The notes under the pieces were generated by a model that saw only the letters and a list, made by a program, of their open reading frames with translations, had not been told where the DNA came from and made no database searches. From Acidimicrobiaceae bacterium (GTDB lineage Bacteria; Actinomycetota; Acidimicrobiia; Acidimicrobiales; RAAP-2), in assembly GCA_027449885.1 (NCBI GenBank), contig DAIDKS010000032.1, positions 1 through 64,000 of the forward strand: a stretch of DNA of 64,000 nucleotides, given 5' to 3'. Position numbers and translations under genes: made by a program. Positions 1-64,000 of the stretch are shown one piece after another (within the stretch, counting starts at the first letter, position 1; each line of letters opens with the position of its first letter).

Positions 1-141
1 TTTGGGGCAGGTTGCTCACGTGATACTCACCCGTTCGCCACTAAATCTTTCGGAGCAAGCTCCTTGGATTCCGTTCGACTTGCATGTATTAAGCACGCCG
101 CCAGCGTTCATTCTGAGCCAGAATCAAACTCTCCATCAAGA
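1..141 (-). rRNA. rrs: 16S ribosomal RNA, 5' end (truncated by window start)
   Basis: Reverse complement contains GAGAGTTTGATTCTGGCTCAGAATGAACGCTGGCGGCGTGCTTAATACATGCAAGTCGAACG, the conserved 16S 5' end. Confidence 0.97.
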
Positions 142-305
142 CTTCTCGGGTTACCCCGACAAATCAGAGAGCCGAATGGTCTGCTCTAATCCCATTCGAC
201 TGCAACGTCCTCACGGGGTGAGGTGTCGTTGCATACTTCTTGTATCGAACGACGAGATCGGTTAGGCCCGACCGCATCGCCCGTACTGGCTTTTGGCTCT
301 CGTTC

Positions 306-322
306 TTCCGTTTTCAAGGAGC
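306..322 (-). promoter_or_regulatory. Candidate boxA-like antitermination element in the rRNA leader
   Basis: Minus strand GCTCCTTGAAAACGGAA resembles Gram-positive rrn boxA (TGYTCYTTGAAAACT); lies between promoter and 16S. Confidence 0.5.
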
Positions 323-410
323 GACATCACACACGACCGAAGTCGGAGGTGCGATACACCTGTTTCCGGCCGAAGCCGGCCTGCTCGGGTCACCCTGAGC
401 AGGGACTTTC

Positions 411-440
411 ACCCTAGCAGCACCACCTCGTCACGTGCAA
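411..440 (-). promoter_or_regulatory. Candidate rRNA promoter
   Basis: Minus strand TTGCAC-N18-TAGGGT about 270 nt upstream of the 16S 5' end. Confidence 0.55.
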
Positions 441-513
441 GTCACGCTTCGAGCCGTTCTGCGGCGGGAAGAACACTATAGCACCACCCGCGAGGGTGAG
501 TGTCACTCGTGGA

Positions 514-1017
514 TCACTTCTCGTCCGTCGCGACGACGGAGAGTACGTGGGCACCCGTCACACGCACCAGTTCGTCGAAGGTCGTGGCGAACACGTAGTG
601 CGGATGGCCCCCGGCGGCCCACACAACGGGCCATCGCTCGAGCGCCACGTCGATGTAGGTCCGTACCGGACGAGGATGTCCCAATGGGGCGACGCCCCCG
701 ATGGGTTGGCCCGTCGCGTCACGTACGAACGTCGCGGTCGCCCGTTGCAGAGACTGTGCTCCGATCATCCGCGCCACGTGATCCGTGTCGACGCGGTGCG
801 CACCCGACGTGAGGATCAGGACGGGCTCCCCGTCCGCGTCAAAGACGAGCGAGTTGGCGATCTGCCCCACCTCGACGTCGAGCTGGGCGGCCGCCGCCGC
901 GGCCGTAGGAGACGGCTCGCCCGTCGCAACGATCTCCGCGGCGCTACCCGCCGCGCGTAGGGCGTCTCGCACGCGCACGCCGTTCGGATGAAGCGGATTG
1001 GGGTGCCCGACGTTCAC
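514..1017 (-). CDS. YbaK/EbsC-family aminoacyl-tRNA deacylase
   Basis: Protein pattern (VGQIANSLVFDADGEPVLILTSGAHRVD...IGGVAPLGH) typical of the YbaK family. Confidence 0.88.
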   Translation of the reverse strand: MNVGHPNPLHPNGVRVRDALRAAGSAAEIVATGEPSPTAAAAAAQLDVEVGQIANSLVFDADGEPVLILTSGAHRVDTDHVARMIGAQSLQRATATFVRDATGQPIGGVAPLGHPRPVRTYIDVALERWPVVWAAGGHPHYVFATTFDELVRVTGAHVLSVVATDEK

Positions 1018-2399
1018 GCCTCACCCGCCGTGAGCCGCGCCCGGAGTTCCGCCACGCGGCTCGACCAGGCGGCACCCTGAGCCGGTTGCGCCAGTGGGCC
1101 ACTCGCGCCCGGCGATCGGCGACGTTCCAGGGCGCTGCCGTCGCGCACGACCTCGGCCGCGTCGGCGAGCTCCGCGCGCCCACTCAGCACCTCGAGGAAC
1201 GGACGGCCTGAGCGCATCGACTCGCCCACGGCCTCCCCCACCAGCTCGTGCGCCCGGCGGAACGGGACCCCGCGACGCACCAGCTCTTCGGCCACATCGA
1301 TCGCCGCGAGGGAGGCATCGTCGGCCGCCTCGCGGGCCACATCGACACGAAACTCGAGCGACCGGTAGGCCCCGCGTAGGGCGTCGAGCACGGTCATCGC
1401 CTGCTCGACCGAGTCGAAGAGGGGCTCCTTGTCCTCCTGGAGGTCGCGGTTGTACGTGAGGGGCAGGCCCTTCAGCACCACGAGCAAGGTGGTCAGGTTG
1501 CCGATGAATCGACCCGCCTTGCCGCGCGCCAGCTCGGCCACGTCGCTGTTCTTCTTCTGGGGCAGCATCGACGACCCCGTGGTGTAGGCATCGCCGAGGG
1601 CCGCGAAGCCGAACTCGGCGGTCGTCCAGAGGACGAGCTCCTCACCCATGCGCGACAGATGGGTGCCGAGGAGGGCGATGTCGAAGAGCGTCTCCGCGAT
1701 GAAGTCTCGGTCGCTCACCGCATCCATGGAGTTCTCGAAGGGGCGTGCGAATCCCAGCTCTCTCGCGGTGAACGCGGGGTCGAGCGGCAGCGAGCTCCCG
1801 GCGATGGCCCCGGCGCCGAGGGGCGACACGGACGCCCGTTCGCGCGTCGCGATGAGGCGATCGACGTCACGCGCCAACGACCACGCGTGGGCTCCGAGGT
1901 GATGCGCGAGTAGGACCGGCTGGGCTCTCTGAAAATGCGTGTAGCCCGGCAGGTAGGCCCCGGGGAAACGCTCCGCGGTCGCCACGAGGGTGGTCGCCAG
2001 ATCGAGCGTGCGGCTCGCGAGATCCGTGAGGGCGTCCCGCGTGAAGAGCCGCACCGTCGTGGCCACCTGGTCGTTGCGACTACGACCGGTGTGCAGCTTC
2101 GCTCCGACGGCGCCCGCGATCTCGGTGACCCGTCGCTCGATCGCCATGTGCACGTCCTCGTCGGTGGGCTGACGCGTGAAGAGGCCCCGATCGAACTCCT
2201 CCTCGACCTGATCGAGGGCGAGGAGGATCTGCTCCCCCTCGTCGTCGTCGAGGAGTCCCGCCGCCACCAGTCCGCGCACGTGAGCGCGGGAGCCCGTGAT
2301 GTCGTAGCGGTACAGCAGGTGGTCGAACGAGTAGCTCTCCGAGAGCCGCCACAGCGACTCCGACATGGACTCGCTGAAGCGACCGTGCCAGAGTGTCAC
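1014..2399 (-). CDS. argH: Argininosuccinate lyase
   Basis: MTLWHGRFSE..., GSSMLPQKKNSDVAELARGKAGR signature. Confidence 0.97.
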   Translation of the reverse strand: MTLWHGRFSESMSESLWRLSESYSFDHLLYRYDITGSRAHVRGLVAAGLLDDDEGEQILLALDQVEEEFDRGLFTRQPTDEDVHMAIERRVTEIAGAVGAKLHTGRSRNDQVATTVRLFTRDALTDLASRTLDLATTLVATAERFPGAYLPGYTHFQRAQPVLLAHHLGAHAWSLARDVDRLIATRERASVSPLGAGAIAGSSLPLDPAFTARELGFARPFENSMDAVSDRDFIAETLFDIALLGTHLSRMGEELVLWTTAEFGFAALGDAYTTGSSMLPQKKNSDVAELARGKAGRFIGNLTTLLVVLKGLPLTYNRDLQEDKEPLFDSVEQAMTVLDALRGAYRSLEFRVDVAREAADDASLAAIDVAEELVRRGVPFRRAHELVGEAVGESMRSGRPFLEVLSGRAELADAAEVVRDGSALERRRSPGASGPLAQPAQGAAWSSRVAELRARLTAGEA

Positions 2400-3622
2400 G
2401 ACCCCGGCTGGGCGTGCCGCGCCCCCTGGCGCGCCGCCCAGGTTCGAACTCCGAGCCCGTAGATCCTGACGTATCCCTCCGAATCGGCGTGACGGAACGT
2501 GTCGGCCGCGTCGTAGGTGGCGAGACCGTGGTCGTAGAGGGCCACCGGACTGCGCCGACCCACCACTCGCATGAGGCCGGGAGGGTCGAAGCGCAGACGC
2601 ACGTCACCGGTGATGAAGCGCTGCGTCTCGGCGATGAAGGCGTCGAGGGCCTCCTTCAGTGGAGAGAACCACATGCCGTCGTAGACGAGCTCCGCCCACC
2701 TCCCCTCGAGCCGGGCCTTCTCGTGGTGGACGTCCCGCTCGAGGTTGAGGTCTTCGAGGTCCGCGTGGGCGGCGATCAGGGCGAGCGCGGCGGGAGCCTC
2801 GTAGACCTCCCGGCTCTTGATTCCCACGCGTCGGTTCTCGACCATGTCGATCCGCCCGAAACCCGTCGCCCCGGCCCGGTGGTTGAGGGTGCGGATCAGG
2901 TCGGCGAGGGACATCGACACGCCGTCGAGAGCGACCGGCAGTCCCTCGTGGAACGAGACCGTCACCTCGACCGGCTCGGTCGCGGTGACCCGTGTCAGCG
3001 TGTAGGGCTCCTCCGGGGGCGCCGCCCACGGGTCCTCGATGTCGCCACACTCGATCGCCCGGCCCCACAGGTTCTCGTCGATCGAGTAGATCTTCTCCTT
3101 CGACGCTCGAATCGGGATGTCCCACTTCTGCGCGTAGTCGACCGAGTCGGCCCGCGTCATTCCCCAGTTGCGGGCTGGCGCCAGGACCTCGAGATCGGGG
3201 GCGAGAGCGTGGGTTCCCACCTCGAAGCGAACTTGGTCGTTGCCCTTACCCGTGCATCCGTGAGCCACCGCGGTGGCTCCGAGCCGGCGCGCCTGATCGA
3301 CGAGGTGACGCACGATGACCGGACGGGAGAGGGCCGACACCAAGGGGTACTTCCCCTCGTAGCGGGCGTTCGCCGTGATCGCGCGGGCGCAAAACTGCTC
3401 GGCCATCTCGTCGCGCGCGTCCACGATGACGCACTCGCTGGCTCCCGCGGCGAGCGCGCGTCCCCGGATGGCGTCCAGGCTCTCCGAGCTGTCGGGATCC
3501 TGGCCGACGTCGACCAGCACGCAGGCGACCTCGACGCCCCACTCCTCCATCATCCAGCGAATCGCCACCGACGTGTCGAGTCCTCCGCTGTAGGCCAGCA
3601 CCACCCGTTGCGCCATCTCCAA
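2396..3622 (-). CDS. argG: Argininosuccinate synthase
   Basis: VVLAYSGGLDTSVAIRWM, HGCTGKGNDQVRFE motifs. Confidence 0.97.
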   Translation of the reverse strand: MEMAQRVVLAYSGGLDTSVAIRWMMEEWGVEVACVLVDVGQDPDSSESLDAIRGRALAAGASECVIVDARDEMAEQFCARAITANARYEGKYPLVSALSRPVIVRHLVDQARRLGATAVAHGCTGKGNDQVRFEVGTHALAPDLEVLAPARNWGMTRADSVDYAQKWDIPIRASKEKIYSIDENLWGRAIECGDIEDPWAAPPEEPYTLTRVTATEPVEVTVSFHEGLPVALDGVSMSLADLIRTLNHRAGATGFGRIDMVENRRVGIKSREVYEAPAALALIAAHADLEDLNLERDVHHEKARLEGRWAELVYDGMWFSPLKEALDAFIAETQRFITGDVRLRFDPPGLMRVVGRRSPVALYDHGLATYDAADTFRHADSEGYVRIYGLGVRTWAARQGARHAQPGS

Positions 3623-3631
3623 CTCCTTCTC

Positions 3632-4096
3632 TCAATCCAGTCCGGCCAGCGACCGGAACTCCTCGGCGAGTGGCTCGCCACCGTGTCCGTCGCGGGCGAT
3701 GACCAGTAGCGTGTCGTCACCCGCGACGCTACCTAGAACTCCCTCCAGGTTGCTCCGATCCAGGGCCGACGCCACCACGTGCGCACACCCGGGTGGGGTG
3801 CGCAGGACGACCAGGTTGCCCGAGCTCTCCACCGAGACGACCCATTCGCCCATCATGCGCCGCAGGTGCTCCCGTGGCGGGGAACTCACCTTGGGCGTCA
3901 TGGGCGTGACGATGCGCCGAGAGCCGTGTTCGTCGCGCACCTTGATGGCGCCGAGCTCGTGCAGGTCACGCGTCACGGTCGCCTGGGTCGCGCTGATGCC
4001 CTCCGCCTGGAGACGCGTCACGATCTGCGCTGCCGTCGAGATCACCTCTCGATCGATCAGCTCGCTGATGCGGTGCTGACGTTGCGTCTTGGTCAT
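3632..4096 (-). CDS. argR: Arginine repressor
   Basis: N-terminal winged-helix (QHRISELIDREVISTAAQIVTRLQAEGISATQATVTRDLHELGAIKV) and C-terminal oligomerisation domain. Confidence 0.95.
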   Translation of the reverse strand: MTKTQRQHRISELIDREVISTAAQIVTRLQAEGISATQATVTRDLHELGAIKVRDEHGSRRIVTPMTPKVSSPPREHLRRMMGEWVVSVESSGNLVVLRTPPGCAHVVASALDRSNLEGVLGSVAGDDTLLVIARDGHGGEPLAEEFRSLAGLD

Positions 4097-5007
4097 GCTG
4101 CCCCTCTCACCCAGGCCAGGGCGCCGCGCATCGCGCTACGCCGATGAGCGGCCTGCTCCCAGATCAACGACCGCGGGCCGTCGAGGACCGCGTCGACGAC
4201 CTCGTCACCACGATGCGCCGGAAGGCAGTGAAGGAAGACCGCCCCGGTCCCCGCCAGGTCGAGGAGATCGGGGGTCACGCGATACTGACGCAGGTCTCGG
4301 CGTCGCTGTTCGGCTTCGGCTTCGGCCCCCATGGAGACCCACGCGTCCGTGTACACGGCGTCCGCTCCGCGGACTCCGGCCCCCACGTCGTCCACCTCGA
4401 CCAAGCTCCCACTCGCCACGCGGCCCGGATCCTCGACCCGTCCCCGCGCTAGTCGGTAGCGCTCGGGGCTGGCAACCCGGACTCGAGCTCCGACGAGACG
4501 CAACGCGACGCAGAGCGAACGGGCGACGTTCGTCGCGTCGCCCACGTACGCGACCTCGAGCCCCCGGAGCCCCTCGACCGCCCCGCCACTGAAGTGATCG
4601 GCCAGCGTCAGCAGATCGGCGATCGCCTGCGTCGGGTGGGCCTCGTTGGAGAGGAGGTTGATCACGGACAGTCGGTCTCCCGTCGCCTCCCTCATCCGGG
4701 TCAGGACCCCGTGGTCGCGCACCCGCAACGCGGCGATGGGGAAGTACGCCGCGATCGTCCGGGCGACGTCCTCCGCGGACTCCCGCGAGTCGATCCCGAT
4801 CTCATCACCCGTGAAGAAGGTGGGGTGCCCCCCCAAGTCGGTGACGGCGACCGACGACGAGGCCCGGGTTCGCAGGCTCGGACGCTCGAAGACGAGGGCG
4901 ACGCCCTCGCCGGCGAGCGACACCCCATCCGCGTCGCGCGCGAGTCGACAGACCTCGAGTAGCCCCGTCCGGCCGATCTCCTCAATGGTCGTCACGTGAC
5001 GCCTCAC
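4093..5007 (-). CDS. argF: Ornithine carbamoyltransferase
   Basis: FERPSLRTRASS, FLHCLPAHRG motifs; start placed at GTG 5007 (GTGA overlap with argB stop); ORF-track extension to 5547 is out-of-frame argB. Confidence 0.93.
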   Translation of the reverse strand: MRRHVTTIEEIGRTGLLEVCRLARDADGVSLAGEGVALVFERPSLRTRASSSVAVTDLGGHPTFFTGDEIGIDSRESAEDVARTIAAYFPIAALRVRDHGVLTRMREATGDRLSVINLLSNEAHPTQAIADLLTLADHFSGGAVEGLRGLEVAYVGDATNVARSLCVALRLVGARVRVASPERYRLARGRVEDPGRVASGSLVEVDDVGAGVRGADAVYTDAWVSMGAEAEAEQRRRDLRQYRVTPDLLDLAGTGAVFLHCLPAHRGDEVVDAVLDGPRSLIWEQAAHRRSAMRGALAWVRGAA

Positions 5008-5783
5008 GCCACCACCTCCGTCACCGGCACCGTGCGGGCCACGACGCCGCTCAACGCGTAGCGGCGCGTCCCACTTGCGACGATCACGCGACGCGCACCC
5101 CCGGCGAGGGCGTCGAGCGCGGCCCGGGCCTTGGGCCGCATGCCGTCGCGCACTGCCCCGCTCTCGAGCATCGCCTCGAGCTCCGCCGCGCTCACTCGCT
5201 CGATGGCCGTCGACGGGTCGTCGGGATCCTGGCGGATCTGGTCCACGTCGCTCAGGAGGATCAGCTGGTCGGCTCCGAGAGCCGCCGCGAGGGCCCCGGC
5301 GACGGAGTCCGCGTTGCAGTTGACCAGTCCCCCGTCCGGGGCGAGTCCGATCGAGCTGACGACCGGTACGCGGTCGGCCGCCCACAGGTCCCGAATGAGG
5401 CCCGCGTCGATCTGCGGGACGAGCGCCACGCGGCCCAGCTCGCCTCCCGCCACGACCCCCCGCACGATCCCCCCATCGGGACCCGTGACGCCCACGGCGT
5501 CGAGACCCCGGTGCTGCAGCGCCGCGACGATGCCCACGTTCACCCACCCGAGGGCCATCGCCACCACGTCCATCGTCGGTGGATCGGTGACGCGAAGACC
5601 CTCGACGAATCGACTCTCGAGACCGAGTCGGTGGAGCAACCCCGCGATCTGAGGGCCCCCACCGTGGACGACCGCCACCGGTCCGTCGAGGTCGCCGAGG
5701 TCGCTCGCGAGATCGCTCAGCACGGGGGACCCCGGGCCCACGTCGTCGATCGCGTGACCGCCCAGCTTCACGACGAGGCTCAC
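5004..5783 (-). CDS. argB: Acetylglutamate kinase
   Basis: LVVKLGGHAID, VVHGGGPQI, LSDVDQI; GTGA overlap with argC stop. Confidence 0.95.
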   Translation of the reverse strand: MSLVVKLGGHAIDDVGPGSPVLSDLASDLGDLDGPVAVVHGGGPQIAGLLHRLGLESRFVEGLRVTDPPTMDVVAMALGWVNVGIVAALQHRGLDAVGVTGPDGGIVRGVVAGGELGRVALVPQIDAGLIRDLWAADRVPVVSSIGLAPDGGLVNCNADSVAGALAAALGADQLILLSDVDQIRQDPDDPSTAIERVSAAELEAMLESGAVRDGMRPKARAALDALAGGARRVIVASGTRRYALSGVVARTVPVTEVVA

Positions 5784-6793
5784 GGGGTCACCCCCGTGAG
5801 CGGCAGGCCGAGGGTCTCCCCCCACCCTTCCGCGACGTTCCACGCCTGGATCGCCTGTCCGGCCGCACCCTTCAGCAGGTTGTCGATGGAGCTCATGGCG
5901 AGGAGCCACCCCGTACGGGGGTCGACCCGAGCGCTCACGAAACAGAGATTGCTGCCGACCGGGTCCTTCATCGTCGGCGGTTCCTCGACCACGACGACGA
6001 ACGGCTCGTCCGCGTAGCGGTCGCGCAGGATGCCGAGCGCCACGTCCGTCGTCATCCCCTCGCGCGCTCGCGCGTAGGCGCTCACCAGCATTCCGCGACT
6101 CACGGGAACGAGGTGCGGGGTGAAGAGCAGCGACCCCCCGATCTCTTGCTCCATCTCCGGCGTGTGACGGTGCGTGATCAGCCCGTAGGTCTCCGCGTTC
6201 GCCGCGAGACGCGGGAAGTGCAGCCGATCGCTCGGCGATCGTCCGGCTCCGGAAGCCCCGCTCAGGGCGTTCACCACCATCCCGGCGCGCTCGACGGCCC
6301 CCGCGTCGAGGAAGGGGCCGAGCGCGAGCGACGTCGCCGTGGGGTAGCAGCCGGGCACCGCGACCAGGCGCGCCCCCGGCAACTCGTCGCGGTGGCGCTC
6401 GACCAGGCCGTAGACGGCAGACCCCAGGAGCTCGGGCCGCTCGTGGGGGTGTCCGTACCAGCGCTCGTAGGTGTCCGCGTCACGCAGACGGAAGTCGGCA
6501 CCGAGGTCCAGGACCCGCACGCCACGCTCGAGCAGCTCGGGGACGACGTGCTGGCTCTGCCCGTGAGGCAGCGCGACGAAGGCGACGTCGACGTCGGCCT
6601 CGAGGACCTCGGCGGTCGGCGCGAACGTCCGCTCCCCGACGAGGGCCGCCAGGGCCGGCACGTGGTCGCGGATGCGTCGCCCCGCCGTCGACGCCCCCGT
6701 CGCCACCACGACCTCGGCGTGCGGGTGGCCCAGAGCGAGGCGCAGGACCTCGCTTCCCGCGTACCCGCTGGCTCCGACGACGGCGATGCGCAT
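5780..6793 (-). CDS. argC: N-acetyl-gamma-glutamyl-phosphate reductase
   Basis: MRIAVVGASGYAGSEVLRL, VPGCYPTA motif. Confidence 0.96.
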   Translation of the reverse strand: MRIAVVGASGYAGSEVLRLALGHPHAEVVVATGASTAGRRIRDHVPALAALVGERTFAPTAEVLEADVDVAFVALPHGQSQHVVPELLERGVRVLDLGADFRLRDADTYERWYGHPHERPELLGSAVYGLVERHRDELPGARLVAVPGCYPTATSLALGPFLDAGAVERAGMVVNALSGASGAGRSPSDRLHFPRLAANAETYGLITHRHTPEMEQEIGGSLLFTPHLVPVSRGMLVSAYARAREGMTTDVALGILRDRYADEPFVVVVEEPPTMKDPVGSNLCFVSARVDPRTGWLLAMSSIDNLLKGAAGQAIQAWNVAEGWGETLGLPLTGVTP

Positions 6794-6799
6794 GCGCCA

Positions 6800-6835
6800 T
6801 TTTATGCATAGTGGCTCACAAAATCGCAAGTAGGG
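6800..6835 (-). promoter_or_regulatory. Candidate argC promoter with ARG-box-like half site TATGCATA
   Basis: Minus strand TTGCGA-N17-CATAAA just upstream of the argC ATG, overlapped by TATGCATA. Confidence 0.35.
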
Positions 6836-6855
6836 GCGCCCGCTACGCTGGGGGG

Positions 6856-7758
6856 ATGTCGCGGCGTGGCTGGACCCTCTTCCTCGCGATGTCGATCATC
6901 TGGGGCATTCCCTACCTCCTGATCAGGATCGCCGTTCGCCAGATCGACCCGGGTGTCCTCGTCTTCGGACGCACCGCGCCGGCCGCGGCGCTTCTGCTGC
7001 CCCTCGCTCTCGCGCGCGGCTACTGGAACGACATTCGCCGCAACATCGGCTGGATCATCGTCTTCGCCGTCGTCGAGTTCGGCGTGCCGTGGTACCTGAT
7101 GTCCCAGAGCGAGCGACACATCACCAGCTCCCTGACCAGTCTGCTGATCGCCTCCGTCCCGCTCTTCAGCGTCGTGGTCCAGCGACTCCGCCGTTCCGGG
7201 GAGGTCGTGGGCGGTCGCCGGCTGATCGGTCTCGGTGTGGGGGCCCTCGGCGTCGCCCTGCTGGTCGGCGTCGCCATCGGTGGTGGGGCCCTCGCCTGGA
7301 TCGCCCTCATGCTGGCGGTGTGCGTCGGCTACACCCTCGGGCCGATCATCCTCGCGACCCGCCTCACTCACGTTCCGGGCGTCGCGGTCGTCGCGGCAGC
7401 CACCGGAACCATGGCCCTCGCCTGGGTCCCCTGGAGCGTCACCCACTGGCCCCGTCACGTGAGCAGTGAGACGTGGTCCTCCATGGCCGTCCTCTCCCTC
7501 GTCTGCACCGCGGGCGCCTTCCTCACCTTCTTCGCCCTGGTGAAGGAGGTCGGCTCGACCCGCTCGGTCGTCGTGACCTACGTCAACACGGCGATCGCGG
7601 TGGTGCTGGGCATCGCCTTCCTGCGCGAGCCCCTAACGGTGGGCATTCTCCTGGGATTCCCCCTCGTGCTCGCTGGCAGCGTCCTCGCGACGGGCGGATC
7701 CCGACCCCGCCTCGAGTTGGTACCAGCCAGCGACGCGAACCCCGTCGGCAGCGACTAG
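6856..7758 (+). CDS. EamA/DMT-family membrane transporter
   Basis: ~10 TM protein starting MSRRGWTLFLAMSIIWGIPYLLIRIAV; EamA repeats. Confidence 0.88.
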   Translation: MSRRGWTLFLAMSIIWGIPYLLIRIAVRQIDPGVLVFGRTAPAAALLLPLALARGYWNDIRRNIGWIIVFAVVEFGVPWYLMSQSERHITSSLTSLLIASVPLFSVVVQRLRRSGEVVGGRRLIGLGVGALGVALLVGVAIGGGALAWIALMLAVCVGYTLGPIILATRLTHVPGVAVVAAATGTMALAWVPWSVTHWPRHVSSETWSSMAVLSLVCTAGAFLTFFALVKEVGSTRSVVVTYVNTAIAVVLGIAFLREPLTVGILLGFPLVLAGSVLATGGSRPRLELVPASDANPVGSD

Positions 7759-8424
7759 CCACCATCGGTCAGCGCTGACCGCGAGCTCGAGATCGTCGCC
7801 CGCCTCGACGCTGCCGACGTAGGTGACCTGCGCGAACCGCAGGCTGCCCTCCACGACCTCCGACAGGGGCGACCACAACGCCGCGTTGTTGGCGTGGCCG
7901 ACGACGTCGAGGTCGCTGCGGCGGACCCGCCAGGGCGAGCGCACCGCGTCGGGATCGACCGGGTCGGTCGGGGCGCGCCCGCTCACCCGGCGGCGCGCGG
8001 ACGGACCGTAGGCGGCGAGGAAGTCCTGGCCGATGCGCACCGGCATGCCGGTGCGTCCGACGGGGACCCATAGGGCGACCGTCTCGATCACGGTGACGCC
8101 CCCGATCGCGAGATCGGTTCGACGTTCGGCCCACGCGGGTCCCGACCCCCCGCACCAGGTGGTCGCGGTCACGCGCTCACCGAGCTCGGGCCAGCGGCCC
8201 CGGACGGCGAGGCGCAGCGCCGTCCGTCGAACCAGCCACGTCTCCTCCGCGACCACGCCGGTCGCGGCCCAGTCGTCGGTCGCAACGTCCTGGAGGAGTC
8301 GCGCGACGGCGTCCGGCCTCATCCGCCCATCGGGCCCGGTGTCCGCGAGGCGCACGGGCCGAGTGAGATCGAACTGACGTGAGTCGTCCGACGGTGGGGC
8401 GACGAACTCGACGTCCACGCTCAC
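7633..8424 (-). CDS. Acyl-ACP thioesterase family protein (hot-dog fold)
   Basis: MRPDAVARLLQDVATDDW, LDVVGHANNAALWSPL; double hot-dog layout. Confidence 0.75.
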   Translation of the reverse strand: MSVDVEFVAPPSDDSRQFDLTRPVRLADTGPDGRMRPDAVARLLQDVATDDWAATGVVAEETWLVRRTALRLAVRGRWPELGERVTATTWCGGSGPAWAERRTDLAIGGVTVIETVALWVPVGRTGMPVRIGQDFLAAYGPSARRRVSGRAPTDPVDPDAVRSPWRVRRSDLDVVGHANNAALWSPLSEVVEGSLRFAQVTYVGSVEAGDDLELAVSADRWWLVAADGVRVAGWYQLEAGSGSARREDAASEHEGESQENAHR

Positions 8425-10892
8425 CTCAGCCGTGCTCCGAGTCGCTCCCCCGCCGCGATCAGGGCCTCGCGGGCGCGAGTGACGTCACCCTCGCTCAGCG
8501 TGCGGTCCGGTGCGCTCAGTCGGACGCCGTAGGCCAGGCTGCGCTCACCCGAGGCGATGCCCACACCCCGGTACACGTCGAACAGCTCGACTCGCTCCAC
8601 CACGTCACTGGCTCCCCGCAAGGCGTGGGCCACGTCGGCCGCGGGCACCCCGTCGGGCGTCACGAAGGCCAGGTCGATCGAGGCACTGGGGAATCGACTC
8701 GGTACGACCACTCCATCCGGGCGTCGCCGGGTGCGCACGGGATCGCTGAGCACGTCGACGTCGATCTCGAGGAGACCCACCCTCGAGGCCGGTGCGGGTC
8801 CGAGGAGCGGCGTGACCACGTCCGGGTCGGCCTCCCCGACCCGTCCAACGAGAGCGCCGCTCGCGCGATCGACGAGATCGGCACTGCGCGTCGGGTGCCA
8901 GCCCACGGGGGGCACCGCCGCGCGCACCACCACGTCCTCGAGTCGCAGTCGATCCGCGAGCACCCGCCACAGCGCCACCGCCGTGCGCGCGTCGTCCCCC
9001 CGTTGGCCGAGGACCACCGTCAGGTGCTCCGTCTCGCGCGGAAGGGCCAGCGTGGCGAGACCGCCCTCGCCGCCCCGCGTCGTCCGACCCGGGGCGTCGT
9101 CGGGGTGCGTGAAGACGACGCCCAACTCCGCCAGTCGGACGTCGCCCGTCCCGCGCGCCACGTTGCGAGCCCAGGCGTCGAGGAGGCCGGGGATCAACGA
9201 CGTGCGCAGGACGGCCTCGTCCTCGGCGAGCGGGTTCGTCACCCGTATCAGCCGCGCGTCGGGATGGGTTCGGCGAACGTGGGACTCACTGACGAGCGTC
9301 GCCGTCCAGGCCTCGAGGACCCCCCGACCGACGAGCGCGTCGCGCACGCGGCGACGCAGCACCTGACGTTCGGTCATCCCTCCCGGGGTCGGCCACGACG
9401 GGGTGCGACGCGCCAGTCGGCGGTAGCCGTAGAGACGGGCTACCTCCTCGACCACGTCGGCGCGACCCGCGGCGCCCGTACGCACGTCCGGTCGCGACGC
9501 GGGAGCCGTGACGGCGATCCCGTCCTCGACGGTCTCGGTCGCGAATCCGAGGCCCTCGAGCAGTCGGCGAGCGACGTCGTCGTCGATCTCGGTCCCCAGC
9601 TGACGAGTCACCTCGCCCGGTCGCAAGACGACCCGCGAGGGGGGGGTCACCTCACCGCGCACGTCGAGGGGCGCGGCGGCCCACTCGAGGTCCGGACAGC
9701 TCTCCGCCAGGAGGGCCACGAAGCGCCCGACGGCCTCGAGCGCCCGCTCGGGATCGACACCCCGCTCGAAGCGCGTCGAGGCCTCGCTACGCAGGCCGTG
9801 GCGCTTCACCGAACGCGCGATCGTCATGGGATCGAAGTGGGCGGCCTCGAGCAGTACCGTCGTCGTCGCGTCGTTGATCTCGGTGTCGGCGCCGCCCATG
9901 ATCCCCGCGAGCCCGATCACCCGATCCTCGCCGTCGGCGATGACCACGTCCTCTCCCGTGTCGCCGAGACCCCGCCCCGGCTGCGCCAGCGTCCGCACCA
10001 CTCCGTCGAGGGTCTCGAGCGTCTCGCCGGGGCGAGCCCGGCGCACGCGCAACGTCGCACCCGCGACGCGATCGAGGTCGTAGGGGTGTGTCGGCTGGCC
10101 GAGTTCGAGCATCACCATGTTCGACGCGTCGACCACGTTCGAGATCGGCCGCATGCCCGCGAGCTCGAGGCGTCGCGCGATCCACGCGGGCGACGGCCCG
10201 ACGCGCACGCCCCGCAGGACCGAGACGGTGAGGCGCCCGCAGAGCTCCGGAGCCTCGATCACCGCCGCCGCGAGGACACTCGTCGGCTCGCCGGCGGACG
10301 GGGTCCGCCGGGTCACGTCACGCAGCGGACGCTCGAAGCGGATCGCCAGGTCCCGGGCGACGCCCCGGATCGACCAGGCGTCCGGTCGATTGGCGCCTAC
10401 CGAGAGATCGAAGACGGTGTCCGGCGCGAGGCCCAGCGCGTCGCGCAGTTCCTCGCCCGGGGTGGTCGCCCGTTCGGGGTCGAGGACCATGAGGCCCCGG
10501 TGGTCGCCACTCAGGCCGAGCTCACTCGAGGAGCACAGCATCCCGTTGCTCGTCACGCCGCGCATCGATCGACGGGCGATCTCGAACCCGCCGGGCAGGA
10601 CCGCTCCCACCCGCGCCAGCGGCACCCGGTCGCCCACCTCGAAGTTCCAGGCGCCGCAGACGACTTCGACCGGCTCGTCGCCTCCCGCGTCGACCAGGAC
10701 GCGGCGGATCTTGTCGGCCCCCTCGATGGGGTGGATCTCGCGCACCTCGACGACGACCACGTGGTCGAGGCCCTCGCCGACGTGGTCGAGGCCCTCGACC
10801 ACGAGCCCGAGGTCGTCGAGGGCGTCGCGCACGACGCCGACGTCGTCGGGGAGATCGACGAACTCGCGCAGCCAGCTGAGCGGCGCCCTCAC
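8421..10892 (-). CDS. pheT: Phenylalanyl-tRNA synthetase beta subunit
   Basis: VRAPLSWLREFVDLPDD..., tRNA-binding, B3/B4, B5 and FDX-ACB domains; GTGA overlap with pheS. Confidence 0.96.
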   Translation of the reverse strand: MRAPLSWLREFVDLPDDVGVVRDALDDLGLVVEGLDHVGEGLDHVVVVEVREIHPIEGADKIRRVLVDAGGDEPVEVVCGAWNFEVGDRVPLARVGAVLPGGFEIARRSMRGVTSNGMLCSSSELGLSGDHRGLMVLDPERATTPGEELRDALGLAPDTVFDLSVGANRPDAWSIRGVARDLAIRFERPLRDVTRRTPSAGEPTSVLAAAVIEAPELCGRLTVSVLRGVRVGPSPAWIARRLELAGMRPISNVVDASNMVMLELGQPTHPYDLDRVAGATLRVRRARPGETLETLDGVVRTLAQPGRGLGDTGEDVVIADGEDRVIGLAGIMGGADTEINDATTTVLLEAAHFDPMTIARSVKRHGLRSEASTRFERGVDPERALEAVGRFVALLAESCPDLEWAAAPLDVRGEVTPPSRVVLRPGEVTRQLGTEIDDDVARRLLEGLGFATETVEDGIAVTAPASRPDVRTGAAGRADVVEEVARLYGYRRLARRTPSWPTPGGMTERQVLRRRVRDALVGRGVLEAWTATLVSESHVRRTHPDARLIRVTNPLAEDEAVLRTSLIPGLLDAWARNVARGTGDVRLAELGVVFTHPDDAPGRTTRGGEGGLATLALPRETEHLTVVLGQRGDDARTAVALWRVLADRLRLEDVVVRAAVPPVGWHPTRSADLVDRASGALVGRVGEADPDVVTPLLGPAPASRVGLLEIDVDVLSDPVRTRRRPDGVVVPSRFPSASIDLAFVTPDGVPAADVAHALRGASDVVERVELFDVYRGVGIASGERSLAYGVRLSAPDRTLSEGDVTRAREALIAAGERLGARLR

Positions 10893-11959
10893 GAGAACTG
10901 CTCCAGGAACCGCGCGTCGTTCTCGGTCAGGGCGCGCATGTCGGCGATCTCGTGTCGCATCTGGGCACAGCGGTCGATCCCGAACCCGAAGGCGAAGCCA
11001 CTCCACTCGTCGGGGTCGATGCCCACGGCCTCGAGGACGGCCGGGTCCAGCATCCCGCACCCACCGAGCTCGATCCACCCCGTGTGAGAACAGGTCCGAC
11101 ACCCCGCCCCACGGCAGATCTGGCACGTGATCTCGAACTCGGCGGACGGTTCCGTGAAGGGGAAGTAGGAGGGGCGCAGACGCGTGTCCACGTCCGTGCC
11201 GAAGTAGGCGCGGGTGAACGTCTCGATCACGCCCGCGAGGTCCGCGAACGTGATGCCGCGGTCGACGACCAGTCCCTCGACCTGGTGGAAGGCGGCGAGG
11301 TGGCGAGCGTCGGGCGTGTCGCGCCGGTAGCAGCGGCCGGGCATCACCGAGTGGATCGGCAGGCTCCCGTCACGGACGGCCGCCTCCATCAGGTGGACCT
11401 GGGTCGGAGAGGTGTGAGTGCGGAGCACCACCGTCTCCGGCTCGCCGAGGTCGACGTAGAAGGTGTCCCACATGCCCCGCGCCGGGTGGGCCGGCGGGAT
11501 GTTCAACGCCTCGAAGTTGTACCAGTCCGACTCGACCTCCGGCCCCTCGGCGACCCGGAAGCCCATGGCGACGAAGACGTCTTCGAGCTCGGCCTGGGTC
11601 CGAGCCACGAGGCCCGGATGTCCGGCGCGCAGCGTGTCGGGCACGGCGCCCGCCACCACGTCGCCGAGGTCGAGGCGGTCGGCCTCGAGGCGCCGTTCCC
11701 GCTCCGCGGCCGCCAGGCGGCGACGATGGCCCTCGACGGCCGCCTCCACGCGCGTCCGGGCCGCCTGGAGGCGTGCACCCGCGTCGCGTCGAGCCTCGGG
11801 GTCGAGCCCTCCGAGCGACTTCTGCAGGGCGGCCAGTGGCGATCGCCGACCCGCGAGCACCGGCTCGTGAGCGTCGAGCTCCTCCACCGACGTGAACGCG
11901 GCGAGCTGATCGAGCAGCTCCTCCACCACGGCGTCGAGGTTCTCGAGGGGTCCCGTCAT
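10889..11959 (-). CDS. pheS: Phenylalanyl-tRNA synthetase alpha subunit
   Basis: Class II aaRS motifs (HPARGMWDTFYV, RTHTSPTQV, FHQVEGLVVD, GCGMLDPAVL). Confidence 0.97.
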   Translation of the reverse strand: MTGPLENLDAVVEELLDQLAAFTSVEELDAHEPVLAGRRSPLAALQKSLGGLDPEARRDAGARLQAARTRVEAAVEGHRRRLAAAERERRLEADRLDLGDVVAGAVPDTLRAGHPGLVARTQAELEDVFVAMGFRVAEGPEVESDWYNFEALNIPPAHPARGMWDTFYVDLGEPETVVLRTHTSPTQVHLMEAAVRDGSLPIHSVMPGRCYRRDTPDARHLAAFHQVEGLVVDRGITFADLAGVIETFTRAYFGTDVDTRLRPSYFPFTEPSAEFEITCQICRGAGCRTCSHTGWIELGGCGMLDPAVLEAVGIDPDEWSGFAFGFGIDRCAQMRHEIADMRALTENDARFLEQFS

Positions 11960-12738
11960 CGTTCCTCCAGGCTATGCGAGTCGGGTACCGCGATTCGCCC
12001 GGTGGCCTGCCAGAACGCGACGAAGGCGACGAGTGACGCCGCCACGCCCGCGTTGAGCGACTCCGTCGCGGGTGCCATCGGCAGGGTGAGCGTCCCGTCG
12101 CAGCGCTCCACCGTCGCCGCGTCGAGCCCCGTGGCCTCGTTGCCGATGACGACGGTGGTGGGGCCACGCAGATCGGTCGTCAGGGCATCGTCGCCCCCTC
12201 GGACGATGGTCGCCCAGACGCGCGACCCGGCCGCTCGAGCGACGTCGAGGACCTCGCCCACTCCTCCGACCACGACGGGCAGGCGAAACGTCGCCCCGGC
12301 CGAGGCCCGCAATGACTTGGGATTGAACGGGTCGACGCTCTGGCCGGTGACGACCACGGCCCGTGCGCCCGCCGCCTCCGCCGAGCGAATGATCGTGCCC
12401 GCGTTGCCCGGATCGCGCACGTCGTGCAGCACCAGGACGAGTCCCGACCAGTCGACGGCCGTCACCCGCGGCGGCGCGAAGCGCACCGCCGCCAGGATCG
12501 GCTGGGGGGTCTGCGCGTCGGCGACGCGCGCGAGGGTCGTCGCGTCGAGTCCGAAGACCCGCACTCCGACCGCCTCGGCCCGACCCACGAGGTCCGCGAC
12601 CTCGAGCGACGTCACCGCCTCACGGTCCACGAAGACGGCCTCGATCTCTCGCCCCGCGTCGAGGGCCGCGGACACCAGGTCCGGACCCTCGGCGACGCAG
12701 ACGCCCTCGCTCCAGCGCAGCGTCCGCTTCGCGACCAA
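11956..12738 (-). CDS. SpoU/TrmH-family RNA 2'-O-methyltransferase (true start probably upstream of 12738)
   Basis: HDVRDPGNAGTIIRSAEAAGA, VIGNEATGLDAA, LPMAPATESLNAGVAASL motifs. Confidence 0.92.
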   Translation of the reverse strand: MVAKRTLRWSEGVCVAEGPDLVSAALDAGREIEAVFVDREAVTSLEVADLVGRAEAVGVRVFGLDATTLARVADAQTPQPILAAVRFAPPRVTAVDWSGLVLVLHDVRDPGNAGTIIRSAEAAGARAVVVTGQSVDPFNPKSLRASAGATFRLPVVVGGVGEVLDVARAAGSRVWATIVRGGDDALTTDLRGPTTVVIGNEATGLDAATVERCDGTLTLPMAPATESLNAGVAASLVAFVAFWQATGRIAVPDSHSLEER

Positions 12739-12794
12739 CCGACGCAGTCGCCGGACCCGCTGGTGGGAGGCGCCGAGCGGCTCGATCAGAGTGC

Positions 12795-13154
12795 CTACTT
12801 GGCCAGGGCGGCAGACGCCTGGGCGACCAGGACGCCGAACGCGGCGGGGTCGCTGACGGCGAGTTCCGCCAGCACTCGTCGGTCGACCTCGATGCCGGCG
12901 GCGTTGAGGCCCGCGATGAACTTGCTGTAGCTGACGCCGTGCATCCGAGTCGCCGCGTTAATGCGCTGGATCCAGAGCTTGCGGAACTCACCCTTGCGTG
13001 CCCGGCGGTCGCGGAACGCGTAGACGCCGGAGTGCTGGACGGCCTGGTTCGCCGCACGGAACGTGCGGCTGCGGTCACCGTAGTAGCCCTTGGCGGCTTC
13101 CAGGATTGCCTTGTGGTGCTTCTTGGCGTTGACGCCACGCTTCACTCGTGCCAT
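12795..13154 (-). CDS. rplT: 50S ribosomal protein L20
   Basis: [39 protein letters not shown]. Confidence 0.98.
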
Positions 13155-13175
13155 GTCGTTCTCCTCACCCGATCC

Positions 13176-13370
13176 CTAGAGTCCCAGCATCCGCTTGACG
13201 CGCTTCTCCACGCCCGGGGCGAAGTCCGCCTCGCGACCGAGGCGACGCGCCCGCTCGGACGTCTTCGCCTCCATCAAGTGGCCGCGAAAGGCCTTGCGGC
13301 GGCGCAGCCGTCCGGTGCCCGTGATCTTCACGCGCTTCTTCGCACCACTGTCGGTCTTCATCTTCGGCAT
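13176..13370 (-). CDS. rpmI: 50S ribosomal protein L35
   Basis: MPKMKTDSGAKKRVKITGTGRLRRRKAFRGHLM. Confidence 0.98.
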   Translation of the reverse strand: MPKMKTDSGAKKRVKITGTGRLRRRKAFRGHLMEAKTSERARRLGREADFAPGVEKRVKRMLGL

Positions 13371-13371
13371 C

Positions 13372-13980
13372 TCAGCTCTCCTGTGTCGTCGTCTCGGGGG
13401 TGGCCGTCTCGGGGGTCGTCGTCTCGTCCGTCACCGTCGTGGTCTCGCTCTTCGCCCGCGCCTTGCGCTCGGGACCGAGCACCATCGTCATGTTGCGCCC
13501 GTCGAGCTTGGCTGCCGTCTCGACCCGGGCCAGATCGCCCAGCTTCTCGACGATCCGGTCCAGGATCTTGCGCCCCAGCTCGGGGTGGGCCGACTCGCGT
13601 CCGCGGAACATGATGGTGATCTTCACCTTGTGACCGTCGCTCAGGAACTTCTCGACCATGCGGGTCTTGGTGTCGAAGTCGCCGGCGCCGATCTTGGGCC
13701 GGTACTTCATCTCCTTGATCCCCACGTTCGTCGCCTTGCGGCGCGACTCCTTCGCCTTCTGCGCCTCGTCGAACTTGAACTTCCCGTAGTCCATGATGCG
13801 GCACACGGGCGGGGCAGCCGTCGGGGCGATCTCGACGAGGTCGAGGTCCATGCTCCGCGCCAGTGCGAGCGCCTCGCGAGTCGACACCACGCCACGCTGG
13901 GCGCCCTCATTGTCGATGAGGCGAACGGTGTCCACACGGATGCGCTCGTTAACGCGGTGGTCTCCAGGCACTGTGGCGAT
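13372..13980 (-). CDS. infC: Translation initiation factor IF-3 (probable AUC start)
   Basis: VNERIRVDTVRLIDNEGAQRGVVSTREAL...; AAGGAG 7 nt upstream of ATC at 13980-13978; low-complexity Thr/Glu/Pro C-terminal tail. Confidence 0.92.
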   Translation of the reverse strand: MATVPGDHRVNERIRVDTVRLIDNEGAQRGVVSTREALALARSMDLDLVEIAPTAAPPVCRIMDYGKFKFDEAQKAKESRRKATNVGIKEMKYRPKIGAGDFDTKTRMVEKFLSDGHKVKITIMFRGRESAHPELGRKILDRIVEKLGDLARVETAAKLDGRNMTMVLGPERKARAKSETTTVTDETTTPETATPETTTQES

Positions 13981-14149
13981 AACCCAACTCCTTGCTCTCC
14001 GCGGCGCGCTCGCGCCGCCCCGCAAGCGAGGTGGACTCGGGACCCGGCGACTTCACATCGACAGGTGGGAGCCGACGTCGCGGCCCCGCTTGCTGGAATG
14101 TCGTAGCAGCCTAGCAGACGACGTCGCCGGCGATGGCTAGCGTGAGGCC

Positions 14150-14428
14150 GTGGACCCGACCCCGCACTCCGACGAGGAGTGGACCGCCCTGCGGGAGACC
14201 CCCGTGGCGGACCTGCTCGCCGCCAACATCCTCCAGTTGCTGCGCGTGGCGGCCGCCCACCTGGCGGCCGAGCCGCCCGACCTGACGTCGGCCCGCCTGG
14301 CCATCGACGCCGCCGGAGCCGTGATCGCCGCGGGCGACGATCGCCTGGGGGAGCACCTCGCCCTCTATCGGCAGGCGCTCGCCGAGGCGCAGCGGGTCTT
14401 CGTCCACGTCAGCCACCCGAGCGACTGA
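14150..14428 (+). CDS. Small conserved protein, possibly DUF1844-like
   Basis: 92 aa; ...PPDLTSARLAIDAAGAVIAAGDDRLGEHLALYRQALAEAQRVFV. Confidence 0.55.
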   Translation: MDPTPHSDEEWTALRETPVADLLAANILQLLRVAAAHLAAEPPDLTSARLAIDAAGAVIAAGDDRLGEHLALYRQALAEAQRVFVHVSHPSD

Positions 14429-14431
14429 GCC

Positions 14432-14956
14432 TCACCGAACCTCGCGGATCAGCCCGACCATCTCGAGCGCCGTCAGCGCCGCCTCGCGGCCCTTGTTCGA
14501 CTCGTCCGGGAGGGAGCGCTCGAGCGCCTGCTCCACGGTGTCGGTCGTGAGGACGCCGAAGACGACCGGCACCCCGGTGCGGAGCTGGACGTCCTGGATC
14601 CCGCGCGCGCACTCCCCCGCCACGAAGTCGTAGTGCCCGGTCTCCCCGCGAATCACCGCCCCGAGTGCGACGACGGCGTCGGCTCCGGCACCGGCGAGCA
14701 CCTGGGCGGCGAGGGGGATCTCGAACGCCCCCGGCACCCAGGCGAGGGTGACGTCGGCTCGCGCGACACCCGACTCCTCCAGGGCGTCGAGCGTCCCGTC
14801 GAGGAGTCGGGCGGTGACGCCGCCATTGAACCGGGCGGCCACGATGGCGATCCGTCGACCCCGCCCCTCGGTCCGACCCGGAAGGTGGCGGCCCGCTCGA
14901 GCCCCCAGCCGGTCCAGGTCGTGGGGGTCGAGTCGCGTTGCGTCAGTCGAGGTCAT
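14432..14956 (-). CDS. ribH: 6,7-dimethyl-8-ribityllumazine synthase
   Basis: IAIVAARFN, WVPGAFEIPLAAQ, GAVIRGETGHYDFV. Confidence 0.96.
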   Translation of the reverse strand: MTSTDATRLDPHDLDRLGARAGRHLPGRTEGRGRRIAIVAARFNGGVTARLLDGTLDALEESGVARADVTLAWVPGAFEIPLAAQVLAGAGADAVVALGAVIRGETGHYDFVAGECARGIQDVQLRTGVPVVFGVLTTDTVEQALERSLPDESNKGREAALTALEMVGLIREVR

Positions 14957-16163
14957 CGAGTCCTCCTAGCAGGTGTCCCATGCGCTCACGCTTGGTGCGC
15001 AGGTAGTCGACGTTGAACGGTGTCGGCCGGCTCTCGATCGGCACTCGACCGGTGATGTCGAGTCCGAAGCCCTCGAGTCCGCCGTACTTCGTCGGGTTGT
15101 TCGTCATCAGCCGCATCGACGTGACGCCCAGGTCGACGAGGATCTGGGCGCCGATCCCGTACTCTCGAGAGTCGACCGGCAACCCCAGTTCCAGGTTGGC
15201 GTCGACCGTGTCGCGCCCCGCCTCCTGTAGCGCGTAGGCCCGGATCTTGTGGCCGAGGCCGATGCCCCGTCCCTCGTGGCCGCGCAGGTAGACGATCACT
15301 CCGACCCCCTCCGCGGCGATGGCCGCCATCGCCGTCTGGAGCTGGGGTCCGCAGTCGCAGCGCAGCGATCCGAGGACGTCCCCGGTCAGGCACTCCGAGT
15401 GCACCCGCACGAGGATGTCGCGAGCTCCGGCGACGTCACCACAGACCAGCGCGAGGTGCTGTTCGCCGTCGAGCATCGACTCGAAGACGATGGCCTGGAA
15501 GGTCCCGAACTCCGTCGGCAGGGTCGCCTCGGCGACGCGACGGACGAGCTTCTCGTGCTGGCGCCGGTAGCGGATCAGGTCCGCGATCGTGATGATCGGC
15601 AGGCCGTGGTCGGCCGCGAAGCGCTCGAGCTCGGGCAGTCGGGCCATCTCGGACTTGTCCCGGCTCACGATCTCGCAGAGCACTCCCGACGGGGCCTTGC
15701 CCGCCAGACGGCAGAGATCGACCGTCGCCTCGGTGTGCCCCGCTCGCTTCAGTACGCCGCCGGGCCGGTAGCGGAGGGGGAAGATGTGACCCGGACGGTT
15801 GAGATCCGTCGCCCGCGTCGCCGGGTCGATCAGCGACCGAATCGTCGCCGCGCGATCCCCCGCCGAGATCCCGGTGGTCGTCCCGTGGCGGTAGTCCACG
15901 CTCACGGTGAAGGCGGTGCGCTGGGCCTCGGTGTTGGCCACCACCATCAGCGGTAGGTCGAGCTCGTCGGCCCGGGCCGGCTCTAGGGGGACGCAGATGA
16001 CGCCCGAGGTGTACTCCAGGTAGAAGGCCATGGCCTCGGGCGTCGCGTCCTCGGCGGCCATCACCAGGTCGCCCTCGTTTTCGCGATCCTCGTCGTCCAC
16101 GACGACGACCATGCCGCCGGCTCGCAGGGCGGCAACCGCCTCCTCAATCGTTGACAGCGCCAT
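14943..16163 (-). CDS. ribBA: Bifunctional DHBP synthase / GTP cyclohydrolase II
   Basis: DDEDRENEGDLVMAAE and CDCGPQLQTAM, LRGHEGRGIGLGHKI motifs; ATGA overlap with ribD. Confidence 0.96.
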   Translation of the reverse strand: MALSTIEEAVAALRAGGMVVVVDDEDRENEGDLVMAAEDATPEAMAFYLEYTSGVICVPLEPARADELDLPLMVVANTEAQRTAFTVSVDYRHGTTTGISAGDRAATIRSLIDPATRATDLNRPGHIFPLRYRPGGVLKRAGHTEATVDLCRLAGKAPSGVLCEIVSRDKSEMARLPELERFAADHGLPIITIADLIRYRRQHEKLVRRVAEATLPTEFGTFQAIVFESMLDGEQHLALVCGDVAGARDILVRVHSECLTGDVLGSLRCDCGPQLQTAMAAIAAEGVGVIVYLRGHEGRGIGLGHKIRAYALQEAGRDTVDANLELGLPVDSREYGIGAQILVDLGVTSMRLMTNNPTKYGGLEGFGLDITGRVPIESRPTPFNVDYLRTKRERMGHLLGGLDDLD

Positions 16164-17146
16164 CAGACCTCCACGTCGATGCGTATATCTTCGCCGACGG
16201 CGCGGACCCCCACGATCCGACCCCGTCCGAGGTCGCGAATCGTCGGCGTCGACAGCCCGTCGAGGGCCGGCCGCGTCCCCGCGCCGCCGGCCCAGGCCGG
16301 CGCCACGTACCACACGAAGCGGTCGACGAGTCCGGCCGCCACGAACTGGCTCACGGTGCGCGGGCCGCCCTCGACGAGCAGCTGCACCACGCCCCGGCGC
16401 CCGAGGTCCTCCAGGATCGGCTCGAGGGGCCCCGACACCTCGAGGCACGGGCGCACCCGGGCCTGCGCCGGGGCGTGGCCCAGGACCACCCGCAGGGGCT
16501 CCCGGACCCCGTCGGGGAGTCGGGCGGTGAGGGCCGGATCGTCGGCTCGCACGGTACCGGCACCGACCAGGATGGCCTGCGAGTCGGCCCGCAATTCGTG
16601 CGCGTCCGCTCGCGCCGCCTCGCCCGTGATCCACTGGCTGGTCCCGTCGGCCATGGCCACCACTCCGTCGAGGGTGGCCGCGACCTTCGCGACCACGTAC
16701 GGGCGGCCCGTGCGCCGGTGCACGAGGTAGGGCGCGAGCTGCTCGGCTACGGCGTCGGCCCCCTCGCCGAGGATCACGTCCAGCCCGGCGCCCCGAAGCC
16801 GGGCGAGGCCCCGCCCCGCGACGCGCGCGTCCGGATCCTCCATCCCGACGACCACGCGCCGCAGCCCCGCCGCGACGATCGCCTCGGTACAGGGTCCGGT
16901 GCGGCCGACGTGATCGCACGGCTCGAGCGTCACGACGATCGTCCCACCCCGCGCCCGCTCGCCGGCCGCGGCGAGGGCGACGACCTCCGCGTGATCACCA
17001 CCGGGCGGACGCGTTGCCCCCACGCCCACGACCTCCCCAGCGGCGTCGATCACGACGGCGCCGACCCACGGGTTCGGCGGGGCGTCACGTCGGGCGCGCC
17101 CCGCCGCGTCGAGAGCGAGGCGCATCGGCCCCGCCCACTCGGTCAT
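16163..17146 (-). CDS. ribD: Bifunctional diaminohydroxyphosphoribosylaminopyrimidine deaminase / reductase
   Basis: PPNPWVGAVVID, GGDHAEVVAL, TLEPCDHVGRTGPC motifs plus RibD C-terminal domain. Confidence 0.94.
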   Translation of the reverse strand: MTEWAGPMRLALDAAGRARRDAPPNPWVGAVVIDAAGEVVGVGATRPPGGDHAEVVALAAAGERARGGTIVVTLEPCDHVGRTGPCTEAIVAAGLRRVVVGMEDPDARVAGRGLARLRGAGLDVILGEGADAVAEQLAPYLVHRRTGRPYVVAKVAATLDGVVAMADGTSQWITGEAARADAHELRADSQAILVGAGTVRADDPALTARLPDGVREPLRVVLGHAPAQARVRPCLEVSGPLEPILEDLGRRGVVQLLVEGGPRTVSQFVAAGLVDRFVWYVAPAWAGGAGTRPALDGLSTPTIRDLGRGRIVGVRAVGEDIRIDVEV

Positions 17147-17826
17147 GGGGCGGCGACCGCCGCGGCCCGCAGCGCTCGAGCGGCGGCGAGGGCGTCCGGG
17201 CGAGCGAAGATGGCCGAGCCCGCCACCAGCACGTTGGCACCCGCCGCCACCGCGCGGGGCGCGGTGGTCGCGTCGATACCACCGTCGACCTCGATATCGC
17301 ACCGCAGCCCCTCGGCGTCCACGATCTCCCTCGCCGCACGGACCTTCTCGAGCACGTCGGCCATGAAGGACTGCCCCCCGAATCCGGGGAAGACGGTCAT
17401 CAGCAAGAGGAGGTCGATCTCGCCGAGGAACGGGGTCACCACGTCGAGGGGTGTGTCGGGGTTGGCGGCGACGCCGACGCGCAGCCCCTGGGACCGGGCC
17501 TCGCGAATCAGCGCGGCGGTGTCGCCCACCTCGACGTGAACGGTGCAGCCGTCGGCACCGGCGCGGGCGAAGGACTCGAGGTAGCGCCCGGGATTGTCCA
17601 TCATCAGGTGACAGTCGAAGAATCGTTCGCTGTAGCGGCGTAGCGAGGCCACCACCGGCGGCCCGATCGTCACGTTCGGCACGAAGTGGCCGTCCATGAC
17701 GTCAACGTGGAGCCAGTCGGTCTCGGCGTCGACGCCACGTACCGCTGCCGCCAGGTTGCCGAAGTCCGCCGAGAGAATCGACGGGGCGATGCGCAGCTGC
17801 CCCGGCGGTCCGGCGTCGATGCTCAC
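17143..17826 (-). CDS. rpe: Ribulose-phosphate 3-epimerase
   Basis: IAPSILSADFGNL, WLHVDVMDGHFVPNVTIGP, FPGFGGQSF. Confidence 0.97.
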   Translation of the reverse strand: MSIDAGPPGQLRIAPSILSADFGNLAAAVRGVDAETDWLHVDVMDGHFVPNVTIGPPVVASLRRYSERFFDCHLMMDNPGRYLESFARAGADGCTVHVEVGDTAALIREARSQGLRVGVAANPDTPLDVVTPFLGEIDLLLLMTVFPGFGGQSFMADVLEKVRAAREIVDAEGLRCDIEVDGGIDATTAPRAVAAGANVLVAGSAIFARPDALAAARALRAAAVAAP

Positions 17827-18716
17827 GGCTCCAGATTAGGGAGGTCACCGCTCCCCCAGGCGCACTCTCCGACCCGCCAGCCCCGCCACCACGCGGTGGC
17901 CACCATCGTGCGCCCGCCGTCGGGGCGGACCTCGTCGAGTCGCAGGGCGCCGTCGGGGAATCCCAGCGTCGGGTGGCCGTCCGGCGCCTCGAGGCGACCC
18001 GCGGGGACTCCCGCGTCACTGCGCGAGACCCGCACGATTCGCAGTCGCGTTCCGGGGAGGGTGATGAAGGCCCGCTCCAGGCGCACGCGCCGTTCGGCCA
18101 GCGCGACCCCGTCGTCGACGCGCACGCGCCACTCGTCGGGCTGCACCTTCTCGGCGTAGGTGGCGGCGCCGACCTGGGCGACGGGCTCGTCGAGACGATG
18201 CGGGTCGGCGAGGACCTCCACGATCAGCGCGGCCCCGAGCGTGGCGAGCTCGGAGGTCAGCTCGCCGGCGGTCTTACCGGTCACCGTGGTCCGCGCGCGA
18301 GCGTGGACGGGTCCCGTGTCGAGGGTCGGCTCGAGCGACATGATCGACACCCCGGTCTCCTCGTCGCCGGCGAGGATGGCCCGCTCGACGGGCGCCGCCC
18401 CCCGCCAGCGGGGCAGCAGCGAGAAGTGGACGTTGAGCATGGGGAGCCGCTCCAGGACCGCCGCCGGGACGATGGCCCCGTAGGCGACGACGACGCCCCA
18501 CTGGGCCCCGAGGTCGACCACGTCGCTCACGCGGTGGTGGACGGGCAGTCCGAGCTCTCGGGCCGCGACGGCCACCGGGCTCGGCGAGAGCGCGCCGCCT
18601 CGTCCTCGACGTCGGTCGGGTCGGGTGACGACCGCCACCACCTCGTGGCCCGCGGCGACGAGCGCCCGCAGGGTGGGCACGGCCGCGTCGGGCGTCCCCA
18701 GGAAGACGAGGCGCAC
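17823..18716 (-). CDS. fmt: Methionyl-tRNA formyltransferase
   Basis: MRLVFLGTPDAAVPTLRAL, NVHFSLLPRWRGAAPVERAI. Confidence 0.97.
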   Translation of the reverse strand: MRLVFLGTPDAAVPTLRALVAAGHEVVAVVTRPDRRRGRGGALSPSPVAVAARELGLPVHHRVSDVVDLGAQWGVVVAYGAIVPAAVLERLPMLNVHFSLLPRWRGAAPVERAILAGDEETGVSIMSLEPTLDTGPVHARARTTVTGKTAGELTSELATLGAALIVEVLADPHRLDEPVAQVGAATYAEKVQPDEWRVRVDDGVALAERRVRLERAFITLPGTRLRIVRVSRSDAGVPAGRLEAPDGHPTLGFPDGALRLDEVRPDGGRTMVATAWWRGWRVGECAWGSGDLPNLEP

Positions 18717-19250
18717 CTACTCTCCGAGCAGGCGAGCGAGCCCGTCGGGGTCGCCGGGAGCCAGGCGCATCCGCTGCTGGCGTAGGAGCTTGCGCGCCGC
18801 GCGCCGCTGTTCGTCGTCGAGGCGCTCCACGAGCAGGACGCCGTCGAGGTGATCCATCTCGTGCTGGAAGATGCGCCCCTCGAACTCGTCGGTCTCGATG
18901 TCGATCTCACGGCCGTCGAGGTCGTACCCGCGCAGGTGGACCGCGTCCGGACGGGTGATCTCCCAACTGAGCCCCGGCACCGAGAGGCACCCCTCCTCGT
19001 AGGTCCACTCCCCCGCCGTCTCGACGATCACCGGGTTGACGACGACCACCGGGCCGTCACCCTTGTCGTAGACGAAGAGCCGACGCTGCACGCCGACCTG
19101 GTTCGCCGCGAGCCCGACGCCCGGAGCCTCGTACATGGTCTCGATCATCGTCTCGGCCAGCGCGGCGACGCGGCCGTCGATGTCCTCGACCGGCTGGGCG
19201 ACCTGGGTCAGCACGGGGTCGCCGTAGACGCGGATCGGCAGGGTGGTCAC
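18717..19250 (-). CDS. def: Peptide deformylase
   Basis: GVGLAANQVG, EGCLSVPG, QHEMDHLDG motifs. Confidence 0.97.
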   Translation of the reverse strand: MTTLPIRVYGDPVLTQVAQPVEDIDGRVAALAETMIETMYEAPGVGLAANQVGVQRRLFVYDKGDGPVVVVNPVIVETAGEWTYEEGCLSVPGLSWEITRPDAVHLRGYDLDGREIDIETDEFEGRIFQHEMDHLDGVLLVERLDDEQRRAARKLLRQQRMRLAPGDPDGLARLLGE

Positions 19251-19267
19251 TCGTCCACGCTACCGGG

Positions 19268-20962
19268 TCACTCGACGGCGACGCGCAGTCCCGGGGGCCG
19301 GGGGTGGGCGCGCAGCTCCGCCACGAGCGTCGCCACGTCCGACGCGTGCACCTCGGTACGCACCCCGTCGCCCCGCAGGATCACTCGAGAGGTGTCGAGG
19401 ACCGCCGCGAACTCCGCGACGCCCTCGCCGTAGAGGAGCGCGGTCGCGCCGTAGGGGGCGAGACCGAGGTCGCGGGCGACCTGGACGTCCTCCTCGCGCA
19501 CCGCGGTGAGGTCGCCCCGCTGCGCCGCCGCCACCACGGGGTCGTCGCCCCGCCGCGTCTGCACGATGATCCGCCCCCATCCCTCCGCGCGACCACCGAC
19601 GAGCCGACCCGCCCGGGCGAGGGCTCGCAGGGCGTCGCGTCGGGCCGTCGCCCGCGGCGCCAGCAGGTACTCGTCGAAGTCGGCGACGACCACCAGGGCC
19701 GCACGCCGGACGCGGCCCCACAGGGACTCCGTTCCCACGACGACGCGCGCGAGTGGCGCGTCGAGCGGCGTCTGGGACGTCACCTCGCTCACCGGCTGAC
19801 CCAGCTGTGCACTCACGTCACGCACCAGCGTCGTGACGCCCGAGCGCACCGCGCGCACTCGGGTCGCACCACAGGACCGACAGAACTTCTCGCGGGGCTC
19901 GTGCGCGTCGTCGCACTGGAGCGACGCGCCCACCTCGCGTTCGGCGAGCCCGCAGACGGCACAGCGCTGCAGCTCGCCGCAGGTCGCGCACGCGAGGAGC
20001 CGCCCCCGACCGAGCCGGGGGTGGAGCACGGCGACGGCGATCGGCTCGTCCCCGGCGAGGGATCGGTGCGCCGCCTCGAGGGCCGCGCGCGAGAGCACGC
20101 CGTCATGGGGGTCGGCGCGTCGCCGGTCCACGACCTCGATTCGGGGCCATCCGTCGGCCAGGCGGTCGACGCGCGACGTGGCGGCCGCGGCCAGGACGGG
20201 GTCCATGACGCTCGCCGTCGCCCACCACGACGCCCCCGCCCGGCGAGCTCGCTCGCGCACCACCTCCAGCGCGTTCCAGGTCGGCGCGGCGCTCGACACG
20301 TAGCCGTCGTCGTCGGCGTCGATCACGACCGCGCCGGCGAGATCGCCGATGGGGGCGAAGGCCGCGCCACGCGTCCCGACCACGACCGGCCAGCCGGCCC
20401 GCGCCCGCTCCCACTCCTCGCCGGACGCCGTGGGGACGCCCCGACGCTCGAGTCGCCCCCTCAGCCGCTGCGCCCAGGCGTCGGTCGGCACCAGCACGAG
20501 CAGGCTCGCCCCCGGTCGTCGGGTCGACCGGTAGGCGGCCAGCACCAGCTCGAGGGGATCCGTCGTCGGCGCCACCTCGACGACCCCCGCCGGCGGCAGC
20601 CTCGTCACCGGGCCCCGTAGATCGGGCGCGGGCGGGACGACGGGGAGGTCGCGCACGATGCGCGACGGTGACGCCGCGCGAAGGAAGCGCACGCGCGTGC
20701 TCGCCCAGCGCTGCGCCGCCCACTGGCTCAGCTCGACGAGGTCCCCGGGGGGACCGAGGCCCCGCCCGGCGAGGATCGGCTTGAGGTCGTCGCCGGGCTC
20801 CGCCTCCCCGACGACCCAGGCTCTGACCCGTCGATGATGGAGGTCGACCCTCACGAGGTCACCGACTCGAAGGGGCCCCACCCCCTCGGGCACGAGGTAG
20901 TCGAACTCCCGGTCGAGCGCGGTCACGTCGGTGACCACGCGCACGGCACGTGGCGAGGTCAC
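19268..20962 (-). CDS. priA: PriA-like primosomal protein N', apparently helicase-inactive
   Basis: N-terminal DNA-binding domain ([23 protein letters not shown]) and zinc-binding cysteines retained; Walker A absent, DEAH replaced by DADD. Confidence 0.85.
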
Positions 20963-22158
20963 CCCTCGAGCCCGAGCTCCCGTTGCAGGTCCGCCACGCG
21001 GGGGGTCTGCTCCCACGTGAAGCCCTGGTCCCCGCGACCGAAGTGCCCGTACGCGGCAGTGCGCTGGTAGATCGGCCGCTGGAGGTCGAGGTCCCGGATG
21101 ATCGCGGCCGGCCGCAGGTCGAAGACCTCGTCGATCGCGCGCTCGATGCGGGCCCGGTCGACCTGCTCGGTCCCGAAGGTCTCGACGAGGAGCGACACGG
21201 GCCGGGCAACCCCGATCGCGTAGGCGACCTGGATCTCGCACCGCCGGGCCGCACCCGCGGCGACCACGTGCTTGGCCACCCAGCGAGCCGCGTACGCGGC
21301 GGAGCGGTCGACCTTGGACGGGTCCTTGCCCGAGAAGGCCCCGCCACCGTGACGGGCCATGCCGCCGTAGGTGTCGACGATGATCTTGCGTCCGGTGAGC
21401 CCCGCGTCGGCGTGGGGACCACCGATGACGAACTTGCCCGACGGATTGACGATGAAACGCGTCGAGGACGTGTCGAGGTCGGCCGGCAGCATGGGGGCGA
21501 TCACGTGCTCCACGACGTCCGTGTAGATGGTCTCGTGGGCGTAGCCCTCGTCGTGCTGCGTGGAGACGAGGACCGTGTCGACGGCGACGGGGCGCCCGCC
21601 CTCGTAGGCGATCGTCACCTGGGTCTTGCCGTCGGGCCCCAGGTACGGGACCAGTCCCGATCGACGCGCCTGGCTGAGGCGCATCGAGAGGCGGTGAGCC
21701 AGCCAGATGGGAACCGGCATGTAGTCGGCGTTGTCGTCACAGGCGTAGCCGAACATCATCCCCTGGTCACCGGCACCGAGAGAGTTCAGGACGTCCTCGC
21801 CACCCTGGCCGCTGCGCAGTTCGAGCGCAGCGTCGACGCCACCGGCGATGTCCGGGCTCTGACGGCCGAGTGACACCAGGACGGCGCAGCTGTTGCCGTC
21901 GAGTCCCTTGCGCGCGTCGTCGTAGCCAATGTCGAGGATCGTCTTGCGCGCGACGGCGCTGATGTCGATCGCCGTCGTCGTCGTGATCTCTCCGGCGACG
22001 ACGCAGAGGCCCGTCGTCAGGAGCGTCTCGCAGGCCACGCGGGCCTCGGGATCGTGGACCAGGATCGCGTCGAGGACGGCGTCGGAGATCTGGTCCGCCA
22101 TCTTGTCCGGGTGTCCCTCGGTCACCGACTCCGAGGTGAATAGCGTCCGATCGCTCAT
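20959..22158 (-). CDS. metK: S-adenosylmethionine synthetase
   Basis: [59 protein letters not shown]. Confidence 0.98.
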
Positions 22159-23387
22159 CGATCTCCTCGCTCGCGCATCACGGCCACCCTAGTCAAGACC
22201 TCTAGGGCGACCCCCTCCTTCGACTGGCGGGCGACGTGGGTCGCCGACGCCGTCGGACTGAGGAGGGTCACCTCGTTGGTCTCCGCCTCGAAGCCCGCAC
22301 CGGGCACCGTGACGTCGTTGACGACGAGGAGGTCGACTCCCTTGCGCTCGAGCTTCGCCGTCGCGTTGGACACCACGTCGCGGGACTCCGCGGCGAATCC
22401 CACGACGATCTGGTCGCGACGTCGACGCTCGCGGATCTCGGACAGGACGTCGGGGGTCGGGGTGAGCTCGAGACGCGGAACGCCGTCGGCCTTCTTCAGC
22501 TTGTGCTCGGCCCGGGGAACCGTGAAGTCCGCGATGGCCGCCGCCATGATGACGACGTCACTCGCGTCCAGCCGGTCGAGCACGGCCTGACGCATCTCCG
22601 AGGCGCTGACGACCCGAACGATCCGGACCCGCCGGGCGACGTCGAGGGCCACGTCGAGATCGCTCGCCGTCACGAGGGTGACGTCGGCACCGAGGCGGGC
22701 CGCCACCGTCGCGAGCGCGTGCCCCTGACGACCCGAGGAGCGATTGGTGATGACCCGCACGGGGTCGATCGCCTCGCGGGTCCCCCCGGCGCTCACCAGG
22801 ACGCGGACGCCGCTCAAGGGGCCCCGGTAGCCCCGCACGATCCGCGTCGTGAGGTCCGTGATCGTCGCGGGGTCGGCCAGTCGGCCGGGTCCGCTGTCGC
22901 CACCCGCGAGCGGCCCGTCGTCGGGGTCGAGGACGAGGACGCCCCGTCGCCGCAGGGTGGCGAGGTTCTCCTGGACCGATGGCTGCTCCCACATCTCGGT
23001 GTGCATGGCCGGGCACAGGAGGACCGGCGCCCGCGTCGCGAGGATCGTCGCGGTGAGGAGGTCGTCGGCGAGCCCGGCGGCGAGCCGAGCGATCAGGTGC
23101 GCCGTCGCCGGTGCCACCACGACCACGTCGGCCGACTGGCCGAGTCGCGTGTGGGGAATGGGCGTCGAGGGGTCGTCGTAGAGACTGACCCGAGCCGGCT
23201 CCCCCGCGAGGGCCGTGAAGGTCAGGGGCGCGACGAACCGGGTGGCGTCACGCGTGAGGACGGGCGTGACCGAGAAGCCGTTCTCCTTGAGTCGCCGCAG
23301 CACCTCGACGGCCTTGTAGGCCGCGATGCCCCCGGCGACTCCGAGGACGACTCGGGCGGACGCTTCCTCAGGCGTCTCGGAGGGCAT
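22155..23387 (-). CDS. coaBC: Bifunctional phosphopantothenoylcysteine decarboxylase / phosphopantothenate-cysteine ligase
   Basis: [53 protein letters not shown]. Confidence 0.97.
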
Positions 23388-23718
23388 CGATGAAGTTCTC
23401 GAGGTTGGCGCCCGGGTCCGCGGACGCCTGCGCCTCCTCGTGCGCGACGCGCTCGGCCTCGAGCTCCTCGGCCGTCGGTCGGTGGAACCTCAACTTGCTC
23501 TCGTAGAGCTCCTCCATGGCGAGCGACAGCGACTTGTTCGACAACGAGGTCACCTGGGGCGGGATCACCGTTCCGTGACCGGCTCCCAGGCCGTTGTAGT
23601 AGTCGTTGATCTCGCGGGCGCGGATCGAGGCCACGGCGACCAGGGTGAAGCGGGACCCGTCCACGTCCTCGAGCAACGCCTCGATGGGGGGGTCGACCAG
23701 CGTCGGGCGCTCAGCCAT
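23368..23718 (-). CDS. rpoZ: DNA-directed RNA polymerase omega subunit
   Basis: RFTLVAVASIRAREINDYYNGLG...KSLSLAMEELYESKLRF; between gmk and coaBC. Confidence 0.93.
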   Translation of the reverse strand: MAERPTLVDPPIEALLEDVDGSRFTLVAVASIRAREINDYYNGLGAGHGTVIPPQVTSLSNKSLSLAMEELYESKLRFHRPTAEELEAERVAHEEAQASADPGANLENFIDALRDA

Positions 23719-24295
23719 GGTGTCCGTCCTCTTTCCCGGCTCGACGATGCCGTCGGAGCCCTTCCAGTATAGAGATGATCTCGTCGGCGGCCCGCTCCAC
23801 GTCGTCGTTGACGATCACGAAGTCGGCGAGGTCCCGCCCGTGGCTGAGTTCGGTGGGGGCACTCGCCAGGCGGCGCGTGACGTGGTCGTCCGAGTCGCCA
23901 CGCCCCCGCAGACGGCTCTCCAGGTGCTCCGGCGACGGTGGCTCGATGAGGAAGATGACCGCGTCGGGCTGTTGGGCCCGGACCTGGGCCGCCCCCTGGG
24001 TCTCGATCTCGAGGAGGACGTCGGCGTCGGCCGTCCCCGACGGGACGGGCGTCCCGTAGAGGTTGCCCTGGAACTGGGCCCACTCGAGGAAGCGCCCCTC
24101 GTCGATCGCGCGCTCGAAGGCGTCGCGGTCCACGAAGACGTACTCGTCACCATGCTCACCCGCTCTCGGCGGACGCGTCGTCCAACTCCGGCTCAGCCAG
24201 AGGCGAGCATCGCGATCCACCAGTCGCTGCGCGAGCGTCCCCTTGCCGACCCCCCCGGGGCCGATCAGGACCGCGACCAGCGACTCAGCGCACAA
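23711..24295 (-). CDS. gmk: Guanylate kinase
   Basis: VAVLIGPGGVGKGTLAQRL, SRSWTTRPPRAGEHGDEYVFVD; TTG start at 24295 likely. Confidence 0.94.
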   Translation of the reverse strand: MCAESLVAVLIGPGGVGKGTLAQRLVDRDARLWLSRSWTTRPPRAGEHGDEYVFVDRDAFERAIDEGRFLEWAQFQGNLYGTPVPSGTADADVLLEIETQGAAQVRAQQPDAVIFLIEPPSPEHLESRLRGRGDSDDHVTRRLASAPTELSHGRDLADFVIVNDDVERAADEIISILEGLRRHRRAGKEDGHHG

Positions 24296-24605
24296 GGGCG
24301 CGGAAGAGTTCGGCGCGTTGCTTGGGCCCAAGGCCCCGCACCCGCCGCGTCTTGGCGATCTGGGCCCGCGACATGATGCGCTCCGCCTTCACCTCGCCGA
24401 TGGCCGGCAGCGCGCTGATCAAGTCGTACGCCCGCATCTGGGCCACGCACTCCTCGTGGTCCGCCAACTCGAAGAGGTCGGCCAAAGAAAGTTCACCCGT
24501 CTTGATCAGACGCTTCACTTCCGCACGGCGGCGACGGTTGGCGACAGCGAGGCGCGACGCGGCGACCCGCTGGTCCTGGGAGAGGCTGGGCGGTACCGGT
24601 GTCAC
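24285..24605 (-). CDS. mihF: Actinobacterial integration host factor (mIHF)
   Basis: ELSLADLFELADHEECVAQMRAYDLISALPAIGEVKAERIMSRAQIAKTRRVRGLGPKQR; usual gmk neighbourhood. Confidence 0.93.
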   Translation of the reverse strand: MTPVPPSLSQDQRVAASRLAVANRRRRAEVKRLIKTGELSLADLFELADHEECVAQMRAYDLISALPAIGEVKAERIMSRAQIAKTRRVRGLGPKQRAELFRALVR

Positions 24606-24645
24606 GGCCTCAGAATATCCTTCAGACGCCTCGCGTGCCCGTATG

Positions 24646-25479
24646 TCAGAGCAGGATCGCGCCGGCCTCGTCACGCCACCGCGCCGCCTCGCGCGCGAGG
24701 ACCCGTCGCTCGGGGCCGGCCGCGAGGACGGACCGACTCACGCTGATCAGGACCGACGCTCGACGCGCCCCCCGTGTGGCCCGGGCCGCGTCCTCCACGC
24801 TGGCCCCCTGGGCCCCGACGCCCGGGACGAGGACGGCTCCGGGCAGGTTGCGCAGGTCCACCCCTCGGTGCTCGCGGGTCGCCCCGATCACCACCCCCAC
24901 CGCTCCTCGAGCCGCATCCCCGCCGAGGGTGCGCACCTCGTCGACGACCAGGGCCTCCACGGATCGGCCGTCCTCGGTACGTGCCGACTGCAGCGTCACA
25001 CCCTCTTCGTTGGAGGAGCCCGCGACCACGAAGACGCCGCGGCCCGAGAGACGAGCGCGCTCTACCACCGGACCGAGGGCTCCGACCCCCAGGTAGGGCG
25101 AGACGGTCAGGGCGTCGACCCGCAGAGGCGACGTCGCATCGAGCCAGGCGTCGCCGTAGGCGGCGGCACTGGTGGAGATGTCACCACGCTTCGCGTCGCC
25201 GATCGTGATCAGGCCACCACTGCGCGCGTCGTCGAGCGCTCGCTCGAGCGCGAGGTACCCCGCCGACCCGAAGCGCTCGAAGAAGGCCACCTGGGGTTTG
25301 ACGACCGCGACCACGCCGACCACACTCTCGACGACCCGTCGCGCCACGTACTCGACGCCCGAGGCGTCGTCGTCGCGCCCCCAGTCACGCAGGAGCGTCG
25401 GACTGGGATCGATGCCGACGCAGAGGGGTCCGAGGCCCTCGATGGCCCGGGTCAGCCGCTCCGCGAAGCTCTCACTCAT
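24646..25479 (-). CDS. pyrF: Orotidine 5'-phosphate decarboxylase
   Basis: LCVGIDPSP, KPQVAFFERFGSAG, TIGDAKRGDI. Confidence 0.95.
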   Translation of the reverse strand: MSESFAERLTRAIEGLGPLCVGIDPSPTLLRDWGRDDDASGVEYVARRVVESVVGVVAVVKPQVAFFERFGSAGYLALERALDDARSGGLITIGDAKRGDISTSAAAYGDAWLDATSPLRVDALTVSPYLGVGALGPVVERARLSGRGVFVVAGSSNEEGVTLQSARTEDGRSVEALVVDEVRTLGGDAARGAVGVVIGATREHRGVDLRNLPGAVLVPGVGAQGASVEDAARATRGARRASVLISVSRSVLAAGPERRVLAREAARWRDEAGAILL

Positions 25480-26373
25480 GGGCCGCGCCCTTCACGGTGG
25501 CGACCGTCTCCCCGTGTCGAGCGAGCCAGTGGTCGAGCTCGCGCGCGACCCGCCACGGGGCTCGGGGGTCGGCGAAGGTCGCCGTGCCCACCTCCACCGC
25601 GTCCGCCCCGGCCATCAGCATGGCCACGGCGTCCCGCCCGGTACGAACGCCGCCGACGCCCACGATCGGAACGTCGGGCATCGCGTCGCGGCACTCGTAG
25701 ACCGCACGCAGGGCGACCGGCAGGATGGCGGCGCCGCTCACTCCCCCGCCGCCGTTACCCAGCACCGGGCGACGCTCCTCGATGTCGATCGCCATGCCGA
25801 GGACCGTGTTGACGAGCACGAGCGCCTCGGCACCGGCCTCACGAGCGGCGCGCGCGATCGGCACCAGGTCGGGAGTGTTCGGGCTCAACTTGACCCACCG
25901 GGGCACGCCCGCGACAGCGGCGGCCTCGACGGCGGCGGCCGTCGCGGCCGCCGAGTGGGCGAACATCGACTGGCGATCCTCGATGTTGGGACAGCTCGCG
26001 TTCACCTCGACGGCGACGATCTCGGCTCCGCAGAGGCCGCGGGCCGCCGCCGTGAACTCCTCAACGGTGCGCCCCCAGATCGAGGCGACGACTCGCGCGC
26101 CGCGACGACGCAGCGCCGGAAGGTCCTCCCGTCGCCAGGCGTCGACGCCCGGACCGGCCAGTCCCACCGAGTTGAGCATGGCGACACCCTGACTGGCGAC
26201 GCGAGGCGGCCGGTTGCCCAGCCAGGGGAAGGCCGCCACGGACTTCGTGACGACGGCCCCCAGCTCGGCGAGGTCGCCGTAGGCGGCCAACTCGTCGCCG
26301 AAGCCCGCGGTGCCCGCGGCGGTGAGGACGGCCGACGGCAGGACCACGTCGCCGACGGTCGTCGCCAGGCGGC

Positions 26374-26377
<4 letters not shown>
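25472..26377 (-). CDS. pyrD: Dihydroorotate dehydrogenase (class 1B-like)
   Basis: [60 protein letters not shown]. Confidence 0.93.
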
Positions 26378-29657
<3,280 letters not shown>

Positions 29658-29658
<1 letters not shown>

Positions 29659-30749
29659 CAGCGTCCCTCCCCCGCCGCGTCGGCGATCAGCGTCTCGAAT
29701 CGATCGAACAGGTACCGCGCATCGTGGGGACCGGGCGCCGCCTCCGGGTGGTACTGGACCGAGAAGCACCGCCGCTCGTCGCTGGCGATCCCTTCGACGA
29801 CGTCGTCGTTGAGGTTCACGTGGGTGACGCGCACCCCGGCGAGACCGGCGACGTCGACGGCGTAGTTGTGGTTCTGCGCCGTCACCTCGACGCGACCGGT
29901 CGCCAGGTCCGAGACGGGATGATTGCTGCCGTGGTGTCCGAAGGGCAGTTTGAAGGTGCTCCCGCCGAGGGCCGTCGCGAGCAGCTGGTGACCCAGGCAG
30001 ATGCCGAAGATCGGGACGCGGCCCACGAGCAGCGCGACCTCGGCCACGAGCTCGGGGAGGGCCGCGGGATCCCCGGGTCCGTTGGAGAGGAAGACGCCGT
30101 CGGGACGTCGTGCCAGGATCTCGAGCGCGCTCGTGGAGGCCGGCACCACCGTGAGCCGGAAGCGCTCGGCCAGCTGGCGGACCATCGCGGCCTTGATCCC
30201 GTAGTCGAGGGCGACCACGTGGTAGCGACCCGCACCCCGCTCGTAGGGCGCCTGGATGGAGACCCGCGATACGAGATCGCAGCCGTCGGTGCCGCGGGCG
30301 GCGGCGGCCGCCGCCACGACCACCTCGGGGTCCGCGTGGCCGAAGGCTCCCGCGAGGGCCCCGTGGACCCGCAGGTGTCGGGTGAGTCGCCGCGTGTCCA
30401 CGCCCGTCATCGCCGGCACGCCCCGGGCGATCAAGAACGCCTCCAGGTCTCCGTCGGCCCGCCAGCTCGAGGCCCGCGCCGTCAGCTCCCGCACGACCAC
30501 GCCGTCGCACCACGGGTGCGGCGACTCGTCATCGGCGCCCGTCACCCCGTAGTTGCCGATGTGGGGATAGGTGAAGGCGATCACCTGACCGGCGTAGCTG
30601 GGGTCGGTGATCACCTCCTGGTAGCCGCTGAGGGCGGTGTTGAAGACGAACTCTCCGGTCGTCACCCCCGTCGCGGGTAGGAATCCGGCCGACTCCCCGC
30701 GAAAGACGGTCCCGTCGGACAGCGCGAGCGTCGCGGGGTGTCGCGTCAC
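29658..30749 (-). CDS. carA: Carbamoyl-phosphate synthase small subunit
   Basis: [40 protein letters not shown] start at 30749 overlaps pyrC stop. Confidence 0.97.
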
Positions 30750-32050
30750 TGGAGTTCCCCCTCGTGGACCACGACCTCGCCCCTCACCACCGTGGCGCGC
30801 ACCCGGCCCCGCAGTTGGCGACCATGGTACGGGGTGTTGCGGGCGCGACTCTGCAGGATCTCTCGACTCGCGACCCACGTCGTCGCCGGGTCGAAGACGA
30901 CCAGATTCGCGTCCTCGCCCGGCACGATCGATCCTCCGTGCGCGGACAGTCCCGCGCGAGCATCCCCACCACGCAACTGGGCGATGCGGGCTGGCTGGCG
31001 GCTCAGCGCCGCGAAGAAGCGGACGGGGTCGTCACCGAGCACCTCGTTCACGAGCGCGGCCGCGTGCTCCAGGCCGAGCACGCCACTCGGCGCCTCGTCG
31101 AAGGAGCGGTCTTTCGTCTCGGGCGCGTGGGGTGCGTGGTCCGTCGCCACGGCGTCGACGACGCCACGACGCAGCGCGTCGCGCACGGCGTCCACGTCGC
31201 GGGTCCCGCGCAGCGGTGGATTGACCTTGAAGGTGGCGTCGTAGGTTCCGCACGCCGACTCGTGCAGTGTGAGGTGGTGAGGGGTGACCTCCGCGGTGAT
31301 CGGGAGGCCCTCGGCCCGAGCCGCCTCGACCAGGGCCAGGGCGCGAGCACTCGACAGGTGGAGGAAGTGCAGGGGCGCACCCGTCACTCGGACGAGTTCG
31401 AGGTCGCGTGCGACGATGACGTCCTCGGCGAGCGTCGGACGGCCGATCAGTCCGAGTCGACTCGACACGGGTCCCTCGTTCATGTGACCAGGGCCCGCGA
31501 GCGACGCGTCCTCCGCGTGCTGGGCGAGTCGCACGCCGAGGGGGCGCGCGTACACCAGCGCTCGTCGCATCACCGCGGCATCCTGGACGACCGCCCCGTC
31601 ATCGGTGAAGAGGCGCACCCCGAGAGCGGCCAACTCGGCCATCGGGGCCAGGTGCTCACCGCGGCGCCCCACGGTGATCGCTCCCGCGACCGCCACGTCG
31701 ACGACGGCGTGGCGCCCCCGACTGAGGACGTAGGACGCGGTGTCGACCGAGTCGATCGCCGGTTCGGTGTTCGGCATGGCCACGATCGCGGTGAAGCCCC
31801 CCACGGCCGCCGCCCGCGCCCCGCTCGCGACCGTCTCGGCCGCCTCCCCTCCGGGCTCGCGCAGGTGGGCGTGCAGGTCCACGAAACCGGGACCCACCCA
31901 GCAGCCCTCGGCGTCGATGACGAGGGCACCCGTCGGGACGTCGAGATCCTCGCCCACCGACACGATCGCGCCGTCGCGCACGTGGACGTCGGCGCGCACC
32001 GTGGCGGCCTCGCCGACGACCCAGCCCCCCCGAATCAGGAGTTCCGTCAT
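30746..32050 (-). CDS. pyrC: Dihydroorotase
   Basis: GFVDLHAHLREPG, VATDHAPHAPETK motifs. Confidence 0.97.
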   Translation of the reverse strand: MTELLIRGGWVVGEAATVRADVHVRDGAIVSVGEDLDVPTGALVIDAEGCWVGPGFVDLHAHLREPGGEAAETVASGARAAAVGGFTAIVAMPNTEPAIDSVDTASYVLSRGRHAVVDVAVAGAITVGRRGEHLAPMAELAALGVRLFTDDGAVVQDAAVMRRALVYARPLGVRLAQHAEDASLAGPGHMNEGPVSSRLGLIGRPTLAEDVIVARDLELVRVTGAPLHFLHLSSARALALVEAARAEGLPITAEVTPHHLTLHESACGTYDATFKVNPPLRGTRDVDAVRDALRRGVVDAVATDHAPHAPETKDRSFDEAPSGVLGLEHAAALVNEVLGDDPVRFFAALSRQPARIAQLRGGDARAGLSAHGGSIVPGEDANLVVFDPATTWVASREILQSRARNTPYHGRQLRGRVRATVVRGEVVVHEGELQ

Positions 32051-33027
32051 CGCTCCTCCTTCGTCCGACCGGCGATCGTCAGGTACAGCACGGCCATGCG
32101 AATCGGGACGCCGTTCGCCACCTGCTGGGCGATGAGTGAGGAGGGCAGGTCGGCCACCGCGGAGTCGAGTTCCACCCCCCGATTGATGGGTCCCGGGTGC
32201 ATCACGACCGCCTCCGGACGCAGGCGCGCCGCCCGCTCCTCCGTGAGTCCGAAGGTCGACGTGAACTCGCGCAGGCTCGGGACGAACGCCCCCGTCCCCC
32301 GCTCCGTCTGGAGCCGCAGAAGGCTCACGACGTCCGACTGCTCGAGCGCCGCGTCGAGGTCCGTGGCGACCTCGACGGGCCAGTCGTCGAGGTCGTCGGG
32401 CAGCAGCGTCGCGGGTCCGGCGACGCTCACCCGCGCGCCGAGTGTCACGTACGCGTCGATGTCGCTCCGGGCGACGCGGGAGTGACGGATATCGCCGACG
32501 ATCACGACGCGAAGCCCCTCGAACAGGCTCGCGCCCGTGCCGAGCGCCTCGACGCCGCGCCGGCCCGCCAGCGCTCGGCGCACCGTGAAGGCGTCGAGGA
32601 GTCCCTGGGTGGGGTGCTGGTGAAGACCGTCGCCGGCGTTGATCACCCGCACGTGAGGGACGTAGCGACTGACCTGCTCCGCGGCGCCGCTCGAGCGGTG
32701 CCGCAGGACGACCGCGTCGATGCCGAGCGCCTCGATCGTGGCGATCGTGTCGCGCAGAGACTCGCCCTTTTTCACGCTGCTCGACGCCACCGCGAGTGAG
32801 AGCACGTCAGCACTGAGGCGCTTGGCGGCCGTCTCGAAGCTGAGACGCGTGCGCGTCGACTCCTCGTAGAAGAGCGACGCGACGACGCGGCCCGAGAGGG
32901 CCGGCACCTTCTTCACGGTGCGCGACGCCACCTCCACGAAGCTCTCGGCGGTGTCGAGGACCTCGACGATCGCGTCGCGAGAGAGGGTCCCGAGGTCGAT
33001 GAGGTTCCCACCCCGGATGGTGTCCAT
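32047..33027 (-). CDS. pyrB: Aspartate carbamoyltransferase catalytic subunit
   Basis: FYEESTRTRLSFETAAKRL, HPTQGLLDAFTV, MHPGPINRGVEL. Confidence 0.98.
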   Translation of the reverse strand: MDTIRGGNLIDLGTLSRDAIVEVLDTAESFVEVASRTVKKVPALSGRVVASLFYEESTRTRLSFETAAKRLSADVLSLAVASSSVKKGESLRDTIATIEALGIDAVVLRHRSSGAAEQVSRYVPHVRVINAGDGLHQHPTQGLLDAFTVRRALAGRRGVEALGTGASLFEGLRVVIVGDIRHSRVARSDIDAYVTLGARVSVAGPATLLPDDLDDWPVEVATDLDAALEQSDVVSLLRLQTERGTGAFVPSLREFTSTFGLTEERAARLRPEAVVMHPGPINRGVELDSAVADLPSSLIAQQVANGVPIRMAVLYLTIAGRTKEER

Positions 33028-33590
33028 CACTGCCCCCTCTCGTCGCCGATCCACACTCCGGCGAGCGACGCGAGAATGGCCTCGCCGTGGCGAGTGGGGA
33101 CGTTCTTGCCCACGAAGTCGGCCCGAATGGGCAACTCGCGGTGTCCCCGGTCGACGAGGACCGCGAGCTGGATGGCCCGTGGTCGACCCCACTCCGCGAG
33201 AGCGTTGAGGGCGGCGCGGATCGTGCGGCCCGTGTAGAGCACGTCGTCGACCAGCACGACCGTTCGATCGGTCAAGTCGACGGGGATGTCCGTCCCGCTC
33301 ACGGCCCGCACCGGGCGCTCGGCGAGGTCGTCGCGGAAGAAGGCGACGTCCAAGGTGCCGTCGTGTACCCGCAGGCTGCCGAACTGGCGCACCAGGTCGG
33401 ACAACTCTCGTGCGAGGGCGGTGCCGCCGCGCTGGATCCCGAGGATCACGATCTCGGGGCCGTCGGCGTTTCGCTCGATGATCTCGTGGGCCATCCGGCG
33501 CAGGGCACGGCTCACGTCGTCCGGCGTCAGCAGTTGCGCGCGGACCACCACATCCTGTGGCGAGGGCTCGGGGCCGCTCGAAGTCGTCAC
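33027..33590 (-). CDS. pyrR: PyrR: pyrimidine operon regulator / uracil phosphoribosyltransferase
   Basis: RMAHEIIERN, LGIQRGGTALA, TVVLVDDVLYTGRTIRAALNAL; GTG start at 33590. Confidence 0.96.
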   Translation of the reverse strand: MTTSSGPEPSPQDVVVRAQLLTPDDVSRALRRMAHEIIERNADGPEIVILGIQRGGTALARELSDLVRQFGSLRVHDGTLDVAFFRDDLAERPVRAVSGTDIPVDLTDRTVVLVDDVLYTGRTIRAALNALAEWGRPRAIQLAVLVDRGHRELPIRADFVGKNVPTRHGEAILASLAGVWIGDERGQ

Positions 33591-33599
33591 TCGTCCTCC

Positions 33600-33634
33600 C
33601 ACCGTACGGACCTCACGGGACCCGTTTGACGGTG
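33600..33634 (-). promoter_or_regulatory. PyrR-binding RNA hairpin in the pyr operon 5' UTR
   Basis: Minus strand CACCGT CAAACG GGTCCCGTGAGGTC CGT ACGGTG; core GGUCCCGUGAGGUC matches PyrR anti-antiterminator consensus ARUCCNGNGAGGYU with one compensatory A-U to G-C change; abuts the SD (GGGAGGA) of pyrR. Confidence 0.82.
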
Positions 33635-33670
33635 CGGGGACATGGTATCAGCGGCCCTGCGCCGGAGCCC

Positions 33671-34576
33671 TCATCCCTCCGAGGTGATGCCCCGGGTGAT
33701 CCAGTTCGCACTGCGGCGACTCATCACTCGATCGACCAGGTTGGAGAACGAGCCCTCCCGCTCGACCGTCCGACGGATCACGACCGACAGGGTGGGCAGG
33801 GCCCAGAAGTCGCCGCAGACCCAGAGGATGGCGGCGCCGATCTGCTGGTCGGGGAAGGGGGCGAGGCTCACGCCGGGGACGTGGGCGTAGACCGAGTACC
33901 AACTCGTGGTGGTGAGGATGCTCATCGACATCGCGAGGATGGTCATCACCAGGTTCACGAAGATGATGGCCCCGATCTGCCAGATGCCGCCGCGAGCGGG
34001 ACGCGCCGGGCTCGAGGGAATGATCTGAAGCCAGAAGAGCGTCCCGAAGACGAGGAAGCTGCCGTGCATCAGCCAGACGTGCACGAGGTTGTTGTTCTCG
34101 GCGAGGTCGAACATCACCGGGATGTGCCACAGCACCATGATCCCCGAGAACCCGATCACGGCGACCCACGGGTCCCGGATCACCCGGCCGATGACGCGCC
34201 AGACGGCCGCCCGGCGGGAGAGGAAGAGGAACCGACCCACCTTGCGACGGGCCCCGACCGGCAGCCCGAAGAGCAGGGGCGTCCAGGGAGCCCCTCCCAC
34301 GATGAGCATGGGCACGAAGAACGCGGCGACGACGTGATCGATCATGTGGACGTAGAAGTAGCTCGACGACCAGTAGTCGAGCGGCGACACGATCGCGACC
34401 ACCGTGAGCGCCAGACCCCCGTAGAAGAACAGGGAGCGAACACGACGGCGGTGACGACGCGAGGGATCGGCCGTGCGGTGCAGCAGCCGCCGCAATCCGA
34501 CCTCGTGCCAGATCGCCGTCACCGCGAGGACGGCGACGATCGGGTCGAAGCTCCAGTGACGCAAGAGTACGCTCAC
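33671..34576 (-). CDS. CtaG/Caa3-type cytochrome oxidase assembly membrane protein (copy 1)
   Basis: FYVHMIDHVVAAFFVPMLIVGGAPWTPLLFGLP, multi-TM caa3_CtaG-like. Confidence 0.82.
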   Translation of the reverse strand: MSVLLRHWSFDPIVAVLAVTAIWHEVGLRRLLHRTADPSRRHRRRVRSLFFYGGLALTVVAIVSPLDYWSSSYFYVHMIDHVVAAFFVPMLIVGGAPWTPLLFGLPVGARRKVGRFLFLSRRAAVWRVIGRVIRDPWVAVIGFSGIMVLWHIPVMFDLAENNNLVHVWLMHGSFLVFGTLFWLQIIPSSPARPARGGIWQIGAIIFVNLVMTILAMSMSILTTTSWYSVYAHVPGVSLAPFPDQQIGAAILWVCGDFWALPTLSVVIRRTVEREGSFSNLVDRVMSRRSANWITRGITSEG

Positions 34577-34914
34577 GCCGGCGTTCCGGTCCCGTCGGTG
34601 TCGTCCGCGTCCTCACGGCCCCGCTGGACGTCCTGCCAGGCCTTGAGCATCGACGCGTACTCCGGGGCGAGACCGGGCTCCGGTCGCCGCGACGGCCGCG
34701 GCGCCCGGTCACCGTGCAGGAACTTCCACCACATGTAGACGGCGAAGACGGCGAGCAGGGGCCACTCGAAGACGTAGGCCCAACTGAGGGCGTTGCCCCT
34801 CTCCGCGCGACCGAGTTCGAACCAGAAGGCCGCCCCGCACAGCGCGAGCCCCGCGACCAGCGCCACGTGCGTGCGCCACGCGCCGGACGGCGGGACCGGC
34901 TCCGTCTCCCCCAT
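34573..34914 (-). CDS. Small membrane protein with GNALSWAYVFEWPLLAVFAVYMWWK motif (paralog A)
   Basis: Two TM segments; GTGA overlap with CtaG; paralog at 41747-42061. Confidence 0.75.
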   Translation of the reverse strand: MGETEPVPPSGAWRTHVALVAGLALCGAAFWFELGRAERGNALSWAYVFEWPLLAVFAVYMWWKFLHGDRAPRPSRRPEPGLAPEYASMLKAWQDVQRGREDADDTDGTGTPA

Positions 34915-34973
34915 GCGGTCATGGTAGCGGGCCCCCGGTCGACCGCGACCACCCGTCGGTAGAGTGGCGAGTC

Positions 34974-35771
34974 GTGGCCGACGCAGCACCTCCCCCCCGA
35001 CCGCTGTCCGCCGACGAGCGCGAGGCCGCCTTCCGAGCCGGACGCGCCCCGGTCCCCCCTCGGTTCATCGTCATCGCCGTCGCCGTGCTCGTCGTCCTGG
35101 GCCTCGGTGGCGTCGTCATGGAACACGTCTTCGGCAATCCGCACGGCGTCGCGTCCACCGGCGGCACGACCCCACAGCCCACGACCACCCTGCCGGTCAC
35201 CGGAGCCCGATCCGTCATCGCCCTGACCCGGGTCGGCGCCACCCCCGCACCACCTCTCTCGCTCGACGACGCCGCCGGCCGACCCTGGAGCCTCGCTCGG
35301 GCTCGTGGTCAGGTCCTGATCCTCGGGTTTGTCGACGCCACCTGCAACGACATCTGCCCCGTGCTCGGCCAGGAGCTCCGTCAGGCGCTCGTCGACCTCG
35401 GCCCCCAGCGGGCCCGCGTCGACGTGACGCTCGTGAACACCGACCCCGTCCATACGCGCATCACGGGCGTACCCGCGGCCCTGCGCCTCACCGGACTCGA
35501 CGCCTTCCCGAACGTCACCTTCCTCTCGGGAACGCTGTCACAGCTCTCGCGCGTCTGGAACGCCTACGGCGTGCAGGTCCGCCTCGATCCCACGACCGGT
35601 CGTAGCGTCCACAACGACGTCCTCTACGTCCTCGACGCGCACGGGGACGTGCGATACCGGGCCCTACCGAGCGCCAACGAGACCACGAGCGGCGTCTACC
35701 GACTCGACAGCGCGACCGAGGCGCTCGCGGCCCGGGCGATCGCGGGAGCGGCCGGTAGTCTGGCCGGATGA
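34974..35771 (+). CDS. SCO1/SenC-type copper chaperone, membrane anchored
   Basis: N-terminal TM; thioredoxin fold with CNDIC motif and distal His (VHNDVLYVLD). Confidence 0.85.
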   Translation: MADAAPPPRPLSADEREAAFRAGRAPVPPRFIVIAVAVLVVLGLGGVVMEHVFGNPHGVASTGGTTPQPTTTLPVTGARSVIALTRVGATPAPPLSLDDAAGRPWSLARARGQVLILGFVDATCNDICPVLGQELRQALVDLGPQRARVDVTLVNTDPVHTRITGVPAALRLTGLDAFPNVTFLSGTLSQLSRVWNAYGVQVRLDPTTGRSVHNDVLYVLDAHGDVRYRALPSANETTSGVYRLDSATEALAARAIAGAAGSLAG

Positions 35772-36448
35772 CGAGCCCCACCCCCGACGAGCGCGCCTCG
35801 GCGTACAACCCGGCCTCCATGCCGGCGTCGAGCCTCGCCACGACTAAGGCCGTCTGGTATCGACGCCCGTGGTTCCTCCTCGCCCTCCTCGTCGTGGTGG
35901 GCGTGCTCGTCTCGGTCCTCGCCGACGTGACGAGTCCGATCACCGCGGCACAGGACGCCGCCGACCAGAATGCCCTGATCAAACAGGTCAATCAAGGAAT
36001 CGCTCCCTGCTCGTACGCCCTGACCGAGTCCTTCTCCTTCTTCAACGAGTGGCGCGCCGGTCGATTGACCTCCGGCAACCTCGCCCAGATCCCCAAGCTC
36101 CTCACCGACGACCAGACCAACTGCTCCCTGGCGAGCGGCCCGATCTACGACATGAGCAACAGCGTCGTGCCCCTCAACACGCCCGCCGGCAAGCAGATCG
36201 GCCTCATGTACCAGACGGTCCTCACGTGGGTCACGGGAGACGCCCTGCACGCGATCGAGGACATCCAGTACTCCTTCGCGCATCCCGGCGACACCACCCG
36301 CTTCGGTGACCTCGCGCGCCAGGCGCGACTCCTCTCCTCGGACCGTGCCGTCGCTCTGCAGTACCTAGCGAACGCCGGCAACATCCTCGGTCAGAGCCTC
36401 ACCGCCCTGAAGTTGCCGGTGATGGCTCCCCTGCGTGGACTGACCTGA
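35768..36448 (+). CDS. Hypothetical membrane-anchored protein, coupled to SCO1
   Basis: ATGA overlap with SCO1; single N-terminal TM. Confidence 0.6.
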   Translation: MTSPTPDERASAYNPASMPASSLATTKAVWYRRPWFLLALLVVVGVLVSVLADVTSPITAAQDAADQNALIKQVNQGIAPCSYALTESFSFFNEWRAGRLTSGNLAQIPKLLTDDQTNCSLASGPIYDMSNSVVPLNTPAGKQIGLMYQTVLTWVTGDALHAIEDIQYSFAHPGDTTRFGDLARQARLLSSDRAVALQYLANAGNILGQSLTALKLPVMAPLRGLT

Positions 36449-36449
36449 G

Positions 36450-37208
36450 TCAGTCACGCGTCCCGAAGAATCCGCGGGCCCGCTCGTCACGAACCAGGCG
36501 GTAGAGCTCGTCGCTCGGATCCTCTTCCGACTGCAGCCAGTGCATCAGGTTCCAGAAGACGATCGGGACGAACGCGGCCGCTGAGAGGAGCCAGATCGAC
36601 CCGGCACTGAGCTGTTGGTCCGCGGGGAGGGACAGTCCGCCGGGACGGTGGGTGAAGACCGTGTACCACGACGTCGCCGACATCCCGTTCAGGTAGGCGA
36701 CGATCCACACCGCCCACATGACGACCGCCGAGACGCCGATCCGCATCGGTCGCGCCGTACGGGCCCGTAGGGGTGGCGAGTCGATCAGGTCGATGAAGAC
36801 GGCGAGGGCCCCCCCGGTCAGGGTCAGCGCCTCGAGGACGACGACAATCGGATGCCGCACGAGGGCGTCCACCACCGGTGCGACCCGCCACAGGATCGCG
36901 AGGGCGACGAGGAGGGCGCTGCGGGCGATCAGTCGGCGCTGGCCGGACGTCCGGTTGTGGCGCTCGATCCTCTCGTCGCCTCGTCGCGTGCCGTCGAGCG
37001 CCACGGAGGACCACCGCAGCGCCCCCCACGGCGCCCCCACGGCGAGGAGCACCGGGGCGACGAAGGTGAAGACCGCGTACTGCAGGGCCTGCGCGAACTC
37101 GTAGTGGCGAGCCCCCGATGACAGAGGCGGCACCAGCCACCCCACCCACAGCACGACCCCGAGGATCGCGCTGGCTCGGCGAAGTGAACGGTGCCGCTCC
37201 TCCATCAC
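36450..37208 (-). CDS. CtaG-like cytochrome oxidase assembly membrane protein (copy 2)
   Basis: FAQALQYAVFTFVAPVLLAVGAPWGALR, multi-TM; resembles caa3_CtaG. Confidence 0.72.
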   Translation of the reverse strand: MMEERHRSLRRASAILGVVLWVGWLVPPLSSGARHYEFAQALQYAVFTFVAPVLLAVGAPWGALRWSSVALDGTRRGDERIERHNRTSGQRRLIARSALLVALAILWRVAPVVDALVRHPIVVVLEALTLTGGALAVFIDLIDSPPLRARTARPMRIGVSAVVMWAVWIVAYLNGMSATSWYTVFTHRPGGLSLPADQQLSAGSIWLLSAAAFVPIVFWNLMHWLQSEEDPSDELYRLVRDERARGFFGTRD

Positions 37209-37228
37209 GCTACGGACCGTAGTCGGTC

Positions 37229-37339
37229 CTACTCCGACGGATGCCGCTGGAAGAAGCCCCAGATGAGGACCGCGATCAGCACGCCCAAGAGGACGAACGT
37301 CGTCTCGGCCTCGGCCCAGATGTAGTTATCGATGCCCAT
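37229..37339 (-). CDS. 36-aa single-TM microprotein in the cox operon (not in the supplied ORF track)
   Basis: ATG...TAG encodes MGIDNYIWAEAETTFVLLGVLIAVLIWGFFQRHPSE; strong SD AGGAGGGGACG before ATG; immediately 3' of ctaE. Confidence 0.78.
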   Translation of the reverse strand: MGIDNYIWAEAETTFVLLGVLIAVLIWGFFQRHPSE

Positions 37340-37348
37340 CGTCCCCTC

Positions 37349-37996
37349 CTAGATCAGGTAGAACAACGCGAAGAAGAAGGCCGCCCCGACGCCCACGAAC
37401 CCCATGAAGTAGGTCATCGACGCCACGTTGGCCCGGAACGACTGCGCGGAGGGGTGCGTCGAGAGCGTCGGACGATCTCCGCCGATCTCGGTGCGCAGCC
37501 GCATTCCACGCGCCAGAGCGGTCTCCACCCAGTACGCCGACACGACGAGCGTCGCGATGTTGAACACGCCCCACCCGATGAAGCTCGACGCGTAGCCACT
37601 GGCTCCTGGGTAGAACGGCAACTTCGTCAGTTCCCAGATCTGCAGCATGAGGGCGCCCACCAGCAGCACGAGTGCCGTCCAGCCGGCCACCTGCCAGTCA
37701 GCCACGCCCCCGCGTCGGAAGCGCCACTGCCCGTAGACCGCGAGGACCCCGGCGAGAGCCGTGGCGAGCACGATCCCCCAACCGAACGACATCGGCGCCG
37801 TCATGTGGTGCGGGCGCCAGAGGTTCCCGCTGTTGGACGAGCGCAGGTAGAAGTACGTGTACGCCAACGACGCCAGCAGAAAGGTGTACATCCCGATGAA
37901 GAGGCGTCCACCCGACCACACCGAACCGATGTGGGCTCGCAGCTCGAATTCCTCCTCCTCGGGGGTGGAGGTGTAGCCCTGTTCGACTTTCGCCAT
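37349..37996 (-). CDS. ctaE: Cytochrome c oxidase subunit III
   Basis: GRLFIGMYTFLLASLAYTYFYLRSSN...; TM pattern; in operon with ctaD. Confidence 0.9.
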   Translation of the reverse strand: MAKVEQGYTSTPEEEEFELRAHIGSVWSGGRLFIGMYTFLLASLAYTYFYLRSSNSGNLWRPHHMTAPMSFGWGIVLATALAGVLAVYGQWRFRRGGVADWQVAGWTALVLLVGALMLQIWELTKLPFYPGASGYASSFIGWGVFNIATLVVSAYWVETALARGMRLRTEIGGDRPTLSTHPSAQSFRANVASMTYFMGFVGVGAAFFFALFYLI

Positions 37997-38008
37997 GTCC
38001 CTCTCCTC

Positions 38009-39949
38009 TCAGTCCTGCGGCGCCGCGTGAACGAGTCCCGCGTCGCCGAGGTCGGCGACCGCAGGGGCCCCGGGCTCGCTGTAACGGTACGGGTCACTCA
38101 GGACGACCGGAATGCGCTCGAAGTTGTACGACGGCACCGGGTTGGCAGTCTGCCACTCCAGGCCGCGAGAGTCCCACGGGTTGGCCGGCGCCTTCTGCGG
38201 GTTGATCCAGAGCGAGTACACCATGTTGAAGGCGAAGATGAGGAACGAGAAGCCCAGCAGGAAGGCGCTCACCGACGAGAAGTCGTTGAGACCCTGCAGG
38301 TTCTTCGCGTACGTGAACACCCGTCGCGGCTGACCCAGCAGACCGATGATGAACATCGGGAAGAAGGTCAGGTTGAAGAAGACGAACATCGTCCAGAAGT
38401 GCCAGAGTCCGATCTTCTTGTTCAGCATCCGCCCGGTCATCTTCGGCAGCCAGTAGTAAAGCCCTCCCATGAAGGCGAAGAGCAGCCCACCCATGATCGT
38501 GTAGTGGAAGTGCGACAGCACGAAGAAGCCTCCGTGGACCGTCACGTTCACCGGCACGTCCGAGAGGAACACGCCCGTGACTCCACCGATCAGGAAGTTG
38601 AAGTACAGGGCGAGCGCGAACAGCATCGGTATCTCGAATCTGATCTTCGCCTTATAGAGCGTGCCCATGCCGACCAGGTAGATGAATCCCGTGGGAATCG
38701 AGATCAACTCCGTCGTCAGCATGAAGAGCGGGCGCATGTCCGGGTTGATACCGCTCTGGTACAGGTGGTGCTGCCACACGAAGAACGAGAGGAGGGCCAC
38801 CCCGATCATTCCCGCGGCGCCGACCTTGTAGGCGAAGAGCGGCTTTCGGGTGAAGACCGGGAGGATCTCCCCGACGATCCCGAAGCCCGGCAGCGCCATG
38901 ATGTACACCTCCGGGTGGCCGAAGAACCAGAAGAGGTTCTGCCACAGGTAGGCACTCCCGCCGTGCTCGTTGACGTAGAAGGCCGTCTGGGCCGTCTTGT
39001 CGAGGAGGCCGAAGACGCCCGCGGCGAAGAGCGTCGGCGTCGCCAGCGTCAGCAGGGCCGACGTCGCCAGCAGCGACCACACGAGGATCGGTACCCGGCT
39101 CCAGGTCATACCCGGCGCGCGGTAGTTGATGATCGTCACGGCCATGTTGAATCCCGCGGCCATCATGCCCATGCCGATGACGGCGAACCCGAAGAGGTAC
39201 CCGATCATTCCCGGGCCGGCCTGCGTCTGCAGCGGCGCGTAGCCCGTCCACCCGGTCGGGAAGCCGCCGAGCGGCAGCGCCGAGAAGATGACCATGTAGC
39301 CCGCCGTGAAGACCCAGAAGCTGAAGGCCTCGATGCGGGGGAAGGCCATCCGGCGCGAACCGATCATCAGGGGAACCAGGTAGTTGCCGAGCGGCCCGAC
39401 CACGATCGACGTCGCCATCATCATCATGACCGTTCCGTGCTCGGAGACGATCTTGATGTACGTGTCGGCACTGAAGTAGTGCGTCGTCGGGTTGAGTAGC
39501 TCGGTGCGGATCGCCATCGCGAGGAGCCCACCGGTGAACAGGAAGAGGAGCACGCCCACGACGTACTGCAGCCCGACCGTCTTGTGGTTGGTCGAGTACC
39601 GGAAGTACTTGCTCCATCCCTGGACGTCGACCTCCTTGCCCGGCTGTCGTCCGGCCATCTTGGCCAGCGGGTAGTTGAGCGCTCCGATGCCGAGCAGCCA
39701 GCCCGCCACACCGAAGATCTCGCCGAGCGTCACCGCGATGACGTTCTGCCCGCTGTTCTGGATGTACGGGTAACTGCTCGCGATCGCGTTGCCCAGCCAG
39801 TGGCCGAGGAGGTAGCCCACGATGGCCCCGACTATGGCGGTGCCCAGGTGCTGGCTCCAGATTCCCGGTCGCTGGGTCCACGAGACCCGCTCGGTCGTCG
39901 TGGTGGCGCCCCCGCTGGTCGCCACCGGACGCTCGGCACTGATCGTCAT
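38009..39949 (-). CDS. ctaD: Heme-copper oxidase subunit I (divergent), with N-terminal TM extension
   Basis: Heme/CuB ligands retained (SEHGTV, GHPEVY, WQHHLY, LSHFHY). Confidence 0.96.
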   Translation of the reverse strand: MTISAERPVATSGGATTTTERVSWTQRPGIWSQHLGTAIVGAIVGYLLGHWLGNAIASSYPYIQNSGQNVIAVTLGEIFGVAGWLLGIGALNYPLAKMAGRQPGKEVDVQGWSKYFRYSTNHKTVGLQYVVGVLLFLFTGGLLAMAIRTELLNPTTHYFSADTYIKIVSEHGTVMMMMATSIVVGPLGNYLVPLMIGSRRMAFPRIEAFSFWVFTAGYMVIFSALPLGGFPTGWTGYAPLQTQAGPGMIGYLFGFAVIGMGMMAAGFNMAVTIINYRAPGMTWSRVPILVWSLLATSALLTLATPTLFAAGVFGLLDKTAQTAFYVNEHGGSAYLWQNLFWFFGHPEVYIMALPGFGIVGEILPVFTRKPLFAYKVGAAGMIGVALLSFFVWQHHLYQSGINPDMRPLFMLTTELISIPTGFIYLVGMGTLYKAKIRFEIPMLFALALYFNFLIGGVTGVFLSDVPVNVTVHGGFFVLSHFHYTIMGGLLFAFMGGLYYWLPKMTGRMLNKKIGLWHFWTMFVFFNLTFFPMFIIGLLGQPRRVFTYAKNLQGLNDFSSVSAFLLGFSFLIFAFNMVYSLWINPQKAPANPWDSRGLEWQTANPVPSYNFERIPVVLSDPYRYSEPGAPAVADLGDAGLVHAAPQD

Positions 39950-39998
39950 CGTCCGCTCCCCTTCTTCATCTCACGAGAATTCGTCATTGCATCCCCCA

Positions 39999-40958
39999 TC
40001 ACGACGCCGGGTTCTTCGAGCCGTAGACCTCGACCGAGCTGTAGGGCGTGGCCTTGCCGTCCGGGTAGTACCCACCGTTCGCCCCGTTGGCGTCCGGCAC
40101 GTACGTCCAGGCGAAGGGCGGCAGGAGCTTCGTGTTGGCCGCGTTGGCCGCCTCGGTCTGCTGGGCCCAGGACTGGAACGCCGCGGGCGTCACGACCTGG
40201 CCCGAGTTGTACATCGCCCCGTGCCAGATGCCGCAGAGCTCGCTGCAGCGGACCATGAAGGAGCCGAGCTGCTTCGTCTCGGTGTAGGCGACGTCGTTGA
40301 CCTGCGGGTTCGCGTCGGCCTTCACGCCGAGCTGGTAGGCCCAGAAGCTGTGGATGACGTCGAGCGACGTGACGTTGAACACGATCGTCGCGTTGTCCGG
40401 CAGGATCAGCTGTGAGGTCTCGAAGCCGCCGAAGGTCGGGTACCGGTAGGTGAACTTCCACTGCTGACCGATCACCTGCACCGGCAGCGCCTGTCCGGGC
40501 GTCCACCCGGAGTTCGGCGAGAACGCAGCGGTCTCGGCCTGCGCGGCTCCCGAGGGTGCCCAGATCGGGTTCGGTCCCTCACCGCCGCCCGATCCGTGGT
40601 CCACGACGAGGGCCCACGTCCCGAAGGCCGCCGCGGCCAGAGTCATCACCGAGGTGATGGAGATCCAGAGCACCTGCGTGCGTGTATTGCCGCGCGCCGC
40701 GTCGCCACCGACGGGGTCCGGGGCGCGCTTCGCGCTCCAGACCGTGATCGCGTACCCCATGTAGACCCAGACGCCGATCACCACGGGCAGGGCCACCATC
40801 AGCAGGATGTTGAAGTCGATCTGGTCGTGGTAGGCGGTCTCGGTCATCCGTCCCGGCGGCATGTGCGGCCCCAGCACGAACCAACCGAGGAGGTCGGCCG
40901 CGATGGAGAGGATGACCCAGATGGTGGTCATCCGGCGGAGGTGGTGCGTCTCGTTCAT
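39999..40958 (-). CDS. ctaC: Cytochrome c oxidase subunit II
   Basis: CuA motif: IHSFW ... CSELCGIWHGAM; two N-terminal TMs. Confidence 0.94.
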   Translation of the reverse strand: MNETHHLRRMTTIWVILSIAADLLGWFVLGPHMPPGRMTETAYHDQIDFNILLMVALPVVIGVWVYMGYAITVWSAKRAPDPVGGDAARGNTRTQVLWISITSVMTLAAAAFGTWALVVDHGSGGGEGPNPIWAPSGAAQAETAAFSPNSGWTPGQALPVQVIGQQWKFTYRYPTFGGFETSQLILPDNATIVFNVTSLDVIHSFWAYQLGVKADANPQVNDVAYTETKQLGSFMVRCSELCGIWHGAMYNSGQVVTPAAFQSWAQQTEAANAANTKLLPPFAWTYVPDANGANGGYYPDGKATPYSSVEVYGSKNPAS

Positions 40959-40988
40959 GTCTGCTCTTCTCTCCGTTCTCGATCGTGC

Positions 40989-41669
40989 CTAGCGGACCAC
41001 GTCCAGGACGCCGCCCATGTAGTTCTGCGTCGCCATGGGACCGCCGTTGCCGAACAGGTACCCGAGACCGCACGGGACGAAGCACTGCCAGGAGTACGTC
41101 CCGGGTCCCGGGGTCTTGAACTCGAACGACACGGTGTTGTGCGGCGAGCTCTGGTGACACGGTCCCGCGCCACAGATGTTGGGGTTGCTCACCCCGGGCA
41201 GCGGCACCGCGAGCCCCAGGGCCGGCACCGCGAAGGTGTGTCCGACGCCGCCACCCGAGTTCGAGTCCACGACGCTGACGGTCTGGCCGTTCACCGTGGC
41301 GGTACCGCCGATCGTTCCCTGAACCTGGCCCCACTCCTGGTTGCGCAGCGGACCACCGGAGTCGTACTGGTACACCGTCATGTGCACCACGGTGTCGGCG
41401 GGCAGCTTCCAGGACGTGTCCTGGACCCAGGCTCCCGTGGTCGGGTCCTTCACCAGGTACGAGACCCACGTGGGGTGAGCTCCGAAGCCGATCGCGCCGA
41501 CCGTCTGCACCGTGATGTTGACCGGTTGCCCCGCACTGGCGGTCGTCGTGAAGTCCATCTCCCCGCCCGGCGTTCCGGGAGTCAGGAAGGCGGCCACGGC
41601 CCAGACGACGAGTCCGACCGCAACCAGGAACAACACGATGACGGTGGCGAATCTCCCCTGCTTCGACAT
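40989..41669 (-). CDS. Membrane-anchored cupredoxin-like protein (subunit II-like)
   Basis: N-terminal TM; HTFAVP ... TYSWQCFVPCGLGYLFGNGGPM; upstream of ctaC; SD AAGGAG. Confidence 0.75.
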   Translation of the reverse strand: MSKQGRFATVIVLFLVAVGLVVWAVAAFLTPGTPGGEMDFTTTASAGQPVNITVQTVGAIGFGAHPTWVSYLVKDPTTGAWVQDTSWKLPADTVVHMTVYQYDSGGPLRNQEWGQVQGTIGGTATVNGQTVSVVDSNSGGGVGHTFAVPALGLAVPLPGVSNPNICGAGPCHQSSPHNTVSFEFKTPGPGTYSWQCFVPCGLGYLFGNGGPMATQNYMGGVLDVVR

Positions 41670-41746
41670 GGACCACTCCTTCGAGTACGCGTCACGAAAT
41701 GAAGACCAGGAGAGAGTAACGATTTTCCGGACTAACTTCGTGATTG

Positions 41747-42061
41747 GTGCGAGGCGAACATAAGAGGACTCTTGTAATCCACTTCGGACTTCTGCTCGCC
41801 GAAGTAATCTGTATTTCGGCGTTCTACGTTGAGTTACGACGTGCAGTTGGTGGGAATTCCCTCTCGTGGGCCTACGTCTTCGAGTGGCCCCTCTTCGCCG
41901 GCTACGCCGTCTACATGTGGAAGAGGCTTCTCAGGGACGAGGTCGGGGCTGGCCCGGCGAGCCCGTCGTCGCCCGCGTCCGCGGTCGACGACGATCGTCT
42001 CGCCGCCTACAACGAGTACCTCGAGTCCGTGCACCGCGAGAACCCGGACCGACCCCGCTAG
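41747..42061 (+). CDS. Small membrane protein with GNSLSWAYVFEWPLFAGYAVYMWKR motif (paralog B)
   Basis: Paralog of 34573-34914; two TM segments. Confidence 0.75.
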   Translation: MRGEHKRTLVIHFGLLLAEVICISAFYVELRRAVGGNSLSWAYVFEWPLFAGYAVYMWKRLLRDEVGAGPASPSSPASAVDDDRLAAYNEYLESVHRENPDRPR

Positions 42062-43791
42062 GCGATGCCCTCCGTCGCGAGCAGGTGACGGAGCTCGGCG
42101 ACCGACGACGACGTGAGTGACGTGGCGGAGAGCGGGTCGTCTCCGATGATCCAGCGGATCCGTCCGCCCCGGATGATGAACATGAAGTCCGAGTGGATGC
42201 TCATGCGGTCGGTGGGCTTCATCGTCACCTCGATCCCGTAGGCCCGCCACACGGCCCTGACGGCCGCCAGCCTCCCCGTGACGAAGTAGAAGTCCCTCAC
42301 GCCGAACAGTCGATGGAGGCTCATGAAGTGGCGGACGTTGGCCCGCGTCTCGTGGTACGGATCCGCCGCCACCGCGACGATGTCGAGGGGGGCGCGGGCG
42401 GGGAGTTCGCTACGCAGGATCTTCAGCTGCTCGGCGAGCAGCGGGCAGTCCGTCCAGCACATGGGGTCGAGAAAGGTCAGGATCGTCACCCGTCCCGGTC
42501 GTTCGCCCAGGGTGTACCGGGCGCCGTTCTGGTCGGTGAGGGTGAACGGGCGGGCGGGGACGTTGGTCGACGTGGCGGGCCCGTTCTGGGCGAGGAACAT
42601 CGTCGTCTCCGCCCCCGCGAAGGGAGCCCACGCCATCGCCGACGTCGCGACCACGACGGCCGCGGCCGCGAAGGACGCCGCGGCGGCACCCGCACTCGAC
42701 CAGGCCTCTCGCGGGATCCGGTCGCGCACCGCCGAGCGGCGCTCCACCGGGCGGCGCGGCATGGCGGCGAGAGCGACGAGCCCGAGGGGCACCAGTGAGT
42801 TCACGTCGGTGGCCAGGCCCCCAAAGACGGCGGCGTCTTGCGCGAGGACCCAGAGCACGCCGGCCCCGGTCGCCAGGAGGAGGTAGGGCCACCGCCGCGC
42901 CGCCGTGCGTCGCCGCACCAGCCCGCCCGCCGTGGTGAGCATCCACGCGATGATCACCACGTTCACCGCGGGCCCGCCGGCTCGAGCGACGTGTCCCGCC
43001 TCCCTGACGGTCGACGCCAGCCACGAGGGCTGCGCGACGGACGCCATCGACGTCGCCATTGCCGACCAGGCGTTGGACGCCCCCCGGCGCCAGAATCCCG
43101 TTCCCGGCAGCACCTGCAGGATCGCTCCCAGCGACAGCAGTCCCGCCAGCCCGTAGCGGGAGATCCGGGAGAACTTCGAGCGGAGGGTCTCTCCGTCGAC
43201 GGCCAGCCAGAGCCCGGCGTAGACGTAGAAGAGCGTCGCCCCCGGCCAGCCGAAGAGCAGGCTGGCGCCGGGTGCGAAGACGCCACCGAATCCGTTCCCC
43301 ACCGTCCAGATCACCGCCGCCCAGATCGCGCTGAGCAGCCCCACGACGCGACTCGTGGATCCGCTCGCCGTGATGAGCAAGACGCCGAGACCCACCTGGA
43401 GCCACGCGACGCCGGCCGCCAGGGTCACCGGATGGGCATTCCACACGGCGATCGCGCTCGACATGAGGTGATGCAGCCAGCCGGGCGTGCCCGACCTGAG
43501 GGGTCCCACGACGTCGTTGCCGAGCCCCAACGGCATCGCGCTCTGGAACTGGAGGAGACCGTCGAGCAACCAGAGCAGTCCGAAGGACCGCCGAAGGAAG
43601 CGGCGGGCGGGCGCCTCGTCGGTGGCGGCCCCGTTGAACCGAAACACTCGACCGGACACCAGCCCCGCGAGCAGGATCGCCGACCCGATCGCGCCCAGCC
43701 ACAGGAGGAGGGTCACGAAGGTCGCGTGGCGGAAGAGCTCCACGACGAACGGATTCGTCAGGTTGAGACTCTTCAAATTCATTCCCGGCAC
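42058..43791 (-). CDS. Multi-TM domain fused to C-terminal SCO1/SenC-like thioredoxin domain
   Basis: ~350-aa polytopic N-terminal half (WLLDGLLQFQSAMPLGLGNDVV) plus SCO domain with CWTDC and distal His (SIHSDFMFII); GTG 43791 with SD GGAGGGAG. Confidence 0.82.
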   Translation of the reverse strand: MPGMNLKSLNLTNPFVVELFRHATFVTLLLWLGAIGSAILLAGLVSGRVFRFNGAATDEAPARRFLRRSFGLLWLLDGLLQFQSAMPLGLGNDVVGPLRSGTPGWLHHLMSSAIAVWNAHPVTLAAGVAWLQVGLGVLLITASGSTSRVVGLLSAIWAAVIWTVGNGFGGVFAPGASLLFGWPGATLFYVYAGLWLAVDGETLRSKFSRISRYGLAGLLSLGAILQVLPGTGFWRRGASNAWSAMATSMASVAQPSWLASTVREAGHVARAGGPAVNVVIIAWMLTTAGGLVRRRTAARRWPYLLLATGAGVLWVLAQDAAVFGGLATDVNSLVPLGLVALAAMPRRPVERRSAVRDRIPREAWSSAGAAAASFAAAAVVVATSAMAWAPFAGAETTMFLAQNGPATSTNVPARPFTLTDQNGARYTLGERPGRVTILTFLDPMCWTDCPLLAEQLKILRSELPARAPLDIVAVAADPYHETRANVRHFMSLHRLFGVRDFYFVTGRLAAVRAVWRAYGIEVTMKPTDRMSIHSDFMFIIRGGRIRWIIGDDPLSATSLTSSSVAELRHLLATEGIA

Positions 43792-43822
43792 GCGGGACTC
43801 CCTCCGCCAGAACCTCGCCAGG

Positions 43823-44227
43823 CTATTCGGGTGACGGCGTCTCCTCCAGGCAGGCAGAGAGCACACCGTTCACGAATCTCGGGGATCCGTCCGTCGAGAA
43901 CTCGTGGGCCAGCTCGACCGCCTCGTCCAGGACCACGGCGCGGGGCGGTGGAGCGGCCAGCGACAGCTCGCCGAGTGCCAACTCCATGATGAGCCGGTCG
44001 ACGAGGGCCAGGCGGTCGAAGCTCCACTCGCGCAGGTGCCGCGAGATTCGCTCGTCGGAGTCGTCGCGCTGCTCCTCCGCCGCCCGGGCGAGCGTCGACG
44101 CGTACGGGTCGGGCGCGACCGGGAGCGACGCGATGATGACGCCCACCGGTCGGCCCTTGATGAACGCCTCGTAGAGCAGTTCGAGCGCCCGTTCACGTGC
44201 GCGATGACGGGAGCCGCCGTCGAGCAC
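43823..44227 (-). CDS. nusB: Transcription antitermination factor NusB
   Basis: RHRARERALELLYEAFIKGR...VDRLIMELALGEL...VLDEAVELAHEFSTDGSPRFVNGVLSA. Confidence 0.95.
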   Translation of the reverse strand: MLDGGSRHRARERALELLYEAFIKGRPVGVIIASLPVAPDPYASTLARAAEEQRDDSDERISRHLREWSFDRLALVDRLIMELALGELSLAAPPPRAVVLDEAVELAHEFSTDGSPRFVNGVLSACLEETPSPE

Positions 44228-44790
44228 TAGGCGCGCGTGATGTATTCGCCGGTGCGGGTGTCGACCTTGACGACCTCGCCCGGACCGATGAAGAGGGGAA
44301 CCTGGACCACGAAGCCGGTCTCGAGGGTTGCCGGCTTGCGCGCCCCCGAGACGCGGTCGCCCTGGATTCCCGGCTCGGTCTCGGCGATGGTCAGCTCGAC
44401 CGAGGCCGGGAGCTCGACGCCGATGATCTCGTCACCGTGGAGGATCAGCATCGCCTTGCCGGTCTCCTTCAGGAAGTTCGCCGCCTCGCCGAGCCGGGCG
44501 GCGGGCACCGGGACCTGGTCGAAGGTCGTCTGGTCCATGAAGACGTAGTCCTCGCCGTCGCGGTAGAGGAACTGCGTGTCGCGCTTGTCGATGATCGCCT
44601 GCTCGAGGCGCTCGTCGGCGCGGTAGGTCCGCTCGATGACGGCCCCGGTGCGGGCGTTGCGCAGCTTCGTCCGTACGAAGGCGCCACCCTTGCCCGGCTT
44701 CACGTGCTGGAAGTCGATCACGGTGAAGAGTCCGTCCTCCACCTGCAGGGTGATGCCGTTCTTCAGATCGTTGCTAGAGATTGCCGCCAT
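44227..44790 (-). CDS. efp: Elongation factor P
   Basis: NDLKNGITLQVEDGLFTVIDFQHVKPGKGGAFVRTKLRN. Confidence 0.98.
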   Translation of the reverse strand: MAAISSNDLKNGITLQVEDGLFTVIDFQHVKPGKGGAFVRTKLRNARTGAVIERTYRADERLEQAIIDKRDTQFLYRDGEDYVFMDQTTFDQVPVPAARLGEAANFLKETGKAMLILHGDEIIGVELPASVELTIAETEPGIQGDRVSGARKPATLETGFVVQVPLFIGPGEVVKVDTRTGEYITRA

Positions 44791-44825
44791 GGGCTGGGCC
44801 TTTCATCGCGAGTGCGGCGAACAGT

Positions 44826-45293
44826 CTACGCAGCGCCCGGGGGGCGCCGTGACGACCGGAGCAGTCGGACGACCGCGTCGAGCGCCAGGTCGTATCCGAG
44901 CCCTCCGAAGCCCGCGATGGACCCGTCCACGACGCGGGCGAGGGTGCTCACGTGGCGAAACGGCTCCCGGCCCGCGGGGTTGGAGAGATGGACCTCGACC
45001 TTGGGCCCCGGGAAGACGTCCAGGGCGTCGCTGAGGGCCCAGGAGGTGTGCGTCAGCGCGCCGGCGTTGATGATGAGCCCCGCGTAGTGGCCGCGGGCCT
45101 CGTGGACCGCTTCGATCAGGTCGCCCTCGAAGTTCGACTGGCGGTGGTCGATCTCGACGCCGAGGTCGCCCGCTCGCGTCGCGAGCCGTTCCACGTGCTC
45201 CTCGAGCGTCGTCGTGCCGTAGACGGCGACGTCCCGCACGCCGAGTTGGTCGAGATTCGGGCCCGACAGGATCAGGATCTGGTCCGGCGTCAT
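44826..45293 (-). CDS. aroQ: 3-dehydroquinate dehydratase, type II
   Basis: ILILSGPNLDQLGVRDVAVYG, IINAGALTHTSWALSDAL, EVHLSNP. Confidence 0.96.
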   Translation of the reverse strand: MTPDQILILSGPNLDQLGVRDVAVYGTTTLEEHVERLATRAGDLGVEIDHRQSNFEGDLIEAVHEARGHYAGLIINAGALTHTSWALSDALDVFPGPKVEVHLSNPAGREPFRHVSTLARVVDGSIAGFGGLGYDLALDAVVRLLRSSRRPPGAA

Positions 45294-45314
45294 GGGGCCT
45301 CCTCGATTCCCACG

Positions 45315-46358
45315 CTACCGCCCGCTCGTCATCTCGCCAAGGGTCGCGATCACGGCCGTCGCGGGCACGTCGTGCACGGTCTCGAAGCCGTCCGCCCCCG
45401 GCAGCACGAACGTCAGGTCGTGCGTCGCCTTCTTGTCCCGCGCCATGAAGGTGAGGAGCTCGTCCCCGTCCATCCCCGCCGGAAGGGCGGTCGGGAGGTC
45501 CAGCGTCGCGAGCACGGCGTCGGTGTCGTCGACGACGTCGTCGTCGACTCGTCCCAGCCTCCGGGCCAGACGCACCGCGTAGGCCAGCCCGATCGCCACG
45601 GCCTCACCGTGACGCAGCTCGTCGGGATCCCGCGCCAGTGCCAGCGCCTCCAGGGCGTGGCCGAGAGTGTGGCCGTAGTTGAGCAGAGCCCGGGGCCCTC
45701 CCTCGCGCTCGTCGCGCGCGACGAGGTCCGCCTTGAGACGCACCGCGTTCAGGGTCCGCTCCTCGAGCGTCGCGCCGGCCAGTGCGTCGGCCCGCAAGCC
45801 CTGGAGGAGCCAGCACTTCGCCACCTCGCCCCACCCACTCCGCCACTCCCGGGGCGGCAGCGTCGCGAGGGTCTCGGTGTCGCAGAGCACCATCGAGGGC
45901 TGATGGAACGCCCCCACGAGGTTCTTGCCGGCCGCCAGGTCGACGCCCGTCTTGCCCCCGATCGCCGCGTCGACCTGGGCGACGAGGCTGGTGGGCACGT
46001 GGATCGCCGCGACGCCGCGCGCGTAGACGGCGGCGACGAAGCCGCCCAGGTCCGTCGTCGCCCCCCCGCCCACGCTCACCACCACGTCACGCCGTGAGAG
46101 CGCCATGCGGGCGAGGCTCTCGGCGACGCTCTCGACGACGCCCAGCGACTTGGCCGCCTCTCCGTCGGGTACCACGACGACCTCGTGCTCGACGCCCGGA
46201 TCGAGGTCGAACCAGGGCTGGGCCGTGATCGCCGGCGTCGTCACGATCGCGGCCCGTCGCGCTCCGGTCGCGGCGATGGCCGCCGCCAGCTCGTGGCGTG
46301 CCCCACCCGCGACGACCACGTCGTAGCCGCGACCACCGAGATCGACGCGCACCCTCAC
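45315..46358 (-). CDS. aroB: 3-dehydroquinate synthase
   Basis: VSVGGGATTDLGGFVAAVYARG, PTSLVAQVDAAIGGKTGVDL; GTG 46358 overlaps aroK stop. Confidence 0.97.
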   Translation of the reverse strand: MRVRVDLGGRGYDVVVAGGARHELAAAIAATGARRAAIVTTPAITAQPWFDLDPGVEHEVVVVPDGEAAKSLGVVESVAESLARMALSRRDVVVSVGGGATTDLGGFVAAVYARGVAAIHVPTSLVAQVDAAIGGKTGVDLAAGKNLVGAFHQPSMVLCDTETLATLPPREWRSGWGEVAKCWLLQGLRADALAGATLEERTLNAVRLKADLVARDEREGGPRALLNYGHTLGHALEALALARDPDELRHGEAVAIGLAYAVRLARRLGRVDDDVVDDTDAVLATLDLPTALPAGMDGDELLTFMARDKKATHDLTFVLPGADGFETVHDVPATAVIATLGEMTSGR

Positions 46359-46849
46359 GCCAACATCATCCCATCGACGACCGCCGCCACGACCTCGTCG
46401 AGGGTGCCGGTCGCCGCGACGCGTATCCGGGCCACCTCCTCGTACCAGCCCCGGCGACGCCGGCGCAGGCGCGCGAGCGCTCGCGCGGGGTCGTCGCCGA
46501 GCAGGGGACGGTCCCCCTCCCCCACTCGAGCGAGGAGGACCTCGTCGGGAGCGTCCAGCCACACCGTCGGCGCGGATCGCAGCGCGTCGCGGTTGCTCGC
46601 TCGCTCCACGACCCCACCCCCGGTCGCGACGATCACGTCGCGTGCCAGGGCGAGCTCGAGGGCGTGCGATTCGAGATCGCGGAACGCGGCCTCGCCCCGG
46701 GTCCGAATGAGGTCTCCGGGTGACGCGCCCTCGCGGGTGGCGACCTCCTCGTCGGTGTCGACCCACGCGACGCCGTAGTGAGCGCCGAGGGCTCGCGCCA
46801 CGGCGCTCTTGCCGGCTCCGGGCAGGCCGATCAGGACGACCCGAGCCAC
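46355..46849 (-). CDS. aroK: Shikimate kinase
   Basis: VLIGLPGAGKSAVARALG, VDTDEEVATREG, VATGGGVV. Confidence 0.96.
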   Translation of the reverse strand: MARVVLIGLPGAGKSAVARALGAHYGVAWVDTDEEVATREGASPGDLIRTRGEAAFRDLESHALELALARDVIVATGGGVVERASNRDALRSAPTVWLDAPDEVLLARVGEGDRPLLGDDPARALARLRRRRRGWYEEVARIRVAATGTLDEVVAAVVDGMMLA

Positions 46850-46851
46850 GA

Positions 46852-48039
46852 CTAGAGCGGACGGGCCGTCGACGGCGTGCTGCCCAAGTGGGCTACGTAG
46901 GCCTCGTGGTTGCGGGCGAACTCCGCGACGGTGTCCCCACCGAACTTGCGCAGCGCCTCGTCCGCGAGGACGATCGCGACCATGGACTCGGCGACGACGC
47001 CCATGGCGGGCACGGCCGTCACGTCGGTGCGCTCCTTGAACGACACCGTGCTCTCTCCCGAGGCGACGTCCACGGTCTCGAGGACGGGTCGGTTGAGCGT
47101 CGCGAGCGGCTTCATCGCGACGCGAACGATCAGTGGTGCGCCGGACGAGACGCCGCCCTCCACGCCACCGGCGTGGTCCGAGCGTCGGCCGTAGCCGCCA
47201 CCGGTCGTCGCCTCGTCGTCGCGGTAGATCGCGTCGTGCGCCTCACTGCCGCGCTGTTCGGCCTGGCGCCACCCGTCCCCGATCTCGACGGCCTTCACCG
47301 CCGGGATGCTCATCAGCGCCCCCGCGAGCCGGCCGTCGAGCTTGCGATCCCAGTGGACGTAGCTGCCGAGTCCGACGGGAACCCCGTACCCGACCACCTC
47401 CGCAATGCCGCCGAGCGAGTCGCCCACCTTCGCCGCGGCCTTGATCGCCGTCACCATCCGCGCACTGGTCTCCGGATCGACGCAGCGAACCTCGCTCTCG
47501 TCGACGGCGCCCTGGTCCCCGGCACCGGGTCGCGGGCCCTCGTAGGCCACGTCGCCGATGCGCACGACGTGGCTCAGGACGCTCACTCCGATCTCCCCGA
47601 GCAGGGCGCGGGCGAGCGAGCCGACCACGACGCGCGCGGCAGTCTCGCGGGCGCTCGCCCGCTCCAACACGTCGCGGGCGTCGTCGAAGCCGTACTTCTG
47701 CATCCCGACCAGGTCGGCGTGGCCGGGTCGCGGCGCCGTCAGTCGGCGCGTCGGCTCACCGGGAGCGGCGGACATCTCGTCCTCCCACTTCACCCACTCG
47801 GTATTGACGATCTCGATGGCGACGGGCGATCCGAGCGTGCGACCGTGGCGGATGCCCCCCGTCAGACGAAGGGCGTCGCGCTCGAAGCGCATGCGCGGTC
47901 CCCGTCCGAAGCCGAGTCGGCGCCGGGCCAGCTGATCGGCGAGGGCCTCCTCGACGAGGGGCAGCCCCGACGGCAGTCCCTCGACGATGACGGTCAGCGA
48001 CGGCCCGTGACTCTCTCCCGCGGTGAGGAAGCGCAGCAT
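46852..48039 (-). CDS. aroC: Chorismate synthase
   Basis: LRFLTAGESHGPSLTVIVEGLPSGLP, RPGHADLVGMQKYGFDDARDVLERASARETAARV. Confidence 0.98.
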   Translation of the reverse strand: MLRFLTAGESHGPSLTVIVEGLPSGLPLVEEALADQLARRRLGFGRGPRMRFERDALRLTGGIRHGRTLGSPVAIEIVNTEWVKWEDEMSAAPGEPTRRLTAPRPGHADLVGMQKYGFDDARDVLERASARETAARVVVGSLARALLGEIGVSVLSHVVRIGDVAYEGPRPGAGDQGAVDESEVRCVDPETSARMVTAIKAAAKVGDSLGGIAEVVGYGVPVGLGSYVHWDRKLDGRLAGALMSIPAVKAVEIGDGWRQAEQRGSEAHDAIYRDDEATTGGGYGRRSDHAGGVEGGVSSGAPLIVRVAMKPLATLNRPVLETVDVASGESTVSFKERTDVTAVPAMGVVAESMVAIVLADEALRKFGGDTVAEFARNHEAYVAHLGSTPSTARPL

Positions 48040-48070
48040 CGGTTCATCCTAGGGCGCGTCGCCCCGCCCC

Positions 48071-48724
48071 TCAGTGGTCGTCGCGGTAGAAGGGGTTCTC
48101 GCCCGAGGCGTGGTCGGTGACGTCGACGACCGCCTCGAGTTCGGGGATGGCGGCGTGCAGCTCCTTCTCGATCCCCTGGGAGAGGGTCATGCGACTGAGC
48201 GAGCAGCCCTGGCATCCACCGCCCATGAGGATGTACGCGATCCGGCGGTCCTCGTCGAGGGCCACGAGGTCGGCGACGCCGCCGTGCGCGGCGATGGAGG
48301 GATTGATCGACTGGTCGAGAACCTCGACGGCCCGACGCCCCAGGGGGCCGTCGGTGCCGAGTGCCAGGATGTCGGCCGGGACGCCGGGGTAGAGCTCCGC
48401 CGGCGGAGGCAGGTTCGGGTTGACCAGGACGAGCCCGCCCCCACCATCGGCGGCGAACTCCAGGCGACTGCCCCTGAGGCGTTCGATCGAGCGTGCCGGG
48501 ACCACGATCGTGACGTCGCCGTCGCGACCCACGGCGGATCCCTCGGGGGCGCTGGCGCTCTCCGAGAAGTAGAGGTCGTAGGTGTAGCCCCCGGCTCGCG
48601 TGCCGGTCACCTCCACGTAGAGGGCGAGCTCGTCGCTGCGCTCCTCGGCGTGCAGGGCGTCCAGCACCACGTCGCGGGCGGCGTCAGTCAGCGTCAGGAC
48701 CTCGAACATCTCAACCGTGGACAC
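48071..48724 (-). CDS. NfuA-type Fe-S carrier (degenerate A-type domain + NifU C-terminal domain)
   Basis: C-terminal GGGCQGCSLSRMTLSQGIEKEL; cysteine-free HesB-like N-terminal domain. Confidence 0.85.
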   Translation of the reverse strand: MSTVEMFEVLTLTDAARDVVLDALHAEERSDELALYVEVTGTRAGGYTYDLYFSESASAPEGSAVGRDGDVTIVVPARSIERLRGSRLEFAADGGGGLVLVNPNLPPPAELYPGVPADILALGTDGPLGRRAVEVLDQSINPSIAAHGGVADLVALDEDRRIAYILMGGGCQGCSLSRMTLSQGIEKELHAAIPELEAVVDVTDHASGENPFYRDDH

Positions 48725-48778
48725 GCGGTCAGTCTAGGAGCGCGTCCGCGATATCGAGCGTCGCAGTATCGTCGTCGC

Positions 48779-49516
48779 GTGACCTCCCCCCGCGACGCGC
48801 ATGAATGGGTCAGCTTCGACGACCCCCACGAACAGCGAACCTGGATGTTCGACGTGACCTTCCTCGAGAGCCACTGGACCTGCATCTTCGGCCACGGCTG
48901 CCAAGGGGTCCTGACGGCACCGACGCCGGAGCGCGGCGAGGGCTGCTGCAGCTACGGCGCGCACCTCACCGGTGAGGACGAGCGCCAGCGCATCGAGCAG
49001 CTGGCCACCGAACTCACCGACGACCAGTGGCAGAACCGCCGCAAGGGGCGCCAGGGCACCACCCGCGTGACCCGCTCCGGCGACATCGTGACCCGCCTGG
49101 TCGGAGAGGCCTGCATCTTCCTCAACCGACCCGACTTCGCGCGCGGAGCGGGCTGTGCCTTCCACGTGAAGGCGATGGACGAGGGCCGCAGCTACGTGGG
49201 GCTGAAGCCCGAGGTCTGCTGGCAGCTACCCCTGCACCGCGACGAGGAGGTCCTGGAGTCGGGCCACGTCGTCACCCGGATCGAGGAGTGGGGGCGTCGG
49301 GGATGGGGACCCGGCGGGGACGACTTCCACTGGTGGTGCACCGAGGCCCCGGAAGCCTTCACGGGTCGCCAGAGCGTCGCCGACTCCATGGATGAGGAGC
49401 TGCGCGCGATGGTGGGCGACGAGGTCGCCGACCTGCTGCGCGACTACCTCACGGAGCGATCGTCCCGGGGATCACGGACTCGACTGGCCCACCCCGTGGT
49501 CCGTCGTCGCTCCTAG
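48779..49516 (+). CDS. Cysteine-rich conserved hypothetical protein, possible metal binding
   Basis: TFLESHWTCIFGHGCQGVLTAPTPERGEGCCSYGAHL..., GAGCAFHVKAM, FHWWCTEAP. Confidence 0.75.
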   Translation: MTSPRDAHEWVSFDDPHEQRTWMFDVTFLESHWTCIFGHGCQGVLTAPTPERGEGCCSYGAHLTGEDERQRIEQLATELTDDQWQNRRKGRQGTTRVTRSGDIVTRLVGEACIFLNRPDFARGAGCAFHVKAMDEGRSYVGLKPEVCWQLPLHRDEEVLESGHVVTRIEEWGRRGWGPGGDDFHWWCTEAPEAFTGRQSVADSMDEELRAMVGDEVADLLRDYLTERSSRGSRTRLAHPVVRRRS

Positions 49517-49725
49517 CTCTCCGCGGTCAACGGGTCGTCGTCGGCAACGGAGGGGCGAGGCAGGCGGCCCAGGATCTCGTCGAATCGGTCCTCTTCCGCC
49601 CGGCACCACTCCGCGTGGACGTCCTCGGGCGCGGCGCCGCACTCGGCACACGCGGTCGCTCGGGGCCCCGTCGAACGCTTCAGTTCGCGAGCTTCAACAA
49701 ATCGACGGTGGCGGCCCTTTTTCAC
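49513..49725 (-). CDS. Small hypothetical protein with CAECG motif
   Basis: 70-aa ORF with CxxC; 4-nt overlap with the convergent neighbour. Confidence 0.5.
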   Translation of the reverse strand: MKKGRHRRFVEARELKRSTGPRATACAECGAAPEDVHAEWCRAEEDRFDEILGRLPRPSVADDDPLTAES

Positions 49726-49846
49726 GTCGTCTCCTCACTGGTCGCGGGCCATAACTGGCGGCGACCTGGCTCCGCGAACCGCGGCGCCGGTCTCCCATGT
49801 TACCAATCCGGACCCGGAAAACGGCCGACAGCCCTAACATCGCAGC

Positions 49847-50071
49847 GTGAGCGCGACGTTCGACCCCAACGACATGATTCGCCGTTTTCAGGAGCGCGCC
49901 GAGGCCGTGCGCCGACGGGGGCTTCCCCCGGTCGAGGGCCCGGAACGCCAGCGGTTCCTCGAGGCGGCCCGCCTGGACTTCCAGGATTTCGCGATGATCG
50001 GCGACGCCGTCGCCCGCCTCGAGGACGGAATCCTGCGGCTCGAGATCGACCTCCGCCCCCCGCAGGGCTGA
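49847..50071 (+). CDS. Small hypothetical protein
   Basis: MSATFDPNDMIRRFQERAEAVRRRGLPPVEGPERQRFLEAARLDFQDFAMIGDAVARLEDGILRLEIDLR; composition typical of a real protein. Confidence 0.65.
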   Translation: MSATFDPNDMIRRFQERAEAVRRRGLPPVEGPERQRFLEAARLDFQDFAMIGDAVARLEDGILRLEIDLRPPQG

Positions 50072-50075
50072 TCGC

Positions 50076-50504
50076 TCAACTACCCGCGTTGGCGATCCGG
50101 GCACTCGCCTCGGCGAGCAGCGCCGCGCCGGTGCCCAAGTCGCCGAGGGCCGCCGAACGGGCCGTCGGGGAGTCCGCCGCGCGGTAGCAGCGGTTCGCCC
50201 CGGCGCCGAGGAGCGTGTAGGCGCGCGTCAGCAACTGCGTCGTCGTGGCGTCAGGGCTCGGCAGTGACGCGTTGGCCGCCTCGGTGTCGACGAGCAGGAC
50301 GGCACAGACGAGGTGAAGCTGCCCGGACGTCGAGTCCGCGCGCCGCAGGGCCGTCGCCGCGTGGCTCGCGTCGCCCCGCAGCGTTCGCGTATTGGCGACG
50401 AACGAGCTCTGGGAGACCCAGGAACGCAGGGCGGTCCCGGGCGACACCGAACCGCACGCCGCCAGACCGAGTCCGGCGAGGGCCAGCGAGAGCAGTCGCC
50501 TCAC
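50076..50504 (-). CDS. Putative lipoprotein
   Basis: N-terminal signal and lipobox LGLAACGS; coupled to tyrS. Confidence 0.65.
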   Translation of the reverse strand: MRRLLSLALAGLGLAACGSVSPGTALRSWVSQSSFVANTRTLRGDASHAATALRRADSTSGQLHLVCAVLLVDTEAANASLPSPDATTTQLLTRAYTLLGAGANRCYRAADSPTARSAALGDLGTGAALLAEASARIANAGS

Positions 50505-51784
50505 GCCAAGACCACGAGGTGCAGCTGTCGCCGCCCCCGACGCACGACGAGGTAGCGCTCGTGGAGCGCCCGGTCGACACCGATGAGGGTCCCGGGCTCG
50601 ACGCGGGCGTTGTTCACGTAGACGCCGCCCTGGTCGAGGAAGCGCCGGGCTTCGCCCTTCGAGGCGGCGAGGCCGGTCGTCACGAGGAGGTCGACGGGGT
50701 CGAGGCCGGCGAGGGCGTCACCCCGGGACACCGTCGACGACGGAGCGTCTCCCACGACCTCCATCAGGGTCCGCTCGTCGAGTTCCACGATCGCCTCGCT
50801 GAAGAGGGCCTCGCCGGCCCGCGCGGCGTGCCGCGCCGCCTCCGTCCCGTGGACGAAGGCGACGACCGCGTCGGCGAGCGCGCGCTGCGCGCGTCGCTCG
50901 CTCGGGGCCGTGCGCACCGACTCGTCGAGCGCCCGGATCTCCTCGTGGTCGAGGAACGTGTAGAAGCGCAGCAGTGTGGCGACCATCTGGTCCTCGGTGT
51001 TGAGAAGGAACTGGTGCAGCGCGAAGGGCGACGTCCGATCCGCGTCCAACCAGATCCTCTCGTTGCCCGCCTCCGACTTCCCGTACTTGCGACCGTCGGG
51101 CCGCACCAGCAGGGGGGAGGTCAGCCCCGCCACCGCGTCGCCCGTGACCTTCCGCACGAGCTCCGCCCCCATGGTGATGTTGCCCCACTGGTCCGAACCG
51201 CCCAGCTGCAGGGAGCAGTCGTAGTCGAGGTGCAGGCGCAAGAAGTCGTAGGCCTGCAGGAGCATGTAGGAGAACTCGGTGAAGGAGAGGCCCACGTCGT
51301 CGCGCTCCAGGCGACTGCGGACGGACTCCTTGGCGACCATCTGGTTGACGGTGAAGTGCTTGCCGACGTCGCGCAGGAAGTCCGTGAGGGGGATCGTCGT
51401 CAGCCAGCGGGCGTTGTCGAGGAGCAGCGCGCGTCGCGGGCCGGCGTCACCCGAGAAGTCGAGGAAGCGTTCCAGTTGGCGTCCGATGCTCTCCAGGTTC
51501 GCGGCCAGCTGGTCGAGGTCGAGCAGGGGGCGCTCCACGTCCTTGAAGCTCGGGTCGCCCACCAGGCCCGTCCCTCCCCCGGCGAGGGCGATCGGACGGT
51601 TCCCGGCGTCCTGGAGTCGACGCAGGTTGCAGATCTGCAGCAGGCTGCCGAGATGGAGCGACGAGGCCGTGGGGTCGAAGCCCACGTAGGCCGTGACGCC
51701 TCCCGCCGAGAGTCGGTCCAGCACCGAGTCGTCCGTGACCTGGTGCACGAGTCCCCGGAAGGCCCAATCGTCGCGCAGTCGCAT
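50501..51784 (-). CDS. tyrS: Tyrosyl-tRNA synthetase
   Basis: YVGFDPTASSLHLGSLLQI, GGSDQWGNI, KYGKSEAGNERIWLD. Confidence 0.97.
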   Translation of the reverse strand: MRLRDDWAFRGLVHQVTDDSVLDRLSAGGVTAYVGFDPTASSLHLGSLLQICNLRRLQDAGNRPIALAGGGTGLVGDPSFKDVERPLLDLDQLAANLESIGRQLERFLDFSGDAGPRRALLLDNARWLTTIPLTDFLRDVGKHFTVNQMVAKESVRSRLERDDVGLSFTEFSYMLLQAYDFLRLHLDYDCSLQLGGSDQWGNITMGAELVRKVTGDAVAGLTSPLLVRPDGRKYGKSEAGNERIWLDADRTSPFALHQFLLNTEDQMVATLLRFYTFLDHEEIRALDESVRTAPSERRAQRALADAVVAFVHGTEAARHAARAGEALFSEAIVELDERTLMEVVGDAPSSTVSRGDALAGLDPVDLLVTTGLAASKGEARRFLDQGGVYVNNARVEPGTLIGVDRALHERYLVVRRGRRQLHLVVLA

Positions 51785-51818
51785 GGCGACAGTCTACGGA
51801 GGGCCTCAGCGCGACCCG

Positions 51819-52562
51819 TTAGAGGAGGGCGTTCGACGCGGGGATGTGCACCTGGAGCCAGAGCACGAAGTTGTGCCACGCCCCCGAGACCTCGAGCAGC
51901 CCGATGACGACGAGCATCCCTCCGCCCACCCGGGCGACGGCTCGGTGGTGGCGTCGCAGCCAGGCCGACGTGCTCGCGGCCCACTCCGAGAAGACCGCGG
52001 CGACCACGAACGGGAGCCCGAGGCCGAGGCAGTAGACCAAGGCGAGGAACGAGCCCCGCACGGCGGTCGCCCCGGACGACGAGGCGGCGAGTCCGAGGAT
52101 GGCCGACAGGGTCGGTCCGATGCAGGGCGTCCAGCCCAGCGCGAAGAGGACGCCGAGGGCGGCCGCCCCCAGCACCGAGGCCCGCGGCACACGGTGCACC
52201 CGACGCTCTCGCTGAAGCCACGACGTCGGCCACCAGCCGGCGAAGAAGAGCCCGAGCACGATCGTGACGATCCCGAAGGCGATCGCCAGCCCTCGCTGGT
52301 GCGATCGGAGCGTCGCTCCGAGCCCGCCGAACAGGGCGCCGAAGCTGACGAAGACGGCGGCGAAGCCGACGACGAAGGCCAGCGCCCCGAGCACGGCGCG
52401 ACCCCGGCCCCGCGACCCCTCGATCGACCCGGTGGCCCCGCTCAGGAAGGCGAGGTACCCGGGCAGCAGGGGCAGCACGCACGGCGAGACGAACGAGACC
52501 AGTCCCGCCGCGAACGCCAGGGGCATCGCGGCCACGAAGGAGCCGGGGAGGGCGGCGATCAT
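51819..52562 (-). CDS. ccdA: Cytochrome c biogenesis transmembrane protein (CcdA/DsbD family)
   Basis: FAAGLVSFVSPCVLPLLPGYLAFLSG, LGWTPCIGPTLSAIL. Confidence 0.92.
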   Translation of the reverse strand: MIAALPGSFVAAMPLAFAAGLVSFVSPCVLPLLPGYLAFLSGATGSIEGSRGRGRAVLGALAFVVGFAAVFVSFGALFGGLGATLRSHQRGLAIAFGIVTIVLGLFFAGWWPTSWLQRERRVHRVPRASVLGAAALGVLFALGWTPCIGPTLSAILGLAASSSGATAVRGSFLALVYCLGLGLPFVVAAVFSEWAASTSAWLRRHHRAVARVGGGMLVVIGLLEVSGAWHNFVLWLQVHIPASNALL

Positions 52563-54223
52563 GCGTCGCGCGCCGCGCGCAGGGCGGCGTCGACCCAGCG
52601 GTCGTGCACACGGACGTTCTCCTCGCGCGTCGGCACGTCGGCGACGACCACGTGCAGTCCCGGGGTCGCGAGCGCGGCGTCGAGGGCGGCGTCGAGCTCA
52701 CCCCGCGTGCGAACCCTCGCCCCGCGGTGTCCGAAGGCGGACGCGACCGCTACCAGGTCGATCGCGCGCGGCGTGCCGAAGAGCTCCTCGAAGCGTGCGC
52801 CGTCGAGCCGCTCGGCTTGGCTGAGGAAGGAGAAGATGCCCCCGCCACCGTTGTCGGCCACGACGAGGACACCCGTGGCCGAACCCGACAGACCGTCGAC
52901 CAGTGCGCCGACGTCGTGGAGCGCGGTGAGGTCACCGACCAGCCCGAGACCGGTGCCCGCGCTCGCGACGCCACAGAAGGTCGACACCACGCCGTCGATC
53001 CCGTTGACGCCACGGTTGGAGTACGTGCGACTCCGACGGGGGGACGCCCACCACTCGACGTCGCGCACGGGCATGGACGATCCCAGAACGAGTGGCGCCT
53101 GGTGACGCGCCGCGACGTCGACCACGGCCCGGGCGACGATCGGCTCGACGAGGTCGCCGTCGTCGTGGGCCCGAACCCACTCGTCGACGCGCCGGCTGTG
53201 ACGCGACCACAGGCCCGCGTAGTCCGGGTTCACCCGTTCGGTCGCGAGGTCGGGCCACCCGGGATGGAGGGCGGCGAGGAGACCGTCGGGGTCGCTGACG
53301 ACTCCGGCGCCGGTCCATCCGACGACGGGCACGGACCATTCGCGCAGGCGAACGCCCAGCCACTTGGACGCCGGCGCCCCGCCGAGTCGCACCACGACGT
53401 CCGGTCGCAGGGTGCCCACGACGTCGTCACCCCGTAGGAGGGCGTCGAAATAGGGCAGGGTTCCCTGGGCCGTGGCGTCGCCGATGACTGCCCAACCCCG
53501 GGCGCGGGCGTCGTCGATCCACTCCGGGCCGACGCCGCGCCCGACGACGGCCAGGACGCGGCCCGCGACGCGGGTGTCGTCGCTCACCGCCCGCGACGCG
53601 ACGCCGACCTCCGTCCACGGACGGTCGCCGGGGCGACCCGGTACCGCCGTCCCGGACTCGACGACGAGGGGTTCGACGAAGGCGAGGTTCACGTGCACGG
53701 GACCCGGGGCACCGGTCCCACTCCCCCGGGCGGCCCGCCACGCACGGGACGCGAGCGGTCGCCACGACGAGGAGGCCTCCGCGCGGGCGACCCCGGGGTT
53801 CTCGTGCCGCCGCACGGCCGGGCCGTAGAGGTCGACCTGGGGCATCGTCTGGGGGGCCCCGACGCCGTGGAGCTCCGGGGGGCGGTCGGCCGTCAGGACG
53901 AGCAGGGGCACGTCGGCCTGATCGGCCTCGGCGACCGCCGCGTGCAGCTCGGCGGCGGCGGTCCCGCTCGTCACCACGACGGCCACCGGCCGGCCACTCT
54001 CGAGGGCCCGGCCCAGGGCGAAGAACGCGGCCCCCCGCTCATCGAGGCGCACGTGCCGGCGAACCTCGGACCGCACCGAGAAGCCGAGGGCCAGGGGGGT
54101 CGAGCGACTGCCGGGGCAGATCACGACCTCGCGCAGTCCGAGGCGGATCCACTCGTCGACCAGCGTGGCGACGAAGGACGACTGAACCTCGCTCGTGTTC
54201 GGTACGCTCGGCTCCAATGTCAC
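52559..54223 (-). CDS. menD: SEPHCHC synthase (menaquinone)
   Basis: EVVICPGSRSTPLALGFSV, ERGAAFFALGRALESGRPVAVVVTSGTAAAELHAAVAEA. Confidence 0.96.
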   Translation of the reverse strand: MTLEPSVPNTSEVQSSFVATLVDEWIRLGLREVVICPGSRSTPLALGFSVRSEVRRHVRLDERGAAFFALGRALESGRPVAVVVTSGTAAAELHAAVAEADQADVPLLVLTADRPPELHGVGAPQTMPQVDLYGPAVRRHENPGVARAEASSSWRPLASRAWRAARGSGTGAPGPVHVNLAFVEPLVVESGTAVPGRPGDRPWTEVGVASRAVSDDTRVAGRVLAVVGRGVGPEWIDDARARGWAVIGDATAQGTLPYFDALLRGDDVVGTLRPDVVVRLGGAPASKWLGVRLREWSVPVVGWTGAGVVSDPDGLLAALHPGWPDLATERVNPDYAGLWSRHSRRVDEWVRAHDDGDLVEPIVARAVVDVAARHQAPLVLGSSMPVRDVEWWASPRRSRTYSNRGVNGIDGVVSTFCGVASAGTGLGLVGDLTALHDVGALVDGLSGSATGVLVVADNGGGGIFSFLSQAERLDGARFEELFGTPRAIDLVAVASAFGHRGARVRTRGELDAALDAALATPGLHVVVADVPTREENVRVHDRWVDAALRAARDA

Positions 54224-54981
54224 TCCTTCGCGTGGACCGCGTCGGGGAGGGCCCGCCACTGCTGTGGCTGCACGGCTTTACCCAGACCCGCTCGTCCGCC
54301 GCCCGCTTCCGGTCCATTCTGGCAGAACGCCGCACGATCCTGACCGTGGACCTGCCCGGCCACGGCGAGGCGGCCGCCCTGGGGGGCTCCCTCCTCGAGA
54401 TCGCCGACCTCGTCGCCGGTGCCCTGGAGGGGCCCGTCGACCTCGGGGGCTACTCCATGGGGGGACGTGTGGCCCTCCACGTGGCCCTCGCCCATCCCCA
54501 CCGGGTGCGCCGCCTCATCGTGCTCGGCGCGACGCGGGGCATCGCCGATCCGATCGAGCGGCACGCCCGCCGCGAACGCGACCTCGCGCTCGCCGAGCGC
54601 CTCGGCACCCTCGGGGCCGAGGCGTTCCTCTCGGAGTGGTTGGCCCAGCCCCTCTTCGCCGGGCTGGCGCCCGACCCCCTCGAGCGAGCGTCCCGCAGCC
54701 GCGACGCCGAGGGGCTGGCCCGATCGCTCCGTGACGCGGGCACCGGCACCCAGGAGTGGCTGGGCGACCGCCTCGCGGAGGTGAACGCCCCCACCCTCGC
54801 CCTCGCCGGGCAGCGCGACGCGAAGTTCTCCCTCGAGGCCCGGGCCATCGCCGAATCCGTAGCGCGGGGACGGGCCGAGCTCGTCCCCGACGCCGGACAC
54901 GCCGCGCACCTCGAGCAGCCCGCGGCGACCGCCCGCCTCGTGGAGGGATTCCTAGCGCAGAGCGAAGACGACCACGAGTAG
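54217..54981 (+). CDS. menH: SHCHC synthase-like alpha/beta hydrolase
   Basis: PPLLWLHGFTQTRSSA, VDLPGHGEA, LGGYSMGGRVALHVAL, PDAGHAAHLEQP. Confidence 0.88.
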   Translation: MSLLRVDRVGEGPPLLWLHGFTQTRSSAARFRSILAERRTILTVDLPGHGEAAALGGSLLEIADLVAGALEGPVDLGGYSMGGRVALHVALAHPHRVRRLIVLGATRGIADPIERHARRERDLALAERLGTLGAEAFLSEWLAQPLFAGLAPDPLERASRSRDAEGLARSLRDAGTGTQEWLGDRLAEVNAPTLALAGQRDAKFSLEARAIAESVARGRAELVPDAGHAAHLEQPAATARLVEGFLAQSEDDHE

Positions 54982-55812
54982 GGCACCGAGGCCCAACTGG
55001 ACCCTCGAGGAGTAGAGCAGCAGGGGCAGGAGCTCTCGCCCCTCGCGCGGCGAGAATGCGGTGCGGACGCCCGGCGCGTACGCGATCGCCGCGAGAAGGG
55101 CGACGACGGGCTCTCCCGCCCCCACGACGCCGACGACCACGCCGAGGGCCGCCGCGACGTAGAGCCACGCGGCCCGGCGCCGACCGAGGCGGGCAGCCAG
55201 GGTTCGCTTGCCCGAGGCACGATCTCCGTCCACGTCGCGCAGGTTGTTCGCCTCGAGGAGCGCGACCGCCATCGAGCCCGTCGCCAGACCGAGCCACCAG
55301 GCGGACGGTCCGTAGCCGTGGCCCTGCGCGTAGACGGTGCCCACCGTCGCGAGGAAGCCGAAGTACGCGAGGACGAAGACCTCCCCCAGGCCCAGGTACC
55401 CGTAGGGCTTCGGTCCGCCGGTGTAGAGATAGCCCGCCAGGATGGCCGTCGCTCCGAAGGCCACCAGCCACCACGACGTGCGCGCGGCGAGGAGGAGCCC
55501 GCCGAGGGCGGCGACGCCGAACGCCATCGCGGCCGCTACCCGCACCCGGGCCGGGGGGACGAGTCCGGAGGCCGTCAGCCGGAAGGGGCCGACGCGCTGG
55601 GCGTCGGTACCCCGGACACCGTCCGAGTAGTCGTTCGCGTAGTTGGTCCCCACCTGGAGCGCCAGGGCGACGATGGCGGCGAGAACCGAGTTGAACCAGG
55701 CGATGCCCGCGGGGCGGACGAGCGCCGCGCCCGTCACCACGGGCACGGCGGCGGCCGGTAGGGTCCGCGGTCTCGCCGCCTGCACCCAGCGGGCGACGGG
55801 ACCCGGCGTCAC
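54952..55812 (-). CDS. menA: 1,4-dihydroxy-2-naphthoate polyprenyltransferase
   Basis: [46 protein letters not shown] 55812 overlaps menB stop. Confidence 0.95.
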
Positions 55813-56702
55813 GGTCGCTTCGGGAAGCGCGAGAAGTCGGGGGCGCGGTGCTCCACGAAGGCGTTGCGGCCCTCCTGACCCTCCTCGGACATGTAGAAGA
55901 GCATGGTGGCGTCGCCCGCGAGCTGCTGCACGCCGGCCAGGCCGTCGTCGGCCGCGTTGAAACCGGCCTTCAGCATGCGCAGGGCGAGGGGCGACAGGGT
56001 CAGGATCTGCCGGCACCAGGCCACCGTCTCGCGCTCCAGGTCCGCGAGAGGGACGACCGCGTTCACCAGGCCCCAGTCGTGGGCCGTGGCGGCGTCGTAC
56101 TGCCGGCACAGGAACCAGACCTCCTTCGCCCGCTTGAGACCGATGGTGCGCGCGAGCAGCGACGATCCGTATCCCCCGTCGAACGAGCCGACCTTCGGAC
56201 CGGTCTGGCCGAATCGAGCGTTGTCGGCCGCGATGGAGAGGTCGCAGACGAGGTGGAGGATGTGCCCGCCACCGATCGCGTACCCGGCGACCTGGGCGAT
56301 CACCGGCTTCGGCAGCCGTCGGATCTGGATCTGCAAGTCGAGCACGTTGAGCCGCCCGATGCCCTGCTGCGCCACCTCGTCATCACCGATGTAGCCGTCG
56401 TTGCCTCGAATCTTCTGGTCCCCACCGGAGCAGAAGGCGTCGGGTCCCGCACCGGTCAGGATGATCACGCCCACCGAGGTGTCGTCCCGCGCCACCTCGA
56501 AGGCCCGCGACAGCTCGAAGAGGGTCTGGGGGCGAAAGGCGTTGCGCCGCTCGGGTCGGTTGATCGTGATGCGTGCGATGCCCTCCGCGACCTCGTAGAC
56601 GATGTCCTGGTAGGCGCCCGAGCGCTCCCACCGGGGCAGCTCGAGGGCGCGGAATGCGTCCACGGGGTCGACGGGAGGTCCCTGAATAACGGTCTCGGTC
56701 AT
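55809..56702 (-). CDS. menB: 1,4-dihydroxy-2-naphthoyl-CoA synthase
   Basis: [81 protein letters not shown]. Confidence 0.97.
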
Positions 56703-56963
56703 GGGGACCACGCTACCGGCCCCCTCGACCGGTGCGTCGAGGATGGCCGGTGCCGCCCGACCGTCCCGCCGCTCCTCGTGGCCCCATCGTCACTGGCGAC
56801 ACTCCTCGGGTGGGAGTCGCACGGGCGGATCCGGCGCGCCGTTCCGCCGGCGCGTCGGATCCTCGATGAGGGGCGTATCCGCTCCGCGGGTGCGCCCCCC
56901 CCCACGGCCTCGGACGACGCGGCGCCACGGCCACCCCTCGTCTCGGACCCGTAGCATCACACC

Positions 56964-58073
56964 GTGGCCTCCCTCGTGGCGCTCGATCTTCCCCTCGGCC
57001 CGCGGCTGGAGGACGCCGTTCGAGCCTGCGTCGACGCCGGTGACGCGTTGACCGTTGTCGACTCTCGATGGAGCCCCCGAGCCCGCCGTTCGGCGCTCGA
57101 CGCTCTCGGCGCGACGGAGATCTGGGACGCCGACGGACGTCACCGGCTCCCGGACGGACGCGCGGTGGACGATGCCGTGGGCGCCGTCGTCCTCACATCG
57201 GGATCGAGTGGCGCCCCCAAGGCGGCCGAGATGACCTGGGACGCCCTGCGCGCGAGCGCCCGCCTGACCCAGGCGACGCTGCGCGATGACCGCCCGCCCG
57301 TCTGGTTCCCCTGCCTGCCCGCGGTCCACATCGGTGGCCTCGCCGTCCTACTGCGGGCCGTCCTCGATGACGCCCGCCTGGTGTGGGCCCCGACCGACCG
57401 ATTCGACCTCGCACTCGAGCGAGGGGCGACCCACGTCGCGGTGGTGCGCGCGCACCTGCACCGCTACGACCTCTCCGGCTTCCGAACCGTCCTCCTGGGT
57501 GGTGCCCGTCCGCCGGCCGACCGGCCAGCGAATGTCGTCACGACGTGGGGGATGACCGAGACCGGCTCGGGCGTCGTGTACGACGGTCGCCCGTTGCCCG
57601 AGGTCGAGATCTCCACGAGGGACGGAGAGCTCCTCGTGCGCTCACCGACCCTGTTCCGCGCCTACCGGGACCGTCCCCGTCCTGCGGCGACCGGCCCCGA
57701 CGGCCGCGACGACTGGTTCCCGACCGGCGACGCAGCCGAGATCGTCGATGGCGTGCTCCGCGTGAGCGGCCGGCTGGCCTACGTGATCAATACGGGTGGC
57801 GAGAAGGTCTGGCCCGACGACCTCGAAGGCGTCCTCGCGACCGTGGGCGGCGTTCGCGACGTGGCCGTGACCTCGGTTCCCGACGACGAGTGGGGCGAAC
57901 GACTCATCGCGCTCGTGGTCACCGACGGGCGACGGGTCGACGACGACCTGGCCCGCGCCGCCGCCGAAGGCGTGGGCCCCTGGGCGAAGCCCAAGGAGGT
58001 CCGCTACGTAGCCGCCCTCCCCCGCACGGACAGTGGGAAGATCCGCCGAGCGGACCTCCCCTACCTCCACTGA
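56964..58073 (+). CDS. menE: o-succinylbenzoate-CoA ligase
   Basis: VLTSGSSGAPKAAEMTWDAL, TTWGMTETGSGVVYDGRPL, GRLAYVINTGGEKVWPDDLE. Confidence 0.9.
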   Translation: MASLVALDLPLGPRLEDAVRACVDAGDALTVVDSRWSPRARRSALDALGATEIWDADGRHRLPDGRAVDDAVGAVVLTSGSSGAPKAAEMTWDALRASARLTQATLRDDRPPVWFPCLPAVHIGGLAVLLRAVLDDARLVWAPTDRFDLALERGATHVAVVRAHLHRYDLSGFRTVLLGGARPPADRPANVVTTWGMTETGSGVVYDGRPLPEVEISTRDGELLVRSPTLFRAYRDRPRPAATGPDGRDDWFPTGDAAEIVDGVLRVSGRLAYVINTGGEKVWPDDLEGVLATVGGVRDVAVTSVPDDEWGERLIALVVTDGRRVDDDLARAAAEGVGPWAKPKEVRYVAALPRTDSGKIRRADLPYLH

Positions 58074-58121
58074 ACCCGACCGTCGGCGACGACCTCTCGG
58101 TCCGCCGACCCTCGCCTTGGT

Positions 58122-58134
58122 CCCCGGACCGGGG
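58122..58134. terminator. Candidate bidirectional hairpin between convergent menE and the ABC permease
   Basis: CCCCGGACCGGGG perfect inverted repeat in the 69-bp convergent gap; no U tract. Confidence 0.35.
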
Positions 58135-58142
58135 TGGCCCGG

Positions 58143-59381
58143 TCAGCGAGTGACGGTGCTGCCGCGTCGGGCCAGGGAGTCCATCGTGACGGCGACGACG
58201 AGGACGATGGCGGTCGCGATGAACTGCGTCGCTGCGCTCATGTCGATCAGGGCCATCCCGTTGTAGATCGTCGCGATGACGAGGCCCCCGATGACGGCGT
58301 TCACCATCTTGCCGCGCCCCCCGAAGAGGCTCGTTCCGCCGATGACGGCCGACGCCACGGCGAGGAGCACGAGGTTGCCCCCGTCGACGCCGTCCGAGAT
58401 GCCGCCCAGTCGCGACGCGTAAAGGAGCCCCGCCACACCCGCGGTCACCCCCGTGAGGATGAAGGCGAGCAGCCGATAGCGATCTACGTTGATGCCGGCG
58501 CGACGGGCCGCCTCCGCGTTGCCACCGATCGCGTAGATGTAGCGACCGGCCTTCGTGCGGGTGAGGATGAAACTCGCCCCCGCCAGCATCACGATGTCCA
58601 CCGGGATGGCGTACGGCATGCCGTGCAGCACCGTGAAGCTACCGCGGTTCGTGTTGAAGATGAGCACGAGGACGATTCCCGAGGCGATGAGTGCGGCCAC
58701 CTTGGCCCAGGTGATCCAGGTCGCCACCGAGTCGAGGCCACTCGAGCGACGGGACTGGTCGTGGCGGATGATGATCCAGCAGAAGATGGCGATCGAGGCC
58801 ATGAGGAAGATCCACGTCGCCAGCGGCGACAGATTGGCGTTCACCAGGTCGTAGAGGACCTTCTCCTGCACCGGAATCGTTCCACCCGTCCCCTGACGGT
58901 CGATCGAGAAGATGAGGACGCCCTCCCACCCCAGCAGGCCCGCCAGGGTGACGATGAACGAGGGCAGTCGCAGCTTGATGATGAGGAAGCCCTGCAGCGT
59001 ACCGATAGCGGTCGTCGTCGCGATGGCGACCAGGATCGCGGCGTACCAGGGCCAGTGGAACTGCTGATCGAGCAGGATCACGGCGAAGGTCGCACCGAGC
59101 GCCGAGACGTACCCAACCGATAGGTCGATCTCGCCGAGCAGCAGCAGCCAGGTCTCGGCCATCGCGAGCAGGATGAAGATCGTCGCCTGGATGAAGAGGT
59201 TCGTCAGATTGCCCGCGGACAGGAAGACCGTATTGCGGACCTGGAAGTAGATCACCAGCACCAGGAGGCCGATGAGCACGGGGACCAGCCCAAGGTCGCC
59301 TTGACGCAGGCGACGGAACTGGCCCATCGCCGAGGTACGGCCGTCGGAGGTGGCCGCTGGGGTCGAGCCGGCGTCAGACAC
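58143..59381 (-). CDS. Sugar ABC transporter permease (XylH/RbsC-like)
   Basis: LLLLGEIDLSVGYVSALGATFAVIL; YIYAIGGNAEAARRAGINV; GGTSLFGGRGKM. Confidence 0.93.
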   Translation of the reverse strand: MSDAGSTPAATSDGRTSAMGQFRRLRQGDLGLVPVLIGLLVLVIYFQVRNTVFLSAGNLTNLFIQATIFILLAMAETWLLLLGEIDLSVGYVSALGATFAVILLDQQFHWPWYAAILVAIATTTAIGTLQGFLIIKLRLPSFIVTLAGLLGWEGVLIFSIDRQGTGGTIPVQEKVLYDLVNANLSPLATWIFLMASIAIFCWIIIRHDQSRRSSGLDSVATWITWAKVAALIASGIVLVLIFNTNRGSFTVLHGMPYAIPVDIVMLAGASFILTRTKAGRYIYAIGGNAEAARRAGINVDRYRLLAFILTGVTAGVAGLLYASRLGGISDGVDGGNLVLLAVASAVIGGTSLFGGRGKMVNAVIGGLVIATIYNGMALIDMSAATQFIATAIVLVVAVTMDSLARRGSTVTR

Positions 59382-59417
59382 TATTGCGATTCCTTTGTAT
59401 TGAAGTGGCCGGAGTCG

Positions 59418-60239
59418 TCACGCGGCCGTGCGAGAACTCTCGCCGGTCGTGATGAGGTCGACGGCGCTCGCCGGGTCGTAGTTGGCCACGGGTCCGCTGC
59501 TCACCAGGTTCCCGAGGTACATGACGGCGATGCGGTCGGCCACGGCGAACACGTCGGTGAGGTTGTGCGAGATCACGATCACCGCGATGCCGCGGGCCGC
59601 CAACCGCTTGATGAGGTCGAGGACTTGCGCCGTCTGGGACACCCCGAGCGCCGCCGTGGGCTCGTCCATGATGACGAGCTTCGACTCGTGCATGACGGCG
59701 CGAGCGACGGCGATCGCTTGGCGCTGTCCTCCGGACAGGGAGCCCACCAGTTGGCGCACCGAACTCACCGTCGAGACGGACAGATCGGCGAGGACCTCCT
59801 TGGTTCGCAGCTCCATCGCGATCTCGTCGAGCACTCCGGTGCGGGTCTTCTCGTGCCCGAGGAACATGTTCTCGACGATGTCCAGGTTGTCGCACAGGGC
59901 GAGATCCTGGTACACGGTGGCGATCCCCAGCTCCTCGGCGGCCCGGGGCGTGTGGATCGAGACCTTGCGCCCCTCCCAGAAGATCTCGCCTCCGGATGGT
60001 TCGTAGATGCCGGCGATCGCCTTGATCAGGGTCGACTTCCCGGCACCGTTGTCACCGATGAGGGCGGTGACCTGTCCTGCCGGGACGTCGAGGTCGACGT
60101 GCTTCAGGGCCTCGACGGCACCGAAGTGCTTGCTGATCCCGCGCAGGCTGAGCAGGGATGATGAGTCGACCCCCGGACCGGCGGCCGTCGCCGGTCCGGG
60201 ACGCGTCGACGGTCCGTTCGTCGGTCCGGGGGTCGTCAT
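59418..60239 (-). CDS. Sugar ABC transporter ATP-binding protein, single domain (XylG-like)
   Basis: GDNGAGKSTLIK, GSLSGGQRQAIAVARAV, MDEPTAAL. Confidence 0.95.
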   Translation of the reverse strand: MTTPGPTNGPSTRPGPATAAGPGVDSSSLLSLRGISKHFGAVEALKHVDLDVPAGQVTALIGDNGAGKSTLIKAIAGIYEPSGGEIFWEGRKVSIHTPRAAEELGIATVYQDLALCDNLDIVENMFLGHEKTRTGVLDEIAMELRTKEVLADLSVSTVSSVRQLVGSLSGGQRQAIAVARAVMHESKLVIMDEPTAALGVSQTAQVLDLIKRLAARGIAVIVISHNLTDVFAVADRIAVMYLGNLVSSGPVANYDPASAVDLITTGESSRTAA

Positions 60240-60252
60240 CAGATCTGCCTAA

Positions 60253-61482
60253 CTACTTGATGCCGTAGGTCTTGCAGTCCTGGGCGTAGGTCGGAACCGT
60301 CGTGCCCGCCACCGTCGGAGCCGTCTTGGTGCACAGCTGCGACGCGGTGATCACGTGGTCCTTGATGACCGTGCGCTGAATCAGGTTCGGGGTGACCCAG
60401 GTGGCCTGCAGCAGGACCGATCGCACGTTGCGCAGGGCCGGGCTGGTCGCCATCGAGTCCGTCGTGTAGCCGTTGGCCAGACCCGACGGGGGCGTCATGC
60501 CCGCGCGCAGGTACACGGCGAGGGCCGCGGCGGCCTGAGCCTCAAGCCAGATCGGCTTGTACACGGTTCCGCACTGGTAGCCCGAGATGATGTTCTGGAA
60601 ACCGGTCAGCGTCGCGTCCTGGCCCGTGAACGGGATCGTGCGCGGCTTGAGGCCCTTGCTCTGCAGGTAGCTGATGATCGGCGCGGCGTTCTCGTCGTTC
60701 GGCGTCACGACCGCGTTGATGTTCGGGTGGGCGGCGTAGGCACCCTGGAAGTCCGTCTGGGCGACCGAGGGCGTCCAGGTTCCGGTGTTCTCCAAGATCG
60801 TGTTGGCCGAGCCCGACTTCGTGTTGTAGCCGTGGGCGTTCAGCACCGCGTCGTACCCCTGAGCGAACAGCGTCGCGTTGTTGTCGGTCGGCGAGCCCTT
60901 CATCACGTAGACGACCGGGTTCTTCACCTTCCAGGCCGTGATGCACGACAGCAGGCCCTTTCCGATCAGCGTTCCCACCGACACGTTGTTGAAGCTCACG
61001 TAGTAGGCCCGTGACCCACCCAGCGTCAGGCGGTCGTAGTCGATGACCTTCACGCCTCGCGCCTTCGCGTACTTCTCAATGGCGGCACCCGTCGTCGAGT
61101 CGAGCGGGTCCACCAGGAGCACCTTCGCACCGTTGGTGATGTCCGCCTGGGCGTCGGTCAGCTGAGTGCTCGTGCTGCCCTGGGCGTTCTGGATGATGAA
61201 CTGACTCGCCGGCACTCCCGCCTTGAGGAACGCCTTCTTCAGGTACGGCGCGTCAAACTCCGTGTACCGCGTCGACGACACGGTGTCCGGCAGGATGACG
61301 GCAATCTTCCCCTTGCCCTTGGCCGCGATCGCCCGGAGGTACGTCATCGTCGAGAAATTCGAGTTGAACGTACTGTCCGAGACGGTCGGTGTCGCTGCCG
61401 AGCTCATGACCGGCATCATGGCAACCGCGAGGCTGCCCACCATGACGGCAGACGCGAGGCTACGCGCTGTCTTGATTCTCAT
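60253..61482 (-). CDS. Sugar ABC transporter substrate-binding protein (XylF-like)
   Basis: Signal peptide; KIAVILPDTVSSTRYTEFDAPYLKKAF, VKVIDYDRLTLGGSRAYYVSFNN. Confidence 0.93.
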   Translation of the reverse strand: MRIKTARSLASAVMVGSLAVAMMPVMSSAATPTVSDSTFNSNFSTMTYLRAIAAKGKGKIAVILPDTVSSTRYTEFDAPYLKKAFLKAGVPASQFIIQNAQGSTSTQLTDAQADITNGAKVLLVDPLDSTTGAAIEKYAKARGVKVIDYDRLTLGGSRAYYVSFNNVSVGTLIGKGLLSCITAWKVKNPVVYVMKGSPTDNNATLFAQGYDAVLNAHGYNTKSGSANTILENTGTWTPSVAQTDFQGAYAAHPNINAVVTPNDENAAPIISYLQSKGLKPRTIPFTGQDATLTGFQNIISGYQCGTVYKPIWLEAQAAAALAVYLRAGMTPPSGLANGYTTDSMATSPALRNVRSVLLQATWVTPNLIQRTVIKDHVITASQLCTKTAPTVAGTTVPTYAQDCKTYGIK

Positions 61483-61536
61483 ATTCTCCCCAACCATTTA
61501 GGTGGCGACCGAGTCGCCCTTTTGTTGTTACTGCAA

Positions 61537-61571
61537 GGTGAACACCCGGTGAACGGATGCCCAATCGGGCA
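61537..61571. promoter_or_regulatory. Candidate operator cluster upstream of the sugar ABC operon
   Basis: Direct repeats GGTGAAC (61537-61543, 61548-61554; 11-bp spacing) and inverted repeat TGCCCAATCGGGCA (61558-61571). Confidence 0.45.
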
Positions 61572-61619
61572 ACTTAGCACCCGCGTCGCGCGGCGCCGCA
61601 GCACCCCCGACGGCTCGAC

Positions 61620-62591
61620 TCATCCTCGCCGGAGGCGCTCCAGAACCGCGTCCATCGTCGACATGATCTCGACCGTCTCGTCGAGCGGCATGATCGCGCT
61701 CTCGTGCCGACCGGACCTCACGCAGTCGTGGACCTCGACGGCCTGGAACTGGAGGCCGCGGCCGTCCACCGGGATCTCGACGCGGGTCGTCGCCCCCGAC
61801 CGACTCACCAGGGAGAACACCGTCGGCGCGTAGAAATCACCGTCGATCTCGATGCGACCATCCTCGCCGATGATGCTGGCGCGCGACGCGCTGCGAGCTC
61901 GTGAGGTACACGTGAGGACCGCCTGCGCCCCACTCTCGTAGCCGAACAGCATCGACGTCTGTCCGTCCACCCCCGTGAAGGCCGGGTCGACGAGCGCCTC
62001 GATCGTGCGCGGTGCGCCGAGCACCATGGAGGCGAACGAGACCGGGTAGACGCCGAGATCCAGCAGAGCGCCTCCGCCCAACTCGGGAGCGAAGAGGCGA
62101 TGCGTGGGATCCTGGGCGAACCACTTGCCGTGATCCGCGTGCACGGCGACGAGGGGACCGATCGCTCCATCGGCGAGGAGCCGACGGATCTCAACCACGT
62201 GGGGCAGGAACCGAGTCCACATCGCCTCCATCAGGAAGCGGTCGGCCCCCCGCGCCGCGCTGACCACCTCGCGGGCCTCCGCGGCATTCATCGTGAAGGC
62301 CTTCTCGACCAGCACGTGCTTCTTCTGCCCGAGTGCGAGGAGCGCGTCGCGGCGATGCATCGGGTGGGGGGTCGCGACGTAGACGGCCTCGACGTCAGGA
62401 TCGGCGACCAGCTCGTCGTAGGAGTCGTAGTAGTGGGGGATTCCGTAGCGCTCGGCGAACTCCCGGGCCCGCTCGCGATCTCGGGACCCAACGGCCACCG
62501 CGACACCTTCGTCGATCCGACGCAGGTCGTCGGCGAAGGTCTGGGCGATGCGGCCCGTGCTGATGATGCCCCAGCGAATTGGATTCGTCAC
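61620..62591 (-). CDS. Gfo/Idh/MocA-family oxidoreductase
   Basis: IRWGIISTGRIAQTFADDL, VYVATPHPMHRRDALLALGQKKHVLVEKAFTMNAAEA. Confidence 0.93.
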   Translation of the reverse strand: MTNPIRWGIISTGRIAQTFADDLRRIDEGVAVAVGSRDRERAREFAERYGIPHYYDSYDELVADPDVEAVYVATPHPMHRRDALLALGQKKHVLVEKAFTMNAAEAREVVSAARGADRFLMEAMWTRFLPHVVEIRRLLADGAIGPLVAVHADHGKWFAQDPTHRLFAPELGGGALLDLGVYPVSFASMVLGAPRTIEALVDPAFTGVDGQTSMLFGYESGAQAVLTCTSRARSASRASIIGEDGRIEIDGDFYAPTVFSLVSRSGATTRVEIPVDGRGLQFQAVEVHDCVRSGRHESAIMPLDETVEIMSTMDAVLERLRRG

Positions 62592-62678
62592 TGGCCGCTC
62601 CTGTCGTCCGTCGTGTCCGAGCCGATGGTATCGACCCCCGCCCTCCCGACGGAGCGACGGGATCGGTACGCTCCACTC

Positions 62679-64000
<1,322 letters not shown>

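Follow-up and report, generated by a model that had tools for sequence, protein, structure and literature searches.

Behind ctaE in Acidimicrobiales: a conserved single-helix microprotein, probably a small subunit of a second cytochrome c oxidase that lacks CtaF

Does the short interval between ctaE and ctaG in a cytochrome oxidase operon of an Acidimicrobiaceae bacterium hide a further gene, and would its product belong to the oxidase? The window analysed here (the whole stretch of 64,000 nucleotides) carries on its minus strand, in this order, a cupredoxin-like gene, ctaC, ctaD, ctaE, a very short ORF and a caa3_CtaG gene (Table 1). A sequence-only reading had picked out the ORF as a hidden 36-residue microprotein with one transmembrane (TM) helix, preceded by a near-perfect Shine-Dalgarno sequence and starting 9 bp after the ctaE stop, and had suggested that it could be a small, subunit IV/CcoQ-like component of the oxidase. 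The ORF indeed reads exactly as described: the ctaE stop (TAG, 37351-37349) is followed directly by GAGGGGACG (9 bp) and the ATG, the Shine-Dalgarno sequence is AGGAGG, and translation from ATG to TAG, stop included, gives MGIDNYIWAEAETTFVLLGVLIAVLIWGFFQRHPSE. The best 19-mer, residues 13-31, has a hydropathy of 2.13, as expected for one helix. A promoter and terminator scan of positions 36000-42500 found none, and a long antisense ORF (37241-39499, plus strand) was treated as a G+C artefact.

Table 1. Positions in the window of the microprotein ORF and of the oxidase operon that contains it
Feature	Position	Strand	Remarks
Cupredoxin-like protein, 226 aa, membrane-anchored, with CFVPCGLGYLFGNGGPM	40989..41669	-	First operon gene; no Pfam match
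ctaC, subunit II, CuA motif CSELCGIWHGAM intact, three predicted TM segments	39999..40958	-	PF00116
ctaD, subunit I, 646 aa, A-family	38009..39949	-	PF00115 E 4e-126
ctaE, subunit III (divergent, five helices), 215 aa	37349..37996	-	AF2, Foldseek
Microprotein Shine-Dalgarno sequence AGGAGG	37345..37350	-	Overlaps ctaE stop, 5-nt spacer to ATG; read directly
Microprotein ORF (proposed small oxidase subunit), 36 aa, single-TM	37229..37339	-	ATG start, TAG stop; conserved, dN/dS ~0.2
caa3_CtaG-type assembly factor (ctaG)	36450..37208	-	PF09678 E 2e-18; directly downstream of microprotein

The pattern of variation in the ORF was that of a protein-coding sequence. Diversity at codon positions 1, 2 and 3 was 0.25, 0.14 and 0.50, mean pS was 0.68 against a mean pN of 0.18, and dN/dS was about 0.2 among 61 distinct sequences (about 0.21 as summed dN over summed dS for unsaturated pairs). 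Over the same 61 sequences the 28-codon core was constant in length and free of indels. The gap to ctaE was variable, 9 bp in the window and 20 to about 75 bp in the relatives measured, and the alternative frames were interrupted by stops in many members. D4, T13, L18, V24, W27, F30 and Q31 were invariant in an alignment of 21 members; T13, W27 and F30 stayed so in a wider alignment of 25, with the core LTxVIPLGVL..V..WGFFQR. By these comparative measures the ORF is a real coding gene under clear purifying selection.

We then asked how closely the microprotein is tied to this oxidase. The whole-genome search covered 61 genomes, 37 of them from the same genus. Homologues were found in 25 of the 37 (E 5e-21 to 4e-5), and an independent search with CtaE detected ctaE in exactly those 25 genomes; the other 12 were without both (G006, G007, G013, G015, G016, G017, G019, G022, G024, G025, G028 and G029). 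The hypergeometric probability of this co-occurrence is 5e-10 if the two genes were independent, a figure that is optimistic given their linkage and shared ancestry. Allowing for incomplete genomes, this oxidase looks patchy within the genus.

The association extends through the order. In a sample of 218 genomes of Acidimicrobiales, 18 encoded a clear CtaE relative (E below 1e-55), and the microprotein ORF was present in all 18. It lay directly after ctaE in most of them and one gene further on in families f50, f49 and part of f32, where the intervening gene was ctaG-like wherever it could be identified. Among the 18 is Acidimicrobium ferrooxidans ICP(T) (G068), in which the homologue reads, from its ATG, MFASVTGYSAAADMTFAIPIGIFAASLVFGFFARRRLGSRR. 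The microprotein profile also found members in other families of Acidimicrobiales, with ctaE within 1.5 kb of the ORF at 28 of the 29 loci recovered in this way (L048-L076); the remaining locus, L073, was a weak match and was rejected as spurious. Patterns from close relatives, scanned against a genome contig collection of 84,980 species, yielded 58 loci, and at each of them ctaE was found upstream of the ORF. The corresponding records are titled as Acidimicrobiaceae, Acidimicrobiales or Actinomycetes MAGs, and a few as Acidobacteria; their isolate names include bog, palsa and fen. One Acidobacteria title (L090) looks wrong, since its contig matches C139 in G011, a genome of the same genus. 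Searches with the profile at class and phylum level produced no convincing homologue outside the order (hits with E above 1e-3), and a tblastn search of plasmids with the microprotein gave no match. Conservation of the frame in relatives with the same oxidase had been set beforehand as the test of the sequence-only reading, and the frame was kept in 25/25 same-genus and 18/18 order genomes, the ORF lying beside ctaE or just past the next ctaG. Together with the dN/dS and the complete co-occurrence with ctaE, this bears out the proposal of a hidden coding gene tied to the oxidase. On the genomes compared here, it is next to this oxidase in particular that the microprotein is conserved across the acidophilic Acidimicrobiales, among them the iron oxidiser A. 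ferrooxidans.

Which oxidase is it? In CtaD, GHPEV and the active-site histidine motifs (HHLY and HFHYTIMGG) are all intact, and among solved structures its sequence is closest to actinobacterial aa3 enzymes. In the AF2 model of CtaD, the COX1 core is preceded by two extra helices at the N-terminus, predicted with confidence (35-57 and 70-88). Deep-branching COX1 proteins with two such helices are described in a study of iron-oxidiser oxidases, and the genes for these proteins are often clustered with caa3_CtaG (PMC8239418). CtaE matched no Pfam model; since its AF2 model, with five helices and a pLDDT above 90 for most residues, matches COX III chains in Foldseek, with a TM score to the target of up to 0.84, CtaE is, on this structural evidence, a divergent subunit III. 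The 226-residue cupredoxin-like protein could be a dedicated electron donor; the spacing within its CFVPCGLGYLFGNGGPM is CuA-like, and its gene is also found upstream of ctaC in those distant loci that extend that far.

At least two COX1 genes were found in each of the 13 genomes checked. The second COX1 of the host genome lies on contig C31, with an actinobacterial CtaF (PF12270) right behind it (G000:C31:27471-27851), and COX4_pro (PF03626) was found in 0 of the 13 genomes. Judged by gene content, the operon described here specifies a second A-family cytochrome c oxidase, one that lacks CtaF, while a canonical oxidase with CtaF is encoded elsewhere in the genome. In the ctaCDEFG operon of Bacillus, ctaF lies between ctaE and ctaG; because CtaF sits here at the other COX1 locus and COX4_pro is absent, the microprotein fills the ctaF position of a ctaF-less operon.

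Several neighbouring genes deserve mention in their own right. Convergent to ctaG is a gene for a 226-residue one-helix protein (35768-36448, plus strand; no Pfam match) that is conserved nearby in many related loci, mostly at about 27-52% identity. A 602-residue fusion (42058-43866, minus strand) joins an N-terminal multi-helix part, DoxX-like by eye, to a C-terminal SCO1/SenC domain (PF02630, residues 439-566). Two similar small membrane proteins of 114 and 105 residues (34573-34917, minus strand, and 41744-42061, plus strand) flank the oxidase region; they share the core GN(A/S)LSWAYVFEWPL and have no Pfam match.

We propose, with a probability of roughly 0.78, that the microprotein is a hidden small structural subunit of the CtaF-less A-family oxidase. 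Its conservation is concentrated in the helix and the inner aromatic end of the helix. Before Thr13, Lys or Arg occurs in 0 of 25 members, and after Trp27 in 24 of 25; given the positive-inside rule, these K/R-free N-termini and basic C-termini predict a single helix with the N-terminus out and the C-terminus in. Neither a soluble domain nor a conserved metal ligand (Cys, His or Met) appears in the 25-member alignment. This last observation bears on the main rival explanation, an unlikely one in our view, according to which the microprotein serves only in assembly or biogenesis, for example by aiding CtaG-type copper delivery to CtaD, and is absent from the mature enzyme. Operon linkage and co-occurrence would fit such a factor equally well, the ORF does lie between ctaE and ctaG or, as in f50, f49 and part of f32, after ctaG, and a few members have weak matches to FixS (best E 0.086). 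However, the part that is conserved is the helix, rather than a cytoplasmic or metal-binding domain or a set of ligands, and in most loci the ORF directly follows ctaE.

Could the microprotein instead have degenerated within a known family of small subunits, such as CcoQ/FixQ, ba3 subunit IIa or CcoM? It is of the same size class and has one helix, as they do, but searches of Pfam, NCBIfam and the PDB gave no credible match (none in the PDB at E 10), making this origin very improbable. A literature search turned up no description of such a protein from Acidimicrobiales. CcoQ/FixQ (PF05545) resembles the microprotein in its single helix and aromatic inner end, and CcoQ has an orientation similar to the predicted one. 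CcoQ/FixQ is, however, cbb3-specific, with a longer cytoplasmic tail, and is encoded with a cbb3 (ccoNOP) oxidase, whereas the partner here is an A-family CtaD with a CuA-type CtaC; the best FixQ match had an E of 0.19, in 2 of 21 members, with none in the wider set, and neither FixQ nor FixS matches were significant. The subunit IV proteins CtaF and COX4_pro share the operon slot between ctaE and ctaG, but both are longer and multi-helix. CtaF, at about 130 residues against 36, gave no profile match and is encoded by another gene of the same genomes, beside the other COX1; COX4_pro had no hmmscan match either.

Subunit IIa (CbaD) of ba3 oxidases, with 34 residues in Thermus (1xme_C) and 41 in Aquifex, is equally tiny and single-helical, is often overlooked in annotation (PMC3128077), and has a P-x-G-T element plus a Trp that are also present in some microprotein members. 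Its motif is P-x(1-3)-G-T/A, the Trp following the Gly at a distance of 16 residues (PMC3128077), against 8 in the microprotein; no match to PF08113 was found, and the hhalign probability against 1xme_C was 1.0. The setting differs as well. Subunit IIa belongs to a B-family enzyme, its gene is upstream of that for subunit II, and it superimposes, with opposite polarity, on the first helix of A-type subunit II (PMC3128077), and it replaces the helix missing from its one-helix partner, whereas the CtaC encoded here has three predicted TM segments and the microprotein gene comes after ctaE. CcoM of the Pseudomonas stutzeri cbb3 oxidase (36 residues, 5djq_N), a small subunit of the kind missed by annotation (PMC10433244), is alike in size and single helix; it belongs, however, to a C-family enzyme and has no sequence similarity to the microprotein (hhalign probability 3.3).

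The description 'subunit IV/CcoQ-like' accordingly stands for operon position (the ctaF slot), size and predicted topology, and falls for family membership, with CtaF, COX4_pro and FixQ unmatched and the oxidase a CuA-type A-family enzyme rather than a cbb3. As a functional class the comparison is closer: the microprotein is a conserved single-helix protein in, and co-occurring with, a heme-copper oxidase operon. As far as can be told, it would work like the known small subunits while standing outside all families tested, and it is best read as a single-helix accessory subunit that takes the ctaF position and forms a family of its own. Least probable of all, and barely credible, is a translated spacer or leader with no function as a protein, its sole effect being to couple the translation of ctaG to that of ctaE: the ORF does sit between two operon genes, with the ctaG start close behind and a GC-rich 6-bp hairpin (GGACCG-ACTA-CGGTCC, 37214-37229, minus strand) beginning at the microprotein stop just before it, but the hairpin region did not outdo shuffled sequences in folding (z -0.92), on which comparison an RNA leader or hairpin explanation was rejected, the dN/dS is about 0.2, the amino-acid motif is kept from family to family despite diverging nucleotides and gap lengths, and the ORF persists where its position relative to ctaG differs.

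If the microprotein is a small structural subunit of the oxidase, it would be co-translated with ctaE and insert as one helix, with its N-terminus outside and its basic C-terminus inside. It would pack along the rim of the CtaD/CtaE core, its conserved WGFFQR end serving as an anchor at the cytoplasmic face, and would stabilise the oxidase or help to assemble it, much as has been proposed for CcoM or subunit IIa in other oxidases. In AF2 read-through models the microprotein was helical but of low confidence, both in the CtaD-CtaE context (pLDDT about 33-50) and with CtaE alone (pLDDT about 56-75), and its placement was not confident in either. Position and co-occurrence favour the small oxidase subunit that had been suggested; its physical association with the enzyme and its stabilising role are what we infer from them.

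In family f23 (G058, G147 and G229), CtaD and CtaE are fused, into 842 residues in G058 (L195:4559-7087, minus strand), and a conserved 52-residue single-helix ORF, MMSHRYFIGAIDAFDLGLLTMAPLLLIGVASVGAWLFWRRNRDDQGGVHPPR, follows ctaG (L195:3491-3649, minus strand); it may be distantly related to the microprotein. A wider and decidedly tentative idea is that the microprotein may be the defining small subunit of a deep-branching A-family oxidase with two extra helices in acidophilic Acidimicrobiales, replacing CtaF, kept through shuffling around ctaG and through the CtaD-CtaE fusion (as the f23 ORF), and possibly unrecognised in other such acidophile oxidases.

Annotation has repeatedly overlooked single-helix subunits of respiratory enzymes, which can be required for assembly or stability. 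The microprotein described here is strongly conserved and marks one specific oxidase of the two encoded in the same genomes, and its order includes a cultured and sequenced iron oxidiser, Acidimicrobium ferrooxidans, in which its proposed role is directly testable.
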